NCBI GenBank assembly: GCA_019056435.1
Contig: CP077641.1
Coordinates: 62,001-126,000, forward strand
Direction of reading: 5' to 3'
Length of the DNA: 64,000 nucleotides
Source of the DNA: Stutzerimonas stutzeri
GTDB taxonomy: Bacteria; Pseudomonadota; Gammaproteobacteria; Pseudomonadales; Pseudomonadaceae
Below the pieces are notes generated by a model, which was not told the origin of the DNA, did no database searches, and worked only from the letters and a program-made list of their open reading frames with translations. Both the position numbers and the translations under genes were made by a program. The number at the start of each line of letters is the position of its first letter. Position 1 is the stretch's first letter. Shown one piece after another: positions 1 through 64,000 of the stretch.

Positions 1-1
1 T

Positions 2-1837
2 AGCCAATTCGTCAACTTCGGCGACTCGCTCAGCGACGCCGGCAACTTTCCGGATGTCGGCAGCCCCCTGCTAGGTGGCAATCCGACTGGCGGCCTTCGC
101 TTCACCAACCGTACCGGGCCTACTTACGCTGCGAACAACACGGAGTACTTCGGTCAGGTTGTTACCCAGGTACTCGCAGGCCGTTTGGGCCTTCAGTCGC
201 TGCCCTCTACACCGCTATTGCCAGAGCTGCTCACCGGAAACGCCGACGGTACCAACTACGCCGTCGGGGGTTACCGAACGGATCAGATCCTCGCCTCGAT
301 CAATGACCGCTCGACGGTCGAGGCGAATGGGCTGTCGCGAAGCCGCCTGGGTTATCTGGTGGAAAACCCTCGGGTCGACCCCAACGGCTTGTACTACCTC
401 AACGGCGGTGCGAACGACATATTCCAGCTCGTCCAGAATGGCCGCCCCGTCACCATGGCGCAGGCGGCCGACAATATGGTCCAGGCCGTCGAGGCGCTAC
501 AGCTCGCCGGCGCGCGTTACATAGTGGTGTCGGATCTGCCTAATGTCGGCGATACGCCACTGGGCAACAGCCTGCCCGGACTCGGCGCCCTGCTCAACGG
601 ACTGAGCGATGAATTCAACGATGAAATGGCCGCCGGGTTGCAGGCGCAGGGCGGCAATTACGTGTTGCTGAACAACCGATTGCTGCTCTCCGAAATCCGC
701 GCCGATCTCGCGCTCTACGGCTTCGACCCCACGATCGACCAGACGGCCGTGTGCTTCAGCGGTGACGGCTGTACACCGGACCCGACCTACGGGCTCGGCA
801 GTGCCGCGGCCGACCCGAGTCGCCTGCTGTTCAACGACGCGGTGCATCCAACCACGGCGGTCCACCAAATCAGTGCGGACTACATCTACTCGATCCTCGA
901 GGCGCCGGCCCAGGTCTCCCTGCTTCCTGAAATGGGCCGGGCTGCCCTCAGCAATCACTGGCAGATGCTCGATACCGAGTTGGCTGTGCAGCGCGCCAAT
1001 CGCCAGGCGATCGGCAGTTGGAGAGCCTTTGTCCAGGGCGACTACAGCCGTTCGGAATACGATGGGTTCGGCGGTGGCGATGGCAAGCGCCCGGCACTCA
1101 CGGTCGGATTCACCCACCGCCTGAACGAGGCATGGCTGTTCGGAGCGGGCCTCGGCGTTGCCGAGAACTCACTCACGCTCGGCGATGCCGATTCCGACTT
1201 CGACATGCGCAGCTACCTGGGCACAATCATGGCCGGCTATCAACAGGATCGCCTGTTCGCGCAGATCGCAGTCAGCGCCGGCTATCTCGATTACGACTCG
1301 CTGAACCGCCGCTTCGCGCTAGGTGTAGCCGAGCGCACCGAGAAGGGCAGTACAGAGGGGACGCTTTGGGGCGTAGCAGGCAAGACCGGCTTCAACCTGA
1401 TGCAGCCCGGCGACGCCCTGACGTTCGGTCCCTTCATCGGCGCCAGCTATCAGAAAATCGAAGTGGACGGCTACCGCGAGGATGGCGCCAGCGCGACAGC
1501 GCTGACTTTCGACGACCAGTCGCTGAAATCGCTGCGTCTCTCGGCGGGCCTGTTCGGTGAATACGCACTGACTGGGCGAACCCAGCTGTTCGGCGAGGTC
1601 GCACGAGAAGTCGAGCGGGAGGATGACGATCGGGAGGACCTGCGCCTGTCCCTGAACAGCGTGGCCGGCAACAGTTTCGAACTGCCGGGCGCAGTGCGGA
1701 CTGGCGACCAGACGCGCTTCAAACTGGGTCTGGCGCATCAATTGACCGACGGCATCAGCCTGCGTGCGAACTATCACTACATCGGCAACGACAACCGCAA
1801 CCACGGCATCGGTCTGTCGCTCGCGGTCGATCTGTAA
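2..1837 (+). CDS. GDSL autotransporter esterase, EstA-like (5' end missing)
   Basis: The gene enters from the left edge in frame 2, so its start and signal peptide are outside the window; 611 residues are visible. It opens with the GDSL esterase block I (FGDSLSDAGNF). Later come GGANDIF (block III type) and DAVHPT (block V, with the catalytic Asp and His). From about residue 300 the protein changes to alternating beta strands ending in LSLAVDL, as expected of an outer-membrane autotransporter barrel. This passenger-plus-barrel layout is that of Pseudomonas EstA, a surface-exposed esterase. A strong terminator follows the stop codon. The family call is firm; the substrate is not determined by sequence. 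Confidence 0.9.
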   Translation, partial: SQFVNFGDSLSDAGNFPDVGSPLLGGNPTGGLRFTNRTGPTYAANNTEYFGQVVTQVLAGRLGLQSLPSTPLLPELLTGNADGTNYAVGGYRTDQILASINDRSTVEANGLSRSRLGYLVENPRVDPNGLYYLNGGANDIFQLVQNGRPVTMAQAADNMVQAVEALQLAGARYIVVSDLPNVGDTPLGNSLPGLGALLNGLSDEFNDEMAAGLQAQGGNYVLLNNRLLLSEIRADLALYGFDPTIDQTAVCFSGDGCTPDPTYGLGSAAADPSRLLFNDAVHPTTAVHQISADYIYSILEAPAQVSLLPEMGRAALSNHWQMLDTELAVQRANRQAIGSWRAFVQGDYSRSEYDGFGGGDGKRPALTVGFTHRLNEAWLFGAGLGVAENSLTLGDADSDFDMRSYLGTIMAGYQQDRLFAQIAVSAGYLDYDSLNRRFALGVAERTEKGSTEGTLWGVAGKTGFNLMQPGDALTFGPFIGASYQKIEVDGYREDGASATALTFDDQSLKSLRLSAGLFGEYALTGRTQLFGEVAREVEREDDDREDLRLSLNSVAGNSFELPGAVRTGDQTRFKLGLAHQLTDGISLRANYHYIGNDNRNHGIGLSLAVDL

Positions 1838-1867
1838 ACCAATCCTCGTTTGGCTTGCCTTGCCCGG

Positions 1868-1898
1868 CCGCTACGCCTCGCTGCGTAGCGGTTTTTTT
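1868..1898 (+). terminator. Rho-independent terminator of the esterase gene
   Basis: A perfect 9-bp stem (CCGCTACGC / GCGTAGCGG) with a 6-nt loop is followed by seven T. It starts 30 nt after the esterase stop and ends 2 nt before the stop of the convergent coiled-coil gene. Confidence 0.9.
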
Positions 1899-1900
1899 CG

Positions 1901-2806
1901 TCAGCGCTGTTGCTGCAGGTTGGCGATCTGGCTCTGCAACGTATTGATGCTGCGGGTCATCTGAGCGCGGAAGGCATCGAATTCGCCGGTGTTCACCCCC
2001 GGGGTCGGGGTCGGGGTCGGACGGTTGTCCAGCTCGCTGCGCAGGACCAGCAGATCCTGCTCCAGGCGACTGACAGCCTGGCTGGGGTCGCCTTTCTGCT
2101 TCAGCGCCGCGATGTCCTTGCTCATCCCCTCGATGCGCGACGCGAGCGACGGTACGGAATCCACGGCGCCCTTGAGGTCGCTCACGGCGCGCTTGAGCGT
2201 CGCCTGCTCGCCATCCAGCCCCTTGAGGCTTTCGGCCAGCTCGGCCGTGCTGGCCTGCTGGGTACGCACCTCCGAGGACACGGCCTCGACACGTCGCCCC
2301 TGCTCTTCCAGCCGCTGCTGCTGATTGTCCTGCTTGCCGACCAGGCTCTGCTGCTGCGTGGTGATGGCGCGCTGTTGCTCGGCGAGTTCCTGGGCCTGCT
2401 TTTCCAGTTGCTTGATGCGCAGCTTGAGCGCTTCGCCTTCGGTGGTGACATTCGATTCGGTGGCCACGACCTTGCCGGAGATGTCCTGCAGCCGCCCGGC
2501 CGCGTCCTCACTGATGCGAGCAAAGCTCTCTTGGGTCGCTACCAATTGTGCTTCGAGGCGGTCGATCTGCTGCATGCTCCACCAGCCCAGACCGCCCAGC
2601 GCGACGGCGAGCACGACGATCATCAGCCAGAGTGGCGCCGTGCTGACGTTGCGACGCTTCTGCCGGGAACGTCCTTCGTCCGCCCGCAGGTCAGGTGCGG
2701 GGCGACGAATCGGTTCCAGCTCGGGGGCTGGATAGGGCCCATCTTGGTCGCGAGCGGCGGTCAGGCTGGGTACGTTTTCCAGTTCGTCGTGAGCATCGTT
2801 GCGCAT
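1901..2806 (-). CDS. Single-pass membrane protein with long coiled coil
   Basis: This 301-aa protein has a charged N-terminal tail of about 65 residues, one membrane segment (about residues 70-90, WLMIVVLAVALGGLGWW), and then about 200 residues of Gln/Glu/Ala-rich heptads predicted to form a coiled coil (LEKQAQELAEQQ and similar). This suggests a type II inner-membrane protein with a periplasmic coiled coil. The start at 2806 is preferred over an upstream Met because it has an AAGG ribosome site 7 nt away and avoids a non-conserved Arg-rich leader. I recognise it only as a conserved Pseudomonas hypothetical; no enzymatic motif is visible. Confidence 0.75.
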   Translation of the reverse strand: MRNDAHDELENVPSLTAARDQDGPYPAPELEPIRRPAPDLRADEGRSRQKRRNVSTAPLWLMIVVLAVALGGLGWWSMQQIDRLEAQLVATQESFARISEDAAGRLQDISGKVVATESNVTTEGEALKLRIKQLEKQAQELAEQQRAITTQQQSLVGKQDNQQQRLEEQGRRVEAVSSEVRTQQASTAELAESLKGLDGEQATLKRAVSDLKGAVDSVPSLASRIEGMSKDIAALKQKGDPSQAVSRLEQDLLVLRSELDNRPTPTPTPGVNTGEFDAFRAQMTRSINTLQSQIANLQQQR

Positions 2807-3153
2807 GGGATACCTTCGAGGGGGCGCGGAGCGAAAACAACGCGCAGTATAACGATTCGACCAGGCGACTTCAGCGCCCTGGATGTGACGCCGCACCAGG
2901 AACAGGCGCCGCCGACGCGGCGAGCCTCACCGCCGTGCAACCCGCCCCCCGGCTATGCGGAGATCAGGCTCGACGAAAAGAAGCCTCGCATCTACTGCAA
3001 GCCGCATTCCGCCTGGCGTTCATCCGCCCCGCAGCGGCCAAAAGCGTGAACTGGTACGCCCATTGCTACACCCGTCATGCCAGCGGATAGCGTTTTCCGA
3101 CAAGGAGGTCGGGCCCAAGGCGTGACAGTGACAACAAGAAGGAGCGAATCGGT
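2807..3153. other. Intergenic region, divergent promoters expected
   Basis: There are 347 bases between two divergently read genes. I see no convincing coding sequence, RNA or strong hairpin. Promoters for both flanking genes must lie here, but I could not pick out a clear -35/-10 pair. Confidence 0.5.
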
Positions 3154-3426
3154 ATGGAGATCAACAAGGCCGTTCTCGACTGTATGCAGAGCTTGCGCCG
3201 TCGTCTGCGCGACGAACAGCGGCTGGACATTCGCCTGAGCCAGCCGGACGCCGTCACGGCCATGCTCACCGCTTGCCTCGGTTCCGGCGACGAACTGACC
3301 CGCGAACTCGGTCGCCAGTTGGCGGCCTACACCGACCAACCCACTCCCGTCGCCATCAAGCCCTCCAGCGCATCCGCCCATGTTCCGTCGGTACGCATCT
3401 ATCGCGGCCAACGCGTCATGGCCTGA
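3154..3426 (+). CDS. Small conserved hypothetical protein, 90 aa
   Basis: This is a short soluble protein with no membrane segment or signal peptide. The N-terminal 60 residues look helical and amphipathic, and the tail is basic (VRIYRGQRVMA). A GGAG ribosome site lies upstream of the ATG. It ends 2 nt before the stop of the convergent argP gene. I do not recognise a named domain; small proteins like this are common Pseudomonas-restricted hypotheticals. The function is unknown. Confidence 0.6.
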   Translation: MEINKAVLDCMQSLRRRLRDEQRLDIRLSQPDAVTAMLTACLGSGDELTRELGRQLAAYTDQPTPVAIKPSSASAHVPSVRIYRGQRVMA

Positions 3427-3428
3427 GC

Positions 3429-4316
3429 CTACCCGACCAACCACTGACCGGCTGACCGCTGCAACTGGCGCGTGAACTCGGCCAGCAGTTCGCCGCCATT
3501 GCGCCAGTGATGCCAGTACAGCCGCACGTCGATCGGCGGGCCACTGTACACATCGACCAGCGCCCCGCTGCGGTACAGCTCCTGCACTTGCAGCTCGGGC
3601 ACCAGCCCCCAACCCAGGCCGCTCTGAATCAGGCGCACGAAGCCTTCCGACGATGGGCAGAGATGGTGACTGAACGGCCCTTCCAACCCCAGCGACGCCA
3701 GGTAGCGATGCTGCAACTGATCATCCGGGCCGAACACGATGGCCGGCGCGCGCAGCAGCGCCTCGGCTGGAGGAGCATCGCGCAGGTGCCGCTCGACAAA
3801 AGCCGGGCTGGCCAGGGCGCGATAGCGCATGGCCCCGAGAAACTCGCTACGGGCGCCGCCCAGCGGACGCTCCACGGCGCAGACGCAGGCCGCCACCTCA
3901 CCTGCGCGCATGCGCTTGAGGCCAACGTCCTGGTCCTCCAGCACGTGGTCGAGCACCACGCCATGGGCCGCACAAAAAGGCGCAACCGCCGGCGCCCACC
4001 AGGTCGCCAGGCTGTCGGAATTGAGCGCGATGCGCAGCCGCTCCGGCAGATGGCTGTCGTCGAGCTGCGGCACCTGGGCCTGCAGGTCGCGCTCCAGCAG
4101 CCGCACCTGCTGTACGTGGTTAAGCAGGCGGCGCCCCACCTCGGTGGGCTTTGGCGGTGTTGCACGAAGCAGTACCGGCTGCCCGAGCCGAGCCTCGAGC
4201 AGCTTGATCCGCTGCGAAACGGCCGATTGCGAAAGACCCAGACGCTGTGCCGCACGATCGAACCCCGCCTGTTCCACCACAGCCGCCAGGGCAGCGAGAA
4301 GCTTGTAATCGAACAT
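3429..4316 (-). CDS. argP: LysR-family regulator ArgP (IciA)
   Basis: The 295-aa LysR-type regulator has an N-terminal winged helix-turn-helix (FDRAAQRLGLSQSAVSQRIKLLE, residues 19-41) and a C-terminal ligand-binding domain. The opening (MFDYKLLAALAAVVEQ) is characteristic of ArgP. ArgP senses lysine and arginine and activates the basic amino-acid exporter gene, here the divergent lysE-type gene starting 97 nt away. That divergent arrangement is the classic one and supports the call. Length is normal and the frame is intact. Confidence 0.92.
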   Translation of the reverse strand: MFDYKLLAALAAVVEQAGFDRAAQRLGLSQSAVSQRIKLLEARLGQPVLLRATPPKPTEVGRRLLNHVQQVRLLERDLQAQVPQLDDSHLPERLRIALNSDSLATWWAPAVAPFCAAHGVVLDHVLEDQDVGLKRMRAGEVAACVCAVERPLGGARSEFLGAMRYRALASPAFVERHLRDAPPAEALLRAPAIVFGPDDQLQHRYLASLGLEGPFSHHLCPSSEGFVRLIQSGLGWGLVPELQVQELYRSGALVDVYSGPPIDVRLYWHHWRNGGELLAEFTRQLQRSAGQWLVG

Positions 4317-4412
4317 TAGCTCACCTTATGCCGCATAACGATTTTTCGTTTTTCTTATAGAGCGGCTGCACCGAAACTGCCAGCCACTCTTTCGGATAAA
4401 GGCAACAGCGTC

Positions 4413-5014
4413 ATGTGGCAGAGCTATTTCAACGGGTTGATCGTCACCGCAGGACTGATCGTGGCAATCGGCGCGCAGAACGCCTTCGTCCTGGCGCAGA
4501 GCCTGCGACGCGAGCATCACCTGCCGGTCGCGGCGCTGTGCATCCTGTGCGACATCATCCTGGTCAGTGTCGGCGTGTTCGGCCTCGCCGCCGTACTGGC
4601 TCGCAGCCCCCTGTTGCTCGAAATCACCCGTTGGGGCGGCGCGGCCTTCCTGCTGTATTACGGCGTGGTCGCCCTGCGTCGCGCCGCTCGCCCGCAAAGC
4701 CTGAAGGAAGACGAACGCAACGGCAGCCGCCCGCTGCGCCGCGTGCTGCTGGCAGCGCTGGCCGTGACCCTGCTCAACCCGCATGTGTACCTGGATACCG
4801 TCCTACTGATCGGCACGCTCGGTGCCCAACAACCGGAACCGGGCGCCTACACCCTCGGCGCGGCAAGCGCCTCGACGATGTGGTTCATGATCCTCGCGCT
4901 CGGCGGGGCCTGGCTCGCCCCTGGCTGGCTCGTCCCCTGACCTGGCGACTCATTGACCTGGGCGTGGCCGCGATGATGTTCGCCGTCGCCGCTCAACTCA
5001 TCTTCGCCGCCTGA
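4413..5014 (+). CDS. LysE/ArgO-family amino-acid exporter (frame break near 3' end)
   Basis: This is an inner-membrane exporter of basic amino acids (lysine/arginine family) with about six hydrophobic segments and the family motif GAQNAFVLAQ near the N-terminus. Read straight, it stops at 4938-4940 after 175 residues. The expected C-terminus (RPLTWRLIDLGVAAMMFAVA) continues in another frame to 5014. Adding one C to the C-run at 4918-4921 restores a 200-aa protein of normal family length. The neighbour argP is divergent and is its likely activator. I infer a sequencing slip rather than a genuine pseudogene, because the downstream reading frame is perfectly conserved. Confidence 0.85.
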
Positions 5015-5372
5015 GGAACGACCGCCACAGGCGAAGGTCCACGCAGAGGGTTCTCCCCGGCCCAGCCCGCCAGGCCGTCGCTTTCACAGGCTCTGGCTCG
5101 GCTTTCCCACACAGTTGGCGCGTGGTTTTGCCGCAGGGCCGGTGCTATGATCCCGGGTTCGCGGGCATGGAGCGGAACGCTTCAGCCCGCCACCACGGCC
5201 GCCCGTGAACGGCCAAGAGATTGCGCACGCATGCAGCGAGCGAAGGGAAAAGACAGACGCAAACGGACGACTTCGTGCAGTTTCATCCGTGGCGCAAAGC
5301 GCTGACCTCCAGTGCAACTGCCTCCTTCCAGCTGGCCGCATCAATCCTCGACACCTGAGCAGGAGATACACC
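5015..5372. other. Intergenic region upstream of sodB
   Basis: These 358 bases separate lysE from sodB. No gene, tRNA or strong terminator is apparent. A GGAG ribosome site for sodB lies just before its start; the sodB promoter must be here but is not resolvable by eye. Confidence 0.5.
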
Positions 5373-5950
5373 ATGGCTTTCGAATTGCCCCCGCTTCCGT
5401 TTGAAAAGAACGCCCTCGAGCCGCACATTTCCGCCGAGACGTTCGAGTATCACCATGGCAAGCATCACCAGGCCTACGTGACCAACCTGAACAACCTGAT
5501 TCCGGTACCGAGTTCGAAGGCAAGGACCTGGAAACCATCATCAAGACCTCTTCCGGTGGCATCTTCAACAACGCCGCCCAGGTCTGGAACCACACTTTCT
5601 TCTGGAACTGCATGGCCCCGAACGCTGGCGGCCAGCCGACCGGTGCTCTGGCTGATGCCATCAACGCCGCCTTCGGCTCCTTCGACAAGTTCAAGGAAGA
5701 GTTCACCAAGACCGCCATCGGAACCTTCGGCTCCGGCTGGGCCTGGCTGGTGAAGAAGTCCGACGGCAGCGTCGGTCTGGCGAGCACCATCGGTGCCGGC
5801 AACCCGATGACCGCTGGCGACAAGCCGCTGCTGACCTGCGACGTCTGGGAACACGCCTACTACATCGACTACCGCAACGCCCGTCCGAAGTTCGTCGAGG
5901 CGTTCTGGAACGTCGTGAACTGGGACTTCGTGGCGAAGAACTTCGCCTGA
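5373..5950 (+). CDS. sodB: Iron superoxide dismutase SodB (frame break)
   Basis: SodB is a cytoplasmic enzyme converting superoxide to hydrogen peroxide and oxygen. The N-terminus ([18 protein letters not shown]), the metal-binding His segment ([12 protein letters not shown]), [10 protein letters not shown] and the C-terminal [13 protein letters not shown] motif are all present, so both metal-ligand regions are intact. The frame breaks after NNLIP. Restoring one G at the GG of 5504-5505 gives [12 protein letters not shown] and a full 192-aa protein, the standard FeSOD length. A strong terminator follows. The break is most simply a missing base in the sequence. FeSOD rather than MnSOD is judged from the overall sequence style. 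Confidence 0.93.
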
Positions 5951-6278
5951 AGTCCGGCCTGCCAGCGGTAGCCTGAACCGGTTGCCGTCAGCACGCTAAC
6001 GAAATGCCCGCATCCTCCGATGCGGGCATTTTTCGTTGTGGCGCAGGGTAGCGGCAGGCGACGCCATCCACTCAGTACGATTCCCTGTACGGCGCCCTGA
6101 AGCGGTGCGGCACGCGCGGCAGCCTGTCGGCAAAGCACCATTTCGGCGCAACGACTATCATCGCCACGAACGTTCGGCCCGGCTCACGCCGATTCGCCGG
6201 AGCGCGGGCGACGTTTCCTGACTGCTTGGCCAGCTTTTTGCTTTTCTCTCGACCACGAATCACAGCGGAACCCTGTTC
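5951..6278. other. Intergenic region with sodB terminator
   Basis: These 328 bases separate sodB from the ABC transporter operon. They contain the sodB terminator at 6002-6033 and nothing else I can support; the right half presumably carries the transporter promoter. Confidence 0.5.
6002..6033 (+). terminator. Rho-independent terminator of sodB
   Basis: A perfect 13-bp stem (AAATGCCCGCATC and its complement) with a 4-nt loop runs into a T-run, 51 nt after the sodB stop. Confidence 0.92.
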
Positions 6279-7832
6279 ATGTCCGACTCATCCACCGCCC
6301 GGCTGCAGCTTCGAGGCATCACCAAGCAGTACCCGGGCTGCCTGGCCAACGACCGCATCGACCTGTCCATCGAACCTGGCGAGATCCATGCGCTGCTGGG
6401 CGAGAACGGCGCAGGCAAGAGCACGCTGATGAAGATCATCTACGGCGTGACGCAGCCGGACGCCGGGCACATCGTCTGGCAGGGCGAGCCGGTCGTCATG
6501 CGCGACCCGGCACAGGCGCGCGAACGCGGCATTGGCATGGTGTTCCAGCACTTTTCACTGTTCGAGACGCTGACCGTGGCGGAGAACATCGCCCTTGCGC
6601 TGGGGGCCGCGGCCGGCTCACCCAGGCAGCTGGAGCCGAAGATCCGTGAGGTGTCCAAGCGCTACGGCATGCCGCTCGAACCGCACCGCCTGGTGCACAG
6701 CCTGTCGATCGGCGAGCGCCAGCGAGTGGAGATCGTCCGCTGCCTGATGCAGGACATCAAACTCTTGATCCTCGACGAACCCACCTCGGTGCTCACGCCG
6801 CAGGAAGCCGATGATCTCTTTGTCACCCTGCGCCGCCTGGCCGGCGAAGGCTGCAGCATCCTGTTCATCAGCCACAAGCTCAACGAAGTACGGGCCCTGT
6901 GCCAGACGGCCACCGTCTTGCGTGGCGGCAAGGTGTCCGGAGACTGCATACCGGCCGAATGCTCGGATCTGCAACTGGCACGGCTGATGGTCGGCGACGC
7001 CGAAGGGCTCGAAGCGGAGTACCCAAAGGCCGAGGGCGCGGCGCCCTTCCTGCGTGTCGAGCGTCTGTCCTGGCACAACGCCGACCCGTTCGGCGTGTCA
7101 CTGCGCGAGGTCGACCTCGAAGTCCGCGCCGGCGAGATCGTGGGCATTGCCGGCGTGGCCGGCAACGGTCAGGACGAACTGCTCGCCCTGCTCAGTGGCG
7201 AACGTCTGCTGGTGCCGAGCGAAGGCGACACGATCCGCTTCCTCGATGACCCGGTCGCACACCTGCGGCCCGACGCGCGCCGGCGCCATGGCATGGCTTT
7301 CGTGCCGGCCGAGCGCCTGGGCCACGGCGCCGTGCCAAGCATGAGCCTGGCCGACAATGCCCTGCTCACCGCGTACCAGCAGCGCGGAATGCTGGGCAAG
7401 GGGCTGATCCAGCGCAGCCGGGTCAAGGCGTTCGCCGAGCGCATCATCCAGCGCTTCGCCGTGAAGACGCCGGACGCCGAAACCACCGCGGCCAGCCTGT
7501 CCGGTGGCAACCTGCAGAAGTTCATCCTGGGTCGCGAGATCCTTCAGCAACCCAAGCTGCTGATCGCCGCGCACCCGACCTGGGGCGTCGACGTCGGCGC
7601 CGCCGCGGCGATCCATCGGGCGCTGATCGAGCTGCGCGACGCCGGCGCCGCCATCCTGGTGATTTCGGAGGACCTGGAAGAACTGTTCCAGATCAGCGAC
7701 CGGATCGCCGCACTCAGCCACGGCGCGCTGTCGGCCCAGTACCCGATCGCGAGCACCACGCCGGCGGAAGTCGGGCGCTGGATGGCCGGCCAGTTCGATA
7801 CCCGCATTCCCGCATCAACTCCCGCTGCCTGA
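6279..7832 (+). CDS. ABC transporter ATPase, nucleoside/BMP type (duplicated ATPase)
   Basis: The 517-aa protein has two fused ABC domains, like RbsA, YufO and other carbohydrate/nucleoside importers. Domain 1 has a full Walker A (GENGAGKST, about residue 46), Q-loop (VFQHFSLF), signature LSIGERQRVEI and Walker B (LLILDEPTSVL). Domain 2 (from about 255) has the degenerate Walker A typical of the family (GVAGNGQDELL) and signature LSGGNLQK. It energises the two permeases that follow. The pattern ATPase-permease-permease is that of purine nucleoside transporters with a BMP-type lipoprotein, but no such binding protein is adjacent here. Frame intact. Confidence 0.88.
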   Translation: MSDSSTARLQLRGITKQYPGCLANDRIDLSIEPGEIHALLGENGAGKSTLMKIIYGVTQPDAGHIVWQGEPVVMRDPAQARERGIGMVFQHFSLFETLTVAENIALALGAAAGSPRQLEPKIREVSKRYGMPLEPHRLVHSLSIGERQRVEIVRCLMQDIKLLILDEPTSVLTPQEADDLFVTLRRLAGEGCSILFISHKLNEVRALCQTATVLRGGKVSGDCIPAECSDLQLARLMVGDAEGLEAEYPKAEGAAPFLRVERLSWHNADPFGVSLREVDLEVRAGEIVGIAGVAGNGQDELLALLSGERLLVPSEGDTIRFLDDPVAHLRPDARRRHGMAFVPAERLGHGAVPSMSLADNALLTAYQQRGMLGKGLIQRSRVKAFAERIIQRFAVKTPDAETTAASLSGGNLQKFILGREILQQPKLLIAAHPTWGVDVGAAAAIHRALIELRDAGAAILVISEDLEELFQISDRIAALSHGALSAQYPIASTTPAEVGRWMAGQFDTRIPASTPAA

Positions 7833-7845
7833 CGAGACCGCCTCA

Positions 7846-8947
7846 ATGCTGCTAACCCTCGAACCGCGCGGCCAGCAGTCGCGCGCCATGCTCTGGTTCT
7901 CGCCGCTGCTGGCGGCCCTGCTGACCCTGCTCAGCGGCGCACTGCTTTCGCGGTCCTCGGCCATCCGCCTCTGGAGACGCTGAAGGTGCTGCTGATCGAT
8001 CCGGTGAGCGACCTCTACGGCCTCTCCGAGCTGCTGGTCAAGGCACTGCCGATCATGCTTTGCGCGCTTGGCCTGGCGGTGGTCTACAGCGCCCGCATCT
8101 GGAACATCGGGGCAGAAGGCCAACTGCTGATCGGCGCGCTCGCCGGCAGCGCCGTGGCGGTCAATATCATCGAATGGGAAAGTCAGTGGGCACTGGTCAT
8201 CACGCTGCTGGTCGGCACCCTCGGCGGCGCAGCGTGGGGGCGCTGTGCGCCTGGTTGAAGACGGCGTTCAACGCCAACGAAATCCTCACCAGCATCATGC
8301 TCAACTACATCGCGTTGAACCTGCTGCTGTTCTGCGTCCACGGGCCGCTGAAAGACCCGGAAGGCTTCAACTTCCCGGAATCCGCCATGTTCGGCGACGC
8401 CACCCGCCTGCCGCAGATCGTCGAGGACCTGCGTGTCCACGGCGGCCTGTACTTCGCCCTGCTGGCACTGGTCGCGGTCTGGGTCCTGCTGCAGCGCAGC
8501 TTTCTCGGCTTCCAGATCAAGGTCATGGGGCTCGACAAGCGCGCGGCGGGCTTCGTCGGCTTCCGTGACAAATGGCTCGTCTGGGTCACCCTGCTGATCA
8601 GCGGCGGACTCGCCGGCCTGGCCGGTGTCGCGGAAGTCACCGGCCCCATCGGCCAACTCGTGCCGCAGGTCTCGCCGGGCTACGGCTATGCGGCGATCAC
8701 CGTCGCGTTCCTCGGACGGCTGCATCCGCTGGGCATCGTCTTCGCCAGCCTGCTGATGGCGCTGCTGTACCTGGGCGGTGAAAACGCCCAGATGGCCGCC
8801 AATCTGCCGCAATCCATCACCCAACTGTTCCAGGGGATGGTGCTGTTCTTCTTGCTGGCGTGCGATGTGCTGATTCTGTATCGCCCGCGTCTCAAGGGCA
8901 TCGCAAAGCTCAAGGCGGGCCGCTCGACGAAGGAAGCCACGGCATGA
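7846..8947 (+). CDS. ABC transporter permease 1, nucleoside type (two frame breaks)
   Basis: This is an inner-membrane permease of the BPD_transp_2 family, partner of the preceding ATPase. Three pieces in different frames join into one 367-aa protein. Adding one T to the T-run at 7946-7948 turns the early stop into LLFAVLGHPPLETLKVLL. Adding one G to the run at 8236-8240 gives GAAWGALCAWLKTAFNANE. Family motifs are present (IWNIGAEGQLLIGA; NANEILTSIMLNYIA; the late GYGYAAITVAFLGRLHP). It begins 13 nt after the ATPase stop, so it is in the same operon. The breaks are probably base-calling errors, given clean continuation on each side. Confidence 0.85.
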
Positions 8948-9014
8948 CCCGGACCTCAACCCTTTCTATTTCCAGCCTCATGCCTCCAGCCTTAGACGGC
9001 ATCCGGGAGTAACC

Positions 9015-9940
9015 ATGGACATCGACCTGCTGACCAACATCTTCTACGCCATGATCCGCACCGGTACGCCGCTACTGCTGGTCGCGCTCGGCGAGCTCGT
9101 CTGCGAAAAGACCGGTGTCCTCAATCTCGGCCAGGAAGGCATGATGCTGTTCGGTGCAGTGATCGGCTTCATGGTCGCCTTTTCCACCGGCAATCTCTGG
9201 CTCGGCGTGCTGTTCGCCTGCCTCGCCGGGGTGCTGCTCTCGTTGCTGTTCGCCATGGTTGCGCTGGGCTTCAACGCCAATCAGGTGGCGACCGGGTTGG
9301 CCCTGACCATCTTCGGGGTCGGCCTGTCATCCTTCGTTGGCGCGAGCTGGTGGGCAAGCCACTGGCCGGGTTCGAGCCGATCGCCATCCCATTGCTCGCC
9401 GACATTCCGGTGATCGGGCGGATGCTGTTCGCCCAGGATCTGCTCGTCTACCTGTCCTTCGCGCTGTTCGCCCTGGTCGCCTGGGTGCTGCTGAAAAGCC
9501 GCATCGGCCTGATCATCCAGGCCGTCGGCGAGAACCCGAACGCGGCCAGCGCCATGGGCCTGCCGGTGCTGCGCGTACGCACCCTGGCCGTCATGTTCGG
9601 CGGCGCCATGGCGAGCCTCGCCGGCGGCTACATGTCCCTGGCCTATACCCCGATGTGGGCGGAAAACATGACCGCAGGCCGCGGCTGGATCGCCCTGGCG
9701 CTGGTGGTGTTCGCCAGTTGGCGCGTCAGCCGCGTGCTGCTCGGCGCCTACCTGTTCGGTCTCGCCAGCATCCTGCATCTGGTCGCCCAGGGCATTGGCC
9801 TCGCCATCCCCGGCAACCTGCTGGCGATGCTGCCGTATGTGGCCACCATCCTGGTGTTGGTCATCCTGTCGAGGGATGCGATCCGCACCCGGCTCTACGC
9901 ACCGGTTTCGCTCGGCCAGCCCTGGCAACCGGGGCATTGA
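9015..9940 (+). CDS. ABC transporter permease 2, nucleoside type (frame break)
   Basis: This is the second membrane subunit of the nucleoside-type importer, repaired length 308 aa, with about eight hydrophobic segments. The family motif NLGQEGMMLFGAV near residue 40 and NANQVATGLALTIFG are clear. The frame breaks at the GG of 9349-9350; one extra G gives FVGASWVGKPLAGFEP and joins both halves. A GGAG ribosome site precedes the ATG. It lies 67 nt after permease 1, same operon. No BMP-type binding protein follows; the next gene is an unrelated dehydrogenase. Confidence 0.85.
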
Positions 9941-10131
9941 TCGGCTAGCCCGTGCCTGAAAGCCGGGCGCCGAGCCACCGGCATTGCCGGCTCGGCCAGG
10001 CTCTGGCAGGGCACCCCGCAGCAGGCGATACCCCGCGCCCGCCTGGCTGCACAGCAGCGCGTCCCGTGGCGCCACCACGCCCCGGCGTTGTCGACTATGC
10101 TCTCCAGCCCACCCCAACGGAGAGCGAAGCA

Positions 10132-10812
10132 ATGTCCAAGACCGTATTGATCGTCGGCGCATCACGCGGGCTCGGCCTGGGCCTGGCCAAGCAATTCAGC
10201 GCCGAGGGCTGGAAGGTGATCGGCACCGTTCGCGATCCCAGCCGGGCCGAGGCTTTGAAGGCAGCGGGCGTGCAGGTCGAAGCGCTGGACATCGCCGATG
10301 CCGCCAGCGTCGAGGCGCTCAACGAACGGCTTTCCGGCACCGAACTGGATGTGCTGTATATCAACGCCGGCATTTCCGGTTCGCGGCAACTCTCGGCTGA
10401 CAACGCCAACGACGAAGACGTCGGCCAGCTGTTCGTCACCAACGCCATCGGGCCCGTGCGCCTGGCCAAGCGGATGACGCCGCGGGTCAAACCGGATACC
10501 GGCGTGATCGTCTTCATGACGTCGATCATGGGGAGCGTGGAGACCGGGCCGGGGATGGGCATACCGCTCTACGGCGCCAGCAAGGCGGCGCTGAATCACC
10601 TGACACGGACGTTCGTGGCCGAACTCGGCGAAGATTCAGGTTTGACCGTCATCTCCATGCACCCCGGCTGGGTGAAAACGGACATGGGCGGTGAAGAGGC
10701 GCCGCTGGACATCGAGACGAGCTGCCGCGGGATGGTCGAGCAGGTGACTCGCGCGAGCGGCCAGGGTGGTCACCGCTATATCGATTACCAGGGCCAGCCC
10801 CTGCCCTGGTAA
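10132..10812 (+). CDS. Short-chain dehydrogenase/reductase (C-factor-like SDR)
   Basis: The 226-aa classical-type SDR has the Rossmann motif GASRGLGLGLA (residues 9-19), the NAG motif (YINAGISGS), a Ser in MTSIMGS and the catalytic YGASK. These support an active NAD(P)-dependent oxidoreductase; the substrate cannot be predicted. The ATG at 10132 begins MSKTVLIVGAS, the expected start. It resembles the C-factor/cell-cell signalling SDR subgroup common in Pseudomonas. It is monocistronic, convergent with dcd, with a 12-bp hairpin between them. Confidence 0.85.
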   Translation: MSKTVLIVGASRGLGLGLAKQFSAEGWKVIGTVRDPSRAEALKAAGVQVEALDIADAASVEALNERLSGTELDVLYINAGISGSRQLSADNANDEDVGQLFVTNAIGPVRLAKRMTPRVKPDTGVIVFMTSIMGSVETGPGMGIPLYGASKAALNHLTRTFVAELGEDSGLTVISMHPGWVKTDMGGEEAPLDIETSCRGMVEQVTRASGQGGHRYIDYQGQPLPW

Positions 10813-10824
10813 TCCATGAAACGA

Positions 10825-10859
10825 CGATGCGGATGGCAACAGCGTCACCATCCGCATCG
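10825..10859. terminator. Hairpin between SDR gene and dcd, probable bidirectional terminator
   Basis: A perfect 12-bp stem (CGATGCGGATGG and its complement) with an 11-nt loop sits 12 nt after the SDR stop and 32 nt from the dcd stop. There is no T-run on either strand, so termination strength is uncertain. Confidence 0.5.
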
Positions 10860-10891
10860 GTGTGTCGTGCCGGGCCTGACTCAGGCCGCCG

Positions 10892-11458
10892 TCACGCCTT
10901 GGGCAGGGTCACGCCGCGCTGGCCCTGATACTTGCCGCCGCGGTCGCGGTAGGAGGTTTCGCATTCCTCGTCCGATTCGAGGAACAGCATCTGCGCCACG
11001 CCTTCGTTCGCGTAGATCTTTGCCGGCAGCGTGGTGGTGTTGGAGAACTCCAGGGTCACGTGGCCTTCCCATTCAGGCTCGAGCGGCGTGACGTTGACGA
11101 TGATGCCGCAGCGCGCGTAGGTGCTCTTGCCCAGGCAGATAGTCAGCACGTTGCGGGGAATCCGGAAATACTCGACGGTGCGCGCCAGGGCGAAGGAGTT
11201 CGGCGGGATGATGCAGACGTCGCTCTTGATGTCGACGAAGCTCTTCTCGTCGAAATTCTTCGGATCGACCGTCGCCGAGTTGATGTTGGTGAATACCTTG
11301 AATTCATCCGCGCAGCGCACGTCGTAGCCGTAGCTGGACACGCCGTACGAGATCAGTCGCTCGTTACCCTCGGTGCGCACCTGGCGCTCGACATAGGGCT
11401 CGATCATGCCGTGCTCCTGGGCCATCCGGCGAATCCACTTGTCCGATTTGATGCTCAT
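10892..11458 (-). CDS. dcd: dCTP deaminase
   Basis: Dcd deaminates dCTP to dUTP, feeding dTTP synthesis. The 188-aa length is exact for the family. Conserved segments include [13 protein letters not shown] at the start, [12 protein letters not shown], the active-site region [19 protein letters not shown] containing the catalytic Glu, and the C-terminal [12 protein letters not shown]. The start at 11458 is the family-standard start. In Pseudomonas it commonly lies near mrp and metG, as here, with the cold-shock gene between. Confidence 0.96.
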
Positions 11459-11776
11459 GGGCGGGCGTCCTGATCTCTGCTGGGCGGTGAATGGAAGGTG
11501 CGCATCTTACCGAGCACAAGGGGTTGGTTAAAGCCCGTGCGCCGGCACCACGCGCCGCATATCTGACGCTTCGACCGGAAACTGAAAATAATGCTCGCAT
11601 TGCGTCAGAAATGGAGTATCTTGCGTTGGCTGCTGCTGCATGTGTCACCGTGAATCGCTACATGTTTAGATTTCGATCCGATCATTGCTACGACTCCTTT
11701 AACTCCTTGCACACAGTCACCGTTCGGGGTATTTGCCCGTTCAACAAACATCTACATTGTTCAAGGAGACATTCAA
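11459..11776. other. Long leader region of the cold-shock gene
   Basis: These 318 bases separate divergent dcd and the cold-shock gene. The right part is noticeably more AT-rich and probably forms the long 5' untranslated leader typical of cspA-type mRNAs, ending in an AAGGAG ribosome site at 11763-11768. I see no separate gene. The leader role is inferred from family knowledge. Confidence 0.45.
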
Positions 11777-11986
11777 ATGTCTAACCGCCAAACCGGTACC
11801 GTTAAGTGGTTCAACGATGAAAAAGGCTTCGGCTTCATCACTCCGCAATCCGGTGACGACCTCTTCGTACACTTCCGCGCCATTCAGGGCGAGGGCTTCA
11901 AGAGCCTGAAAGAAGGCCAGCAGGTCTCCTTCGTCGCTACTCGCGGCCAGAAGGGCATGCAAGCTGAGGAAGTTCAGGTTATCTAA
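11777..11986 (+). CDS. Cold-shock protein, CspA family
   Basis: The 69-aa single-domain cold-shock protein carries both RNA-binding motifs: KGFGFITP (RNP1) and LFVHFRAI (RNP2). These proteins bind single-stranded RNA/DNA and act as RNA chaperones. An AAGGAG ribosome site precedes the ATG, and a very strong terminator follows. I cannot assign a particular paralogue name among Pseudomonas csp genes. Confidence 0.95.
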
Positions 11987-12000
11987 CCTGCCACTTCTCG

Positions 12001-12032
12001 AAAAAAGCCCCGCTTCGGCGGGGCTTTTTTTT
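12001..12032 (+). terminator. Rho-independent terminator of the cold-shock gene
   Basis: The stem AAAAAAGCCCCGC pairs with its full complement around a TTCG tetraloop and ends in eight T. It starts 15 nt after the stop. Confidence 0.95.
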
Positions 12033-12115
12033 GCCTGCGATTCAGCCTCGAGACAAAGCGATCGGCCCTCATGGGCGCGGAGGGAGGCCCGGCCAGGACC
12101 TCCCCGCCGATGACC

Positions 12116-13210
12116 TCAGTCGTCAGTCACTACGATGTTGGGCATCGACTGCGCCACGATCTGCCCGCTCTGTGCGATCCGTGCCCCGACACGACGGGCC
12201 ATCTGCTGATAGATCATGGCGATCTGGCTCTCCGGATCGGCGATGGCGGTCGGCTTGCCGGCATCGGCCTGGCTGCGAATGGCCATGGAAAGCGGTAGCG
12301 AGGCCAAGAGTTCGACGTTGTACTGCCCGGCCAGCTTCTCGCCGCCCCCTTCACCGAACAGGTGCTCGGCGTGCCCGCAGTTCGAGCAGATGTGCACCGC
12401 CATGTTCTCCACCACGCCCAGCACCGGGATGTTCACCTTGCGGAACATCTCCACGCCCTTCTTGGCATCGAGCAACGCCAGGTCCTGCGGCGTGGTGACG
12501 ATGACGGAGCCGACCACCGGCACCTTCTGCGCCAGGGTCAACTGGATGTCGCCAGTGCCCGGCGGCATGTCCACGATCAGGTAATCGAGATCGTCCCAGG
12601 CCGTCTGGGTGATCAGCTGCAGCAGCGCGCCGGAGACCATCGGACCGCGCCAGACCATGGGCGTCTTGTCATCGGCGAGAAAGGCCATCGACATGATCTG
12701 CACGCCGTGCGCCTGCAGCGGGATGAAGGCCTTGCCGTCACGGATTTCCGGGCGCGTGCCTTCGGGGATGCCGAACATGATGCCCTGGCTCGGCCCGTAG
12801 ATGTCCGCATCCAGCACGCCTACCCGCGCGCCTTCACGGGCCAGCGCCAGCGCCAGGTTCGCTGCGGTGGTGGACTTGCCGACGCCGCCCTTGCCGGACG
12901 CCACGGCGATGATGTTCTTCACGTTGCCCAGCGACTCGAGCTGATCCTGCGCCTTGTGCGGGCGGATCACGCAGTCGACCTGCACGTCCGCGCGGGTCAC
13001 ACCCTCGAGTCCTTCGATGGCCATGGCGAGCATCTGCGCCCAGCCGCCTCGAAACAAACCGGCGGCATAGCCGAGTTCGAGCTGCACGCTGACACGATCC
13101 CCCTGGATCTCGATCGATCGTACGCAACCGGCACTCACCGGGTCCTGGTTCAGGTTAGGGTCGGTGTACTGACCCAGTACGGCTTCCACCGCTTCGCGTG
13201 TGACGGTCAT
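12116..13210 (-). CDS. apbC: Iron-sulfur cluster carrier ATPase Mrp/ApbC
   Basis: This is a cytoplasmic P-loop ATPase that carries and transfers Fe-S clusters. The 364-aa product has an N-terminal MIP18-like domain (about residues 1-80), the deviant Walker A GKGGVGKSTTAANLA (about residue 107), LDADIYGPSQ, VDMPPGTGDIQL, and the CXXC cluster site in HICSNCGH. The ATG at 13210 (MTVTREAVEAVLGQ) is preferred; an upstream extension is basic and unlike the family. It is divergent from metG, the usual Pseudomonas layout. Confidence 0.94.
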   Translation of the reverse strand: MTVTREAVEAVLGQYTDPNLNQDPVSAGCVRSIEIQGDRVSVQLELGYAAGLFRGGWAQMLAMAIEGLEGVTRADVQVDCVIRPHKAQDQLESLGNVKNIIAVASGKGGVGKSTTAANLALALAREGARVGVLDADIYGPSQGIMFGIPEGTRPEIRDGKAFIPLQAHGVQIMSMAFLADDKTPMVWRGPMVSGALLQLITQTAWDDLDYLIVDMPPGTGDIQLTLAQKVPVVGSVIVTTPQDLALLDAKKGVEMFRKVNIPVLGVVENMAVHICSNCGHAEHLFGEGGGEKLAGQYNVELLASLPLSMAIRSQADAGKPTAIADPESQIAMIYQQMARRVGARIAQSGQIVAQSMPNIVVTDD

Positions 13211-13404
13211 GACTGCTCCCAAGAAAAACCAACCAAAACAGACGGGCATCTTACCCCGCTGTACCCGCCGCGGCCCAATACCGGCATCCGGCGGCAACAA
13301 CTGCGCCATTCGACCCGCGCCCACCGTGCCAGTGCGGATGAAAAATAACGCCTGCACCTTTATAGTTACCCGCTCACTTCGCCACCCCGACTGCAGATTT
13401 CCCA

Positions 13405-15443
13405 ATGTCCGAAGCTCGCCAGATCCTCGTTACCAGTGCCCTGCCCTACGCCAACGGTTCGATCCACCTTGGCCACATGCTCGAGTACATCCAGACGGAC
13501 ATGTGGGTGCGGTTCCAGAAGCTGCGCGGCAACCAGTGCATCTACGTCTGCGCCGACGACGCCCATGGCTCGGCCATCATGCTGCGCGCCGAGAAGGAAG
13601 GCATCACGCCGGAACAGCTCATCGCCAACGTCCAGGCTGAACACAGCAAGGACTTTGCCGACTTCCTCGTCGACTTCGATAATTTCCATTCGACCCATTC
13701 GGACGAGAATCGCGAGCTGGCCGAATTGATCTACACCCGCCTCAACGAAGCCGGCCACATCGCCACCCGCTCGGTGACCCAGTACTTCGACCCTGAAAAG
13801 GGCATGTTCCTCGCCGACCGCTTCATCAAGGGCACCTGCCCGAAGTGCGCCGCCGAAGACCAGTACGGCGACAACTGCGAGAAGTGCGGCGCGACCTACG
13901 AGCCCACCGACCTGAAGAATCCACGCTCGGCCATCTCCGGCGCCACGCCTGTGCTGCGCGATTCAAAGCATTTCTTCTTCAAGCTGCCCGACTTCGAGGC
14001 CATGCTGAAGGAATGGACCCGCGGAGGCAGCCTGCAGGAATCGGTCGCCAACAAGATCGCCGAATGGCTCGACGGCGGCCTGCACGAGTGGGACATCTCC
14101 CGCGATGCGCCCTACTTCGGCTTCGAGATCCCGGGCGAGCCCGGCAAATACTTCTACGTCTGGCTGGACGCGCCGATCGGCTACATGGCCAGCTTCAAGA
14201 ACCTCTGCGCGCGCCGCCCGGAGCTGGATTTCGATGCCTTCTGGAAAAAGGACTCGACCACCGAGCTCTACCACTTCATCGGCAAGGACATCATCAACTT
14301 CCACACCCTGTTCTGGCCCGCCATGCTCGAAGGCGCCGGCTTCCGCAAGCCCACCGCCGTCGCGGTGCATGGCTACCTGACGGTGAACGGGCAGAAGATG
14401 TCCAAGTCGCGCGGCACCTTCATCAAGGCGCGCACCTACCTGGAACACCTGAACCCGGAGTACCTGCGCTACTACTACGCCGCCAAGCTTGGCCGCGGCG
14501 TGGACGACCTGGACCTCAACCTCGAGGACTTCGTGCAGAAGGTCAATTCCGACCTGGTCGGCAAGGTGGTCAACATCGCCAGTCGCTGCGCCGGCTTCAT
14601 CCACAAGGGCAACGGCGGCCTGATGGTCGATCGCAATGCCGCACCGGAACTCAGCGACGCCTTCCTGGCGGCCGCGCCTTCCATCGCCGAAGCCTATGAA
14701 AGCCGCGATTTCGCCCGCGCCATGCGCGAAATCATGGCCCTGGCCGACCGCGCCAATGCCTGGATCGCCGACAAGGCACCCTGGGCCCTGAACAAGCAGG
14801 AAGGTATGCAGGATGAGGTGCAGGCGATCTGCGCCACCGGTATCAACCTGTTCCGCCAGCTGGTGATTTTCCTCAAGCCGGTGCTGCCGAACCTGGCCGC
14901 CGACGCCGAGCGCTTCCTGAACGTCCAGCCGCTGGGCTGGGCTGACCTGCAGACACCGCTGGCCAACCATCAGTTGAACGCCTTCACCCCCTCCTGACCC
15001 GTATCGAGCCTGCAAAAATCGACGCCATGATCGAAGCCTCCAAGGAAGACCTCGCCGCCACCGAAACCACCGCGCCTGCTGGCAACGGTGAATTGACGAA
15101 GGAGCCGCTGGCTGCCGAGATCGCTTTCGACGCTTTTGCCGCCGTGGACCTGCGCATCGCGCTGATCGAGAAGTGCGAGTTCGTCGAAGGCGCCGACAAG
15201 CTGCTGCGCCTGACCCTCGACATCGGCGATGCCAAGCGCAACGTGTTTTCCGGCATCAAGAGCGCCTACCCGGACCCAAGCAAGCTGGAAGGTCGCCTGA
15301 CCCTGTACGTCGCCAACCTCGCCGCGCGCAAGATGAAGTTCGGCGTCTCCGAAGGCATGGTGCTGGCCGCCGGCCCCGGTGGCGAAGAAATCTACCTGCT
15401 CAGCCCGGACAGCGGCGCCAAACCCGGCCAACGCGTCAAGTAA
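13405..15443 (+). CDS. metG: Methionyl-tRNA synthetase MetG (frame break before C-terminal domain)
   Basis: MetG charges tRNA-Met. The HIGH-type motif (HLGHM), the Cys4 zinc knuckle ([17 protein letters not shown]) and KMSKS ([10 protein letters not shown]) are all present. Read straight, it stops at 14997. The C-terminal tRNA-binding/dimerisation domain ([20 protein letters not shown]) continues in another frame to 15443. One C added to the C-run at 14987-14991 joins [12 protein letters not shown] and yields 679 aa, the normal Pseudomonas length. This is an essential gene, so I infer a sequence error, though a separately translated C-domain (ATG at 15027) is formally possible. Confidence 0.94.
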
Positions 15444-15455
15444 TGACGTAGCATG

Positions 15456-15486
15456 AGAAGCCCGGCGCAATGCCGGGCTTCTTTTT
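15456..15486 (+). terminator. Rho-independent terminator of metG
   Basis: The stem AGAAGCCCGGC / GCCGGGCTTCT with a 5-nt loop runs into five T, 12 nt after the metG stop. Confidence 0.93.
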
Positions 15487-15523
15487 CGATTCCAACCAAC
15501 CGCTTCACCACCCGGAGCCGGTT

Positions 15524-15892
15524 ATGACCCATACGCCCGATCCCAGCAGGCCGTTGAAGAACGTGGCCGAGGCAGGCAAGACAAGGCAAAAGCAGCCGGA
15601 CACGCGGACCGGGCTGGCCTGCGAGTCAGGTGCTCTAAATGAACATTCCGGGGCTGTTTTCAACGACGTATCGCCAGCGCAGGTACCTTTACAGCCGCCG
15701 GCTAATCGATGCCCGATTTGTGGCGAGCCGAATCAATGCAGCCTCAGCAACCCCGCGACCGCCACGCACGCATGCTGGTGCTTCACCACCGAGATAGCGC
15801 CCGAAGCCCGCGAACGGATTCCGGCAGATGCACAGGACAAAGCCTGCATCTGCCCACGCTGCGCGCGCGGTGAGCTGCCTGAAAAACCCTGA
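15524..15892 (+). CDS. Cysteine-rich CWC-family protein
   Basis: The 122-aa protein ends in a compact Cys-rich domain: CPICGEPNQCSL, then HACWCF (the CWC signature), then ACICPRCARG. This pattern of paired cysteines suggests a small zinc- or cluster-binding fold; the family's role is unknown. About 65 N-terminal residues are low-complexity and longer than usual for the family, but no internal Met offers a shorter start, and GGAG precedes the chosen ATG. Its stop overlaps the rsuA start (TGATG), so the two genes are translationally coupled. Confidence 0.75.
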   Translation: MTHTPDPSRPLKNVAEAGKTRQKQPDTRTGLACESGALNEHSGAVFNDVSPAQVPLQPPANRCPICGEPNQCSLSNPATATHACWCFTTEIAPEARERIPADAQDKACICPRCARGELPEKP

Positions 15893-16584
15893 TGCGCCTC
15901 GACCGCTTTCTCGCCAACCTCCCCGCCTGCAGCCATCGCCAGGCACGCCTGCTGCTGGCGTCGGGCCGCGCTTCGGTAAACGGGCAGCCCGTACGCGACG
16001 GCACCCATGACATCCGTGTGTTCGACCGCATCGAGCTGGACGGCGAGCTGTTGCAAGCCGGCAAGCCCGCACGCTTCTACATGCTGAACAAACCCGCCGG
16101 CTGCGTCAGCGCCACCGCCGATCCAGCGCATCCCACCGTGCTCGACCTGTTGAACGAGCCTGACAAGGCCGAGCTGCATATCGCCGGCCGGCTGGACTTC
16201 AACACCACGGGCCTGATGATCCTCACCAACGACGGCCTCTGGTCCCGCCGCCTGACCCAGCCGGAAAGCCTGCTGGGCAAAACCTATCTCGTGGAAACCG
16301 AAGACCCCATCGACCCGATCTGCGTCGAGCGCTTCGCACAGGGCTTGTATTTCGGCTACGAGAACCTCACCACACGGCCCGCTGAACTCCAGCTGCTTGG
16401 CTCGCGCCAGGCGCGCCTGACCCTGCACGAAGGCCGCTACCACCAGGTCAAACGCATGTTCGGCCACTTCAACAACAAGGTCACCGCCCTGCACCGCGAA
16501 CGCATGGGCCCGCTCACCCTCGACCCCACCCTCGCGCCCGGCCAATACCGCCGCCTGACGCCAGCAGAAATCGACCCCATCTGA
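15892..16584 (+). CDS. rsuA: 16S rRNA pseudouridine synthase RsuA family
   Basis: The 230-aa enzyme has an N-terminal S4 RNA-binding domain (MRLDRFLANLP...) and an RsuA/RluE catalytic domain. The catalytic motif GRLDFNTTGLMILTNDG contains the nucleophilic Asp, and KRMFGHFNNKV is the conserved late motif. RsuA makes pseudouridine 516 in 16S rRNA. RsuA rather than RluE is judged from the S4 domain and overall length. The start overlaps the stop of the CWC gene. Confidence 0.88.
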   Translation: MRLDRFLANLPACSHRQARLLLASGRASVNGQPVRDGTHDIRVFDRIELDGELLQAGKPARFYMLNKPAGCVSATADPAHPTVLDLLNEPDKAELHIAGRLDFNTTGLMILTNDGLWSRRLTQPESLLGKTYLVETEDPIDPICVERFAQGLYFGYENLTTRPAELQLLGSRQARLTLHEGRYHQVKRMFGHFNNKVTALHRERMGPLTLDPTLAPGQYRRLTPAEIDPI

Positions 16585-16652
16585 ACCAACCGGCGAATAG
16601 TCTCGCCAACCGCTTCAACTCGGCCCCCGCTTCTGGTAAAAAGGCACCCATC

Positions 16653-16726
16653 GCGGGCGTCGTATAATGGCATTACCTGAGCTTCCCAAGCTCATGACGA
16701 GGGTTCGATTCCCTTCGCCCGCTCCA
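16653..16726 (+). tRNA. tRNA-Gly (anticodon CCC)
   Basis: The 74-nt cloverleaf has a 7-bp acceptor stem (GCGGGCG / CGCCCGC), anticodon stem TGAGC/GCTCA with loop TTCCCAA (anticodon CCC at 16685-16687), T-arm GAGGG-TTCGATT-CCCTT and an encoded CCA end. It reads GGG codons. The sequence closely follows E. coli glyU, and a terminator follows. The accessory segment begins directly after it, making its 3' end a likely integration site. Confidence 0.97.
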
Positions 16727-16732
16727 GATCAG

Positions 16733-16759
16733 AAAAGCCCTGCACTTGCAGGGCTTTTT
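16733..16759 (+). terminator. Rho-independent terminator of tRNA-Gly
   Basis: The stem AAAAGCCCTGC / GCAGGGCTTTT with a 4-nt loop and a T-run starts 7 nt after the CCA end. Confidence 0.92.
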
Positions 16760-16811
16760 CGTTTAGGGTTTGGCTTGTTTCGGTTGGGGTTACATAAGGG
16801 CTTTGGGAAAG

Positions 16812-16830
16812 ATAAATCTGTCCCCTTTTC
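16812..16830 (+). repeat. Left arm of 19-bp inverted repeat flanking the PHP/ATPase segment
   Basis: The 19-mer ATAAATCTGTCCCCTTTTC here is exactly complementary to 19457-19475. The pair brackets a 2.6-kb AT-rich segment. From memory, this motif recurs in gammaproteobacterial genomes near REP-associated (Y1/RAYT) transposases; none is present here. Confidence 0.85.
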
Positions 16831-16852
16831 CTACAATCAAAACGCGGGATAG

Positions 16853-16907
16853 CAATCACTAAGGAAGTAGCTAGGCGCTGGTTTTCCCAAAGGACGGGTA
16901 GTGATTG
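16853..16907. repeat. 9-bp inverted repeat with 37-nt spacer
   Basis: CAATCACTA (16853-16861) is the exact complement of TAGTGATTG (16899-16907). It lies just inside the left arm of the larger inverted repeat. It could be part of a REP-like hairpin element or a binding site; no function can be assigned. Confidence 0.5.
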
Positions 16908-16972
16908 GACTTAGAAAATGAGCGCGGGGCTCCGGAGAGCACTGGCCCGAGAGAAGCTAAGAGTTAAGAGTG

Positions 16973-16988
16973 GCGGCCGATAGGCCGC
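16973..16988. terminator. Short GC hairpin downstream of the accessory operon
   Basis: The stem GCGGCC / GGCCGC with a GATA loop lies 33 nt beyond the stop of the leftward small gene. There is no T-run on the minus strand, so a terminator role is only a guess. Confidence 0.35.
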
Positions 16989-17020
16989 TCTCTACAAATA
17001 TAGAGGTTAAAGCCCCGACG

Positions 17021-17311
17021 TCACGCCTTATACTTCTCATACTCTTCCAAGTAAAGGCGCTCAGATTCATCACGAAACTGATTTCGTTTCTGATGCAAAT
17101 CTATGAGCTTCATACTGATGCTTTTATATATTATTTGGTGAGCTTGGTTTTTGAGTTTTTCCTCATCGTACTCATCGACCTCAAAAGCATCCTCCAGGGC
17201 TAAACTAACCAGCCTCAACAAAACTATCCTATCAATCTTGTCAACTGTATCGTACTCGCCTTCTGCCGTTAAGAAGTAACCTTGATGGTTTTCAATTTTT
17301 AATGCTTTCAT
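17021..17311 (-). CDS. Small acidic protein coupled to the PHP-ABC ATPase
   Basis: The 96-aa protein is rich in Glu, Lys, Tyr and Leu, with no signal peptide or membrane segment. It starts MKALKIENHQGYFL and contains a short stretch resembling a beta pair (GYFLTAEGEYDTVDK), followed by a long predicted helix. The ATG at 17311 has an AAAGG ribosome site 8 nt upstream and overlaps the end of the ATPase gene by 20 nt, so translation is probably coupled. I do not recognise a family. By position it could be a regulator, partner or inhibitor of the ATPase. Base composition matches the ATPase gene and differs from the chromosome. Confidence 0.65.
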   Translation of the reverse strand: MKALKIENHQGYFLTAEGEYDTVDKIDRIVLLRLVSLALEDAFEVDEYDEEKLKNQAHQIIYKSISMKLIDLHQKRNQFRDESERLYLEEYEKYKA

Positions 17312-19315
17312 ATCCAGCCTTTCTCTCCATGTAGGCATCTTCGCCTGCTTCCAACGAGTCCATGGTCACCTGAAAATTGTTTATCCTTTTACCATCAGTC
17401 GACTTCAGCTCGCTATCTGATGGATGCCCAGAGTATCTTCTATATACAATTTTTCCCCCTTCAATCTCTTTGGCGGCGTATATCATATAATCAGCCTTGA
17501 TTGATGCGCCAACTACGCTATTGTGCGTAACAATGACAACAGGCATATTTCTAGAAATTTCCTTTAGCATCTGATTAACCTCGCTTTTGAGAAAGAGGTT
17601 ATCAAATGAAGACTCCGGCTCGTCTATCAACAGATAGTCAAAGTACTGAGCGTTCTTTATTTCTTGCAGCAATCTAAACTCGGACCTCTCACCGCCAGAA
17701 ACCGTAAACCCATCTTTATTTAGTATCTCATAGTCGATACAAGCAAAATACTTATAGAATTCAGATGGAGTCAGACCATCGCTTGCCTTTAAAACTGCAA
17801 GATATTTGTAAGGATTAGAGTACTCTTTGAATGCATCACTAAACGCAACCCTCTGGCCACTCAGGTTCTTGATTTCACCAGCCCCAGAAAAAGCACGCTG
17901 TTTACAGACAACCTTAAACCCCTGAAAGCTCTCCTCAAATATAACTTTCTCTTCCTGTAGGAGCTTAGCAATTTCGTTGAATCTGGATATTTTCTTATGT
18001 TCCAGCATAACATTGTAAAGATCGACATCCTTCACTTGGGTAGCCGATGTCCTTAACTGCAACTTGCTTTTAACATCGCGCATAACGTCGTTAACAAGAC
18101 ACTTTTTCTTTCTCTCATATGCCTTCGACCATAGAAGCACTATCAGTTCGCAAGCCAAGGCTTTTAGGCCACTTACATCAACATGCCTATCAATAATATC
18201 TCTATATTCAATATTCTCTATTAATTGACGCACTGAGCTAATTAGGTCATTAAGAGTACGATCTTCACCCACCTCGAACAACGTCTCATTAAACAACGCA
18301 ACCTTAGAGAATGAGTCAAGTTTTTGAGCTTCTTCTGCCGACTTCAAAAGACTCTCGAGGTATTCTGCCACCTTGCGCCGATTAACATCGATATCAATGT
18401 TAAGCACATCATCCAATACAGTTTTGAATGGAGTTAAATGTTTATCCGCCAAGGTACTCTTCTGACGAGCCACATCCGCATTGAACTCCTTCTCGTAGCT
18501 TGCATCATCACGCTGAACAAGGGAGAACTGTCGAATGTATTTTACATTTTCGCAGTCGTTATTTATTTGGGTTAATGTTACAGTTTTTCCTGAAGACCTA
18601 GCTCCAAGAACAATATTTAGCCCTGTTGAAAGCTTCTGTCCATCTTCAAAAACTTGAAACAGGGAATTTCCATCCGATTTAGATAGCGCCACTTTTGACC
18701 TATCACGAAAACTGAACTTCAAAGATTTTAGGGATAGCTCTCCACAATCTATGTAAGTCTGCCTCATTGGAAACTTGCTCATACCCTCAAAAATTCGCAC
18801 ATCACTAAAAATCACCGGTGTTAGCTCGGTATCATCCTTTGCCATGCGAACAAATTTTTAGGGCTATCAACTTCACCAGCAGAGATAAACCCCCTAAGCC
18901 TCTTAATGGTTTCCGCATGGAGGCTAGGTCTTTTCTCGTAATGGGGTATTACTAGATAATTATTCAGATCACCAAAAATCTGAATCAACTCATCAAAAGT
19001 AATAAAGTCGCCTACATTTACAACTTTCCGCGATACAGCATTTGCTTTTAATTGAAAGTCGTCTAGATTCTCCCTCTCAGATATTACTAGAACATGACCA
19101 CTTTCTAGATTTATCTCAATACCTGGAAACACAACACAATCCACCGCATCAACAATTTCGTTGAACTGGGAAAGGTCAAACATGTCATGATTTGTTATAG
19201 CTATGGCATCCAGCTCCGCTGATTCCACATACTGCTTTAGTTTATCCAATGAAAACTGAAAGTACGTTTCACTAACCGTTGGGATAGTATGCATATGAAG
19301 GTCAATTTTCTTCAA
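17292..19315 (-). CDS. PHP-domain plus ABC/SMC-type ATPase, TrlF-like (one frame break)
   Basis: The repaired protein is 674 aa. The N-terminal 130 residues form a PHP phosphoesterase domain with its metal ligands: H7 and H9 (DLHMHT), H43-D44 (TNHD), E67 (GIEIN), H74 and H125 (PHYEK). After the junction comes an SMC/RloC-like ABC ATPase: Walker A GARSSGKT, a helical insert, signature SGGERS, Walker B LLIDEPESSFDN and H-loop VIVTHNS. Read straight, the PHP part stops at about 18821 and the ATPase part restarts with an overlapping ATG at 18845. One base in the AAATTTTT run at 18852-18859 joins them (SPKKFVRMAKDD). The TTG start has GGAG 7 nt upstream. The architecture resembles TrlF-type ATPases linked to restriction and defence loci. 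Function here is inferred. Confidence 0.8.
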
Positions 19316-19456
19316 TTCTTCACTCCATAAATAACCAGAAGAAAATAATAATCAAAAGCAATTCGCACGCGCCACGGCATAAAAACTTGCGGAGACAGCG
19401 GAATAACTGGAATAAACTATTGAATATAGCTACACCACCCGGCGTTCAGAAAAAGC

Positions 19457-19475
19457 GAAAAGGGGACAGATTTAT
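19457..19475 (-). repeat. Right arm of 19-bp inverted repeat
   Basis: This is the exact reverse complement of 16812-16830. It lies 12 nt from the stop of the parE-type toxin gene and marks the boundary where base composition returns toward the chromosomal value. Confidence 0.85.
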
Positions 19476-19487
19476 TTAGCGCCACCG

Positions 19488-19823
19488 CTAGGGGACCTGC
19501 TCCACATCTTCTTGGAGCCAAGACGGAATATCGCTCTTCCCGTGCAGTACGCGCCAAATTTCGATGTGGCTCGGACGCTCTACGTAGAACACCACGTAAG
19601 GATATCGCTTGATCGGCCAAGATCGGAGCCCTGGTAGATTGAGCTCATGTGCGTAGCGGCTGGAGCCAGAACCCGGATGCCGACTGAGCCGATTGTAGGC
19701 ATGCTCCAACGCATCAATCAGCCCCAGCGCCGCCTTATCGGCCTCTTGCTCCAAGTAGTAGGCTATCGCCCGATCAACGTCCTCGCGTGCTAGCGCTCTC
19801 GGAATGACTGGCTTTTGCTTCAT
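19488..19823 (-). CDS. ParE/RelE-superfamily toxin
   Basis: The 111-aa protein has the RelE/ParE fold signature: an N-terminal helix pair (ALAREDVDRAIAYYLEQ), HPGSGSSRY, then the C-terminal sheet WPIKRYPYVVFYVERPSHIEIWRVLHGKSDIP, where the Arg of RVLHG is the typical late Arg. ParE toxins poison DNA gyrase, RelE toxins cut mRNA; the ParD-like partner favours ParE. Its start overlaps the antitoxin stop (ATGA), the standard coupled arrangement. Confidence 0.88.
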   Translation of the reverse strand: MKQKPVIPRALAREDVDRAIAYYLEQEADKAALGLIDALEHAYNRLSRHPGSGSSRYAHELNLPGLRSWPIKRYPYVVFYVERPSHIEIWRVLHGKSDIPSWLQEDVEQVP

Positions 19824-20056
19824 CCGCGAGCATTCCGAACCCGATCACGCAGGGATTCGAAGTAGTCGGCATCAATAGGAGCAGTCGGAGCCGAGGCGGC
19901 ACCCGCCAATAGCAACCCTCGGAGATGCTGGCGGTCCTGGTCCTTGCGGATCAACTCGCGGACGTATTCACTACTGGTGCCGTAGCCACGCTGATTGACC
20001 TGCTCATCCACAAAACTCTTCAGCGCATCCGGAAGGGATATGTTCATGGTGCTCAT
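19820..20056 (-). CDS. ParD/CopG-type antitoxin
   Basis: The 78-aa protein starts with a ribbon-helix-helix DNA-binding domain (MNISLPDALKSFVDEQV, then YGTSSEYVRELIRKDQD) and continues with a flexible C-terminal tail that would wrap the toxin. The start at 20056 is chosen over an upstream in-frame codon; the Met three residues downstream is also possible. It lies directly upstream of, and coupled to, the toxin gene. Antitoxins of this type repress their own promoter; a candidate operator lies at 20094-20110. Confidence 0.87.
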   Translation of the reverse strand: MSTMNISLPDALKSFVDEQVNQRGYGTSSEYVRELIRKDQDRQHLRGLLLAGAASAPTAPIDADYFESLRDRVRNARG

Positions 20057-20070
20057 ACTGTCAGCCCCGC

Positions 20071-20110
20071 TTGGCAAAATTTGGCAAGCGCACTTTAGCG
20101 CGACGCTAAA
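20071..20110 (-). promoter_or_regulatory. Candidate ParD operator
   Basis: TTTAGCG-CGA-CGCTAAA (20094-20110) is a perfect 7-bp palindrome with a 3-nt centre, 38 nt upstream of the antitoxin start. Between them is a direct repeat of TTGGCAA (20071 and 20081). Paired sites like these suit autorepression by a ribbon-helix-helix antitoxin, but this is inferred from position and symmetry only. Confidence 0.5.
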
Positions 20111-20167
20111 CGGGCTGTCGACATCACGAGTCCCTGCTGCGACGAAACGGAACGCCGCCCTATGTCC

Positions 20168-20546
20168 TTAAGCACTAATGGCCTTGGCTAAGAAGAAGCT
20201 GATCAGCAGAAACGCGAAGACTACTTCGCTCAACTTTTTTATAGGGCTCACAGGAGGCATAGTTAAAAAAGAACCCCAACAGACCGACGCCAACCAGCGC
20301 AGCTAGCACAGCGTACCCGGCCCACAGTGAGTCGACAGAGAGAGCGAAACCGACACGAGCGTTTGGAACCTCAAGCTTTCCGGTTTCAACAGTGGTAAGA
20401 GCGATCTTTGCAATCAGAGCGATGAACCCCAGAGAGAACGCCCGGACGAGCAGAAGCTCCAGAATAGAGACGTCATCTACCGAATCTGCCTTGGTCCTGT
20501 CGGTTGCGTTTGGTCTGGAACGCCGAAAGAGATCGCGCAAGTACAT
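20168..20546 (-). CDS. Small membrane protein, unknown family (probable frame break)
   Basis: Read straight, the protein is 123 aa and stops at 20175, with a polar N-terminus and two membrane segments (about residues 30-50 and 73-95). Its last 20 residues look random. Dropping one T from the T-run at 20235-20240 instead gives a third hydrophobic segment (LSEVVFAFLLISFFLAKA) ending at 20168, total 125 aa. That is a more natural end, so I suspect an inserted base. An AAGGA site precedes the ATG. No family is recognised. It lies in the accessory segment between ParDE and the curlin gene. Confidence 0.5.
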
Positions 20547-20993
20547 CCTTTCGTCCTTGAAGGGTCAATAGCGCGCAAAGATACGCCTAGACGACGAGGC
20601 CAGCCAAGGGCTAATGGTCGGTGTCGATAAAGTGCCGAAATCACTGTGACGCATTGCGACGAAACGAGCAGGCGAGATAGCTGGAAACCCCGTAACGACA
20701 CGCTTTGAGACGGAACGACACACCAAGCAAAAAGGCTTCGATTCCCTCGCCCACCCAACTTCCGAAGCGTCCTTAAAGCGAAGCTTGGCGCTCGGAGATT
20801 CGTTGCGGGCGAACGAGGACGCATTCTCCGCTCCTAGGACATGCCGTGAGGCTGAACGGCCACTTAAGACCTAATCCCGTGCCGCCCATCACTTGATCCG
20901 TTCGGCCTATATCGCGAGGGCGATTGCGCGACAACACTCCTTTTGCTTCGCCTGTGATGTACGGAGCCCATCCAATGCAAACAGGAGAGTTCA
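20547..20993. other. 447-base intergenic region at the island edge
   Basis: I find no convincing gene here. The region contains the tRNA-3'-end-like sequence at 20734-20757 and, at its right end, the ribosome site of the curlin gene. TGCGACGAAACG occurs at about 20650 and a near copy at about 20138, a minor short repeat. Confidence 0.5.
20734..20757 (+). repeat. Possible degenerate copy of the tRNA-Gly 3' end (att remnant)
   Basis: GGCTTCGATTCCCTCGCCCA followed by CCCA resembles the tRNA-Gly 3' end at 16701-16726, with one base missing in the T pair and a few differences near the CCA. It lies 4 kb from the tRNA on the same strand, as an attachment-site copy would. The match is imperfect and partly the generic T-arm motif, so the call is tentative. 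Confidence 0.35.
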
Positions 20994-22028
20994 ATGAACA
21001 GATCAATCGCTTTGTCCGCCGCGATCTGGCTGGCGTTAAACGGCCATGCGCTGGCCAACGGGCATGTGGCCGAGGTGGAGCAGACCGGCCTCGACAATCG
21101 CGCGGAACAGACGCAGAGCGGCGTCATGCAGCGATCGTTCATCGCGCAGGACGGCGTTGCGAACAGCGCCATCACGAACCAGACCGGGGCCAGCAGCGCG
21201 AGCGGTCAGGCACGGGTCGAGCAGATCGGGTCGCTCAATTCGGTCGAGGTCTACCAGGTGAACGGCAGCCAGCCAGGCACGGCGGACGCGCAGGTGTACC
21301 AGGCGGGCACGTCGAACAGCGTCATGCTCGAGCAGCAGGCCTACCTGGGTGAGCTGGTCAGCACGGCGCGCATTGAGCAGGACGGCACGGGCAACCAACT
21401 CGAAGCCAGACAAGCCTGGGTGGGCAACCAGCTCGAGGCGGTGTCCAGCGGACAGGACAATCGCGTGCAGGTCGATCAGTCCGGGTTCAGCACGGCCAGC
21501 ATTCAACAGACCGGCACGGCCAACCAGGTGCAGTTGGAGCAGGTCAGCGGCGGTCTGGGGGGCGGTGCTGCGGAAATCGAGCAGGACGGCACCGGCAACC
21601 AGGCATTCATCCTGCAAATATCCGGACGCTACCCGGCGGCCGATGTGTCTCTCGACCAGGTGGGCGTGGCCAACATCGCACGCGTCGAGACACGGGACGG
21701 CTACAGTGCGCTGGCTTACACGCAGCGCGGTAGCGGAAACGAGCTCGACGCGTACATGGTCGGGCAGAACAGCAACCTGAGCGGGTATTCGGAAGGCGAT
21801 TACAACCGGGTCTCGACCTCGCAGGTCGGCGATGGCAACCAGCTGGATATCGCGCAGGTAGGGGACTACAACCGGATCGAGGCCTCGCAGGGTTTCGAGG
21901 CCAACGAAGCGATGATCAGCCAGACGGGGCAAGGCCACCAGGCCTTTCTGACGCAGTCGCTGGGTAGCCATACGGCCAGTATTGTCCAGACCGGCAACGG
22001 CAACCTGGCGAACGTCGTGCAGCAATAG
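20994..22028 (+). CDS. Curlin-repeat secreted protein (amyloid candidate)
   Basis: The 344-aa protein has a signal peptide ending near ALA-NG (about residue 22). It is then built almost entirely of about fifteen curlin-like repeats of the form G-x-x-N-x5-Q: TGLDNRAEQTQ, DGVANSAITNQ, SGQDNRVQVDQ, TGTANQVQLEQ, VGDGNQLDIAQ and others, ending TGNGNLANVVQQ. Such repeats stack into beta-helical amyloid in CsgA/CsgB. No csgBDEFG-type genes are next to it. GGAG precedes the ATG. The neighbour hydrolase gene is convergent. It could be an extracellular matrix subunit secreted by a curli machine encoded elsewhere, or a standalone relative. Confidence 0.85.
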   Translation: MNRSIALSAAIWLALNGHALANGHVAEVEQTGLDNRAEQTQSGVMQRSFIAQDGVANSAITNQTGASSASGQARVEQIGSLNSVEVYQVNGSQPGTADAQVYQAGTSNSVMLEQQAYLGELVSTARIEQDGTGNQLEARQAWVGNQLEAVSSGQDNRVQVDQSGFSTASIQQTGTANQVQLEQVSGGLGGGAAEIEQDGTGNQAFILQISGRYPAADVSLDQVGVANIARVETRDGYSALAYTQRGSGNELDAYMVGQNSNLSGYSEGDYNRVSTSQVGDGNQLDIAQVGDYNRIEASQGFEANEAMISQTGQGHQAFLTQSLGSHTASIVQTGNGNLANVVQQ

Positions 22029-22074
22029 CGGGCAACGCGATCGCCCGCTTACGGCCGGTCGCCGGACCATTCTG

Positions 22075-22108
22075 TCGCCAGGGCGAGGTGTGGGCCTCGC
22101 CCTGGCGA
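22075..22108. terminator. Strong hairpin between curlin and hydrolase genes
   Basis: A perfect 14-bp stem (TCGCCAGGGCGAGG and its complement) with a 6-nt loop lies between two converging stops (22028 and 22118). No T-run follows on either strand. A weaker stem, AGCGGGC/GCCCGCT at 22027-22049, overlaps the curlin stop. It is likely a bidirectional terminator. Confidence 0.6.
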
Positions 22109-22117
22109 GCCCCGGTC

Positions 22118-23524
22118 TCAGTTTTCCGGGCAGGCCGGCAGCAACGCGCGGGTCGGTACGCCTTCGTTGCGAGTGAAGGTGCAACCGTACGCCGGATCGG
22201 CCACGACACGCGGGTTCAGCACTTCGTCACCCGCCGGCTTGATGCCCTCCTGCTCCCAGCGCAGCATGTCCGCCATGGCCTCGACCTGCTCCTGGTAGCT
22301 GAAGTCGCAGTGGCTGGGCGCACGGATCGCGCGTTGCACGAGTAGCTCACCGTTGCCGTTGGCCTCGGCGTTGCGCCGGTAGATCTGCTGGTGCTTGAAC
22401 GGCACGTAGAGGTCACCCAGGGTGTGAATGCTGACCACCGGGACGTTGAACTGGCCATTGACCACCGGAATCCAGCGCAGGCCATCCGGGCGGATGCTGT
22501 TGGCCGGGGCGTAGCCGATGACGCGGATGATGGAGTCGTTGAACTCGCGTTCCTCGCGGGACATCGCCTTGTTCGTGTCGAACTGATAGCGCGTGGCGAG
22601 GTTGCCGGACAGCGAATCGGCGAGGATGCCGTCGACGGTGCCGTCCCGCCCGCCAGTGCCGAGCACGACGCTCTGCAGGCTGGTGCGGAAGCCCTCGGCG
22701 AAGATCGGCCGATCGCCACCGCTGAGCTCACGGACGATGCCTTCGAGCTTCTCGCCTTGCGGCGAAGGATCGGTGGGATAGCTGTCCCACAGCGCGCCGA
22801 TGATCTGCGGCAGCTTGGCCTGGAAGTCGGTCGCCGGGAAGCTGGTCGGCCCCTGCCCCGCCAGATGTTGCGCGGCCAGGGTGAAGTTCATCAGGTACTC
22901 GAACTCGTAAACGTCGCCGGTCACGCCGCACATGGGCACCGAGCCGTCGTACACGACGCGGTTGTTGGCCGTCGCGTAGGTTTCGGCCTCGACGGCAGCG
23001 GCCGCGACATGGCCGCCCATTGAATGGCCGGTGATATAGGTCTTGCTCGGCGCAGCCTTGCCGGTCAGCTCACTGAAGGCCAGCGCCAGCGCGTTGGTGT
23101 CTTCGATGCCGGCGCGCACATCGTAGTAGTTCTTGCTGTAGCTGGAGGCGGCCCAGGCGTAGCCCTGCTGAAGCAGCCAGGGGCGGATCGGGGGCGGCCC
23201 GACCGTGAGCTCCGGTCCCTGCCCACGAAACCCATGGGCGTACATGACCAGCATGCCGTTCCAGTTCGGCGGTACCTCGATCTGGTAGGACGAGCCCTCG
23301 TAGATGCCCGTCCAGCGTTCGCTGGGCAAGCCGGGAAGCTCGGCCAGCGGTGACACGATGGGGACGAAGACACGTGAATCCTGCGCGCGAGATTCGCTGT
23401 GCGAGACCGGCGGTTTGATGGGTCTGGGGCGGGCGTTCGCATCGGCCGCGACGCCGATCGTGCCGAGGATCATCACGCCGGCAAGGGCGCGTGCGCAGGC
23501 CGAAGCCAGGTTGCTTGGACGCAT
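22118..23524 (-). CDS. Secreted alpha/beta hydrolase
   Basis: The 468-aa protein has an N-terminal signal peptide (about residues 1-32, hydrophobic LAGVMILGTIGVAADANA). The lipase-type nucleophile elbow GHSMGGH has Ser168; YAHGFRG supplies the oxyanion HG. HTLGDLYVP and APSHCDF are the likely Asp and His of the triad. Four or more Cys suggest disulfides, in keeping with export. The start at 23524 is chosen for its GGAG site and the signal peptide. It could be an esterase, lipase or polymer depolymerase; substrate unknown. Confidence 0.8.
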   Translation of the reverse strand: MRPSNLASACARALAGVMILGTIGVAADANARPRPIKPPVSHSESRAQDSRVFVPIVSPLAELPGLPSERWTGIYEGSSYQIEVPPNWNGMLVMYAHGFRGQGPELTVGPPPIRPWLLQQGYAWAASSYSKNYYDVRAGIEDTNALALAFSELTGKAAPSKTYITGHSMGGHVAAAAVEAETYATANNRVVYDGSVPMCGVTGDVYEFEYLMNFTLAAQHLAGQGPTSFPATDFQAKLPQIIGALWDSYPTDPSPQGEKLEGIVRELSGGDRPIFAEGFRTSLQSVVLGTGGRDGTVDGILADSLSGNLATRYQFDTNKAMSREEREFNDSIIRVIGYAPANSIRPDGLRWIPVVNGQFNVPVVSIHTLGDLYVPFKHQQIYRRNAEANGNGELLVQRAIRAPSHCDFSYQEQVEAMADMLRWEQEGIKPAGDEVLNPRVVADPAYGCTFTRNEGVPTRALLPACPEN

Positions 23525-23832
23525 GGAGACTCTCCTGATTGTTGTTCTTGTTCTAGCGATGCGGGCATTGCGCCAAAGGCCGGTCGAGCCGATGCACTGC
23601 ACGCTCAGCTAACCGTGGCAGAGGGTTTCGACCTGTCAAACGCCTCGGCTGTTGGGCGGACGATCGGTACCGCAGGGCTGGGAATGTCTCGACTGTGGCC
23701 CCGCTTATGATGGCGCCGGAGCAACGAGCGAGATGGATCAGGCAGGACGGGCCCGGCATTGCGCCGGGCTCTGATGTGGCGACCACGCAGCGGCGCGGTA
23801 CGGGCCGGTGCAAACGGCCCCGACGGAGTGGA
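23525..23832. other. Intergenic region with a GC hairpin
   Basis: These 308 bases lie upstream of the hydrolase gene and downstream of the small lipoprotein gene. They contain a short hairpin (GCCCGGC / GCCGGGC type, about 23751-23770), possibly a terminator for the lipoprotein gene. No other feature is supported. Confidence 0.45.
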
Positions 23833-24006
23833 TCAGCAGTTGCCCTTCTTGGCCTGGCCGGGCGGGCAATGGGTGCCGCCGTGGTGGCCGTCGCGGTCGC
23901 CGACGTCCACGGCGACGCCCGGCAGGCGCAGGCTGCAGCCGGTCATCAACAGGGCCGCCAGGGCCACGACCAGGGTACGGGTGGTCAGGTGGTGCAGTGC
24001 TTTCAT
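23833..24006 (-). CDS. Small lipoprotein, 57 aa
   Basis: It begins MKALHHLTTRTLVVALAALLMTGCSLRLPG: a lipoprotein signal peptide with lipobox LMTGC, the mature part starting at the Cys. The mature peptide of about 35 residues is polar (VAVDVGDRDGHHGGTHCPPGQAKKGNC), with His and two further Cys. An AAGGAG site sits just upstream. It resembles small Pseudomonas lipoproteins of unknown role. A metal-binding use of the His/Cys residues is speculation. Confidence 0.75.
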   Translation of the reverse strand: MKALHHLTTRTLVVALAALLMTGCSLRLPGVAVDVGDRDGHHGGTHCPPGQAKKGNC

Positions 24007-24176
24007 CGGAATACTCCTTGGCTTTCCTGAAGCCGGCTTGCTCGGCACCTCGCTGGCGCCGTTACGCTTGCCACTATGGGCCATTCGAGCGGCTACATCC
24101 AACTGGCCCGACCGATCGCCAGCACGCGGGCTCGTACAAAAGACGGGCTCCATGCCCGCGCCCTACCCTGGCTTGG

Positions 24177-24208
24177 GCCGGGCGATACCCCTCGAGGCAT
24201 CGCCCGGC
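24177..24208. terminator. Hairpin downstream of putP copy 1
   Basis: A 10-bp stem (GCCGGGCGAT / ATCGCCCGGC) with a 12-nt loop starts 11 nt beyond the stop of the leftward putP gene. It has no T-run, so it is a possible terminator or mRNA 3' end stabiliser. Confidence 0.45.
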
Positions 24209-24218
24209 GACGGCGTCA

Positions 24219-25703
24219 TCAGCCTGCGCGATACTCCGCATCCGCCGCATCGAAACGCTGCTGGATGCTGTCTGCCGGCGCCTTGTCCATGAGGCTGACC
24301 AGGTAGATCGCGACGCTGGCGAAGATGAAGCCGGGGATGATCTCGTACAACCCGAGGCCGATGAACTCTTTCCACACCACCACGGTGATCGCACCAACCA
24401 GCATGCCGACGAGCGCGCCGTTGCGGGTCATGCGCTTCCATACCAGGGAGATCAGCACCACCGGGCCGAAGGCCGCACCGAAACCGGCCCAGGCGTAGGA
24501 CACCAGGCCCAGCACCTTGCTCTCCGGATTCGAGGCGATGCCGATGGCGATCAGGGCGATCAACAGCACCATGGCGCGGCCGACCCAGACCAGTTCGGTC
24601 TGCGAGGCACCCTTGCGCAGGAAGGCCTTGTAGAAGTCCTGAGTCAACGCACTGGAACTCACCAGCAACTGGGCGCTGAGCGTACTCATGACGGCCGCGA
24701 GCACGCCGGAGAGGATCACCCCGGCCACCCAGGGGTTGAACATCAGCTTGACCAATTCGAGGAACACCCGCTCGCCATTCTCGGTCACCGCGCCGGCCAC
24801 GGCCGGGTTGTCGGCGAAGTAGGCGATACCGAGGAAGCCCACGGTCACGGCGCCGGCCAGGGTCAGGATCATCCAGGCCATGCCGATGCGGCGCGCGCTG
24901 GGAATGGTCTTGACCGAATCGGCAGCCATGAAGCGCACCAGGATGTGCGGCTGGCCGAAGTAGCCCAGCCCCCAGCCGAGCAGCGAGATGATGGCGATGA
25001 AGGACAGGCCCTTGAACATGTCGAAGTTCGACGGATCCTGCGCGGCGATGGTGTCCATCACGGCGCCCATGTCGCCCAGCGAGAAGATGACGAACAGTGG
25101 CGTGATCAGCAGCGCGAAGATCATCAGCGTGGCCTGCACGGTGTCGGTCCAGCTCACCGCGAGGAAGCCGCCGATGAAGACGTAGAGAATGGTCGCCGCG
25201 GCGCCAACCCACAGCGCGGTGCCGTATTCCATACCGAAGGTGGACTCGAACAGGCGCGCACCGGCCACCACGCCCGAGGCGCAGTAGATGGTGAAGAACA
25301 CCAGGATCACCAGGGCGGAGAAGATGCGCAGCAGGCGACTCTCGTCTTCGAAGCGATGGGAGAAGTAGTCCGGGAGCGTCAGCGCGTTGTGGTTGTACTC
25401 GGTGTGTACACGCAGGCGGCCGGCGACGAACAGCCAGTTGAGCCAGGCGCCGGCAATGAGGCCGATGGCGATCCAGCTTTCCGACAGGCCGGCAACGAAG
25501 ATCGCGCCGGGCAGGCCCATCAGCAGCCAGCCACTCATGTCGGAGGCACCGGCCGACAGCGCCGTGACGAAACTGCCCAGGCTGCGGCCGCCGAGAATGT
25601 AGTCGTCGAAGTTCTTGGTGGCGCGATAGGCGATGAAGCCGATGAGGATCATCGCCACGATGTAGATCACGAAGGTGATCAGTGTCGGGTTACTCAGGTT
25701 CAT
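24219..25703 (-). CDS. putP: Sodium/proline symporter PutP, copy 1
   Basis: The 494-aa sodium:solute symporter family protein, with about 13 membrane segments, is the proline importer of the inner membrane. Family signature stretches include SAGASDMSGWLLMGLPGA and GGRSLGSFVTALSAG. It is very similar along most of its length to copy 2 at 30749-32233, differing mainly at the C-terminus (here DKAPADSIQQRFDAAD). It is on the same strand as putA but separated from it by 6.5 kb. The start has an AAGGA site about 11 nt upstream. PutP-like rather than another SSS transporter is inferred from the putA context. Confidence 0.9.
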   Translation of the reverse strand: MNLSNPTLITFVIYIVAMILIGFIAYRATKNFDDYILGGRSLGSFVTALSAGASDMSGWLLMGLPGAIFVAGLSESWIAIGLIAGAWLNWLFVAGRLRVHTEYNHNALTLPDYFSHRFEDESRLLRIFSALVILVFFTIYCASGVVAGARLFESTFGMEYGTALWVGAAATILYVFIGGFLAVSWTDTVQATLMIFALLITPLFVIFSLGDMGAVMDTIAAQDPSNFDMFKGLSFIAIISLLGWGLGYFGQPHILVRFMAADSVKTIPSARRIGMAWMILTLAGAVTVGFLGIAYFADNPAVAGAVTENGERVFLELVKLMFNPWVAGVILSGVLAAVMSTLSAQLLVSSSALTQDFYKAFLRKGASQTELVWVGRAMVLLIALIAIGIASNPESKVLGLVSYAWAGFGAAFGPVVLISLVWKRMTRNGALVGMLVGAITVVVWKEFIGLGLYEIIPGFIFASVAIYLVSLMDKAPADSIQQRFDAADAEYRAG

Positions 25704-25886
25704 TTGTATTTATTTCCTTGTGCTGCGGAGGCATCGCTCCACCTCCACTGACGACACATTGCAGGGCGTCGGCAACGGATGGCCGAGTCAGCGCGCAAGG
25801 ATAGCGTTTCGATTGCAAAACCGCTCGTGGCCGGGAGATTTCCGATGCCCTGGACGCCAGGTCGTACGAGGGGCGCCCGCCTCAGG

Positions 25887-26306
25887 TTATCGGTCGATCA
25901 CCTGACCGCGCATGGGCGCCAGGCGCGCCAGCAGGCGATTCTGCGCCGGGATCGGCACCGCTTCGGCGGTCATGGCGGCCTGCAGGTTTTCCACCAAGGC
26001 GTTGAAATCCGCCGGGGTCAGGGCCAGCCCCTTGTGGCTTTCCTCCATGCTGTCACCGGTGTAGACGCAGGGTCCACCCGCTTCGGCGCACAGTTTCTCG
26101 ATCAGCTTGTCGCGCACCCGCTGGATGTCGACACGCTGGAAATGCTCGACGATCCGCTGGTCCGCGGCGACGCGCAGCAACATGCCTTCGACGATGCGGG
26201 TGATGCCCGGCGCGCCACCCAGTTGGCGATACAGGATGTCGTCGCGTGCCGGCTGCTGGGCGCAGGCCGCAAGCAACAGGCAGACCAGCAGGATCAGCCG
26301 CGGCAT
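25887..26306 (-). CDS. Lipoprotein group 1 truncated hemoglobin
   Basis: The 139-aa protein has a lipobox (LLAAC, Cys15) followed by Ala-Gln, which favours outer-membrane anchoring. The mature part is a truncated globin: LYRQLGGAPGITRIVEGML at the start and SMEESHKGLALTPADFNALVENL around the proximal His (H91). Group 1 globins bind heme, oxygen or NO; export to the envelope is less common. It is the last gene of a four-gene leftward operon with DUF3034, EAL and cupredoxin-like genes; its start abuts the DUF3034 stop at 26306. Confidence 0.88.
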   Translation of the reverse strand: MPRLILLVCLLLAACAQQPARDDILYRQLGGAPGITRIVEGMLLRVAADQRIVEHFQRVDIQRVRDKLIEKLCAEAGGPCVYTGDSMEESHKGLALTPADFNALVENLQAAMTAEAVPIPAQNRLLARLAPMRGQVIDR

Positions 26307-27163
26307 CAGAAACTCCCCTGCACGGACAGATAGACGCCGTCCTGATTGCGTAGCGTGGCGATCTCGCCGAGCCGGGCGTAGGCGAGCACGAGGGCCAGAC
26401 GCTTGCTTGGGAAGTAGCCGACGAAAAGGTCAGCCCAATCGCTTTCCCCGGCGAACGACAGGTTGTCGGGTTTCTCGCGGTACTCGACGCCAACGGCCCA
26501 GCGCGGATTGAACAGCACCGCCACCGAACCTTCTTTCAAGAGACTGCGGCTGTCGCGCCGATCACCGCCGAAGCCGAGCAGGCCGAGCTCATTGGCCCGG
26601 CTATAGCGCACGCCACCGTTGAGCAGCAGGTTGTAGCCGAAGGCGCCGCCTAGGACGAGGCGGCTCGCGGTCAGATAGGCCTCGGCATCCTCGTCACGCT
26701 GCGCGCCGATCAGCGAGGGGATCACGAAATCCTTCTGCCGCTTGTACTGCACGCCCAGCGACACCTGCGGCAGGCGGTCGTAGACGAGATCGCCGAACAG
26801 CCGCCACTTGGCGCCGAAGATGTCCTGCCTGAGGCTGTTTTCGGGCAAAGACAGGTCTCGCGCCAGCGTGCCGAGGTCGAAGCGCTGGCGGGCGAAGGAA
26901 AGCTCCAGCCGATTGCCGTAGGCCACGGCAGCACCGGCCACTTCAAGCCGGTAGTCGCCAGTCTCGACGCGCGTCGCGAAGACGTCACCGCCCCACTCAC
27001 CCCGCTCGCCATATCCGGCCAGCACCGCCCAGGGGGTGATGCCGCCACCGGCCGCGCCTTCGAGGCTGGTGGCGCCGCCTGTCGCCAGCAGGCGACCCTG
27101 CCCGGCGCTGGCCAGCAGCGGCAGGCAGCAGGCGAGACACAACAGGGAACGTAGCGGTTTCAC
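26306..27163 (-). CDS. DUF3034-family outer-membrane beta-barrel
   Basis: The 285-aa protein has a signal peptide (VKPLRSLLCLACCLPLLASAGQG). It then has alternating hydrophobic strands with many aromatic ends, finishing QGSF with a C-terminal Phe, typical of outer-membrane barrels. The GTG at 27163 is preferred: GAAGG lies 8 nt upstream and it overlaps the stop of the EAL gene (GTGA), giving coupling. The family has no established function. It is a member of the cupredoxin-EAL-DUF3034-globin operon. Confidence 0.8.
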   Translation of the reverse strand: MKPLRSLLCLACCLPLLASAGQGRLLATGGATSLEGAAGGGITPWAVLAGYGERGEWGGDVFATRVETGDYRLEVAGAAVAYGNRLELSFARQRFDLGTLARDLSLPENSLRQDIFGAKWRLFGDLVYDRLPQVSLGVQYKRQKDFVIPSLIGAQRDEDAEAYLTASRLVLGGAFGYNLLLNGGVRYSRANELGLLGFGGDRRDSRSLLKEGSVAVLFNPRWAVGVEYREKPDNLSFAGESDWADLFVGYFPSKRLALVLAYARLGEIATLRNQDGVYLSVQGSF

Positions 27164-29541
27164 GAATGCACCTTCAAACGGGCCGAGGCAGGGTGAACAG
27201 GCGGTTGCGCGACCCAGGCCTCGAATGCCTCGGGCGGCAGCGGGCGGCTGTAGAGATAGCCCTGCAGCGTGTCGCAACCCCAGGCGTGCAGCAGATCGCG
27301 GGTTTCGTCGTGCTCGACGCCCTCAGCCACGACCTTCAGCCCGAGCGCATGGCTCATGTCGATGGTCGACCGCACGATCACCGCATCGCCGCGCGCCTCG
27401 CCCAGTTCGCGGATGAACGACTGGTCGATCTTGAGCTCCTGGACCGGCATGCGGCGTAGCTGGGCAAGCGATGAATAACCCGTCCCGAAGTCGTCGACCG
27501 ACAGCCGTATACCCAGCCCGCGCAGGCGATGCAGCATGGCCAGCGCCCGTTCCGGGTCGCGCATGATCGCGCTCTCGGTGATCTCGAACACCAGCTGCTC
27601 ACCCTTGATCGCATAACGGCCCAGAAGCTCGGCCACCTGGTCCTCCAGGGTTTGCGACACCAGGTCCTCGGCGGAAATGTTCAACGAAATTTCCAGATGC
27701 AGGCCCCGCCCATTCCACTGATGCAACTGCCGGATCGCCGCCTCCACCACCCAGGCGGTCAGCAACTGGATGCTGCCGGTGCGTTCGGCCAGCGGGATGA
27801 ATTCGCCGGGGGAAATCGCACCATGCTGCGGATGGTGCCAGCGCAACAGGGCCTCGGCCTGGTACACGCGGCCCTGCTGCAGGTCGATCTTGGGCTGGAA
27901 CAGCAGGCTCAGCCCGCCCGTTTGCGGCGCATGGCGCAGATCGCGGATCAGGGTGATCTGCCGCTGGTGGGCTACGTCGCTGCCCTGCTGGTAGAGCTGC
28001 AACCCATCGGGAACCTGAGTGGCGTCCTGCATGGCGATGCGCGCGCGGCGCAGCAACTCATCGACACTGCCGGCATCGGTCGGGTAGCTCGCCACGCCGA
28101 TATGGGCCTCCAGCCGCACTTCCAGCTCGGCGATGCGCATCGGCTGGGCGAGCACCTGCTGTACCGCGACGGCCACGCTGAAGGCATGGTCGGCGGCCGT
28201 ATCGCTGACGATCATGAGGAATTCGTCGAACAGCAAGCGTGCCAGGTGATCGCCCGGTTGCAGGCTGGCCTGCAGGCGCTGGGCAAGCTGTCGCAGCGCC
28301 TGGTCCACACCCTCGGAGCCGGCGCTGTCCTGCAGGCCGTCGAGGTGGCTTACGCCGATATAGAGCACCGTCGTGGCACGCCCGGCCTCCAGCGCACTGG
28401 CGAGCAGCTCGGCCACCAGCGAGCGATTGGGCAGGCCGGTGACGTCGTCGTGGAGCATGTTGTGTGCGATCAGTTGCTCACGCTCGGCGATGCCCTGCTG
28501 CATCTGGTTGAGCGCGTTGGCGAGACTGCCGAGCTCGTCACCGCGGTCGAGCTCGATGGGCGTCTGGTAGTCGCCACGCCCGACCCGCTCGGCGGCCCGC
28601 GCCAAGGCATTGACCGGCTCGGCCAGGCTGCGCGCAAGCAACAGCGCGCCCACCAGCGAAGCCACCAGACCGACCAGCGCGATCAGCCCGATGCGCGAAT
28701 CCAATTCGTGAAACCCCTCGAGCGCGTCATCCAGCGAGCTGTGGACGATGGCGATCACGCCGTGGCCGGCGCCGCGTGACAGCACCACGTCCTCGTTGAG
28801 GTAGCGCTCATCGCCGAGCAGCAACTGCTCGATCCCGTTGGCATGCTCGTGGCTACGCCAGCCGAGTATCAGGTCATCGTGCCTGTCGAGGGCGAGCGTG
28901 CTAGTCAGCTCGGCCGGGCCGGCGTCTTCCATCGTCAGGAAGGACACGTCCAGTCCGGTCAACTCCTTGAGCTCTTCGGCCAGGGTCCGGTCCATGACGA
29001 ACCCCATCACCACCCGCGCGATGGGCAACGGGGTGCGTACCTCCGCCTCCACCAGCAGATGGGCGTGGCGATCGAGCGCCAGTACCAACAGGCTCCGCCC
29101 CTGTTCGCGCGCGGCACTCAGCTCATCGGCATAGCGGAAGGGTTCACCGGGGATGACACCTGGCAGGCTGGACGCCAGCACACGGCCATCTAGCCCGAGC
29201 AGCATGGCTTCGGACGCATTGATTCGCGCCGCCTGGTTGGCCATTACCGATTGCAGCGTCGGCGTGTCACCGCTGGCCACCGCCTCCTTGAAGCCGAAGT
29301 CGGCGGCCAGCACCTGGACGCCATCGCGCAACTGGCGTCCGCGCATGTCGAGGAGCTGTTCGAAGACCCGCAGACCGGCCTCCAGCCGTTGTGCCGCCTG
29401 CCCGCGCACGGCCGACTCGGTCACTAGGCGAACGGACAGGTACAGCGCCGCGATCACCACCAGGAGAAAGGCAGCGAATACGCCAGCCAGGCGGGCGTGA
29501 AAACTAAGGCTGCGCTTCACGGGTGGCGTCCCTGAACGCAT
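27160..29541 (-). CDS. Membrane EAL phosphodiesterase with degenerate GGDEF
   Basis: About 793 aa. A first membrane segment (about residues 18-40) precedes a periplasmic sensor region (to about 275). Then follow a second membrane segment with HAMP (LVGLVASLVGALLLARSLAEP), a GGDEF domain and an EAL domain. The GGDEF signature reads RLLFDEFLM, lacking the GG, so cyclase activity is unlikely. The EAL domain looks active: AEALLRW, LNISAED, EITESAIM, DDFGTGYSSL, KIDQSF, AEGVE. It probably degrades c-di-GMP in response to a periplasmic signal. The start may instead be the GTG at 29520, which has a better ribosome site. Second gene of the operon. Confidence 0.88.
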   Translation of the reverse strand: MRSGTPPVKRSLSFHARLAGVFAAFLLVVIAALYLSVRLVTESAVRGQAAQRLEAGLRVFEQLLDMRGRQLRDGVQVLAADFGFKEAVASGDTPTLQSVMANQAARINASEAMLLGLDGRVLASSLPGVIPGEPFRYADELSAAREQGRSLLVLALDRHAHLLVEAEVRTPLPIARVVMGFVMDRTLAEELKELTGLDVSFLTMEDAGPAELTSTLALDRHDDLILGWRSHEHANGIEQLLLGDERYLNEDVVLSRGAGHGVIAIVHSSLDDALEGFHELDSRIGLIALVGLVASLVGALLLARSLAEPVNALARAAERVGRGDYQTPIELDRGDELGSLANALNQMQQGIAEREQLIAHNMLHDDVTGLPNRSLVAELLASALEAGRATTVLYIGVSHLDGLQDSAGSEGVDQALRQLAQRLQASLQPGDHLARLLFDEFLMIVSDTAADHAFSVAVAVQQVLAQPMRIAELEVRLEAHIGVASYPTDAGSVDELLRRARIAMQDATQVPDGLQLYQQGSDVAHQRQITLIRDLRHAPQTGGLSLLFQPKIDLQQGRVYQAEALLRWHHPQHGAISPGEFIPLAERTGSIQLLTAWVVEAAIRQLHQWNGRGLHLEISLNISAEDLVSQTLEDQVAELLGRYAIKGEQLVFEITESAIMRDPERALAMLHRLRGLGIRLSVDDFGTGYSSLAQLRRMPVQELKIDQSFIRELGEARGDAVIVRSTIDMSHALGLKVVAEGVEHDETRDLLHAWGCDTLQGYLYSRPLPPEAFEAWVAQPPVHPASARLKVHS

Positions 29542-30229
29542 CGGCAAAGGCGCTTGGCGCAGGCGGCGAAGGTTGCAGCGGCGCCGTGACGGCCACCGGC
29601 AGGCGCAGCTCGACCGGCTCCGCCGAGCTGCTGAGTTGCCCGGCGGGCTGCGGCTGCATGCCGCTCAATGCCGGGTGCCAGAGCGTGGCGGGATACTCGC
29701 CGGGCGGCACCTCCAGGCGCACCTGGCCTTGTGCGTCGCTGACGCCAAAGGCCGCATCTTCGGTGACGTACACGTAGCCCAGCATCCAGTCATGGATATT
29801 GCAGCCCAGCACCACCAGGCCGGGTTGGTCGAAGATGACAGGCTCGCTCGGCGTGCCCTCGTAAAGACGCAGCTCGAAGCGTTTGGCTGGGGAAAAGGAA
29901 TAGACCTGATGGCGAATGTCGTCGCTGTTGGGAAAGCTGACCGCCGTGCCGACGCGGACCGGCAGCACGGCCGGGACGAACTGCTTGCCGACCTGGTCCA
30001 TGACGGCGGTCGTCGCCGCCTGCGCGGGCCGCGTCAGCCCGCCGAGACTGAGCACCGCACCGGCTACCGGATTGCCAGCGGCATCGACGATTCGCGCTTG
30101 GAACGGCTGAGCCTGTACGCCGATGGCATAGGCGCCCAGCAAGCCGGTCAGACACAGCGTTGTGCAGCGTTTGAACATAGGGGATCGACCCGACATCGTG
30201 GCGTCTTGCGTTGGACTGCAACCATCCAT
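29504..30229 (-). CDS. Exported cupredoxin-like / methylamine-utilisation-type protein
   Basis: The 241-aa protein has a signal peptide (CTTLCLTGLLGAYAIGVQAQP). It then has a carboxypeptidase-regulatory-like start (RIVDAAGNPVAGAVLSL) and a cupredoxin-like region (VGTAVSFPNSDDIRHQVYSFSPAKRF; LGCNIHDWMLGYVYV). The His of RHQVY and the C-x2-H of CNIHDWM suggest a type-1-like copper site. Such proteins are often annotated methylamine utilisation protein. The start at 30229 has an AAGGG site; the signal peptide itself would also suit Met18. First gene of the four-gene operon; overlaps the EAL gene. Confidence 0.78.
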   Translation of the reverse strand: MDGCSPTQDATMSGRSPMFKRCTTLCLTGLLGAYAIGVQAQPFQARIVDAAGNPVAGAVLSLGGLTRPAQAATTAVMDQVGKQFVPAVLPVRVGTAVSFPNSDDIRHQVYSFSPAKRFELRLYEGTPSEPVIFDQPGLVVLGCNIHDWMLGYVYVTEDAAFGVSDAQGQVRLEVPPGEYPATLWHPALSGMQPQPAGQLSSSAEPVELRLPVAVTAPLQPSPPAPSAFADAFRDATREAQP

Positions 30230-30416
30230 GGCACCCTTCTGCCGTCAGGCTAGCCTATTGCCACTACCTGATCAGCTTTTTTCATCTCGCCGCGCCGAGT
30301 CGCCGCCTCGATACAGGGCATGAAACGGCAAACGGATCTGCTCCCCCCGGGGTCTCAACAGCAACGGTCGCGCATTCCTGCGCGGCTCCTTCGAGTGCGA
30401 GACCCAGGAGGTTGCC

Positions 30417-30641
30417 ATGACCCTCGAGATCGATACCGCTTCGGGCACCTGTTCCACCGTCATCGACGGCATCACCTACCGCAGCGCGATCATGGACGTG
30501 CGCATCAGCACCGACCCGGCGGCCCGCATGTCGGTTGCGCATGTCGATGGCGCCAGCACCCATCTCACCGAAGACCAGGCCGAACACCTGATCGCCGCTG
30601 GCGCGAAAGACGATCGCGAGAACCTAGTTGTCGACGACTGA
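30417..30641 (+). CDS. DUF3203-like small protein
   Basis: The 74-aa acidic protein has beta-rich composition (SGTCSTVIDGITYRSAIMDVRIS) and a helical C-terminus (LTEDQAEHLIAAGAKDD). It resembles the Pseudomonas DUF3203 family, function unknown. AGGAGG lies 5 nt before the ATG. Transcribed opposite to its neighbours; a shared terminator follows. Confidence 0.7.
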   Translation: MTLEIDTASGTCSTVIDGITYRSAIMDVRISTDPAARMSVAHVDGASTHLTEDQAEHLIAAGAKDDRENLVVDD

Positions 30642-30691
30642 CGCCGCCGCATGAGGCGACGCCGACCGGCGGTCGCAATCGATGGGACAGC

Positions 30692-30730
30692 AAAAACCCC
30701 GCTGCCGGACGCTCCGACAGCGGGGGTTTC
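30692..30730 (-). terminator. Terminator of putP copy 2, probably bidirectional
   Basis: The stem AAACCCCGCTG pairs with CAGCGGGGGTTT (one bulged G). The minus strand ends in five T after the stem, 19 nt past the putP stop. On the plus strand it follows the DUF3203 gene and reads into TTTCTTC. Confidence 0.8.
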
Positions 30731-30748
30731 TTCACTCGCAGAGAGGGA

Positions 30749-32233
30749 TCAGCGCCCCTGATACTCCTGCTCGGCGTCCTCGAAGCGTTTGATCATGGCC
30801 GGCGAGGCGCCGCGGCCGACCTTGCTGAAGACGACGATGGCGATGCTCGCGAGGATGAAGCCGGGGATGATCTCGTAGAGGCCGAGCCCGATGAACTCCT
30901 TCCACACCACCACGGTGACGGCGCCGACGATCATGCCGGCCAGCGCACCGTTGCGGGACATGTTCTTCCACAGCAGGGAAATCAGCACCACCGGCCCGAA
31001 GGCCGCACCGAAACCGGCCCAGGCGTAGGACACCAGGCCGAGCACCTTGCTGTCCGGATTCGAGGCGATGCCCAGGGCGATGAAGGCGATCAGCAGCACC
31101 ATGGCACGGCCGACCCAGACCAGCTCGGTCTGCGAGGCGTTCTTGCGCAGCATGGCCTTGTAAAAGTCCTGGGTCAGGGCGCTGGAGCTCACCAGCAACT
31201 GGGCGCTGAGGGTGCTCATCACCGCGGCCAGCACACCGGAGAGGATCACGCCAGCCACCCAGGGGTTGAACAGGATCTTCACCAGTTCCATGAACACGCG
31301 CTCGCCGTTCTCCGTGACCGGCCCGGCCTGCTCGGGATGGCCGGCGAAGTAGGCGATGCCGAAGAAGCCGACCGCCACCGCGCCGGCGAGGGTCAGGATC
31401 ATCCAGGCCATGCCGATGCGGCGCGCGTTGGGAATCGTCTTGACCGAATCGGCGGCCATGAAGCGCACCAGGATGTGCGGCTGGCCGAAGTAGCCCAATC
31501 CCCAGGCCAACAGCGAAATGATCGCGACGAAGGACAGCCCGTCGAACATGTCGAAAGCCGCCGGGTTCTGCGTGGCGATGGTGTCCATCGCCGCGCCCAT
31601 GTCGCCCAAGGCGAGGATCACGAACACCGGCGTGACCAGCAGCGCGAAGATCATCAGCGTGGCCTGCACGGTGTCGGTCCAGCTCACCGCGAGAAAGCCG
31701 CCGATGAACACGTAGAGGATGGTTGCCGCCGCGCCGATCCACAGCGCCAGGTCATAGGGCACGCCGAAGCTGCTCTCGAACAGGCGCGCCCCCGCCACCA
31801 CGCCCGAAGCACAGTAGATGGTGAAGAACACCAGCACGACCAGCGCCGAGAAGATGCGCAGCAAGCGGCTCTCATCCTCGAAACGATGCGAGAAGTAGTC
31901 CGGCAGCGTCAGCGCGTTCTTGTTCCGCTCGGTGTGCACGCGCAGGCGGCCGGCGACGAACAGCCAGTTGAGCCAGGCGCCGGCAATGAGGCCGATGGCG
32001 ATCCAGCTTTCCGAAAGGCCGGCAACGAAGATGGCGCCGGGCAGGCCCATCAACAGCCAGCCACTCATGTCGGAGGCACCGGCCGACAGCGCGGTGACGA
32101 AACTGCCCAGGCTGCGGCCGCCGAGGATGTAGTCGTCGAAGTTCTTGGTGGCGCGATAGGCGAAGAAGCCGATCAACAGCATGGCGCCGATATAGACCAC
32201 GAAAGTGATCAGGGTGGGAGTACTGATGCTCAT
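30749..32233 (-). CDS. putP: Sodium/proline symporter PutP, copy 2
   Basis: This 494-aa proline:Na+ symporter is the copy adjacent to putA and on the same strand, so it is the orthologue expected from the usual putA-putP layout. It has the same segments as copy 1 (GGRSLGSFVTALSAG, LLVSSSALTQDFYKA) and a different tail (GRGASPAMIKRFEDAEQEYQGR). A GAGGG site precedes the ATG. It would import proline for PutA, with PruR as the likely regulator. Confidence 0.93.
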   Translation of the reverse strand: MSISTPTLITFVVYIGAMLLIGFFAYRATKNFDDYILGGRSLGSFVTALSAGASDMSGWLLMGLPGAIFVAGLSESWIAIGLIAGAWLNWLFVAGRLRVHTERNKNALTLPDYFSHRFEDESRLLRIFSALVVLVFFTIYCASGVVAGARLFESSFGVPYDLALWIGAAATILYVFIGGFLAVSWTDTVQATLMIFALLVTPVFVILALGDMGAAMDTIATQNPAAFDMFDGLSFVAIISLLAWGLGYFGQPHILVRFMAADSVKTIPNARRIGMAWMILTLAGAVAVGFFGIAYFAGHPEQAGPVTENGERVFMELVKILFNPWVAGVILSGVLAAVMSTLSAQLLVSSSALTQDFYKAMLRKNASQTELVWVGRAMVLLIAFIALGIASNPDSKVLGLVSYAWAGFGAAFGPVVLISLLWKNMSRNGALAGMIVGAVTVVVWKEFIGLGLYEIIPGFILASIAIVVFSKVGRGASPAMIKRFEDAEQEYQGR

Positions 32234-32437
32234 GTTGTTCCCTCATTAGTTGTTGTCGTCGATGGGCGCGAGGGTATTCCCGATCCCACCTGGCAGAGGG
32301 CGACGGCGGATCGCGCCATCACCGGTGACAGACCCAAACAGGCCCATCAGTGGCGGAAGAGCGATCCGCCGACTGTTCTCATTGTTCTGCAGCCCAGCGA
32401 CCCTTGAACCCGGGCCGCTGGTGGTTTCAGTCGCGGG

Positions 32438-35400
32438 TCAATCGTCGACCAGCGACAGCAGCGAGGCGTTACCGCCCACCGCCGTGGTGTTGGTCGAGGT
32501 GGTGCGCTCGTTGGCGAAGCGCAGCAGGTAGCTCGGCCCACCCGCCTTCGGGCCGGTGCCGGACAGGCCGCAACCGCCGAAGGGCTGCACGCCGACGACC
32601 GCGCCGACCTGGTTGCGGTTGATGTAAAGGTTGCCGACCCGCGCCAGCGCCTCGATGCGCGCGGCGGTGTCCTCGTTGCGGCTGTGCACCCCGAGGGTCA
32701 GGCCGTAGCCGGTTGCGTTGATGTCACCCACCACTTTTTCCAGGTCCGCCGCATCGAAGCGCACCACGTGCAACACCGGGCCGAACTGCTCTTTCTTGAG
32801 GTCGAGGATGCTGCCGATCTCGAAGGCCACCGGCGCCACGAAATGGCCGTTGAGGCTGCCTGGGAGCTGGGCTTCAGCGATCAGCTTGCCATCGGCCTTG
32901 AGCTGCTGGATGTGCGCCAGCAAGCCTTCGCGGGCTTCGGCGTCGATCACCGGGCCCAGGTCGTTCTCGCGCAGGTGCGTCGGGCCGACCTTCAGCTCGG
33001 CCATGGCGCCCTTGAGCAGCTCGATGACGCGGTCGGCGATGTCGCGCTGGACGTAGAGCACACGCAGCGCCGAGCAGCGCTGGCCGGCACTGGTGAAGGC
33101 CGAGGCGACGGCGTCCTTGACGACCTGTTCGGGCAGCGCGGTGGAGTCGACGATCATCGCGTTCTGGCCACCGGTTTCAGCGATCAGGGTGGCGATGGCA
33201 CCCTCTTTCTCGGCCAGCTGGCGATTGATGATGCGGGCGGTATCGGTCGAACCGGTGAAGCAGACGCCGACCACGCGCGGGTCACGGCAGAACACGCTGC
33301 CCAGGGTCGCACCGTCGCCTGGCAACAAGGCGATGGCGTCCTTTGGCAGCCCGGCTTCGAACATCAGTTCCAGGGCGCGCGCGGCGATCAGGCTGGTCTG
33401 TTCGGCCGGCTTGGCCAGCACGGTATTGCCGGCGACCAACGCCGCGGTGATCTGCCCCAGGTAGATGGCCAGCGGGAAGTTCCAGGGGCTGACGCAGACG
33501 AACACGCCGCGGCCTTCGTGGAACAGCTCGTTGCGCTCGCCGGTTGGGCCCTTGAGTTCTTCGCGCCCGAGTTTCAGGCGAGCCTGCAGCGCGTAGTAGC
33601 GGCAGAAATCGACCGCTTCGCGGACCTCGTCGATGCCGTCCTGCAACGTCTTACCGGCTTCGAGGGTGCACATCGCCATCAGCTCGGCGCGGTTGGCTTC
33701 GAGCAGGTCCCCCAGGCGCTCGAGAATCTGCGCGCGCTGCTCGACCGGCGTGGCGTTCCAGCGCGGCCAGTAGGCAGCCAGGCCGTCGATGGCCTGCCGG
33801 GCCTGCTCGGCGCTGGCGAACTGCGCGGTGCCGACTTCCTGGCTGAGCTGGTACGGGCAGTGCACCTTGTGCGGTGTGCCGGTCAGTTTCTGCCCGCCGA
33901 TCACCGGGGCGGCCTGCCATTGGCGGTCAAGGAAGGTCTGGTAGGCGCTGGACAGTTCGTTCCACTGGGTCTGGATGTTCATGTTGATGCCTTGTGAATT
34001 GGTCCGGTTGCCGTACAGCGCCGGCGGGAGCGGGATGCGTTGGTTGCCGAAGGTCTTGAACTGGCGAAGCTGAGTCACGGGGTGATCGATCAGCGTCTCG
34101 ATCGGCACGCGCGGGTCGACCAGCTGATGGACGAAGGACGAGTTGGCACCGTTCTCCAGCAGGCGGCGCACCAGGTACGGCAGCAGGTCCTTGTGGGCGC
34201 CGACGGGCGCATAGATGCGCACGTTCTTGCGGTACTTCTCGATCACGGTGTCGTAGAGCGCATCGCCCATCCCGTGCAGGCGCTGGAACTCGAAGTCGCG
34301 CGATGTCTGCAGCTCATCGGCCATCGCCAGGATGCAGCTGACGGTATGGGCGTTGTGGCTGGCGAACTGCGGGTAGATCACGCCGCGGGTCTGCTCGGAA
34401 AGCAAATAGCGTGCGCAGGCGAGGTACGAGGTATCGGTGCCTTCCTTGCGGGTGTAGACCGGATAGCCCGGCAGGCCCTGGACCTGGCACTGCTTGATCT
34501 CGCTGTCCCAATAGGCGCCCTTGACCAGCCGCAGGGGGATGCGCGCACCCAGTTCCTTGCCCAGCAGGGTCAGCCACACCAGCACCGGCAGGCAGCGCTT
34601 GGAGTAAGCCTGGATCACCAGGCCGAACTCGCCCCAGCCGGCGATGGCCGGGTCACGCATCAGTTTTTCGTAAAGTTCGAGCGACAGTTCGAGGCGATCG
34701 GCTTCCTCGGCGTCGATGGTGATGCCGACATCGAGCTTGCGCGCCAGGATGGCCAGTTCGCGCACGTTGGCGAACAGTTCGGTGAGCACGCGCTCGCGCT
34801 GAGCGACCTCATAGCGCGGGTGCAGCGCCGACAGCTTGATCGATACGGAGGGCCGCGGGCCGGGGCCGACCTGCGGCTCGGCGCCGACGGTTTCCACCGC
34901 CTGGCGGTAATCGGCCATGTACTTGCGTGCATCTTCGGCGGTCAGCGCGGCTTCACCGAGCATGTCGAAGGAATAGGTGTAGCCCTTCTCGCGCTCTGGG
35001 CGGCCGTTCTTCAGGGCTTCGGAGATGGTGCGACCGAGGACGAACTGCTTGCCCATCAGTTTCATCGCCTGGTTCATCGCCGCGCGAATCACCGGCTCGC
35101 CGGAACGCTTGATGAGGCGCCCAATGACGTTCTTCGGCCGGCCGTCCGCGCTTTCTGGGTCGACGACCCGGCCGGTCATGACCAGGCCCCAGGCAGCGAA
35201 ATTGACCAGCACGTTGTCGCTCTGGCCGAGGTGACGCTCCCACTCGGCTGCGTTCAGCTTGTCGCGGATCAGGGCATCGGCGGTGGCCGCATCCGGAACG
35301 CGCAGCAGGGCTTCGGCCAGGCACATGAGCATCAGGCCTTCCTGGGTGTCCAGGCTGTACTGGCGCAGCAGGGCATCGAGGGTGTCGACGGCGTTTTCAC

Positions 35401-35599
35401 GGCCCCGCACGGCCTCGATCAGGCTGCGCGCCTCGCGGCGGATGGTCTCGATGCCCGCTTCGCCGGGGTCGGCCAATTGCAGCAGCTCGGTGAGGTATTC
35501 GGCCTCGTCAACGCAATAATTCGCGCTGATGGCGGGAAAGAATTCGGCGGCTTTCAGGTTGGCGAAATCGCCCTGCAAGACTTTACCGGCTTTGAACAT
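32438..35599 (-). CDS. putA: Bifunctional proline dehydrogenase / P5C dehydrogenase PutA
   Basis: The 1053-aa enzyme oxidises proline to glutamate: an N-terminal FAD-dependent proline dehydrogenase (about residues 150-480; RLVKGAYWDSEIKQ, TRKEGTDTSYLACA) and a C-terminal aldehyde dehydrogenase (from about 540) with Glu in LIAETGGQNAM and Cys in SAGQRCSALRV. It lacks the N-terminal ribbon-helix-helix DNA-binding domain of E. coli PutA, so it is not self-regulating; the upstream AraC gene fills that role. The start at 35599 (MFKAGKVLQGDF) is preferred over a basic upstream extension. Frame intact through 3.1 kb. Confidence 0.96.
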   Translation of the reverse strand: MFKAGKVLQGDFANLKAAEFFPAISANYCVDEAEYLTELLQLADPGEAGIETIRREARSLIEAVRGRENAVDTLDALLRQYSLDTQEGLMLMCLAEALLRVPDAATADALIRDKLNAAEWERHLGQSDNVLVNFAAWGLVMTGRVVDPESADGRPKNVIGRLIKRSGEPVIRAAMNQAMKLMGKQFVLGRTISEALKNGRPEREKGYTYSFDMLGEAALTAEDARKYMADYRQAVETVGAEPQVGPGPRPSVSIKLSALHPRYEVAQRERVLTELFANVRELAILARKLDVGITIDAEEADRLELSLELYEKLMRDPAIAGWGEFGLVIQAYSKRCLPVLVWLTLLGKELGARIPLRLVKGAYWDSEIKQCQVQGLPGYPVYTRKEGTDTSYLACARYLLSEQTRGVIYPQFASHNAHTVSCILAMADELQTSRDFEFQRLHGMGDALYDTVIEKYRKNVRIYAPVGAHKDLLPYLVRRLLENGANSSFVHQLVDPRVPIETLIDHPVTQLRQFKTFGNQRIPLPPALYGNRTNSQGINMNIQTQWNELSSAYQTFLDRQWQAAPVIGGQKLTGTPHKVHCPYQLSQEVGTAQFASAEQARQAIDGLAAYWPRWNATPVEQRAQILERLGDLLEANRAELMAMCTLEAGKTLQDGIDEVREAVDFCRYYALQARLKLGREELKGPTGERNELFHEGRGVFVCVSPWNFPLAIYLGQITAALVAGNTVLAKPAEQTSLIAARALELMFEAGLPKDAIALLPGDGATLGSVFCRDPRVVGVCFTGSTDTARIINRQLAEKEGAIATLIAETGGQNAMIVDSTALPEQVVKDAVASAFTSAGQRCSALRVLYVQRDIADRVIELLKGAMAELKVGPTHLRENDLGPVIDAEAREGLLAHIQQLKADGKLIAEAQLPGSLNGHFVAPVAFEIGSILDLKKEQFGPVLHVVRFDAADLEKVVGDINATGYGLTLGVHSRNEDTAARIEALARVGNLYINRNQVGAVVGVQPFGGCGLSGTGPKAGGPSYLLRFANERTTSTNTTAVGGNASLLSLVDD

Positions 35600-35850
35600 C
35601 GCGCCGCTCCTCTGGTGGAGGTTGTTGTGCTGGTTCGGCGCGCTGCGACACGAAAAAGGGCCGCGCTCGCCGAACGGGTAGGCGAATCTAAGGCGGCGGC
35701 GAATGGCGTTGTTTCGCAAAACTACGGAACTTTTGCAGAAAACTATGGCTTTTGAGCACGGTCATTTGCCCGTCACCAAGATTCACTATAGCGGTGCGGA
35801 AACAATGGCCTTATGCCACGAATGCACCGGCTCGGTGCGAGCGGGACGGC

Positions 35851-36606
35851 TCAGCTGTCGCGCTTGCGCAGCCGTTTCGGCGTCAGCCCGAGGTAGCGGC
35901 GCGTCGCCGTGGTCAGCGCGCTCTGGCTGGAGAAGCCGCACTCCTCGGCGATCCTGACCAGCGGTAGCGGGCTCTCGCGCAGCAGGCGAGTCGCGCGATC
36001 CAGACGGCTCTTGAGCAGATACTGGTGAGGCGTGAGGCCGATGCTGTCCTTGAATTGCGCGTGGAAGTGGCTGGGGCTCAGGCAGGCCACCTGGGCCAGC
36101 TCCGCCACCGTGATGCGCCGTGCCAGGTTGCGTTCGATGTGCGCATCGAGCCGGGCAATGTCGAGCGAGCCGACCGGACGATGGGTGGTTTCGCCAAAGA
36201 CGCGCAGGTGCAGCGCGCGTAGCAGGACCCCGCCCAGTGCACGTGCCAGCAACGGATCACTGCCATAACGCGCCAGCTCGGCGCCCGCGTAGTTGAGCAG
36301 GTTCTGGAAATCGGCATCCAGTGCCGGGTACCGCGGAATCTCGAACAGCTGCGCGAGCAGGCGGGGATCGTCTTCGCTGAGGTCCTGCTCATCCAGGTCG
36401 ATGATCAGCATGCGATTTTCGCCCTTGCCGGCGAATTCATGATCGGCGTGACCGGGCACGAGGCAGGCACGCATGCGACACACCTCGCCACCGGCACCGT
36501 CCACCTCGAATTCCGCGCTGCCCGCGAGCGACAGCACAAGCTGGTGGTAGTCGTGCGCGTGTTCGTGGGCCTGATCATCGAGGCGAAGCAGACGGGCGTT
36601 GAGCAT
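35851..36606 (-). CDS. pruR: AraC-family regulator, PruR-like
   Basis: The 251-aa protein has an N-terminal cupin sensor (HDYHQLVLSLAGSAEFEV) and a C-terminal double helix-turn-helix (ITVAELAQVACLSPSHFHAQF; RIAEECGFSSQSALTTATRRYLG). It is immediately upstream of putA on the same strand. In P. aeruginosa the gene in this position is pruR, the proline-responsive activator of the put genes. The start at 36606 (MLNARLLRLDDQAHEH) is chosen for the cupin N-terminus. The name rests on homology and synteny. Confidence 0.85.
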   Translation of the reverse strand: MLNARLLRLDDQAHEHAHDYHQLVLSLAGSAEFEVDGAGGEVCRMRACLVPGHADHEFAGKGENRMLIIDLDEQDLSEDDPRLLAQLFEIPRYPALDADFQNLLNYAGAELARYGSDPLLARALGGVLLRALHLRVFGETTHRPVGSLDIARLDAHIERNLARRITVAELAQVACLSPSHFHAQFKDSIGLTPHQYLLKSRLDRATRLLRESPLPLVRIAEECGFSSQSALTTATRRYLGLTPKRLRKRDS

Positions 36607-36748
36607 GGCGGGGTACCTGAGGTGTCCGGGCACTCTACCGGAGGCCGGGTGCTTTTTACAGCGGCGGCCAAGGGCACCGGCGACGATTCGTATTGAAATC
36701 ATTCGTCCGATACCCATCTAAAGAGCACGTACTCGCCACAGGTGCCGC

Positions 36749-39130
36749 ATGAACGACGACATCCATCACGACTTCGAGCAAGACGCATCGTCCACGGGCC
36801 TGGTCCTGCCGGATCAGAACCTGCCTGACAAGCTGTACATCATCCCGGTGCACAACCGGCCGTTCTTCCCGGCCCAGGTGTTGCCGGTGATCGTCAACGA
36901 GGATCCCTGGGCCGACACCCTGGAGCTGGTCGCCAAGACCCCGCACCAGCGCCTCGCCCTGTTCTACATGGACACGCCGGCGCAGGACGCCGCCAGTTTC
37001 GACCCGGACAGCCTGCCCGAACACGGCACCATGGTGCGCGTGCACCACGCCTCGAAGGAAGGCGGCAAACTGCAGTTCGTCGCCCAGGGCATGGCCCGGG
37101 TGCGGATCCGTGGCTGGCTGCGCCGCAAGCCGCCGTACCTCGTCGAAGTCGAATACCCGCAGAGCGACGAGGACCCGCGCGACGAGGTCAAGGCCTATGG
37201 CATGGCGCTGATCAATGCGATCAAGGAACTGTTGCCGCTCAACCCGCTGTACAGCGAGGAGCTGAAGAACTACCTCAACCGCTTCAGCCCGAATGCGCCG
37301 TCCCCGCTGACCGATTTTGCCGCCGCGCTGACCACCGCCCCGGGTGCCGAACTGCAGGAAGTGCTCGACACCGTGCCGGTACTCAAACGCATGGAGAAAG
37401 TCCTGCCACTGCTGCGCAAGGAGGTCGAGGTCGCCAAGCTGCAGAAGGAACTGACCGGCGAGGTCAACCGCAAGATCGGCGAGCGCCAGCGCGAGTTCTT
37501 CCTCAAGGAACAACTGAAGATCATCCAGCAGGAGTTGGGCATCACCAAGGATGACCGCAGCGCCGACGCCGATGAGTTCCGCTCGCGCCTGGAAGGCAAG
37601 GTGGTGCCACCCGCGGCGCAGAAGAGGATCGATGACGAACTGAACAAGCTGTCCGTGCTCGAGACCGGCTCGCCCGAATACGCCGTGACGCGCAATTACC
37701 TCGACTGGGCGACCTCCATGCCCTGGGGCCTGTACAGCGAGGACAAGCTGGATCTCGAACATGCGCGCAAGGTGCTCAACGCCCATCACGCCGGGCTCGA
37801 TGACATCAAGAGTCGCATCATCGAGTTTCTCGCCGTGGGTGCGTTCCGCGGCGAGATTGCCGGCTCCATCGTGCTGCTCGTCGGCCCGCCCGGTGTCGGC
37901 AAGACGAGCATCGGCAAGTCCATCGCCGAATCCCTCGGCCGACCCTTCTACCGGTTCAGCGTCGGCGGCATGCGCGACGAGGCGGAGATCAAAGGCCATC
38001 GACGCACCTACATCGGTGCCCTGCCCGGCAAGCTGGTGCAGGCGCTGAAGGAAGTCGAGGTGATGAACCCGGTGATCATGCTCGACGAGGTCGACAAGCT
38101 CGGCAGCAGCCACCAGGGCGACCCGGCTTCGGCGCTGCTGGAAACCCTCGACCCCGAACAGAACGTCGGATTCCTCGACCACTACCTGGACCTGCGGCTG
38201 GACCTGTCGAAAGTCCTGTTCGTCTGTACGGCCAACAGCCTCTATTCGATCCCCGGGCCGCTGCTCGACCGCATGGAAATCATCCGGCTGTCGGGCTACA
38301 TCACCGAGGAAAAGCTGGCGATCGCCAAACGCCACCTGTGGCCGCGCCAGCTCGAGCGCGCCGGTATTCCGAAGAAGCGCCTGACGATCAGCGACAGCGC
38401 CCTGCGTAACCTGATCGAAGGCTATGCCCGGGAGGCCGGCGTGCGGCAGTTGGACAAGCAGCTCGGCAAGGTGGTGCGCAAAGCCGTGGTCAAGCTGCTC
38501 GACGAACCCGAGGCGAACATCAGGATCGGCCCGAAGGACATCGAAAGTTACCTGGGCATGCCCTTCTGGCATCCCGAACAGTTGCTCACCGGGGTGGGTG
38601 TCGTCACCGGGCTCGCCTGGAACAGCATGGGCGGCGCGACGCTGCCGATCGAGGCGACACGCATCCACACGCTCAACCGGGGCTTCAAGCTCACCGGCAA
38701 GCTCGGCGACGTGATGAAGGAGTCGGCGGAGATCGCCTTCAGCTACGTCAACTCGCACCTGAAGGAGTTCAAGGGCGACCCGGCCTTCTTCGATCAGGCC
38801 TTCGTGCACATGCACGTCCCCGAGGGCGCGACGCCGAAGGATGGTCCCAGTGCGGGCATCAGCATGGCCAGCGCCCTGCTCTCGCTGGCGCGCAACCAGG
38901 CGCCAAAGAAAGGCGTCGCCATGACCGGCGAGTTGACGCTGACCGGCCTGGTCCTGCCGATCGGCGGCCTGCGTGAAAAGGTCATCGCCGCGCGCCGGCT
39001 GAAGCTGTTCGAGCTGATCATCCCCGAGCTGAACCGGGGCGACTTCGAGGAGCTGCCCGACTACCTGAAAGAAGGCCTGACGATGCATTTCGCCAAGCGC
39101 TTCAGCGACGTGGTCAAGGTGCTGTTCTGA
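36749..39130 (+). CDS. asrA: ATP-dependent Lon-family protease (AsrA-like)
   Basis: The 793-aa LonA-type protease has an N-terminal substrate domain (YIIPVHNRPFFPAQVLPV), AAA+ module with Walker A GPPGVGKTSIGKS and Walker B VIMLDEVDKLG, and a C-terminal Ser-Lys protease domain with KDGPSAGISMA (catalytic Ser) and LREKVIAARR (catalytic Lys). It lies divergent from pruR and beside a chagasin-like inhibitor gene, as for PA0779 (asrA, aminoglycoside-induced stress-response protease) in P. aeruginosa. It is a second Lon, distinct from the housekeeping one beside clpX. The gene symbol rests on synteny. Confidence 0.92.
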   Translation: MNDDIHHDFEQDASSTGLVLPDQNLPDKLYIIPVHNRPFFPAQVLPVIVNEDPWADTLELVAKTPHQRLALFYMDTPAQDAASFDPDSLPEHGTMVRVHHASKEGGKLQFVAQGMARVRIRGWLRRKPPYLVEVEYPQSDEDPRDEVKAYGMALINAIKELLPLNPLYSEELKNYLNRFSPNAPSPLTDFAAALTTAPGAELQEVLDTVPVLKRMEKVLPLLRKEVEVAKLQKELTGEVNRKIGERQREFFLKEQLKIIQQELGITKDDRSADADEFRSRLEGKVVPPAAQKRIDDELNKLSVLETGSPEYAVTRNYLDWATSMPWGLYSEDKLDLEHARKVLNAHHAGLDDIKSRIIEFLAVGAFRGEIAGSIVLLVGPPGVGKTSIGKSIAESLGRPFYRFSVGGMRDEAEIKGHRRTYIGALPGKLVQALKEVEVMNPVIMLDEVDKLGSSHQGDPASALLETLDPEQNVGFLDHYLDLRLDLSKVLFVCTANSLYSIPGPLLDRMEIIRLSGYITEEKLAIAKRHLWPRQLERAGIPKKRLTISDSALRNLIEGYAREAGVRQLDKQLGKVVRKAVVKLLDEPEANIRIGPKDIESYLGMPFWHPEQLLTGVGVVTGLAWNSMGGATLPIEATRIHTLNRGFKLTGKLGDVMKESAEIAFSYVNSHLKEFKGDPAFFDQAFVHMHVPEGATPKDGPSAGISMASALLSLARNQAPKKGVAMTGELTLTGLVLPIGGLREKVIAARRLKLFELIIPELNRGDFEELPDYLKEGLTMHFAKRFSDVVKVLF

Positions 39131-39137
39131 CAGCCGT

Positions 39138-39167
39138 GCCGGCGGGGCGGATGGTCGCCCTGCCGGC
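39138..39167 (+). terminator. Hairpin downstream of the Lon-type gene
   Basis: A 12-bp stem (GCCGGCGGGGCG / CGCCCTGCCGGC, one mismatch) with a 6-nt loop starts 7 nt after the stop. There is no T-run; it may be a weak terminator or 3' end stabiliser. Confidence 0.4.
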
Positions 39168-39251
39168 AAGACGGCGCTTGCCGCGACTTTACGATCAGCG
39201 CCAGGCCCCTTAAGGTTCGGTACGTTCCCCGTCGCCAGAGCCGCTTTGCCC

Positions 39252-39647
39252 ATGTCCAGTTCCCTGCCCCGTCTGCTATCGCTTGTCCCGCTGCTCATGC
39301 TTGCCGGCTGTGCCAGCAACCCCACCGCCAGCGTCACCCTGAGCGACGATGCGAAGTGTCCGGTGCAGCTGAAACGCGGCCAGACCCTGATCGTCAGTCT
39401 CCCCAGCAACCCGACCACGGGCTATCGCTGGAACGTTCAGGAGGTGTCGGAGGCACAACTGAAAAGCCTCGGCCCCGAGGTGTTCAGCTCACCCGAAAAG
39501 GACGTGATCGGTGGCGAAGGCGTGTCCACCTGGCGTTTCCAGGCCGCCGAGCCCGGGCAGGGGCGCCTGTATTTCACCTATCTGCGCCCCTGGGAGTCCG
39601 ACGGCGAGCCGGCCGGGCTGTTCGACTGCCGCGTCGAGGTCGAGTAA
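39252..39647 (+). CDS. Chagasin-like (I42) cysteine protease inhibitor lipoprotein
   Basis: The 131-aa protein has a lipoprotein signal ([13 protein letters not shown]) and a chagasin/ICP fold. The three protease-contact loops are recognisable: [20 protein letters not shown] and YLRPWE. Such inhibitors block papain-like cysteine proteases; in P. aeruginosa the equivalent (icp, PA0778) sits next to asrA, as here. The ATG at 39252 gives a compact signal peptide. Probably anchored in the envelope; its target protease is unknown. Confidence 0.88.
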
Positions 39648-39736
39648 CCCACTTCGTCGGCACCCGGCCAGCAGGCGGCCATCGATACGGCTTTCCGTTA
39701 CAATGCCGCCCCTGTTTTCCAGCCCTAGACGCCGCC

Positions 39737-40480
39737 GTGAGCCACGAACCCGATCGCCTGTTCGCCCAGCCCCTCGCCCAGCCCCAGGACTTCGTCTTCA
39801 ACGAGGCGGTGGCGCGCGTGTTTCCCGACATGATCAAGCGCTCGGTGCCGGGCTACCCGACGATCGTGGAGAACATGGGCGTGCTCGCCGCTCAGTTCGC
39901 CCAGCCCAATACCCGGCTCTATGACCTCGGTTGCTCACTCGGGGCGGTCACCCAGGCCTTTCGCCGCCATGTGAAGACCGACGGTTGCCGAGTGTTGGCC
40001 GTGGACAACTCGGCGGCCATGGTCGAGCGCTGCCGTGAATACCTGCACGCCCAGGACTCGATGTTCCAGGAGCTGCTGCCCGCCGAGGTGCTCGAAGCCG
40101 ATGTCCTTGCATTGCCCTTCCGACCGGCTTCGGTCGTCGCGCTCAACTTCACCTTGCAGTTCATCCCTCCTGAGCAGCGCCCCACCCTGCTGCACTCGAT
40201 TCGCCAGGCGCTGGTGCCCGGGGGCGCGCTGATCCTTTCGGAGAAACTGCGCTTCGAGGATGCCGATGAGCATGCGTTGCTGAACGACTTGCACATCGCC
40301 TTCAAACGCGCCAACGGTTACAGCGAGCTGGAAATCGCCCAGAAGCGCAGCGCCATCGAAAACGTGATGAAGCCCGACAGTCTCGAGACGCACCGCCAAC
40401 GTCTGCTCGATGCCGGCTTTTCCAGGGTGATGCCCTGGTTCCAGTGCCTGAATTTCGCCTCACTGATCGCCCTGCCATGA
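39737..40480 (+). CDS. cmoA: Carboxy-SAM synthase CmoA
   Basis: The 247-aa SAM-binding enzyme converts SAM and prephenate to carboxy-SAM, used for wobble uridine modification (cmo5U34) of tRNAs. SAM motif [14 protein letters not shown] is present, along with [11 protein letters not shown] and LSEKLRFED. The GTG at 39737 begins [11 protein letters not shown], the conserved start. Its stop overlaps the cmoB start (ATGA), the classic coupled pair. Confidence 0.94.
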
Positions 40481-41439
40481 ATCTCGACCTCACGCCCCTC
40501 GCCTGGCGCCTGGCCGGCACCCCGCTGGCCGCCTGGGCAAACGACCTGCAACGACAACTGGACGCCAAGCTCGCGGTCGGGCACGGCGACCTGCCCCGTT
40601 GGCGACGCGCCGTTGACGCGCTACCGGACATCCAGCCCACCACTGTCGAACTGCGCGAGGCATTCCGCCTGGTTGGTCAGGTGACCGACCACACCCGCGA
40701 GGCCGTCCGTGATGCGCTCTTCGGGTTGTCACCCTGGCGCAAGGGCCCGTTCGACGTGTTTGGCGTCCACGTCGATACCGAATGGCGCTCGGACTGGAAG
40801 TGGGAGCGCGTCGCACCGCACCTGGCGCTCTCTGGCAAGCGCGTCCTCGACGTCGGCTGCGGTAATGGCTATTACATGTGGCGCATGCTCGGAGCCGGCG
40901 CCGATTCGGTCGTGGGCATCGACCCCAACTGGTTGTTCTTCTGCCAGTTCCACGCCATGAAACGGTACCTCGAGGAGCTCCCCGCCTGGCATTTGCCGCT
41001 GGCGCTGGAAGAACTGCCGGCCAGGCTCGAAGGCTTCGACACGGTGTTTTCCATGGGAGTGCTCTATCACCGGCGTTCGCCGATCGACCACCTGCTGGAT
41101 CTCAAGGATTGCCTGCTGCGCGGCGGCGAGCTCGTCCTCGAGACCCTGGTGGTCGAGGGTGACGAGTACACCGCCCTGGTGCCTGAAGATCGCTACGCGC
41201 AGATGCGCAACGTCTGGTTTCTGCCGTCGGTCACCGCCCTCGAGTGCTGGCTGCGCCGCGCCGGCTTCGTCGAGGTGCGCTGCGTCGATGTCAGTGTCAC
41301 CAGCATCGAGGAGCAACGCAGTACCGATTGGATGCGCTATCAGTCACTACCCGATTTTCTCGACCCGCACGATCCCGGCAAGACGGTCGAAGGGCTACCC
41401 GCCCCGACCCGCGCCGTACTCATCGCTCGCAAGCCCTGA
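40477..41439 (+). CDS. cmoB: tRNA U34 carboxymethyltransferase CmoB
   Basis: The 320-aa methyltransferase-fold enzyme transfers the carboxymethyl group from carboxy-SAM to 5-hydroxyuridine 34 of tRNA. Motifs: [45 protein letters not shown]. The ATG at 40477 overlaps the cmoA stop. Its 3' end overlaps the end of the convergent small gene by 20 nt. Frame intact. Confidence 0.95.
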
Positions 41440-41716
41440 CGCGACTTGCCGCACTGCGCTGCTCGGCTACGATCTGACGCAGCGGCATGCGGGCTTTGTT
41501 CTGCAGCAGCGGCCGACTCAGATCGCGCATGCGCAGCTGCCGGTCGCTGAGCCTTAGCAGGCGCCGGTACAGACGCCGCCATCGCCAGGCCTTCACCCAG
41601 TCGAGGGCCTTCTGCTGGAACTCGACAGGCCACATGGCCGGCATATAGACCTCGGGCATCGATGGTCCCTGCCGCTTGGCCACACATGCCTTGATGGGTC
41701 GCTCTTGATCGCTCAT
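41420..41716 (-). CDS. Small basic protein, DUF1127-like tail
   Basis: The 98-aa protein has a C-terminal Arg-rich helix-turn region ([22 protein letters not shown]) resembling the DUF1127/YjiS motif, preceded by an aromatic stretch ([17 protein letters not shown]). DUF1127 proteins are small, often stress-responsive and sometimes RNA-binding. A GGAGGAG site lies 5 nt before the ATG. It is divergent from the LysR gene, which may control it. The family call is tentative. Confidence 0.6.
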
Positions 41717-41859
41717 CGCACTCCTCCTGCTGACAGGTGCCTGGGTGCACCCGGTACCAGCCGACAGGTGTGTCGGCAGGCTCAGGTTGAGCGCGCTTGA
41801 CCTTTCATACAAACGACTAGAATAGAACCACCGGTTCAGGAAAATTGAAGGAAGCCACC

Positions 41860-42759
41860 ATGCCCGGAATGCCCGAGTCGTTGCCGCATACCGCCATGCC
41901 GACGCTGGAAATCGACGTGCTGCGCACCTTCGTCTGCATTGCCGAGAGCGGCAGCTTCACTCGCACTGCCGGCCAGGTCTTCCGTACGACTTCCGCCGTG
42001 AGCATGCAGATCAAGCGCCTTGAAACCCTGCTGGGCTGCATGCTGTTCGTTCGTGAGGCCCGCCGCATCAGCCTCACGCCCGAGGGCGAGCGGCTGCTTG
42101 GCTACGCGCGCCGCCTGCTCAAGCTCAACGAGGAGGCGGTCAGTGCATTCGTCCGGCCCAGCGTATGCGGCCAGGTTCGCTTTGGGACACCTGCCGATAT
42201 CGGCACCCATGTCCTGCCCGGGCTGCTGTCGCTCTTCGCGCGTACCCATCCGGGCATCGAAGTGAACGTCTCGGTTGGCCGCAGTGTGGACATGATCGAG
42301 CGCATCGATGCCGGCGAACTGGACGTGGCGCTTGTCAGCGTCGGCAATCTCGGCCAGGACGATTCCCGTGGCGAGGTCATATTCAGCGAGCCGCTGGTGT
42401 GGGCCGGCCGTGCCGGCGGTATCGCGGCGGAGCGCGATCCCCTGCCGCTCGCGCTGGCCAGTCCGGAATGCGCGTGGCGACGGCAGGCCCTGGATGTGCT
42501 CGACCGCGCTGGCAGGTCATACCGCATCGCCTATTCCAGCGAACAATGCGCCGGCCAGGAGGCCGCGATGGTGGCCGACCTGGCTATCGCACCTTATCCG
42601 CTAAGCTTGGTCCGGGCTCCACTGAAACGCCTCGACGAGTGCGCAGCGTTGCCACCGCTTGGCAACTATCAGATCAAGCTGCTTTGCACGCCACAATGCA
42701 GCGAGCCAGTCGAAGTGCTGGCCCGCCATGTGGTGGCAGCCTTTGCCACTCATCATTGA
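41860..42759 (+). CDS. LysR-family transcriptional regulator
   Basis: The 299-aa regulator has an HTH in residues about 20-60 (ESGSFTRTAGQVFRTTSAVSMQIKRLE) and a substrate-binding domain (GQVRFGTPADIGTHVLPGLL). Ser/Thr-rich recognition helix TTSAVSMQIKRLE is typical. The ATG at 41860 is chosen for its AAGGA site. Divergent from the small DUF1127-like gene; that pair may be its target by the usual LysR arrangement. Specific effector unknown. Confidence 0.88.
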   Translation: MPGMPESLPHTAMPTLEIDVLRTFVCIAESGSFTRTAGQVFRTTSAVSMQIKRLETLLGCMLFVREARRISLTPEGERLLGYARRLLKLNEEAVSAFVRPSVCGQVRFGTPADIGTHVLPGLLSLFARTHPGIEVNVSVGRSVDMIERIDAGELDVALVSVGNLGQDDSRGEVIFSEPLVWAGRAGGIAAERDPLPLALASPECAWRRQALDVLDRAGRSYRIAYSSEQCAGQEAAMVADLAIAPYPLSLVRAPLKRLDECAALPPLGNYQIKLLCTPQCSEPVEVLARHVVAAFATHH

Positions 42760-42778
42760 GGCACGGAGGGCGACACCG

Positions 42779-42985
42779 ATGGCGAAAGGGTTGATGGTGA
42801 CGGGCCTGGTGCTGTTGGCGCTGGGTGCCACCTTGCACTACGCGCCCGGCCTGCTGGGCTGGTTCGGCAAATTGCCGGGCGATATCCGGATCGAGTCGGA
42901 GCGCAGCAGGACGTTCATTCCCGTCACGTCGATGATCATCCTGAGTCTGGTCGTGACCGTCCTGGTGAATCTCTTCCGGCGCTGA
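42779..42985 (+). CDS. DUF2905-family membrane protein
   Basis: The 68-aa protein has two membrane segments (LMVTGLVLLALGATLHYAPG and SMIILSLVVTVLVNLF) joined by a conserved loop GKLPGDIRIES, the DUF2905 hallmark. A GGAGG site precedes the ATG. It follows the LysR gene by 19 nt on the same strand, so is probably cotranscribed. Function unknown. Confidence 0.8.
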   Translation: MAKGLMVTGLVLLALGATLHYAPGLLGWFGKLPGDIRIESERSRTFIPVTSMIILSLVVTVLVNLFRR

Positions 42986-42996
42986 GGCCACCCTGC

Positions 42997-43743
42997 TCAG
43001 CCGCGAGCTGCCGCGGTGAGGATGAGGTGCTTCATCTCCTTCACGGCCTGCTTGAAGCCGACGAAAAGCGCGTGGGCCACGATGGCATGGCCGATATTCA
43101 GCTCGTTGACCCCTCGGATCGCCGCGATGGCTTCGGCGTTGTGATAGTGCAATCCGTGGCCGGCGTTGACGATCAGGCCATGGCTGAGCCCGGCCTCGAC
43201 GCCATCACGAATGCGCGCCAGCTCGCAGGCGCGCTCGGCCAGGCTGTGCGCGTCGGCGTAACGCCCGGTGTGCAGTTCAATGGCAGGGGCGCCGATGCGC
43301 GCCGCGGCCTCGATCTGCGCCGGATCAGCGTCAATGAACAGCGAGACCTCTGCGCCACAGGCCGCAAGCCGATTGACCGCCTCGCGGATACGCGACTCCT
43401 GGCCAGCCACATCAAGGCCGCCCTCTGTGGTCAGCTCCTGCCGGGTTTCCGGAACCAGACAGACATGCTCCGGACGCAACTGCTCGGCAAAGGCCAGCAT
43501 CGCCTCGGTCACGCCCATTTCGAAGTTCATTCGAGTTTGCAGCGCATCCTTCATCATGAGCACGTCGCGCTCCTGGATGTGGCGGCGATCCTCGCGCAAG
43601 TGAACGGTGATGCCGTCCGCTCCCGCCTCCTCAGCATCCAGCGCTGCCTTGACCGGGTCCGGGTAACGCGTGCCACGGGCCTGACGCAGCGTGGCGACAT
43701 GATCGACGTTGACGCCGAGCAGGATTCGATTGGCTTCAGTCAC
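42997..43743 (-). CDS. pdxJ: Pyridoxine 5'-phosphate synthase PdxJ
   Basis: The 248-aa TIM-barrel enzyme makes pyridoxine 5'-phosphate from deoxyxylulose-5-phosphate and aminoacetone phosphate, the last ring-forming step of vitamin B6 synthesis. Start motif [30 protein letters not shown] and [13 protein letters not shown] are family-typical. It starts with GTG at 43743, overlapping the recO stop by 8 nt, the standard recO-pdxJ coupling. Confidence 0.96.
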
Positions 43744-44428
43744 GCGGAATCTCCTTGGTATTCATGAACAATTCTCGGCTGACCAGTGGCCGGCCTCCCA
43801 GGTGCGGCGCCAAGGCCTGCCGCATCAGTCGTTTCGCCGCTGCCAGCGCACCCGGTACCTCCCAATCGGCCTCAGCCATCGCCAGGAGTTCCGCGCCGTT
43901 GAACAAGCCGGGCTGAAACTGTCCGACTGGCTCGAGCCCGGTGTCAGGCAGCAGCCGATAGGCGCCGGTCTCGGCTATGGGTTGACCCGCAATATCGGTA
44001 TCCAGCGAAAAACCGTAGCCGAGCTCGCTCAGCAAGCGCCACTCGAAGGCACGCAGAATGGGTTCCAGTGGGCGCTTGGCCGCCAGCGCCGGCAGCGTTG
44101 CGGCGTAATGATCGAACATGGCCGGGTGAGCATCTTCGGCGGGCAACAGGCGGATCAGCAACTCGTTGAGATACATGCCGCTGAACAGTGCGTTGCCGTC
44201 CAGCCAATAGGCCAGACCGGCACTTTCCATGCGCCCCACATTCTTTAGGTCACCACGCCCGCGAAACTCGACCTCGAGCGGTACGAAGGGCCTGGCCAGC
44301 GTTCCCGCCTTACCGCGCGCACCGCGCAGCACCGCTCGCGACCGTCCCTGTGGCGTGAAAAAATCCACCAGCGCGCTGCTTTCGCGGTAGGGCCGACTGT
44401 GCAAGACGAAAGCGGAGTGGACGGTCAT
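43736..44428 (-). CDS. recO: DNA repair protein RecO
   Basis: The 230-aa recombination mediator works with RecR to load RecA in the RecF pathway. The N-terminal OB-fold ([26 protein letters not shown]) and the helical C-terminal domain are present; zinc cysteines are absent, as usual for gammaproteobacteria. It lies between era and pdxJ, the canonical order, with a 173-nt gap from era. Confidence 0.93.
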
Positions 44429-44601
44429 GGGCTGGGGCTAAGGCTGGAAAGCTGGACGCAAGCGCGCGGGGGTAGCAGCTCGTACTGTAATGACATCGGA
44501 ACGCGGAGAGCTACGCCGCCAAGGCTATGCAGAACGCTAGGCACCCAGCGTCCTATGTCTAGCTTTGAACCTGCAATTTCGTAGCCTTCAGCGCTTGGCT
44601 C

Positions 44602-45513
44602 TCATTGATACCCGAGCGAATGCAGTGCTCGCTCGTCATCCGACCAACCGCCCTTCACCTTGACCCAGAGGTTGAGCATGACCTTGGAGTCGAACAACAC
44701 CTCCATGTCCTTGCGGGCCTCCTGACCGATGCGCTTGATACGCTCGCCCTTGTCGCCAATGATGATCTTCTTCTGGCCGTCCCGCTCGACGAGAATCAGT
44801 GCATGGATATGCAACACATGGCCCTGCTGCTTGAAATCCTCGATCTCGACGGTGATCTGATAGGGGACCTCGGCGCCGAGCTGTCGCATGATCTTCTCGC
44901 GTACCAGCTCAGCCGCAAGGAAGCGGCTGCTACGGTCGGTGATCTGGTCTTCCGGAAAGAAGTGCTCCCCCTCCGGCAGGTGCGAGGCCACGAGCTTCTC
45001 GAACAGGTCCAGGTTCTGCCCATGCTGCGCGGAAATCGGAACGATTTCCGCCTTGGGCAACTGCGCTGCCAGCCATTCGAAATGAGGCAGCAGCTCGCCC
45101 TTGTCCTCGACACGATCGGTCTTGTTGACCGCAACGATGACAGGGCAATCGACATACTGGACTCGCTCGAGCACCAGTTGGTCCTCGTCCGTCCAACGAG
45201 TGCGGTCGACCACGAACACCACGACGTCGACATCCTTGAGGGCAGACGAAGCGGTACGGTTCATATACCGATTCAGCGCCGTTTCACCATTCTTGTGCAG
45301 ACCGGGAGTGTCGACGTAAACGGCCTGAACGGCGCCTTCGGTCTTGATGCCCAGCATGTTGTGGCGCGTGGTCTGGGGCTTACGCGAGGTGATGGCGAGC
45401 TTCTGGCCCAGCACATGATTGAGCAGGGTCGACTTGCCCACGTTTGGGCGACCGACGATCGCCACGTAACCACAGCGGCTTACGTCGTCGCCGACCAGCT
45501 GTTCATCAGTCAT
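44602..45513 (-). CDS. era: GTPase Era
   Basis: The 303-aa essential GTPase is needed for 16S rRNA maturation and 30S assembly. G1 [10 protein letters not shown]3 [10 protein letters not shown] and G4 NKTDRV occur in the first 150 residues; the C-terminal KH RNA-binding domain contains [13 protein letters not shown]. The ATG at 45513 overlaps the rnc stop by 8 nt, the classic rnc-era coupling. Confidence 0.97.
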
Positions 45514-46195
45514 GACCATTCTCCACGCCCAGCGCAATCAGTGCGGAGGCTGCAGCGACCTGCTCGGCAATGCGTCGACTGGCGCCCTGCCCCTGGGTCT
45601 TTTCATTAAGCAAAGTGACCTGGCACTCCACGAAGAATGTCCGGCAATGCGGATCTCCCTGGATAGCCACCACCTCGTATTTGGGGAGTTCACAGGCACG
45701 TGATTGGAGGAATTCCTGCAAGCGCGTCTTGGGGTCCTTGTTGGTATCGACCAGGGTCAGGCCTTCGAGCTCGTTGGCGAGCCAGGCCAGAACCCGATCG
45801 CGTGCGGCTTCGATCCCGGCGTCGAGGTAGATAGCGCCGATCAGCGCCTCGAGCGTGTCGGCGAGGATCGACTCGCGGCGGAAACCACCACTCTTAAGCT
45901 CGCCTGAGCCGAGCCGAAGGTACTCACCGAGTTCGAAACCACGCGCCAGCACGGCGAGGGTCTCACCCTTGACCAGACGGGCGCGCAAGCGTGAAAGCTG
46001 CCCTTCCTTGGCTTGAGGGAAATGGTTGAACAGGGCTTCGCCTGCAATGAAGTTGAGAATGGCGTCGCCAAGAAACTCCAGTCGCTCGTTGTTGCGTCCG
46101 GCATAGCTGCGATGCGTCAGGGCCAGGAGCATCAGCTCCTGATCCTTGAATTGATATCCGAGCTTGCGCTCGAGACGGGCTAACGAAGTGCTCAC
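45506..46195 (-). CDS. rnc: Ribonuclease III
   Basis: The 229-aa double-strand-specific endoribonuclease has the catalytic signature [12 protein letters not shown] (about residues 35-46) and a C-terminal dsRNA-binding domain ([13 protein letters not shown]... [12 protein letters not shown]). It processes rRNA precursors. It lies between the DUF4845 gene and era; starts overlap or abut on both sides, so translation is coupled. Confidence 0.97.
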
Positions 46196-46569
46196 GGCAT
46201 CCTTAGGCGATATTCTTTATCGAAGTTCGCCACTAGATCGAGGTTACGGATCAGCGGCTCGCGTTTTTCGTAGTCCAGGTGAACCTTGAACTCGTTATTT
46301 TCGATCACGACCTCCATCGCCTCGTCGAGGTTCAGGTCGCGAATTCCGTTGACATCCATGCCTTTGCGGACATGGCTGTAGAAATCGCGCACGGTGCGTA
46401 TCTCCAAAGCCTGCTCACTTTCGACCCCGGAGATGATCTTGTCCATGGACATATAGTCGAAGTAATGCGGCAGCATCTTGAAAGCGGTACTGGCAAAAAA
46501 AGCGACCACTGCGAGCACCATGATCCAGCTCAGCATGGAAAGCCCTTTTTGCGAACGAGCGAAACTCAT
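46192..46569 (-). CDS. DUF4845-family membrane protein
   Basis: The 125-aa protein has one N-terminal membrane segment ([18 protein letters not shown], preceded by RSQKGL) and a small soluble domain. It sits between lepB and rnc, the conserved place of this Pseudomonas family. The start at 46569 ([13 protein letters not shown]) is chosen for the family N-terminus; the short basic start and Phe-rich helix resemble a pilin-like leader. Function unknown. Ends 4 nt inside rnc. Confidence 0.85.
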
Positions 46570-46657
46570 GTCGACCTCTATGTCGTACGTTACCCACGGA
46601 GCGGGGCTGCTCAAATATAGCGAGCCGGGCCGCGGGAACCGGGCCCTGATTCACAGC

Positions 46658-47512
46658 TTAGTGAATCAGTCCGACCCGGGAGAAATGCGGCAGGTTGCTG
46701 AACTTGGGATCCGGCCAGCTCATCCATACGGCAAACGCCTTGCCGACGATGTTGCGGTCCGGGACCATGCCGACGAGGTTCGCGGGAATGGCCGCGTCCT
46801 GCCAGTACCGGCTGTCGTTGGAGTTGTCTCGATTGTCGCCCATCATGAAGTAGTGACCTGCCGGCACTGTCCATTCACGATCCGGCTCGACGCGGTAACG
46901 CCCCATCTCCTTGCGGATCAGATGCTCGACATCGCCGAGCCGCTCCTTGTAGAGCTTGGCGCTACCCAGGCTGCCAGGCTCTTCACCGACCAGCGTCTCG
47001 GCTACCAGCTCGCCGTTAACAGTCAAGCGCTTATCGCTGCTGTAGCGAATCACGTCACCAGGCAGGCCGACCACGCGCTTGATGTAATTGATATTCGGGT
47101 CGCTCGGGTAGCGGAACACCATGACATCGCCCCGCTTCGGGTCGCTGACCTCGATGATCTTGGTATCCACTACGGGAAGACGTATGCCATAGGCAAACTT
47201 GTTGACCAGAATGAAGTCACCGACTTCGAGGGTCGGAATCATCGAGCCTGACGGAATCTGGAACGGCTCGACCAGAAACGAGCGCAACACGAGCACGATG
47301 GCGAGCACGGGAAAGAACGACTTGCCGTACTCGATCAGCACCGGCTCCTTGTTCAACGCATCGAGCGTCGATTGGTCGGGCTCGCCGGCGCGTCCCTGAT
47401 AATTCGCTATCGCTGCCCGACGACGCGGTGCGAAGAACACCAGGTCGAGGAGCGCAAGAAAGCCGCATACCGCTACGGCAATCACCAGCAACAGCGGAAA
47501 ATTTATCGACAT
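46658..47512 (-). CDS. lepB: Signal peptidase I LepB
   Basis: The 284-aa inner-membrane protease removes signal peptides. Two N-terminal membrane segments flank a short cytoplasmic loop. Catalytic Ser is in PSGSMIPTL and catalytic Lys in YIKRVVGLPGD; the late GDNRDNSNDSR box is present. It lies downstream of lepA by one base (stop 47514), the standard pair. Confidence 0.97.
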   Translation of the reverse strand: MSINFPLLLVIAVAVCGFLALLDLVFFAPRRRAAIANYQGRAGEPDQSTLDALNKEPVLIEYGKSFFPVLAIVLVLRSFLVEPFQIPSGSMIPTLEVGDFILVNKFAYGIRLPVVDTKIIEVSDPKRGDVMVFRYPSDPNINYIKRVVGLPGDVIRYSSDKRLTVNGELVAETLVGEEPGSLGSAKLYKERLGDVEHLIRKEMGRYRVEPDREWTVPAGHYFMMGDNRDNSNDSRYWQDAAIPANLVGMVPDRNIVGKAFAVWMSWPDPKFSNLPHFSRVGLIH

Positions 47513-47513
47513 A

Positions 47514-49313
47514 TCAGCTATCTACCTTAAGCACCGCGAGGAAGGCTTCTTGCGGAATCTCGACGTTGCCGACCTGCTTCATCCGCTTCTTACCGGCCTT
47601 CTGCTTTTCAAGCAGCTTGCGCTTGCGGCTCACGTCGCCGCCGTAGCACTTGGCCAGAACGTTCTTTCGCAATGCCTTGACCGTGCTTCGCGCGATGATC
47701 TGGCCACCCAGCGCCGCCTGGATCGCGACATCGAACATCTGACGAGGGATCAGCTCCTTCATCTTTTCGACCAGGATCCGCCCTTTGTACTGGGCATTGT
47801 CGCGATGCACGATCAGGGCCAATGCATCGACCTTGTCGCCGTTGATCATGATGTCCAGCCGCGTCAGGTTGGCCGACCGGAAGCACTCGAAGCTGTAATC
47901 CAGCGACGCATAACCGCGACTGACAGACTTCAAGCGGTCGAAGAAGTCCAGCACCACTTCGCTCATCGGCAGGTCGTAGCGCACCTGCACCTGAGATCCC
48001 AGGAACTGTAGGTCGATCTGAATGCCGCGTTTTTCGACGCAAAGGGTTATCACACTGCCCAGATGCTCCTGCGGCACGAGGATGTTGGCGCGCACGATAG
48101 GCTCGCGCATGTCCTCGATGGCAGACAGATCGGGGAGCTTGGATGGGCTGTCGACGTAGATCACGTCGCCGTTTTTCAAGGCCAACTCGTAGACCACCGT
48201 AGGCGCGGTGGTGATGAGATCGAGGTCGTACTCGCGCTCGAGCCGTTCCTGGATGATCTCCATGTGCAGCATGCCGAGGAAGCCGATGCGGAAACCGAAG
48301 CCCAGCGCGTCGGAGCTCTCGGGTTCGTACTGCAGCGCGGCGTCGTTGAGGGTCAGCTTCTGCAACGCCTCACGAAAATCCTCGAAATCATCCGAACTGA
48401 CCGGAAACAGGCCAGCGTACACCTGCGGCTTGACCCGCTTGAAGCCGGGCAGCATTTCGACGTCGGGCGTATTGGCCAGGGTCAGGGTATCGCCAACCGG
48501 AGCGCCGAGGATGTCCTTGATTCCGGCGATGATGAAGCCGACTTCGCCCGCCTTGAGGTCGGTGGTGGTGGTGTGCTTGGGATTGAACACACCGACGCTG
48601 TCGACCTGATGGATCTTGCCGGTCGACTTCACCAGGACCTTGTCGCCCTTCTTGATTCGCCCATGACGAACCCGAACCAGGGAAACCACACCCAGGTAGT
48701 TGTCGAACCAGGAGTCAATGATGAGCGCCTGCAACGGTGCGTCGATTTCGCCGACAGGCGGAGGAATCACCTCGACGAGGCGCTCCAGAACATCCTCTAC
48801 GCCCATACCGCTCTTTGCACTACAAGGTACCGCGTCGGTCGCGTCGATACCGATGATATGCTCGATCTCGCCTTTGACCTTCTCGGGATCGGCCTGCGGC
48901 AGGTCCATCTTGTTCAGAACCGGCATGACCTCGAGTCCCTGCTCGATCGCCGTATAGCAGTTGGCGACCGACTGAGCCTCCACGCCCTGCCCCGCATCCA
49001 CCACCAGGAGCGCGCCTTCACAGGCAGCCAAAGACCGGCTGACTTCATAGGTAAAGTCCACGTGACCTGGCGTGTCGATGAAATTCAGCTGGTAGGTCTT
49101 ACCGTCTCTAGCCGTGTAATACAGCGTGACGCTGTGCGCCTTGATGGTAATGCCGCGCTCGCGCTCCAGATCCATGGAATCGAGGACCTGAGCGTTCATC
49201 TCACGTTCGGTCAAGCCGCCACACATCTGGATGAAGCGGTCAGCCAGGGTCGACTTACCATGATCGATATGCGCGATGATGGAAAAATTGCGGATATGAC
49301 TCAGGTCACTCAC
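47514..49313 (-). CDS. lepA: Elongation factor 4 (LepA)
   Basis: The 599-aa translational GTPase back-translocates stalled ribosomes. G1 [14 protein letters not shown]3 [12 protein letters not shown] and G4 NKMDLPQAD are present, with the LepA-specific C-terminal domain ([32 protein letters not shown]-type basic end). First gene of the lepA-lepB block; mucD lies upstream on the same strand. Confidence 0.97.
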
Positions 49314-49548
49314 AGCTCAACACTCGAATACATCGCAGGCACGTTGCCCGCCGAAAATAGCCGCCAAGTCTACCCGATAGGTCTATTCGGCGTCACGCCG
49401 TGCAATGGCAATGTTTCCAACCCGGCTGAACGGCGTAACACCTGCCGGGAAGACGAAGGCCTGAACAGAGCAACGCAGCAGCGTGGGCGAGCCGAAGGCA
49501 GGCTGGAACGACTTTGAACGCGGGCAAATCGCAGCCGCCCTCTATAAA

Positions 49549-49604
49549 AGCCGCTCGACCGCGCTACACCCGAACAGATCGCGCGGTCCCGGTCCCTCGC
49601 GGCT
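49549..49604 (-). terminator. Hairpin after mucD, possible terminator
   Basis: Outer arms AGCCGC (49549-49554) and GCGGCT (49599-49604) enclose an inner 7-bp stem (ACCGCGC / GCGCGGT). On the minus strand it starts at the mucD stop and ends in CTTTTAT. A plausible terminator between mucD and lepA. Confidence 0.4.
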
Positions 49605-51029
49605 CTACTCAGCCAGCTTGAACGTGATGAAACTCGCCCGCCCCTGGCGTAGCACACGCATCGATACCGAGCGGTTCTTGGGCAGCCCTTCGGCAACGCG
49701 GCCGAACGTCGATGCGGAATCAATCGCCTGGTTGTTCAGATGAGTGATGACGTCACCTGCACGCAAACCGATCATGGCTGCCGGCCCGCTCTGCACCTCA
49801 GTGATCACCACGCCGCCGGGGGAGGTCTAGACTGCGCTTCTGCTCGGCGGTCAGCTCCGACACCTTCACCCCCAGCCGGTTGCTGCTTTTCTCCGCGCGA
49901 TCCACTCCAGCGACCACCTCTTCGCCTTCCTCAGGCAGCGTGCCGACCGCAATATCAAGCGTCTCGCGGTCTCCATCGCGAACGATACCGAGCCGAACCT
50001 TGCTGCCCGGCTTGATCGAGCCGATGAGATGAGGCAGATCAGCAGACATGTTGATGGATTCGCCGTTGACACTGAGGATGACGTCGCCGACACGCAGCCC
50101 ACCCTTGGCCGCAGGCCCACCATCAAGGACCTGCGCAACCAGCGCACCGGCAGGACGATCCAGCCCGAACGACTCGGCCAGGTCGCGATTGACTTCCTGG
50201 ATAACGACCCCAGCCAACCCCGACTGACCCGGCCTTCGGTACGCAACTGGTCGGACACGTCCATCGCCACGTCGATCGGAATTGCGAACGACAAGCCCAT
50301 GAAGCCACCCGAGCGGGTGAATATCTGCGAGTTGATGCCGATCACTTCGCCCCGCAGATTGAACAACGGACCGCCCGAATTGCCCGGATTGATCGCGACG
50401 TCCGTCTGGATGAACGGCACGTAGCTTTCACTTGGCAGGTTGCGCCCGGTGGCGCTGACGATACCGGCCGTCACCGTATGGTCGAAGCCAAACGGAGAGC
50501 CGATGGCGAGCACCCATTCACCCACTTTCAATGCGCTCGAATCGCCCAGCTTGACGGTCGGCAACCCTTCGCCCTTTACCTTGATCAAAGCAACGTCCGT
50601 CCGAGGGTCCGCGCCTACCAGCTCGGCCTCCAGCTCACTACGGTCAGGTAGCCTGACAATGATCTCATCGGCGTCGGCCACGACATGGTTGTTGGTCAGT
50701 ACATAGCCGTCGGGCGAGATGATGAACCCGGAGCCCAGCGACTGGGCCTCGCGCTGCTGGCCCGGCGCCCCCTGCCCCGGCACGCCAGGAATACCGTGCT
50801 CGAAGAATTCGCGAAAGATTGGCGGCAGTCCTTCGAGCTCCGGTATTTGCGCCGCGGCGCCGCGAGCTGGTGCGTTCTGCTTGGTGCTGATGTTTACGAC
50901 CGCAGGTGAGGCGCTCTCTACCAGCCCAGTAAAATCGGGCAACTGCGCTTGTGCAACCGCAGCCGTACCCAACAGCAACAGCGCGGCCAGAATCGCGACA
51001 CCCCTATGGCTTCGAGCCTTCAAGATCAC
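49605..51029 (-). CDS. mucD: Periplasmic serine protease MucD (two frame breaks)
   Basis: MucD is a DegP/HtrA-type periplasmic protease and chaperone that restrains AlgU activity. Catalytic residues are visible: His in LTNNHVVADA, Asp in DPRTDVALIKV, Ser in NPGNSGGPLF; two PDZ domains follow. Read straight, the frame breaks twice: one G (minus strand) is missing in the run at 50208-50211 (GWLGVVIQEV), and one base is extra in the run at 49818-49822 (SLDLPGGVVITEV). Repaired from GTG 51029 the protein is 474 aa, the expected MucD length. The signal peptide (VAILAALLLLGTAAVAQAQ) is intact. The start overlaps mucC by 26 nt. Confidence 0.93.
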
Positions 51030-51492
51030 TCCCCCTTGGAAACAGTCCAACCCCGTCCGCGAGCATCATTCGTAGCACGACCGGTTGCAACTGTGGATCG
51101 GCAACGCGCCGCCGAGCATGCGCGCGCACAGCGAACCAAGCCAGCAAGAAGCCGATCAGGCCCGCAGCGATTACGTATGGTTCACCGAGCGCCATCCAGG
51201 ACGCCACGAACGAGGCCGCCAGCAATGCAAGCAGGGGTAGGAGATAAACGAAAACAGCCCAACGCACCAGCGTATCTTCGCGAACACCGACGACGACGGA
51301 ATCCCCAACGTCAAGGTTGAGAGCCGAACTGGCGCGAAGCATTTTTCGCTGCTGACCAATTCCGATGCTGTCCATCAAGCCTTGGCCACAGCCATTGCGT
51401 GCCGAGCATGCCGAACAGGTACTGCTGCGATGCGTTTCAACCCATACGGCGCCGGTTTCCAGCGCCACGACCCGGCCCTGCTGTTCGATCAT
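51004..51492 (-). CDS. mucC: RseC/MucC family inner-membrane protein
   Basis: The 162-aa protein has an N-terminal Cys cluster (STCSACSARNGCGQG) and two membrane segments in the middle (WAVFVYLLPLLALLAASF; VIAAGLIGFLLAWFAV). It matches RseC/MucC, a modulator of the AlgU sigma-factor system and of SoxR reduction in other bacteria. Overlaps mucB by 4 nt and mucD by 26 nt, so the muc genes form one coupled operon. Confidence 0.92.
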   Translation of the reverse strand: MIEQQGRVVALETGAVWVETHRSSTCSACSARNGCGQGLMDSIGIGQQRKMLRASSALNLDVGDSVVVGVREDTLVRWAVFVYLLPLLALLAASFVASWMALGEPYVIAAGLIGFLLAWFAVRAHARRRVADPQLQPVVLRMMLADGVGLFPRGSDLEGSKP

Positions 51493-52445
51493 TGCGACGC
51501 CTGATCGGAGCCCGCGCGCATGGACAGGGCGACTCGCTCAGCCGTTCCGAGCGGAATCTCACCGACCACGGTCACCATGACGTCACCGTCGGACGTCGTG
51601 ATTCGTTTGGAAACCGCTACCGTGGGACCCATCTGGCTACGGGCGTCCTCCACCACTGCTCCCCGAAGCGGCTCGAGAAAGACTGAAAAACGGGCCAACC
51701 CGTCACCGTACGAGAGCCAGGCAACAGGCTCGCTCGAAGCTGGACTGGGTCGAACATTCGAATCGAGCAAGCGAAAACCGGCGGGCAGCCATTCGGAGCG
51801 CCACTTCGGCGCCTCGGATTTCGCCTCGGACGATGAGGATATCGCCACCGGCTCGCAGTCCTGCCCGGCCTCGATATCGGACGGCTGGACGGGCCCGGAG
51901 GAGAACTGAGTGAACTGGAAGCGCTCGAGCAGTTGGCCACTTTCGCTCAGCATCAGCGATTTGAGCGGGAGGGAGGTTTCCTTGTCGAGGTGCAGCTCGA
52001 AGCCGTAGCGATGCTGATCTTTCGGGCTCACCACGATCGCGACCGTCGGGCGACCGGCTACGCGGGACTCGCCAATCATGTGCAAGTCATAGGATTCCGA
52101 TAACTGCGCGGGGTCGAGCTGTTGCCGGCGCCACGGCTGAGCATCGCTGACTTGGGATGCGAGCTCTTCGGTTGCGCAAGCGACTTGACCGCCCTTCAGT
52201 ACGACTTCGGCCGCTGGACCGTCAAGCTGAAGCAACCGCTCTCGAACGGCCCCGTCTTGCACCAATTGCCAGACGGAATGGCTTGAAAAGCTTCCGTTGC
52301 GTTCGTAAACGAAGGTGCCGAAATAGCTTTGCTGCTCCTCGGCCTTGACCAGACGCTGGAGCCAGGAATCGGCGCCAGCATCAGCAGCGAAGGCCGGCAT
52401 TGATAGCCAGCCTCCGAGCACCACACACAGCGGTATTACACGCAT
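51489..52445 (-). CDS. mucB: Periplasmic anti-sigma accessory protein MucB (RseB)
   Basis: The 318-aa protein has a signal peptide (MRVIPLCVVLGGWLSMPAFAADA) and the RseB fold: WLQRLVKAEEQQSYFGTFVYERNG, then LHLDKETSLPLKSLM. MucB binds the periplasmic tail of MucA and protects it from proteolysis, keeping AlgU sequestered. Follows mucA by 8 nt. Intact. Confidence 0.94.
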   Translation of the reverse strand: MRVIPLCVVLGGWLSMPAFAADAGADSWLQRLVKAEEQQSYFGTFVYERNGSFSSHSVWQLVQDGAVRERLLQLDGPAAEVVLKGGQVACATEELASQVSDAQPWRRQQLDPAQLSESYDLHMIGESRVAGRPTVAIVVSPKDQHRYGFELHLDKETSLPLKSLMLSESGQLLERFQFTQFSSGPVQPSDIEAGQDCEPVAISSSSEAKSEAPKWRSEWLPAGFRLLDSNVRPSPASSEPVAWLSYGDGLARFSVFLEPLRGAVVEDARSQMGPTVAVSKRITTSDGDVMVTVVGEIPLGTAERVALSMRAGSDQASQ

Positions 52446-52453
52446 GTTCTTCC

Positions 52454-53050
52454 TTAACGATCTTCCATACTGGCAGCACGTGCGTACGGCAGAGCGCTTT
52501 CTGACCCGCTACCGAATGCTGCCTGCTGCGCATGCTGGCGAACATACGCCGGCAGGCGCTGATCATGCCAGCCTTCGGCAGGTGCCTGTGCCGCCTCAGC
52601 CTCGGGTGCAGAGGCGCCTTCACTGTAACCGGCCAGTACCGCCGGCCCCTGGTTAGCAGCTTGAGGCACAGCAATCGAGGGCTGCGGCGCCTGCTGGGCC
52701 ACCTGAGGACCGGCAACCTCGTTCTGGTTGTAAAGGCGCACACCCGCAAGCACGGCAACTGTCACCGAAGCGGCAACAGCGATGCGTCCCAGGTTACGCC
52801 AGGCAAAACGTTGCTGCTTGGCAGGCATCAGCGCAGGCTCGTCGGCCAGCGCAGCGGATACGGCCGAAGCAATATCCAACCGCGGCTCGGTCAGTTCCTT
52901 GTGCATCGCGGCACGAGCAATGTGGTAGCGCGACCAGGTTGATCGCATATCCGAGTCGCCATGCGCGGCGAGAACTCGACGTAATTCCAACTCGTCCGCT
53001 TCGTTATCCATCACCGCGGACAGCGATTCATGCAGGGCTTCACGACTCAT
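52454..53050 (-). CDS. mucA: Anti-sigma factor MucA
   Basis: The 198-aa protein has a cytoplasmic AlgU-binding domain (MSREALHESLSAVMDNEADELELRRVLA), one membrane segment (IAVAASVTVAVLAGVRLY, about residues 85-105) and a periplasmic MucB-binding region ending LPYARAASMEDR. Intact full length indicates no mucoid-type truncation. The start at 53050 is the family start. Sits 31 nt after algU. Confidence 0.95.
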   Translation of the reverse strand: MSREALHESLSAVMDNEADELELRRVLAAHGDSDMRSTWSRYHIARAAMHKELTEPRLDIASAVSAALADEPALMPAKQQRFAWRNLGRIAVAASVTVAVLAGVRLYNQNEVAGPQVAQQAPQPSIAVPQAANQGPAVLAGYSEGASAPEAEAAQAPAEGWHDQRLPAYVRQHAQQAAFGSGSESALPYARAASMEDR

Positions 53051-53081
53051 GGCGGTTCCTCTCTTGGCTATCGCCGCTGTC

Positions 53082-53663
53082 TCAGGATTCATGCAACAAG
53101 GGTTGCAATGCTTTATCGATGGCCTCCCGCGCTCGGAAAATCCGGGAGCGGACTGTACCAACTGGACACTGCATCACATTTGCAATGTCTTCATAACTAA
53201 GACCATCAAATTCACGCAGTGTTAGAGCCGTACGCAAATCTTCTGGAAGTTGTTGAATGGTTCTGTGAACCGTGTCCTCAATCTCGTCCCTGAGTAGCGA
53301 GCGCTCTGGCGATTCGATGTCCTTGAGCGCGTGGTCGCCCTCATAGAACTCGGCATCTTCTGAACTGACATCGCTATCGGGCGGCCGCCTTCCACGTGCC
53401 ACCAAATGATTCTTCGCCGTATTGATGGCGATGCGGTACAGCCAGGTATAAAAGGCACTGTCACCGCGAAAGTTGGCTAGCGCTCTATACGCTTTGATAA
53501 AGGCTTCTTGCGCCACATCCTGCGCTTCATGAGAATCATGAACAAAGCGCACGATCAACCCAAGAATCTTGTGTTGGTACTTGAGCACCAACAAATCAAA
53601 AGCCCGCTTATCGCCCCGCTGTACTCGTTCGACCAGTTGCTGGTCCTGCTCCTGGGTTAGCAT
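53082..53663 (-). CDS. algU: ECF sigma factor AlgU (sigma-22/RpoE)
   Basis: The 193-aa ECF sigma factor controls envelope stress and alginate genes. Region 2 (FDLLVLKYQHKILGLIVRFV... AFIKAYRALANFRGDSAFYTWLY) and region 4 (LPEDLRTALTLREFDGLSYEDIANVMQCPVGTVRSRIFRARE) are almost the P. aeruginosa sequence. The ATG at 53663 has GGAGG upstream. A matching self-type promoter lies at 53723-53749. First gene of the algU-mucABCD operon. Confidence 0.97.
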   Translation of the reverse strand: MLTQEQDQQLVERVQRGDKRAFDLLVLKYQHKILGLIVRFVHDSHEAQDVAQEAFIKAYRALANFRGDSAFYTWLYRIAINTAKNHLVARGRRPPDSDVSSEDAEFYEGDHALKDIESPERSLLRDEIEDTVHRTIQQLPEDLRTALTLREFDGLSYEDIANVMQCPVGTVRSRIFRAREAIDKALQPLLHES

Positions 53664-54014
53664 GAGCACTCCTCCTTGACCTGGAAGGGGTGCCGCTGTC
53701 GCCTGCGAGCTGACCTGCCAGAATAGACCCGGGCTTTACACAAAAGTTCTCCCCCTCCTAGCAAGCTTTCCTGCAACACATCTGATGACATGACGAGCAA
53801 CGCCGCGAGACAGGTGTCGGTAAGGATCCTTCGAAAATCCACACCTTACCCGCGCCGCCCACCGCATGGTGACCAGCCGGCTTGCATCCACAACTGTCTA
53901 TAGAGACGAGCCTGCAAAAAAAGTTCCAGTCCTCAAAGACATAAAGCAACAGCCCGCTATTTTGCAGGCATTGGTGCCCGATATACTACCTCGGCCTTCC
54001 TTGCGAGTCCGAAC
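53664..54014. other. Divergent algU / nadB intergenic region
   Basis: These 351 bases separate the divergent algU and nadB genes. The algU promoter is recognisable at 53723-53749. I could not assign a clear nadB promoter, and see no other gene or RNA. Confidence 0.5.
53723..53749 (-). promoter_or_regulatory. AlgU-dependent promoter of the algU operon
   Basis: On the minus strand GAACTT (53749-53744) and TCTAT (53727-53723) are separated by 16 nt. This matches the sigma-22/RpoE-type consensus and, from memory, the autoregulated P1 promoter of P. aeruginosa algU. It lies about 60 nt upstream of the algU start, indicating positive autoregulation. Confidence 0.85.
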
Positions 54015-55640
54015 ATGAGTCGACACCATCAATACGACGTCCTGGTCATCGGCAGCGGCGCAGCCGGTTTGACACTGGCGCTGAACCTGCCGACCGACCT
54101 GAGCATTGCCGTGCTGAGCAAGGGCGATCTATCTAACGGATCGACCTACTGGGCGCAAGGGGGCGTCGCAGCCGTGCTGGATACGGCAGACACTGTCGAG
54201 TCGCACGTTGCCGACACGCTGGTCGCCGGCGGAGGGCTGTGCCACGAGCAGGCCGTGCGCTTTACGGTGGAACACAGCCGCGAAGCCATCGAATGGCTGA
54301 TCGACCAAGGCGTGCCCTTCACGCGAGATGAAGCCGACCGAGAAGATGGCGCATTTGAGTACCACCTGACGCGCGAGGGTGGCCACAGCCACCGACGCAT
54401 CATCCATGCGGCCGACGCAACCGGTGCCGCCATCTTCAACACCCTGCTTTCCCGGGCTCGCGAGCGGCACAACGTCGAGCTGCTGCAGCAACATGTCGCC
54501 GTCGATCTGATCACCGAACACAAGCTCGGGCTAGAGGGCAGACGCTGCCTTGGCGCCTACGTACTGGACCGCTCGACCGGGGAGGTCGACACCTTCCATG
54601 CACGGTTCGTCGTGCTGGCGACCGGCGGCGCTGCCAAGGTTTACCTTTATACCAGCAACCCGGACGGCGCCTGCGGCGATGGCATCGCTATCGCCTGGCG
54701 TGCCGGCTGCCGGGTGGGCAATCTGGAATTCAACCAGTTCCACCCGACCTGTCTGTACCATCCTAAGGCCAAGAGCTTCCTGATAACCGAAGCGCTACGC
54801 GGCGAAGGCGCGCTGCTCAAACTGCCGAACGGCGAGCGCTTCATGCCACGTTTCGATGAGCGTGCGGAGCTGGCCCCGCGAGACATCGTCGCCCGCGCCA
54901 TCGATCATGAAATGAAGCGCCTGGGAATCGATTGCGTGTATCTCGACATCAGTCATAAGCCGGCCTCCTTCATCCAATCGCATTTCCCTACCGTCTACGA
55001 ACGCTGCCTCGAATTCGGCATCGACATCACTCGCGAACCGATTCCCGTGGTTCCCGCCGCTCACTATACGTGCGGCGGCATCGTGGTGGACCAGGCCGGG
55101 CGAACCGATATTCCCGGCCTGTATGCGATAGGCGAAACCAGCTTTACCGGTCTGCACGGTGCCAACCGCATGGCAAGCAACTCCCTGCTGGAGTGCTTCG
55201 TCTATGCGCAGGCTGCAGCCAAGGACATTCAGCAAAAGCTCGACCGCAGCGTTATGCCCGACAACCTGCCGACCTGGGACGCCAGCCTCGTCACCGACTC
55301 GGATGAAGATGTGATCATTGCGCACAACTGGGACGAGCTGCGGCGATTCATGTGGGATTACGTCGGTATCGTGCGCACCACCAAACGCTTGATGCGGGCA
55401 CAGCACAGGGTTCGCCTGCTGCTGGCCGAGATCGATGAGTTCTACAGCAATTACAAGGTCTCACGGGACCTCATCGAGCTGCGCAACCTGGCACTGGTCG
55501 CCGAACTGATGATCCGCTCGGCCATGCAGCGTCGAGAAAGCCGCGGCCTGCATTACACGCTCGATTACCCGACACAGCTCCCCGAGGCGATGGACACTAT
55601 TCTGGTGCCGCCCACCTTCGCCGACTGTACTTCAACCTGA
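54015..55640 (+). CDS. nadB: L-aspartate oxidase NadB
   Basis: The 541-aa flavoenzyme oxidises aspartate to iminoaspartate, the first step of NAD synthesis. FAD site [24 protein letters not shown], active-site stretch [17 protein letters not shown], and the late [12 protein letters not shown] and [13 protein letters not shown] are conserved. It is divergent from algU, the usual Pseudomonas order. Its 3' end overlaps the convergent ygfX-type gene by 44 nt. Confidence 0.96.
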
Positions 55641-56052
55641 CTCGCAGGCGCCGATGCTGGTCCGATGCAAGCGCTCCCTTGGGAATGCAACATCCTCGGG
55701 CAAACCGCTCACCGGGCAGCCTGTAGCTCAGAATGACCGTCAATGGCAGTGCAAGACTGTCGGGGCGCAACTGAATGGGCTGCCAGCCGGTCCGCTGGCT
55801 CCACAACGCCCAGCCGGACTGATCATGGCGCAAGCCGACCCAAGCTGTGTCGTGCGTCAGCAGGATATGTCGGGGCAGCGACCAGCAGGCGTGACCGAAA
55901 CAGAGCGCGAGACCAAAGGCGGCGAGCCAGAGCGGGACCGGCAAACCGAGCAGGCAGCCAATGGCCAGCCCCTGCACGACCAGATACCCGGCCAGCAACG
56001 ACCGGGAAGCGCGCCAGCGGCATTCGAACGTGGAATCAGTGTGGCTGGACAC
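55597..56052 (-). CDS. YgfX-like membrane protein
   Basis: The 151-aa protein has two membrane segments close to the N-terminus ([22 protein letters not shown] and [17 protein letters not shown]) followed by a cytoplasmic domain ([15 protein letters not shown]). It is the partner position of sdhE (ygfY), which it overlaps by 17 nt. YgfX of E. coli is linked to cell division inhibition. The 3' end overlaps nadB. Confidence 0.78.
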
Positions 56053-56290
56053 GATCCAGAATCATGCGAACGATGCGGCGCAGATCTTCATCTTCCGGTT
56101 CGGAACGTTCCATGAACCAACCAAACATGTCTTGGTCTTCGCAGCTCAGCAATTTCCGATAGCGGGCCCGGTCCTCGTCATCCAACTGTGCGTAAACCTC
56201 CTGCACGAAGGGGACCAGCAACACATCGAGTTCGAGCATGCCACGGCGGCTGTGCCAGAACAGGCGGTTGAGTTCGGATTGTTCGACCAT
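56036..56290 (-). CDS. sdhE: FAD assembly factor SdhE
   Basis: The 84-aa helical protein promotes covalent flavinylation of succinate dehydrogenase. The conserved [11 protein letters not shown] motif (with the RGxxE signature) and DMFGWFME are present. It is immediately followed by the overlapping ygfX gene and is divergent from ygfZ, the common sdhE-ygfX / ygfZ arrangement. Confidence 0.93.
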
Positions 56291-56429
56291 GACAGGCTCC
56301 TGAGTTGAGGCGCCGCATTATAGCGGCTGACGGCAGCGGAAGAACGATGCGATCTGTCATCTGGCGCACGCTGTGTTCCGGCGTCGGCCTGCTATGATGC
56401 CCGTCCGGATTTTCACGGCGTGACCAGTC

Positions 56430-57373
56430 ATGACCGACTCTGCTTTTTCTGTGTGTTGTCGCACGAAGGCGTCCTGGCCGTACGCGGTCCCGATGCCAAC
56501 AAGTTCCTGCAGGGCCAGCTGACCTGCAACCTCAACTACCTCGATCCCAACCAATCCAGCCTCGGCGCACGCTGTACGCCGAAGGGTCGCATGCAATCGA
56601 GCTTTCGCATCGTCCCCCAGCCTGACGGTTACCTGCTGGCAATGGACAAGGTGCTCGCGCAGCCGCAACTGGCAGACCTGTCTAGATTCGCCGTATTTTC
56701 CAAGTCCAAGTTGACGGACGAAAGCGAAGCCTGGGTCCGATTCGGGTTGGTCGAGGGTGATGGCGCGCTTGTCAGCCTTGGCCTGGAGCTGCCGCAGAGC
56801 GACGGCCAGGTTGTCAGTGGCCACGGCCTGATCGCGATTCGGCTGGGTGCGCTTCGCACGGAGCTTTGGGCACCGGCAGCCGAGGCCGACACCCTGCGCG
56901 CGAGACTGGCCTCGCAACTCGCCGAGGCGCCTCTTGAACGTTGGCTACTGGCGCAGATTCGCGCTGGGATCGGGCAAGTGGTCGCAGCGACTCGAGAGCT
57001 CTTCATTCCGCAAATGATCAACCTGCAGGCGGTTGGTGGCGTCAGCTTCAAGAAGGGGTGCTACACCGGCCAGGAAATCGTGGCGCGCATGCAATACCTC
57101 GGCAAGCTGAAGCGGCGCATGTATCGCTTGTGCGCAAATGCGAGCGAGGCGCCTACGGCCGGCACGGAACTGTACTCGCCGGTCCACGGCTCGAGCGTGG
57201 GTGAAGTGGTGCTTGCGGCCCAGGCCGACGACGATACCGTCGAGTTGCTCGCCGTGGTGCAACAGGACGCCGTCGAGGATGGCCGCCTCCACTTAGGTAC
57301 ACCCGATGGCGCCCTGCTCGAACTGCTCGAACTGCCCTATACACTGGACGCGGACAAAGAGATCCAGCGCTAG
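56430..57373 (+). CDS. ygfZ: Folate-dependent Fe-S maturation protein YgfZ (frame break near start)
   Basis: YgfZ is a glycine-cleavage T-protein-like, folate-binding factor for some Fe-S enzymes. The hallmark KGCYTGQE motif (Cys) is present, as is VRGPDANKFLQGQLT. Read straight, the ATG at 56430 runs out of frame after a few codons. One T added to the T-run at 56444-56448 gives MTDSAFFCVLSHEGVL and a 314-aa protein. The in-frame GTG at 56420 would otherwise give a leader unlike the family. Divergent from sdhE. Confidence 0.88.
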
Positions 57374-57413
57374 ATAACAACCTGCCAACACCGCACATCT
57401 TTAAAGGAACGAC

Positions 57414-58250
57414 ATGAGTACCCTCGCCGATAAAGTCCAGCAGGAGCTGATGCAAGCAATCGAAAACGACCAGCTTGTTCTGCCCACACTTCCGGAAGTT
57501 GCCCTGCGTGTACGCGAGGCTGCGGAAGACCCCGACGTGAGCATCCCGACGCTGGCCAAGGTGATTGGCAACGATACAGCGTTGACGGCCAGAATTATCA
57601 AGGTGGTCAATAGCCCCTTGCTGCGCACCAACCGCGAGATCAACGACCTGCAGATGGCGATCAGTCGCCTCGGCATCAACTACACCTCCAACCTGGCGAC
57701 CGGTCTCGCCATGGAGCAGATGTTCCAGGCCACTACGGACGTGGTTGATCGCAAGATGCGGGAGGTCTGGAACAAGAGCACCGAAATTGCCGCCATCAGT
57801 CATGTACTGTGCCGCAACTTCACGCGCCTACCCGCTGACCAGGCGACGCTGGCCGGCCTCGTCCACCAGATCGGCATCCTGCCGATCCTGACCTATGCCG
57901 AGGAGCACAGCGCGCTGCTCAGCGACTCGATCAGCCTCAACCACGTCATCGATCGCATCCACCCGATGCTGGGCGAGAAAATCCTGCGCACCTGGGAGTT
58001 CCCCGAGGCCATCGCCATCGTTCCCGGTCAGCACCTGAACTTCGCCCGCGTGTCGGACAAGGTCGACTACGTAGACATCGTTCAAGTTGCCACGCTGCAA
58101 AGCTACATCGGCAGCGCACATCCCTTCACTCAGCTCGACTGGAATGAGATTCCAGCATTCGACAAGCTGGGGCTGGACCCGAGCTCGTTGCTGCAAGAGG
58201 ACGAGGACTTGTCCGCTGCAATGGACGCCGCGATGAGCATGCTGCAGTAA
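57414..58250 (+). CDS. HDOD-domain protein
   Basis: The 278-aa protein consists mainly of an HDOD domain: LPTLPEVALRVREAAEDPDVSI, GNDTALTARIIKVVNSPLL, AISRLGINY. The canonical HD dyad is replaced (LVHQIGILPI), as usual for HDOD, so it is likely a non-enzymatic signalling or regulatory protein. It follows ygfZ by 40 nt and an AAAGGA site precedes its ATG. Partner unknown. Confidence 0.88.
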   Translation: MSTLADKVQQELMQAIENDQLVLPTLPEVALRVREAAEDPDVSIPTLAKVIGNDTALTARIIKVVNSPLLRTNREINDLQMAISRLGINYTSNLATGLAMEQMFQATTDVVDRKMREVWNKSTEIAAISHVLCRNFTRLPADQATLAGLVHQIGILPILTYAEEHSALLSDSISLNHVIDRIHPMLGEKILRTWEFPEAIAIVPGQHLNFARVSDKVDYVDIVQVATLQSYIGSAHPFTQLDWNEIPAFDKLGLDPSSLLQEDEDLSAAMDAAMSMLQ

Positions 58251-58408
58251 GACCGACTCGGTTTCTTCGTCTTTCCTTGACCACTCGCCGGAGCACTGGA
58301 ACCGCCACGACTCGGTCCCAGTCACAAAATAGACGGCGCTTTTGCCGCACCCGCTCGCGAAGCACATTGCACCCGCGAGCGAGGTCAGGTCTCTGAAGGA
58401 GAACGCAC

Positions 58409-58927
58409 ATGATCCGAGCAAACAAGACACTATGGTCCGGCACGACAGCTCTTCTATTCGGCGTAGCTGCAAACCTTGCGCTCGCCGCTGACGGCGAGAA
58501 CTTCGTCGACGAGGCGTCAGCCAAGGGCATGGCGGAAATCGAAACCGCACGTATGGCGCTGGACAAGGGCACCTCGGAAGACGTGAAAAGCTTTGCCCAG
58601 AAAATGATCGACGACCATACCAAGTCCAATCAGAAACTGGCCGAACTGGCCGGTCAGCATGAAGATCTGGAGATCTCCGACGAAGCCACGCTGATGGACA
58701 AGGCCAAGGCCATGATTCTCAAGCTGCGTGACGGAGAAAACTTCGATCAGGCATACGCCAATAATCAGGTCGTCGCGCACGAACAGACGATCGAGCTGTA
58801 CCGTGAATATGTCGAAGACGGAGAGAACGCCCAACTCAAGCAGTTCGCAGAGTCGACACTGCCCGAGCTGGAGGAGCACCTGAAACATGCCCAGGAGCTG
58901 GCCAGCAAGCATGGCAGCAAGCAGTAA
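58409..58927 (+). CDS. DUF4142-family exported protein
   Basis: The 172-aa protein has a signal peptide (TLWSGTTALLFGVAANLALAAD) and an all-helical ferritin-like DUF4142 domain: FVDEASAKGMAEIETARMAL, SFAQKMIDDHTKSNQKL, VVAHEQTIELYREYVEDG. A GAAGGAGA site precedes the ATG. Family members are periplasmic and often stress-induced; function unknown. Monocistronic by context. Confidence 0.88.
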   Translation: MIRANKTLWSGTTALLFGVAANLALAADGENFVDEASAKGMAEIETARMALDKGTSEDVKSFAQKMIDDHTKSNQKLAELAGQHEDLEISDEATLMDKAKAMILKLRDGENFDQAYANNQVVAHEQTIELYREYVEDGENAQLKQFAESTLPELEEHLKHAQELASKHGSKQ

Positions 58928-58969
58928 TTGCCAGACCGGAAGCGGGCTTCGGTTGATTTGAGGCCCGCT

Positions 58970-59665
58970 TCACACCTGCTCAGGCAATCGCCAGTCGATC
59001 GGTGTCATTCCCTGCTGGGTCAGAAACTGATTGGCGCGGCTGAAATGGCCATTGCCGATAAAGCCCCGATGTGCCGACAACGGCGACGGATGTACCGACT
59101 TGAGCATCAGATGCTTGGTCGCATCGATGAGCTTCGCCTTGCCTTGCGCATGAGCGCCCCAAAGCATGAACACGACGCTCGGGCGCGACTCGCTGACCAC
59201 CTCGATGATCCGATCGGTCAAGCGCTGCCATCCCGCCTTCGCATGCGATCCCGCCATGCCCTGCTCGACCGTGAGCGAGGTATTCAGTAGCAGCACTCCC
59301 TGATCCGCCCAGTGCTGTAGATAGCCGTGGCGAGGCACCGGCAGATTCAAGTCACGCTTGAGCTCCTTGAAAACGTTCTGCAATGACGGCGGCGCCGGCA
59401 CGCCTGGCTGCACGGAGAAACATAGCCCGTGAGCCTGACCCGGCCCGTGGTACGGATCCTGGCCGAGAATCACCACCTTGACCTGCGGTAACGGTGTGGA
59501 ATCGAGGGCATGGAAGATCAGTGGCCCCGGCGGGTAGATGATCTTGCCGGCAGCTTTCTCCTGGCGCAGGAAGGCACTCAACGCCTGCATGTAAGGCTGA
59601 GCGAACTCATCCCGAAGCGCCGCTTTCCAGGTTGGCTCGAGTTTGATGCGGTCGTCATCGCTCAT
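58970..59665 (-). CDS. ung: Uracil-DNA glycosylase
   Basis: The 231-aa enzyme removes uracil from DNA. The water-activating loop [18 protein letters not shown] (catalytic Asp) and the minor-groove loop [11 protein letters not shown] (His) are intact. It is transcribed opposite to both neighbours. Confidence 0.97.
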
Positions 59666-59896
59666 GGTGGCCCCCTTGACAAGGGCGGAACCCTAAGGAA
59701 TGCCCGGCGCGGCGTCAATGCAGATGACGCTGAGGACCCAGGGAGCCACTCGGGCCGACCCAAGTGCTCCATTCTGCGGACCGCCGCACGGCAAGCGAAC
59801 CGCAACTCGTCTACGACTAATTAAAGAGTGACGAAATGCCGCACCTCGCGGTAAAAAAGCGGCGCCAATAAAACAAATACAACAAGGATCACTGTG

Positions 59897-61141
59897 ATGA
59901 AACGGACGACCCTTCTGGCGTTGGCGTTGGGCTTGTGCCTGAGCGCCGAAGCCGCCGACCCCATAACGCTCGGCCTCAACTATCCCCGGACCGGGAGCTA
60001 CAAGGAAGAAGGCTTGGCGCAAATGCGCGGGGCCTTGTTGGCCATCGACGAGATCAACGCCAAGGGCGGCGTACTCGGCCGGCCGCTGCGGCTGTCGAGC
60101 CGCAACTCTGCTTCACGGCCCGAGAAAGCCGTTGCCAATGTCGACAAGTTGGCCGATGAAGGTGCGGTCATGCTATTCGGTGGCGCCTCCAGCGCAGTGG
60201 CCATTGCGGCCGGCAAGCGTGCCCGGGAACGAGGCCTGCTGTACTTCGGCACCCTTACCTACTCGAATGACACGACCGGCAAGGATGGCCACCGGTATAT
60301 GTTCCGCGAGTGCAACAACGCCTGGATGAGCGCCAAAGTGCTGGGCGAGTATCTGAACAAGCACCTGCCGAACAAGCGCTACTTCTACATCACGTCCGAC
60401 TATACCTGGGGCCATACCAGTGAAAGCTCGCTGCGCCAGGCCACCGGCACGCAGGACAGCGCCCGCCATCCCGGCCTGAAGACAGCGTTCCCGGGCGCCC
60501 GGCTGTCGGACTACCGCGACGCCCTCACCCAAGCGGCCGCCAGCGATGCGGAAGTTCTCGTCCTTGTGCTGTTTGGCGAAGACATGGTGCGCGCCATGCG
60601 CATCGCCGACGAGATGGGATTGAACAAGCGGATGCAGGTCGCCGTGCCAAACCTGACGCAGAGCATGATCGAAACCGCCGGTCCGGACATCATGCGCGGC
60701 GTACTCGGCACCGAGCCCTGGACATGGCGAGTGCCTGAGCTGGAAGGCTCGGAGGCCGGCAAGCAATTCGTGCAGAACTTCGACGAACGCTATCAGACCC
60801 ACCCCTCCAGCTCAGCCGCCTCGGCCTACAGCATCGTCTACCAATGGGCCGATGCCGCCACCCGGGCACGCAGCCTGAACAGTGAACAGGTCATAGCTGC
60901 GCTCGAGGGCCACCGTTACAGGCTATTGAAAGACGAGCAGGAATGGCGCGCCTTCGATCATCAGAACGTGCAGACCGTGTACGCGGTGCGGGTGAAACCG
61001 CGCGAGGAGGTACTCAAGGACCGTTTCAAGCAGGACTACTTCGAGATCGTTCATCGCCTCACCGGGGAGCAAGCCGCTCCCTCCCACGCCCAATGGCAAT
61101 TGGAGCGCACCGCAGGCGGCCAGAAGCTGGCACTGCAGTGA
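59897..61141 (+). CDS. ABC-type substrate-binding protein, branched-chain amino-acid/urea type (orphan)
   Basis: The 414-aa periplasmic-binding protein of the Peripla_BP_6 type has a signal peptide (MKRTTLLALALGLCLSAEAAD) and the opening ITLGLNYPRTGSYKEEGLAQMRGALLAIDEINAKGG, typical of LivJ/UrtA-like proteins. No permease or ATPase is adjacent, so it could serve a transporter elsewhere or act as a sensor partner. The ATG at 59897 is chosen; a GTG one codon earlier is equally supported by AAGGA. Ligand unknown. Confidence 0.85.
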   Translation: MKRTTLLALALGLCLSAEAADPITLGLNYPRTGSYKEEGLAQMRGALLAIDEINAKGGVLGRPLRLSSRNSASRPEKAVANVDKLADEGAVMLFGGASSAVAIAAGKRARERGLLYFGTLTYSNDTTGKDGHRYMFRECNNAWMSAKVLGEYLNKHLPNKRYFYITSDYTWGHTSESSLRQATGTQDSARHPGLKTAFPGARLSDYRDALTQAAASDAEVLVLVLFGEDMVRAMRIADEMGLNKRMQVAVPNLTQSMIETAGPDIMRGVLGTEPWTWRVPELEGSEAGKQFVQNFDERYQTHPSSSAASAYSIVYQWADAATRARSLNSEQVIAALEGHRYRLLKDEQEWRAFDHQNVQTVYAVRVKPREEVLKDRFKQDYFEIVHRLTGEQAAPSHAQWQLERTAGGQKLALQ

Positions 61142-61343
61142 CTCCAGCGCAGCCGGCTCCATACCCCTGGTAGCCGGCTGCCGCACTCGCGCCTGCTTCA
61201 GCACGTCACATGGCGCCCGTCTCTGACCGACTAGACTGAAAGGCAACCGCTAGTCGGTGCGCCAGCCAGGCGCTCTGCAACCTGCGCGCCGTTCGGGATT
61301 CTGATGCTGTGTCCCGAACGCATTCGTCTGTCCAGGAGGCCCC

Positions 61344-62165
61344 ATGAGCAACACAGCAGTCGAGCCTTACAAACCCGGCGTCTTCGATCTCACGCATAAA
61401 CTGACCGTCGAGAAGCACGGGCATACAGCGCTCATTACCATCAATCATCCTCCGGCCAACACCTGGGACCGCGAGTCCCTGATCGGCCTCAAGCTCCTCG
61501 TCGAGCATCTGAACCGCGATGACGATGTCTATGCGCTGGTCATCTGCGGCCAGGGCGACACCTTCTTCAGCGCAGGAGCCGATCTCAAGCTCTTTGCCGA
61601 CGGTGATCGCAACCGCGCACGTGAAATGGCACGTCGCCTCGGTGAGGCGTTCGAAGCGCTCCGTGCCTTCCGCGGCGTCTCCATTGCCGCGATCAATGGA
61701 TTCGCCCTTGGAGGCGGGCTCGAATGCGCCCTGGCCTGTGATATCCGCATCGCCGAGCAACACGCTCAGTTGGGCCTGCCAGAAGCTTCGGTCGGGCTGC
61801 TCCCCTGTGCCGGAGGCACCCAGGCACTGGCCTGGCTGGTCGGCGAAGGCTGGGCGAAGCGGATGGTCCTGTGCGGCGAACGACTGACAGCGGACACTGC
61901 CCTGCGCATCGGTCTGGTCGAACAGGTCGTGGAACCCGGCGAGGCCCGCGGGCATGCATTGTTGATGGCCGCGCGAGTGGCGCGGCAAAGCCCTGTCGCC
62001 GTGCGTGCGATCAAGCCGTTGATCGACGCCATGAAGGTGCGGGGTCCCGCCACGCTCGCGGCGGATGAGCGGGAAGCCTTCGTCGACTTGTTCGAAGCCG
62101 AGGACACCCGGGAGGGCGTGAACGCCTTTCTGGAAAAGCGCGAAGCTCGCTGGCGCAACCGCTAG
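61344..62165 (+). CDS. Enoyl-CoA hydratase/isomerase family protein
   Basis: The 273-aa crotonase-fold protein has oxyanion-hole segments FFSAGADLKLF and INGFALGGGLECALACDIRIAE. The catalytic-Glu region LPEASVGLLPCAGGTQ is present with one of the two canonical Glu clearly in place. It hydrates or isomerises enoyl-CoA substrates in fatty-acid or amino-acid breakdown; specific substrate unclear. Stand-alone gene with AGGAGG before its ATG. Confidence 0.9.
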   Translation: MSNTAVEPYKPGVFDLTHKLTVEKHGHTALITINHPPANTWDRESLIGLKLLVEHLNRDDDVYALVICGQGDTFFSAGADLKLFADGDRNRAREMARRLGEAFEALRAFRGVSIAAINGFALGGGLECALACDIRIAEQHAQLGLPEASVGLLPCAGGTQALAWLVGEGWAKRMVLCGERLTADTALRIGLVEQVVEPGEARGHALLMAARVARQSPVAVRAIKPLIDAMKVRGPATLAADEREAFVDLFEAEDTREGVNAFLEKREARWRNR

Positions 62166-62195
62166 ATAACCTGGCGGCCCCGCCAGCATTCACGA

Positions 62196-62611
62196 TCAGC
62201 GTCGATAACCGCCACCGTAGCTGCGTTGCTGAAACGCACGGTAGTCACGCACCGGTGGCCTGTCGTGGCGCCGCCCGTCATCGCGGTGCCAGCGCTGGGG
62301 GCGATCCAAACGCCCGTGCCGATCGTGAGACTTCCAGTCGGAACGGCGGTCGCGGTTCCAACCGCGACCATCATGACCGCGGTGGCGATCGTAATAGCGC
62401 GGGGGCAGTTGCCCCTGCATGCGCGGCGGCAGGTTCTGCCGATACTGAGGAAAATTGAGTACGGGCTGCGGGGGTCGTAGACACGAGGCCCCGACTCCAC
62501 CCGGTAACTTCCTCCATCCGGCTGATAGACCCAGACGCCCCCACGTGAGTCCGCCGATGCCTGGGTTGCCAAGCCCAGGCCTATCGCGACCAGCATCATT
62601 CGAATGTTCAT
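62196..62611 (-). CDS. Exported Arg/His/Gly-rich protein (frame break)
   Basis: It starts MNIRMMLVAIGLGLATQASADS, a clear signal peptide, then GGVWVYQPDGGSYRVESG. Read straight, the C-terminus turns into an unnatural Thr/Ala-rich stretch. One C added (G-run 62463-62465) continues instead with SPVLNFPQYRQNLPP and a tail rich in Arg, Asp, His and Gly (YYDRHRGHDGRGWNRDRR), ending QQRSYGGGYRR, 138 aa. The repaired form is consistent with small basic periplasmic proteins in Pseudomonas. Function unknown. Confidence 0.65.
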
Positions 62612-62817
62612 CGAACACCTCCCATGGCCGGCGCAGCGGGCGACGGCCTCCTCGCATCAGACCACAGGTCACGTCCGAACTCGAAAGGGGCGGACCACCG
62701 GTTCTTTTCCATATATGTCAGCCGCTGGCCGCCGCGGCTTGTATGGCTGACAGCGGTTCCCCGATAATAGCGGGCTTTTAGCCTAGGGCTCACCGCGAGC
62801 GCCACAGGAACCCCTCA

Positions 62818-63402
62818 ATGACCGAACTTGCCCTGATCATGGTTAGCGCCATTCTGGTCAATAACTTCGTGCTCGTGCAGTTTCTCGGGCTGTGCCCGTT
62901 CATGGGTGTCTCCAGGAAGATCGAAACGGCCATCGGCCTTTCGCTGGCCACCACCTTTGTGCTGACCTTGGCGGCCATGTGCAGTTATCTGGTTCAGCGC
63001 TACGTGCTGCAACCGCTGGATCTGGAATTTCTGCGCACCATCAGCTTCATCCTGGTGATCGCCGTGGTGGTGCAATTCACAGAGATGGTCGTGAACAAGA
63101 CCAGCCCACTGCTCTATAGGGTGCTCGGCATCTTCCTGCCTTTGATCACCACCAACTGCATCGTCCTCGGCGTGGCGCTGCTCAACGCCAACAAGGCCGA
63201 GTTCACCTTCCTCACCGCGACAGCCAACGGTTTCGCTGCTGGCCTGGGCTTTTCACTGGTGTTGGTGCTGTTCGCCGCCATGCGTGAGCGCATCGCCATC
63301 GCCGACGTCCCTCGCGCGTTCCAGGGCGCTGCCATCGGCATGATCACCGCCGGCCTGATGTCGCTGGCCTTCATGGGCTTTTCCGGGCTGATCAAGCTAT
63401 GA
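62818..63402 (+). CDS. rnfA: Electron transport complex subunit RnfA (RsxA)
   Basis: The 194-aa inner-membrane subunit has six membrane segments and family stretches [18 protein letters not shown] and [14 protein letters not shown] (with the conserved Cys). RnfA is part of the Rnf/Rsx complex coupling ferredoxin and NADH redox to ion gradient; in Rsx form it reduces SoxR. It is the first gene of the operon; its stop overlaps the rnfB start. Confidence 0.95.
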
Positions 63403-63974
63403 GCGCCGTGCTAGTTGCAGTCGTGGCCTTACTGGCCTTGTGCCTGGTGTGCGGCGCGATCCTCGGTTTCGCGGCGGTGCGTTTTCGCGTCGAGGGCGAT
63501 CCGATTGCCGAGCAGATCAACGCGCTGCTGCCGCAGACGCAATGCGGCCAATGTGGCTATCCCGGGTGCAAGCCGTACGCCGAGGCCATCGCCGGAGGGG
63601 ACAAGATCAACAAATGCCCACCCGGTGGCGAGGCGACCATCCAGGCATTGGCCGACCTGCTCGATGTCGAGCCGGAACCTCTCGATGCCGCGGAAGGCGA
63701 GCTCCCCCCGCGAGTGGCTTACATCCGCGAAGCCGAGTGCATCGGCTGTACCAAGTGCATTCAGGCCTGTCCGGTCGACGCGATCCTCGGTGCGGCGAAA
63801 CAGATGCACACCGTGATCATTTCCGAGTGCACCGGTTGCGATCTTTGCGTCGAGCCCTGCCCGGTGGATTGCATCGACATGGTGGAACTGGGCAAACCGC
63901 TGCAAGGCTGGAACTGGGAGCGCCCGCTGGCGCCGGGCCGCTTGATCGCCAGTGACCGGGAGCGCGCCGCATGA
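63399..63974 (+). CDS. rnfB: Electron transport complex subunit RnfB (RsxB)
   Basis: The 191-aa iron-sulfur subunit has an N-terminal membrane anchor ([19 protein letters not shown]), a first cluster motif [15 protein letters not shown], and two 4Fe-4S ferredoxin motifs: [16 protein letters not shown] and [16 protein letters not shown]. It relays electrons in Rnf. Starts with ATGA overlap on rnfA and overlaps rnfC the same way. Confidence 0.95.
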
Positions 63975-64000
63975 ACGCAGCAACTCTCTGGGACATCCAC
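63971..64000 (+). CDS. rnfC: Start of RnfC (cut by window edge)
   Basis: ATG at 63971 overlaps the rnfB stop (ATGA). Ten codons are visible, reading [10 protein letters not shown], matching the WDIHGG-type start of Pseudomonas RnfC, the NADH- and FMN-binding Rnf subunit. The rest lies beyond the window. Confidence 0.85.

Follow-up and report, generated by a model that had tools for sequence, protein, structure and literature searches.

A mobile two-gene PDC-M49 pair beside tRNA-Gly in Stutzerimonas stutzeri: a candidate immune module of a PHP-ABC ATPase and a small partner protein

A 64,000-nt stretch of the Stutzerimonas stutzeri genome (contig CP077641.1, positions 62,001 to 126,000; hereafter the window) carries two overlapping genes that match the PDC-M49 pair of the PADLOC catalogue: a large gene (A) that joins a PHP phosphoesterase domain to an ABC/SMC-type ATPase, and a gene for a 96-aa partner (B). 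The two genes occur together in every locus that we read, are under purifying selection, and have spread across phyla, moving in some lineages as a single integron-type cassette. We lean slightly towards the reading that PDC-M49 is a mobile immune module in which A would be a compact Ppl-like nuclease and B its regulator; nuclease activity, gating by NTPs, the role of B, and protection from phage are the parts of this reading that we infer.

On the minus strand, the PHP frame is followed by the ABC ATPase frame and then by B (Table 1). Several features of the initial annotation were confirmed directly: the pair is AT-rich (G+C of 0.385–0.405 for its pieces vs. 0.623 for the whole window), tRNA-Gly and ParDE are its neighbors, and the small gene overlaps the ATPase half by 20 nt.

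Table 1. Features of the PDC-M49 locus and its surroundings, in window coordinates.
Feature	Position	Strand	Remark
PHP half of PDC-M49A, 164 aa as read	18821..19315	-	residues 1-157 are the family match
ABC/SMC-type ATPase half of PDC-M49A, 517 aa	17292..18845	-	PADLOC PDLC04680 match and alignment
PDC-M49B, 96-aa partner	17021..17311	-	PADLOC PDLC04682
A/B overlap, 20 nt	17292..17311	-	conserved to Enterococcus; preceded, within A, by a purine-rich, ribosome-binding-like stretch
Frame-change region of A	18821..18845	-	probable assembly error
tRNA-Gly(CCC)	16653..16726	+	flanks variable insertion site
Inverted repeat, 19 nt, left arm	16812..16830	+	dispersed genus repeat, not module end
Inverted repeat, 19 nt, right arm	19457..19475	+	dispersed genus repeat, not module end
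ParE	19488-19823		
ParD	19820-20077		
metG	13405-15443		frame-split near 14990

The family of both genes was assigned with PADLOC models, those matched being PDLC04678-04680 for A and PDLC04681-04683 for B. The PHP piece of A aligned to positions 1-157 of the 674 in PDLC04680 (E 4.9e-73) and the ABC piece to positions 158-674 (E 1e-241), the two together spanning the model. The small protein, which had been described as having no family, is PDC-M49B: it matches PDLC04682 over positions 1-95 of 97 (E 8.4e-39) and lies next to A. Both window genes thus match along nearly all of their length and keep the adjacency and gene order of PDC-M49, with no difference in kind; what sets the window copy apart is that it is frame-split in this assembly and sits at tRNA-Gly. 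The Pfam PHP model scored 20.8 bits on the PHP piece, under its cut-off of 26.4; the combined PHP phosphoesterase and ABC/SMC-type ATPase content recognized at the outset is nonetheless confirmed by the PADLOC matches and by motif alignment.

All four ABC motifs reported for the large gene (GARSSGKT, SGGERS, IDEPESSFDN, and THNS) are present. The ABC piece holds the Walker A, signature, Walker B, and H-loop motifs together with the last PHP motif, FSDVR. The PHP metal ligands had been called intact, and D, HxH, NH, GxE, and PHY are, but the last motif reads SDxR and not SDxH. Across an alignment of 16 homologues (intact proteins, some almost identical, with identity down to about 40%), the PHP D, HxH, NH, E of GxE, a later H, PHY, and SD are invariant, and the last motif is SDxR, vs. 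SDxH in Ppl-like and TrlF proteins. The forms of A from Staphylococcus (L157, L158) have SDAH and have lost PHY, with the other PHP residues and the ABC motifs kept. Judging from these alignments, the PHP site seems to trade motifs, with PHY plus SDxR in one group and SDAH without PHY in Staphylococcus. The Walker B motif differs as well, being DEPE in PDC-M49A and DQPE in Ppl-like and TrlF proteins, so the ATPase cycle of A may differ from that of Ppl. Taken together, the altered last PHP motif and Walker B suggest that the chemistry of A may be different from that of Ppl.

All 24 loci read, from Pseudomonadota to Bacillota (the window, L002-L012, L013, L053, L058-L061, L082, L083, L157-L159, and L162), have B together with A. 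Most of these were located via A, and L082 and L083 via B. Co-occurrence of the small gene with PHP-ABC homologues elsewhere, a prediction of the two-gene view, therefore held. The A/B overlap is 20 nt in 22 loci and 23 nt in two Staphylococcus loci, and its bases are almost fixed from Pseudomonas to Enterococcus. B starts with ATG in all 23 loci compared, preceded in many of them by a purine-rich, ribosome-binding-like stretch (AAGGAG, AGAAAGG) inside A. At the position homologous to the window start, A begins with TTG in 19 of 23 loci and with ATG in the other four; an in-frame ATG lies 12 nt upstream in nine of the TTG loci and 51 nt upstream in one, while the window copy starts with TTG and has no in-frame ATG or GTG upstream. 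Profile comparison shows the B proteins of the Staphylococcus group to be remote homologues (probability 94.7, E 6e-8). As modeled with AlphaFold (pLDDT 74), B has small strands and a long C-terminal helix, and a fold search of the PDB with this model gave no convincing match (best E 0.7). The model of A was too poor for use (pLDDT 45).

Selection was evaluated against the other carrier in the genus (G022). Ka/Ks values were 0.064 and 0.073 for the two halves of A and 0.095 for B, indicating purifying selection on all three pieces; a misframed row, B_nonoverlap, was excluded. Because Ka/Ks is this low (0.06-0.10) and 11 relatives share 68-81% identity along the entire ABC half, the gene pair is not a chance arrangement of reading frames.

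The ATPase had been related to TrlF, RloC, and PrrC types. RloC and PrrC combine an ATPase with an HNH or HEPN-type anticodon nuclease domain; no RloC or PrrC match and no HNH or HEPN family was found in Pfam, NCBIfam, or PADLOC at E 1, and this part of the claim was not supported. The ATPases of PARIS (AriA), Septu (PtuA), and MADS gave marginal matches, mostly in the ATPase core; these systems have no PHP domain and use separate effector proteins. What stood was a remote link to TrlF and Ppl. TrlF shares the PHP plus ATPase content, and four intact relatives of A scored 46-105 bits against the TrlF model (NCBIfam NF045780), under its cut-off of 350; the window pieces scored 20.5 and 39.6 bits, so A is not a TrlF by this model. 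A and TrlF align over 259 C-terminal columns with 25% identity. The stretch from Walker A to signature is about 450 residues in TrlF vs. about 300 in PDC-M49A, and, unlike PDC-M49, the two TrlF loci that we read have no small overlapping gene annotated.

A TrlF protein in turn matches the Ppl model (NCBIfam NF042955) at 125 bits, and by this chain, from PDC-M49A through TrlF to Ppl, the nearest validated kin of A is Ppl. The likeness lies in an N-terminal PHP domain followed by an ABC/SMC-type ATPase, with motifs in common with two Ppl-like proteins that themselves score below the Ppl cut-off. The intact relatives of A carry the PHP metal centre and the ATPase in one chain, as Ppl does, with the last H replaced by R. 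The Ppl model has 882 positions compared with 674 for PDC-M49A. The window pieces did not match it at E 1 (cut-off 1000 bits), four A relatives did not match it at E 1e-5, and it found nothing in this genome at E 1e-40. Ppl is described in a review as a single-gene anti-phage nuclease (PMC12904381), whereas PDC-M49 consists of two genes. The same review presents Ppl as a single-stranded DNA 3'-5' exonuclease: NTPs in the PHP domain and in the NTPase domain inhibit it, and a shortage of nucleotides together with 3'-OH ends triggers it (PMC12904381).

The pair is rare in close relatives and widely scattered beyond them. A was found at a strong score in 2 of 56 genus genomes, this one and G022, in both cases beside the same tRNA-Gly; 18 other genus genomes had only weak ATPase-type matches. 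B was found in 3 of 398 genomes of the family and in 2 of 369 genomes of a class sample, this genome counted in each. The locus is thus not core genome, in keeping with the initial view. Other carriers are Moraxellaceae, Marinobacter, Gilvimarinus, Saccharospirillum, Colwellia, Desulfuromusa, and Endonucleobacter, with plasmid carriage in Rhizobium, Phaeobacter, Enterococcus, and Staphylococcus; a plasmid search with A at E 1e-5 gave 56 records. The module is present in one contig of a virus collection; a phage collection gave no match at E 1e-5, and B was not found in viral contigs. Across 11 hosts, A has a G+C of 0.30-0.39, compared with flanking values of 0.36 to 0.61.

The AT-richness and location had been taken as signs of recent acquisition. 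This was not borne out for the genus, since the G022 copy sits at the same site and Ks between the two copies is about 1.0-1.3, near saturation (1.17 for the neighboring gene at 22118 and 0.45-0.67 for five other genes). The site itself is one of turnover, holding integrases and some defence-type genes. We read beyond tRNA-Gly in 33 of the 54 module-free genus genomes: the next anchor gene was 0.6-8 kb away in 15, about 11 kb away in one, and not found in 17. Among the 134 cargo ORFs scanned (of 162; those dropped were mostly short or repeated), seven were phage integrases, and the matches listed included one ORF each for a DNA methylase, AbiEi, DzbA, DzbB, SoFic, and capP.

The perfect 19-nt inverted repeat that brackets the module is present as described, but the view that it marks acquisition was not supported. 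With at most one mismatch, the repeat occurs in 43 of 56 genus genomes and 11 times in this genome, and is absent from G022. We therefore ruled out that the arms are transposon ends, the repeat being dispersed in the genus and lacking in the module-carrying G022. A 20-base core pattern of the repeat forms close inverted pairs in some genus genomes.

Evidence for movement of the pair as a unit came from distant hosts. The Marinobacter (L005) and Gilvimarinus (L007) loci share one block, 7463-9930, at 98.5% identity; the rest of the 17.5 kb compared does not align between them. One end of this block is a GTTATAC site 67 nt before A, and the other is the terminal GTTA of an attC-like site starting 43 nt downstream of B; it is exactly one integron-type cassette, an observation new here. 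Sites of this kind also follow B in L012 (9914-9979) and L162 (genome G882, 86 nt after B). None followed B in the other 16 of 20 loci, G022 included; none was on the opposite strand in the 20 loci; and shuffled sequences gave 0 to 0.6 sites per locus. Because the site definition was made after viewing L005, L007, L012, and L162, these four do not constitute an independent count (an earlier, stricter scan found none in 20 loci, its definition being too strict). Independent support for the cassette reading is that the identity block ends exactly at both cassette ends. An Rfam search of four loci found nothing at the attC-like sites. The window copy has no attC-like site in 14001-22000 and is not itself an integron cassette by this measure. 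A TwoAYGGAY RNA (Rfam RF01731) lies at 6338-6502 (minus strand) of L007, just upstream of the Gilvimarinus cassette.

Integron integrases over the cut-off were present, at the level of whole genomes, in 8 of 16 genomes searched, including Marinobacter, Gilvimarinus, and Endonucleobacter; those in G022, G604, and G310 lie at a great distance from the module or on a different contig. No integrase over the cut-off was found in G882, despite its attC-like site. This genome has a partial, sub-cut-off integrase match (205 bits, possibly frame-split) at G000:C1:2031596-2032030. A gammaproteobacterial locus (L004) and a Desulfuromusa locus (L006) are 89.4% identical over the pair alone. Pseudomonas sp. 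H1h has two module copies (L009, L011), which share 97.7% identity across 5.3 kb and differ in their outer flanks. The pair thus stands, as first proposed, as a two-gene unit, one that is horizontally mobile and placed here at a variable tRNA site.

Through its matches to PDC-M49A and PDC-M49B, the pair already has a catalogue entry as a phage-defence candidate. According to two papers, PDC entries in PADLOC are unpublished or unvalidated candidates from a guilt-by-embedding approach (PMC11811056, PMC12988326), and our literature search found neither a paper naming PDC-M49 nor a demonstrated defence function for it. Four of the seven plasmid loci read have neighbors named AbiH, abortive infection, or TIR plus SIR2. 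Around the 14 relatives, no defence-island enrichment was seen by count: a handful of 140 flanking ORFs matched PADLOC (17 models, one member each) compared with 12 models of one or two members each for 140 random core ORFs, whose matches were mostly to generic ATPases and helicases. ORF numbers are inexact because the scan does not tell which ORF matched, and the 140 flanking ORFs are from 153, with 13 from the second Pseudomonas H1h copy (L011) excluded. Of the proposed two-gene defence or nuclease-sensor module, then, the unit, its mobility, and its listing as a defence candidate are supported, and a defence role for the PDC-M49 pair is what these would suggest.

The assembled sequence raises the question of whether A is functional in this organism at all. 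The large PHP-ABC gene of the initial annotation holds as a union of domains and not as one open frame in this assembly, where a single change puts the two halves in different frames. If A were truly out of frame, only fragments of the PHP and ATPase parts would remain beside B. The split does stand in the assembled sequence, and a remote A on the Enterococcus faecium plasmid LC799788.1 (L159 4040-6080) is likewise in two overlapping frames, with another break point; five E. faecium plasmid records of this split type were listed, and H7 and H8, among the 30 plasmid rows listed, match A in two pieces and are perhaps split too. However, 11 named-genome relatives, G022, and all other close copies that we read have A as one open frame, and Ka/Ks of both halves is low. 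Frame splits are, moreover, found throughout this assembly: over about 400 kb compared, 31 of 160 G022 genes and 26 of 139 G036 genes are split here, vs. 3 of 165 and 0 of 181 between G022 and G036 themselves (ORFs of at least 200 aa and at least 60% identity, controls counted alike; a few may be shadow ORFs). Reverse queries with the ORFs of this genome gave 4 of 136 and 6 of 135. Among the split genes are metG and one of 1298 aa, and the stated completeness of this genome is 94.3, with only two of 55 relatives not higher. The split of A is thus most likely an assembly error and A is probably intact in the organism; we regard a pseudogene as improbable. With about a fifth of the compared genes split, frame breaks in this genome should not be taken for pseudogenes, and the record should be corrected in that a split A in this assembly is poor evidence of decay. 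Programmed frameshifting was ruled out on the basis of the unsplit close copies, the different E. faecium break point, and the assembly-wide splits.

The constant pairing of two overlapping genes, together with plasmid and integron-type carriage (including the plasmid records above), would also fit a toxin-antitoxin or addiction module, with A a toxic nuclease and B its antitoxin, kept for the stability of mobile DNA. We think this unlikely, as the effector comes first and the regulator second, A is a large ATP-driven enzyme, the two TrlF loci read have no small overlapping gene annotated, Ppl is described as single-gene, and the pair is a defence candidate in PADLOC. Some PHP proteins are phosphatases and others RNases, and the flanks of close relatives are no richer than random ORFs in PADLOC matches; both points would fit A as an accessory housekeeping or stress nuclease or phosphatase, acting in nucleotide or RNA end processing, with no specific anti-phage role. 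The very patchy presence of the pair, the low G+C of A across hosts with differing flanks, its movement as one unit across genera and phyla, and the Abi-type neighbors in the plasmid loci argue against such an enzyme and make it, in our view, quite unlikely.

We return to an immune module with a Ppl-like nuclease. As modeled on Ppl, NTPs (ATP or other) in the ABC head and PHP site would hold the nuclease of A quiet, and phage infection would activate A through a fall in NTPs, exposed DNA ends, or both. The active PHP centre would degrade nucleic acid, possibly as a 3'-5' exonuclease by analogy with Ppl, and this activity would halt the phage or the cell. B would be a regulatory subunit devoted to A and, most likely, a governor keeping A inactive until the trigger. 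The gene order and the overlap point to this role. Start codons offer a weaker argument: with its own ATG and a ribosome-binding-like stretch inside A, B can be made separately and may exceed A, which in the window starts with TTG, but the upstream ATGs in 10 of the 19 TTG loci make the true start of A uncertain there.

More broadly, it is possible, though we put this forward only tentatively, that PDC-M49 represents a class of immune nucleases that sense nucleotides and DNA ends, are governed by a small protein through an overlap kept from Pseudomonadota to Bacillota, travel across phyla as an integron cassette, and can settle at tRNA sites. If A and B work as proposed above, PDC-M49 would amount to a compact relative of Ppl that has gained a protein switch, and host-safety control of PHP-ATPase immune nucleases would be testable with two genes in about 2.3 kb. 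Integron-type carriage is one route by which the pair has spread, and it links a defence candidate to a known gene-capture system.
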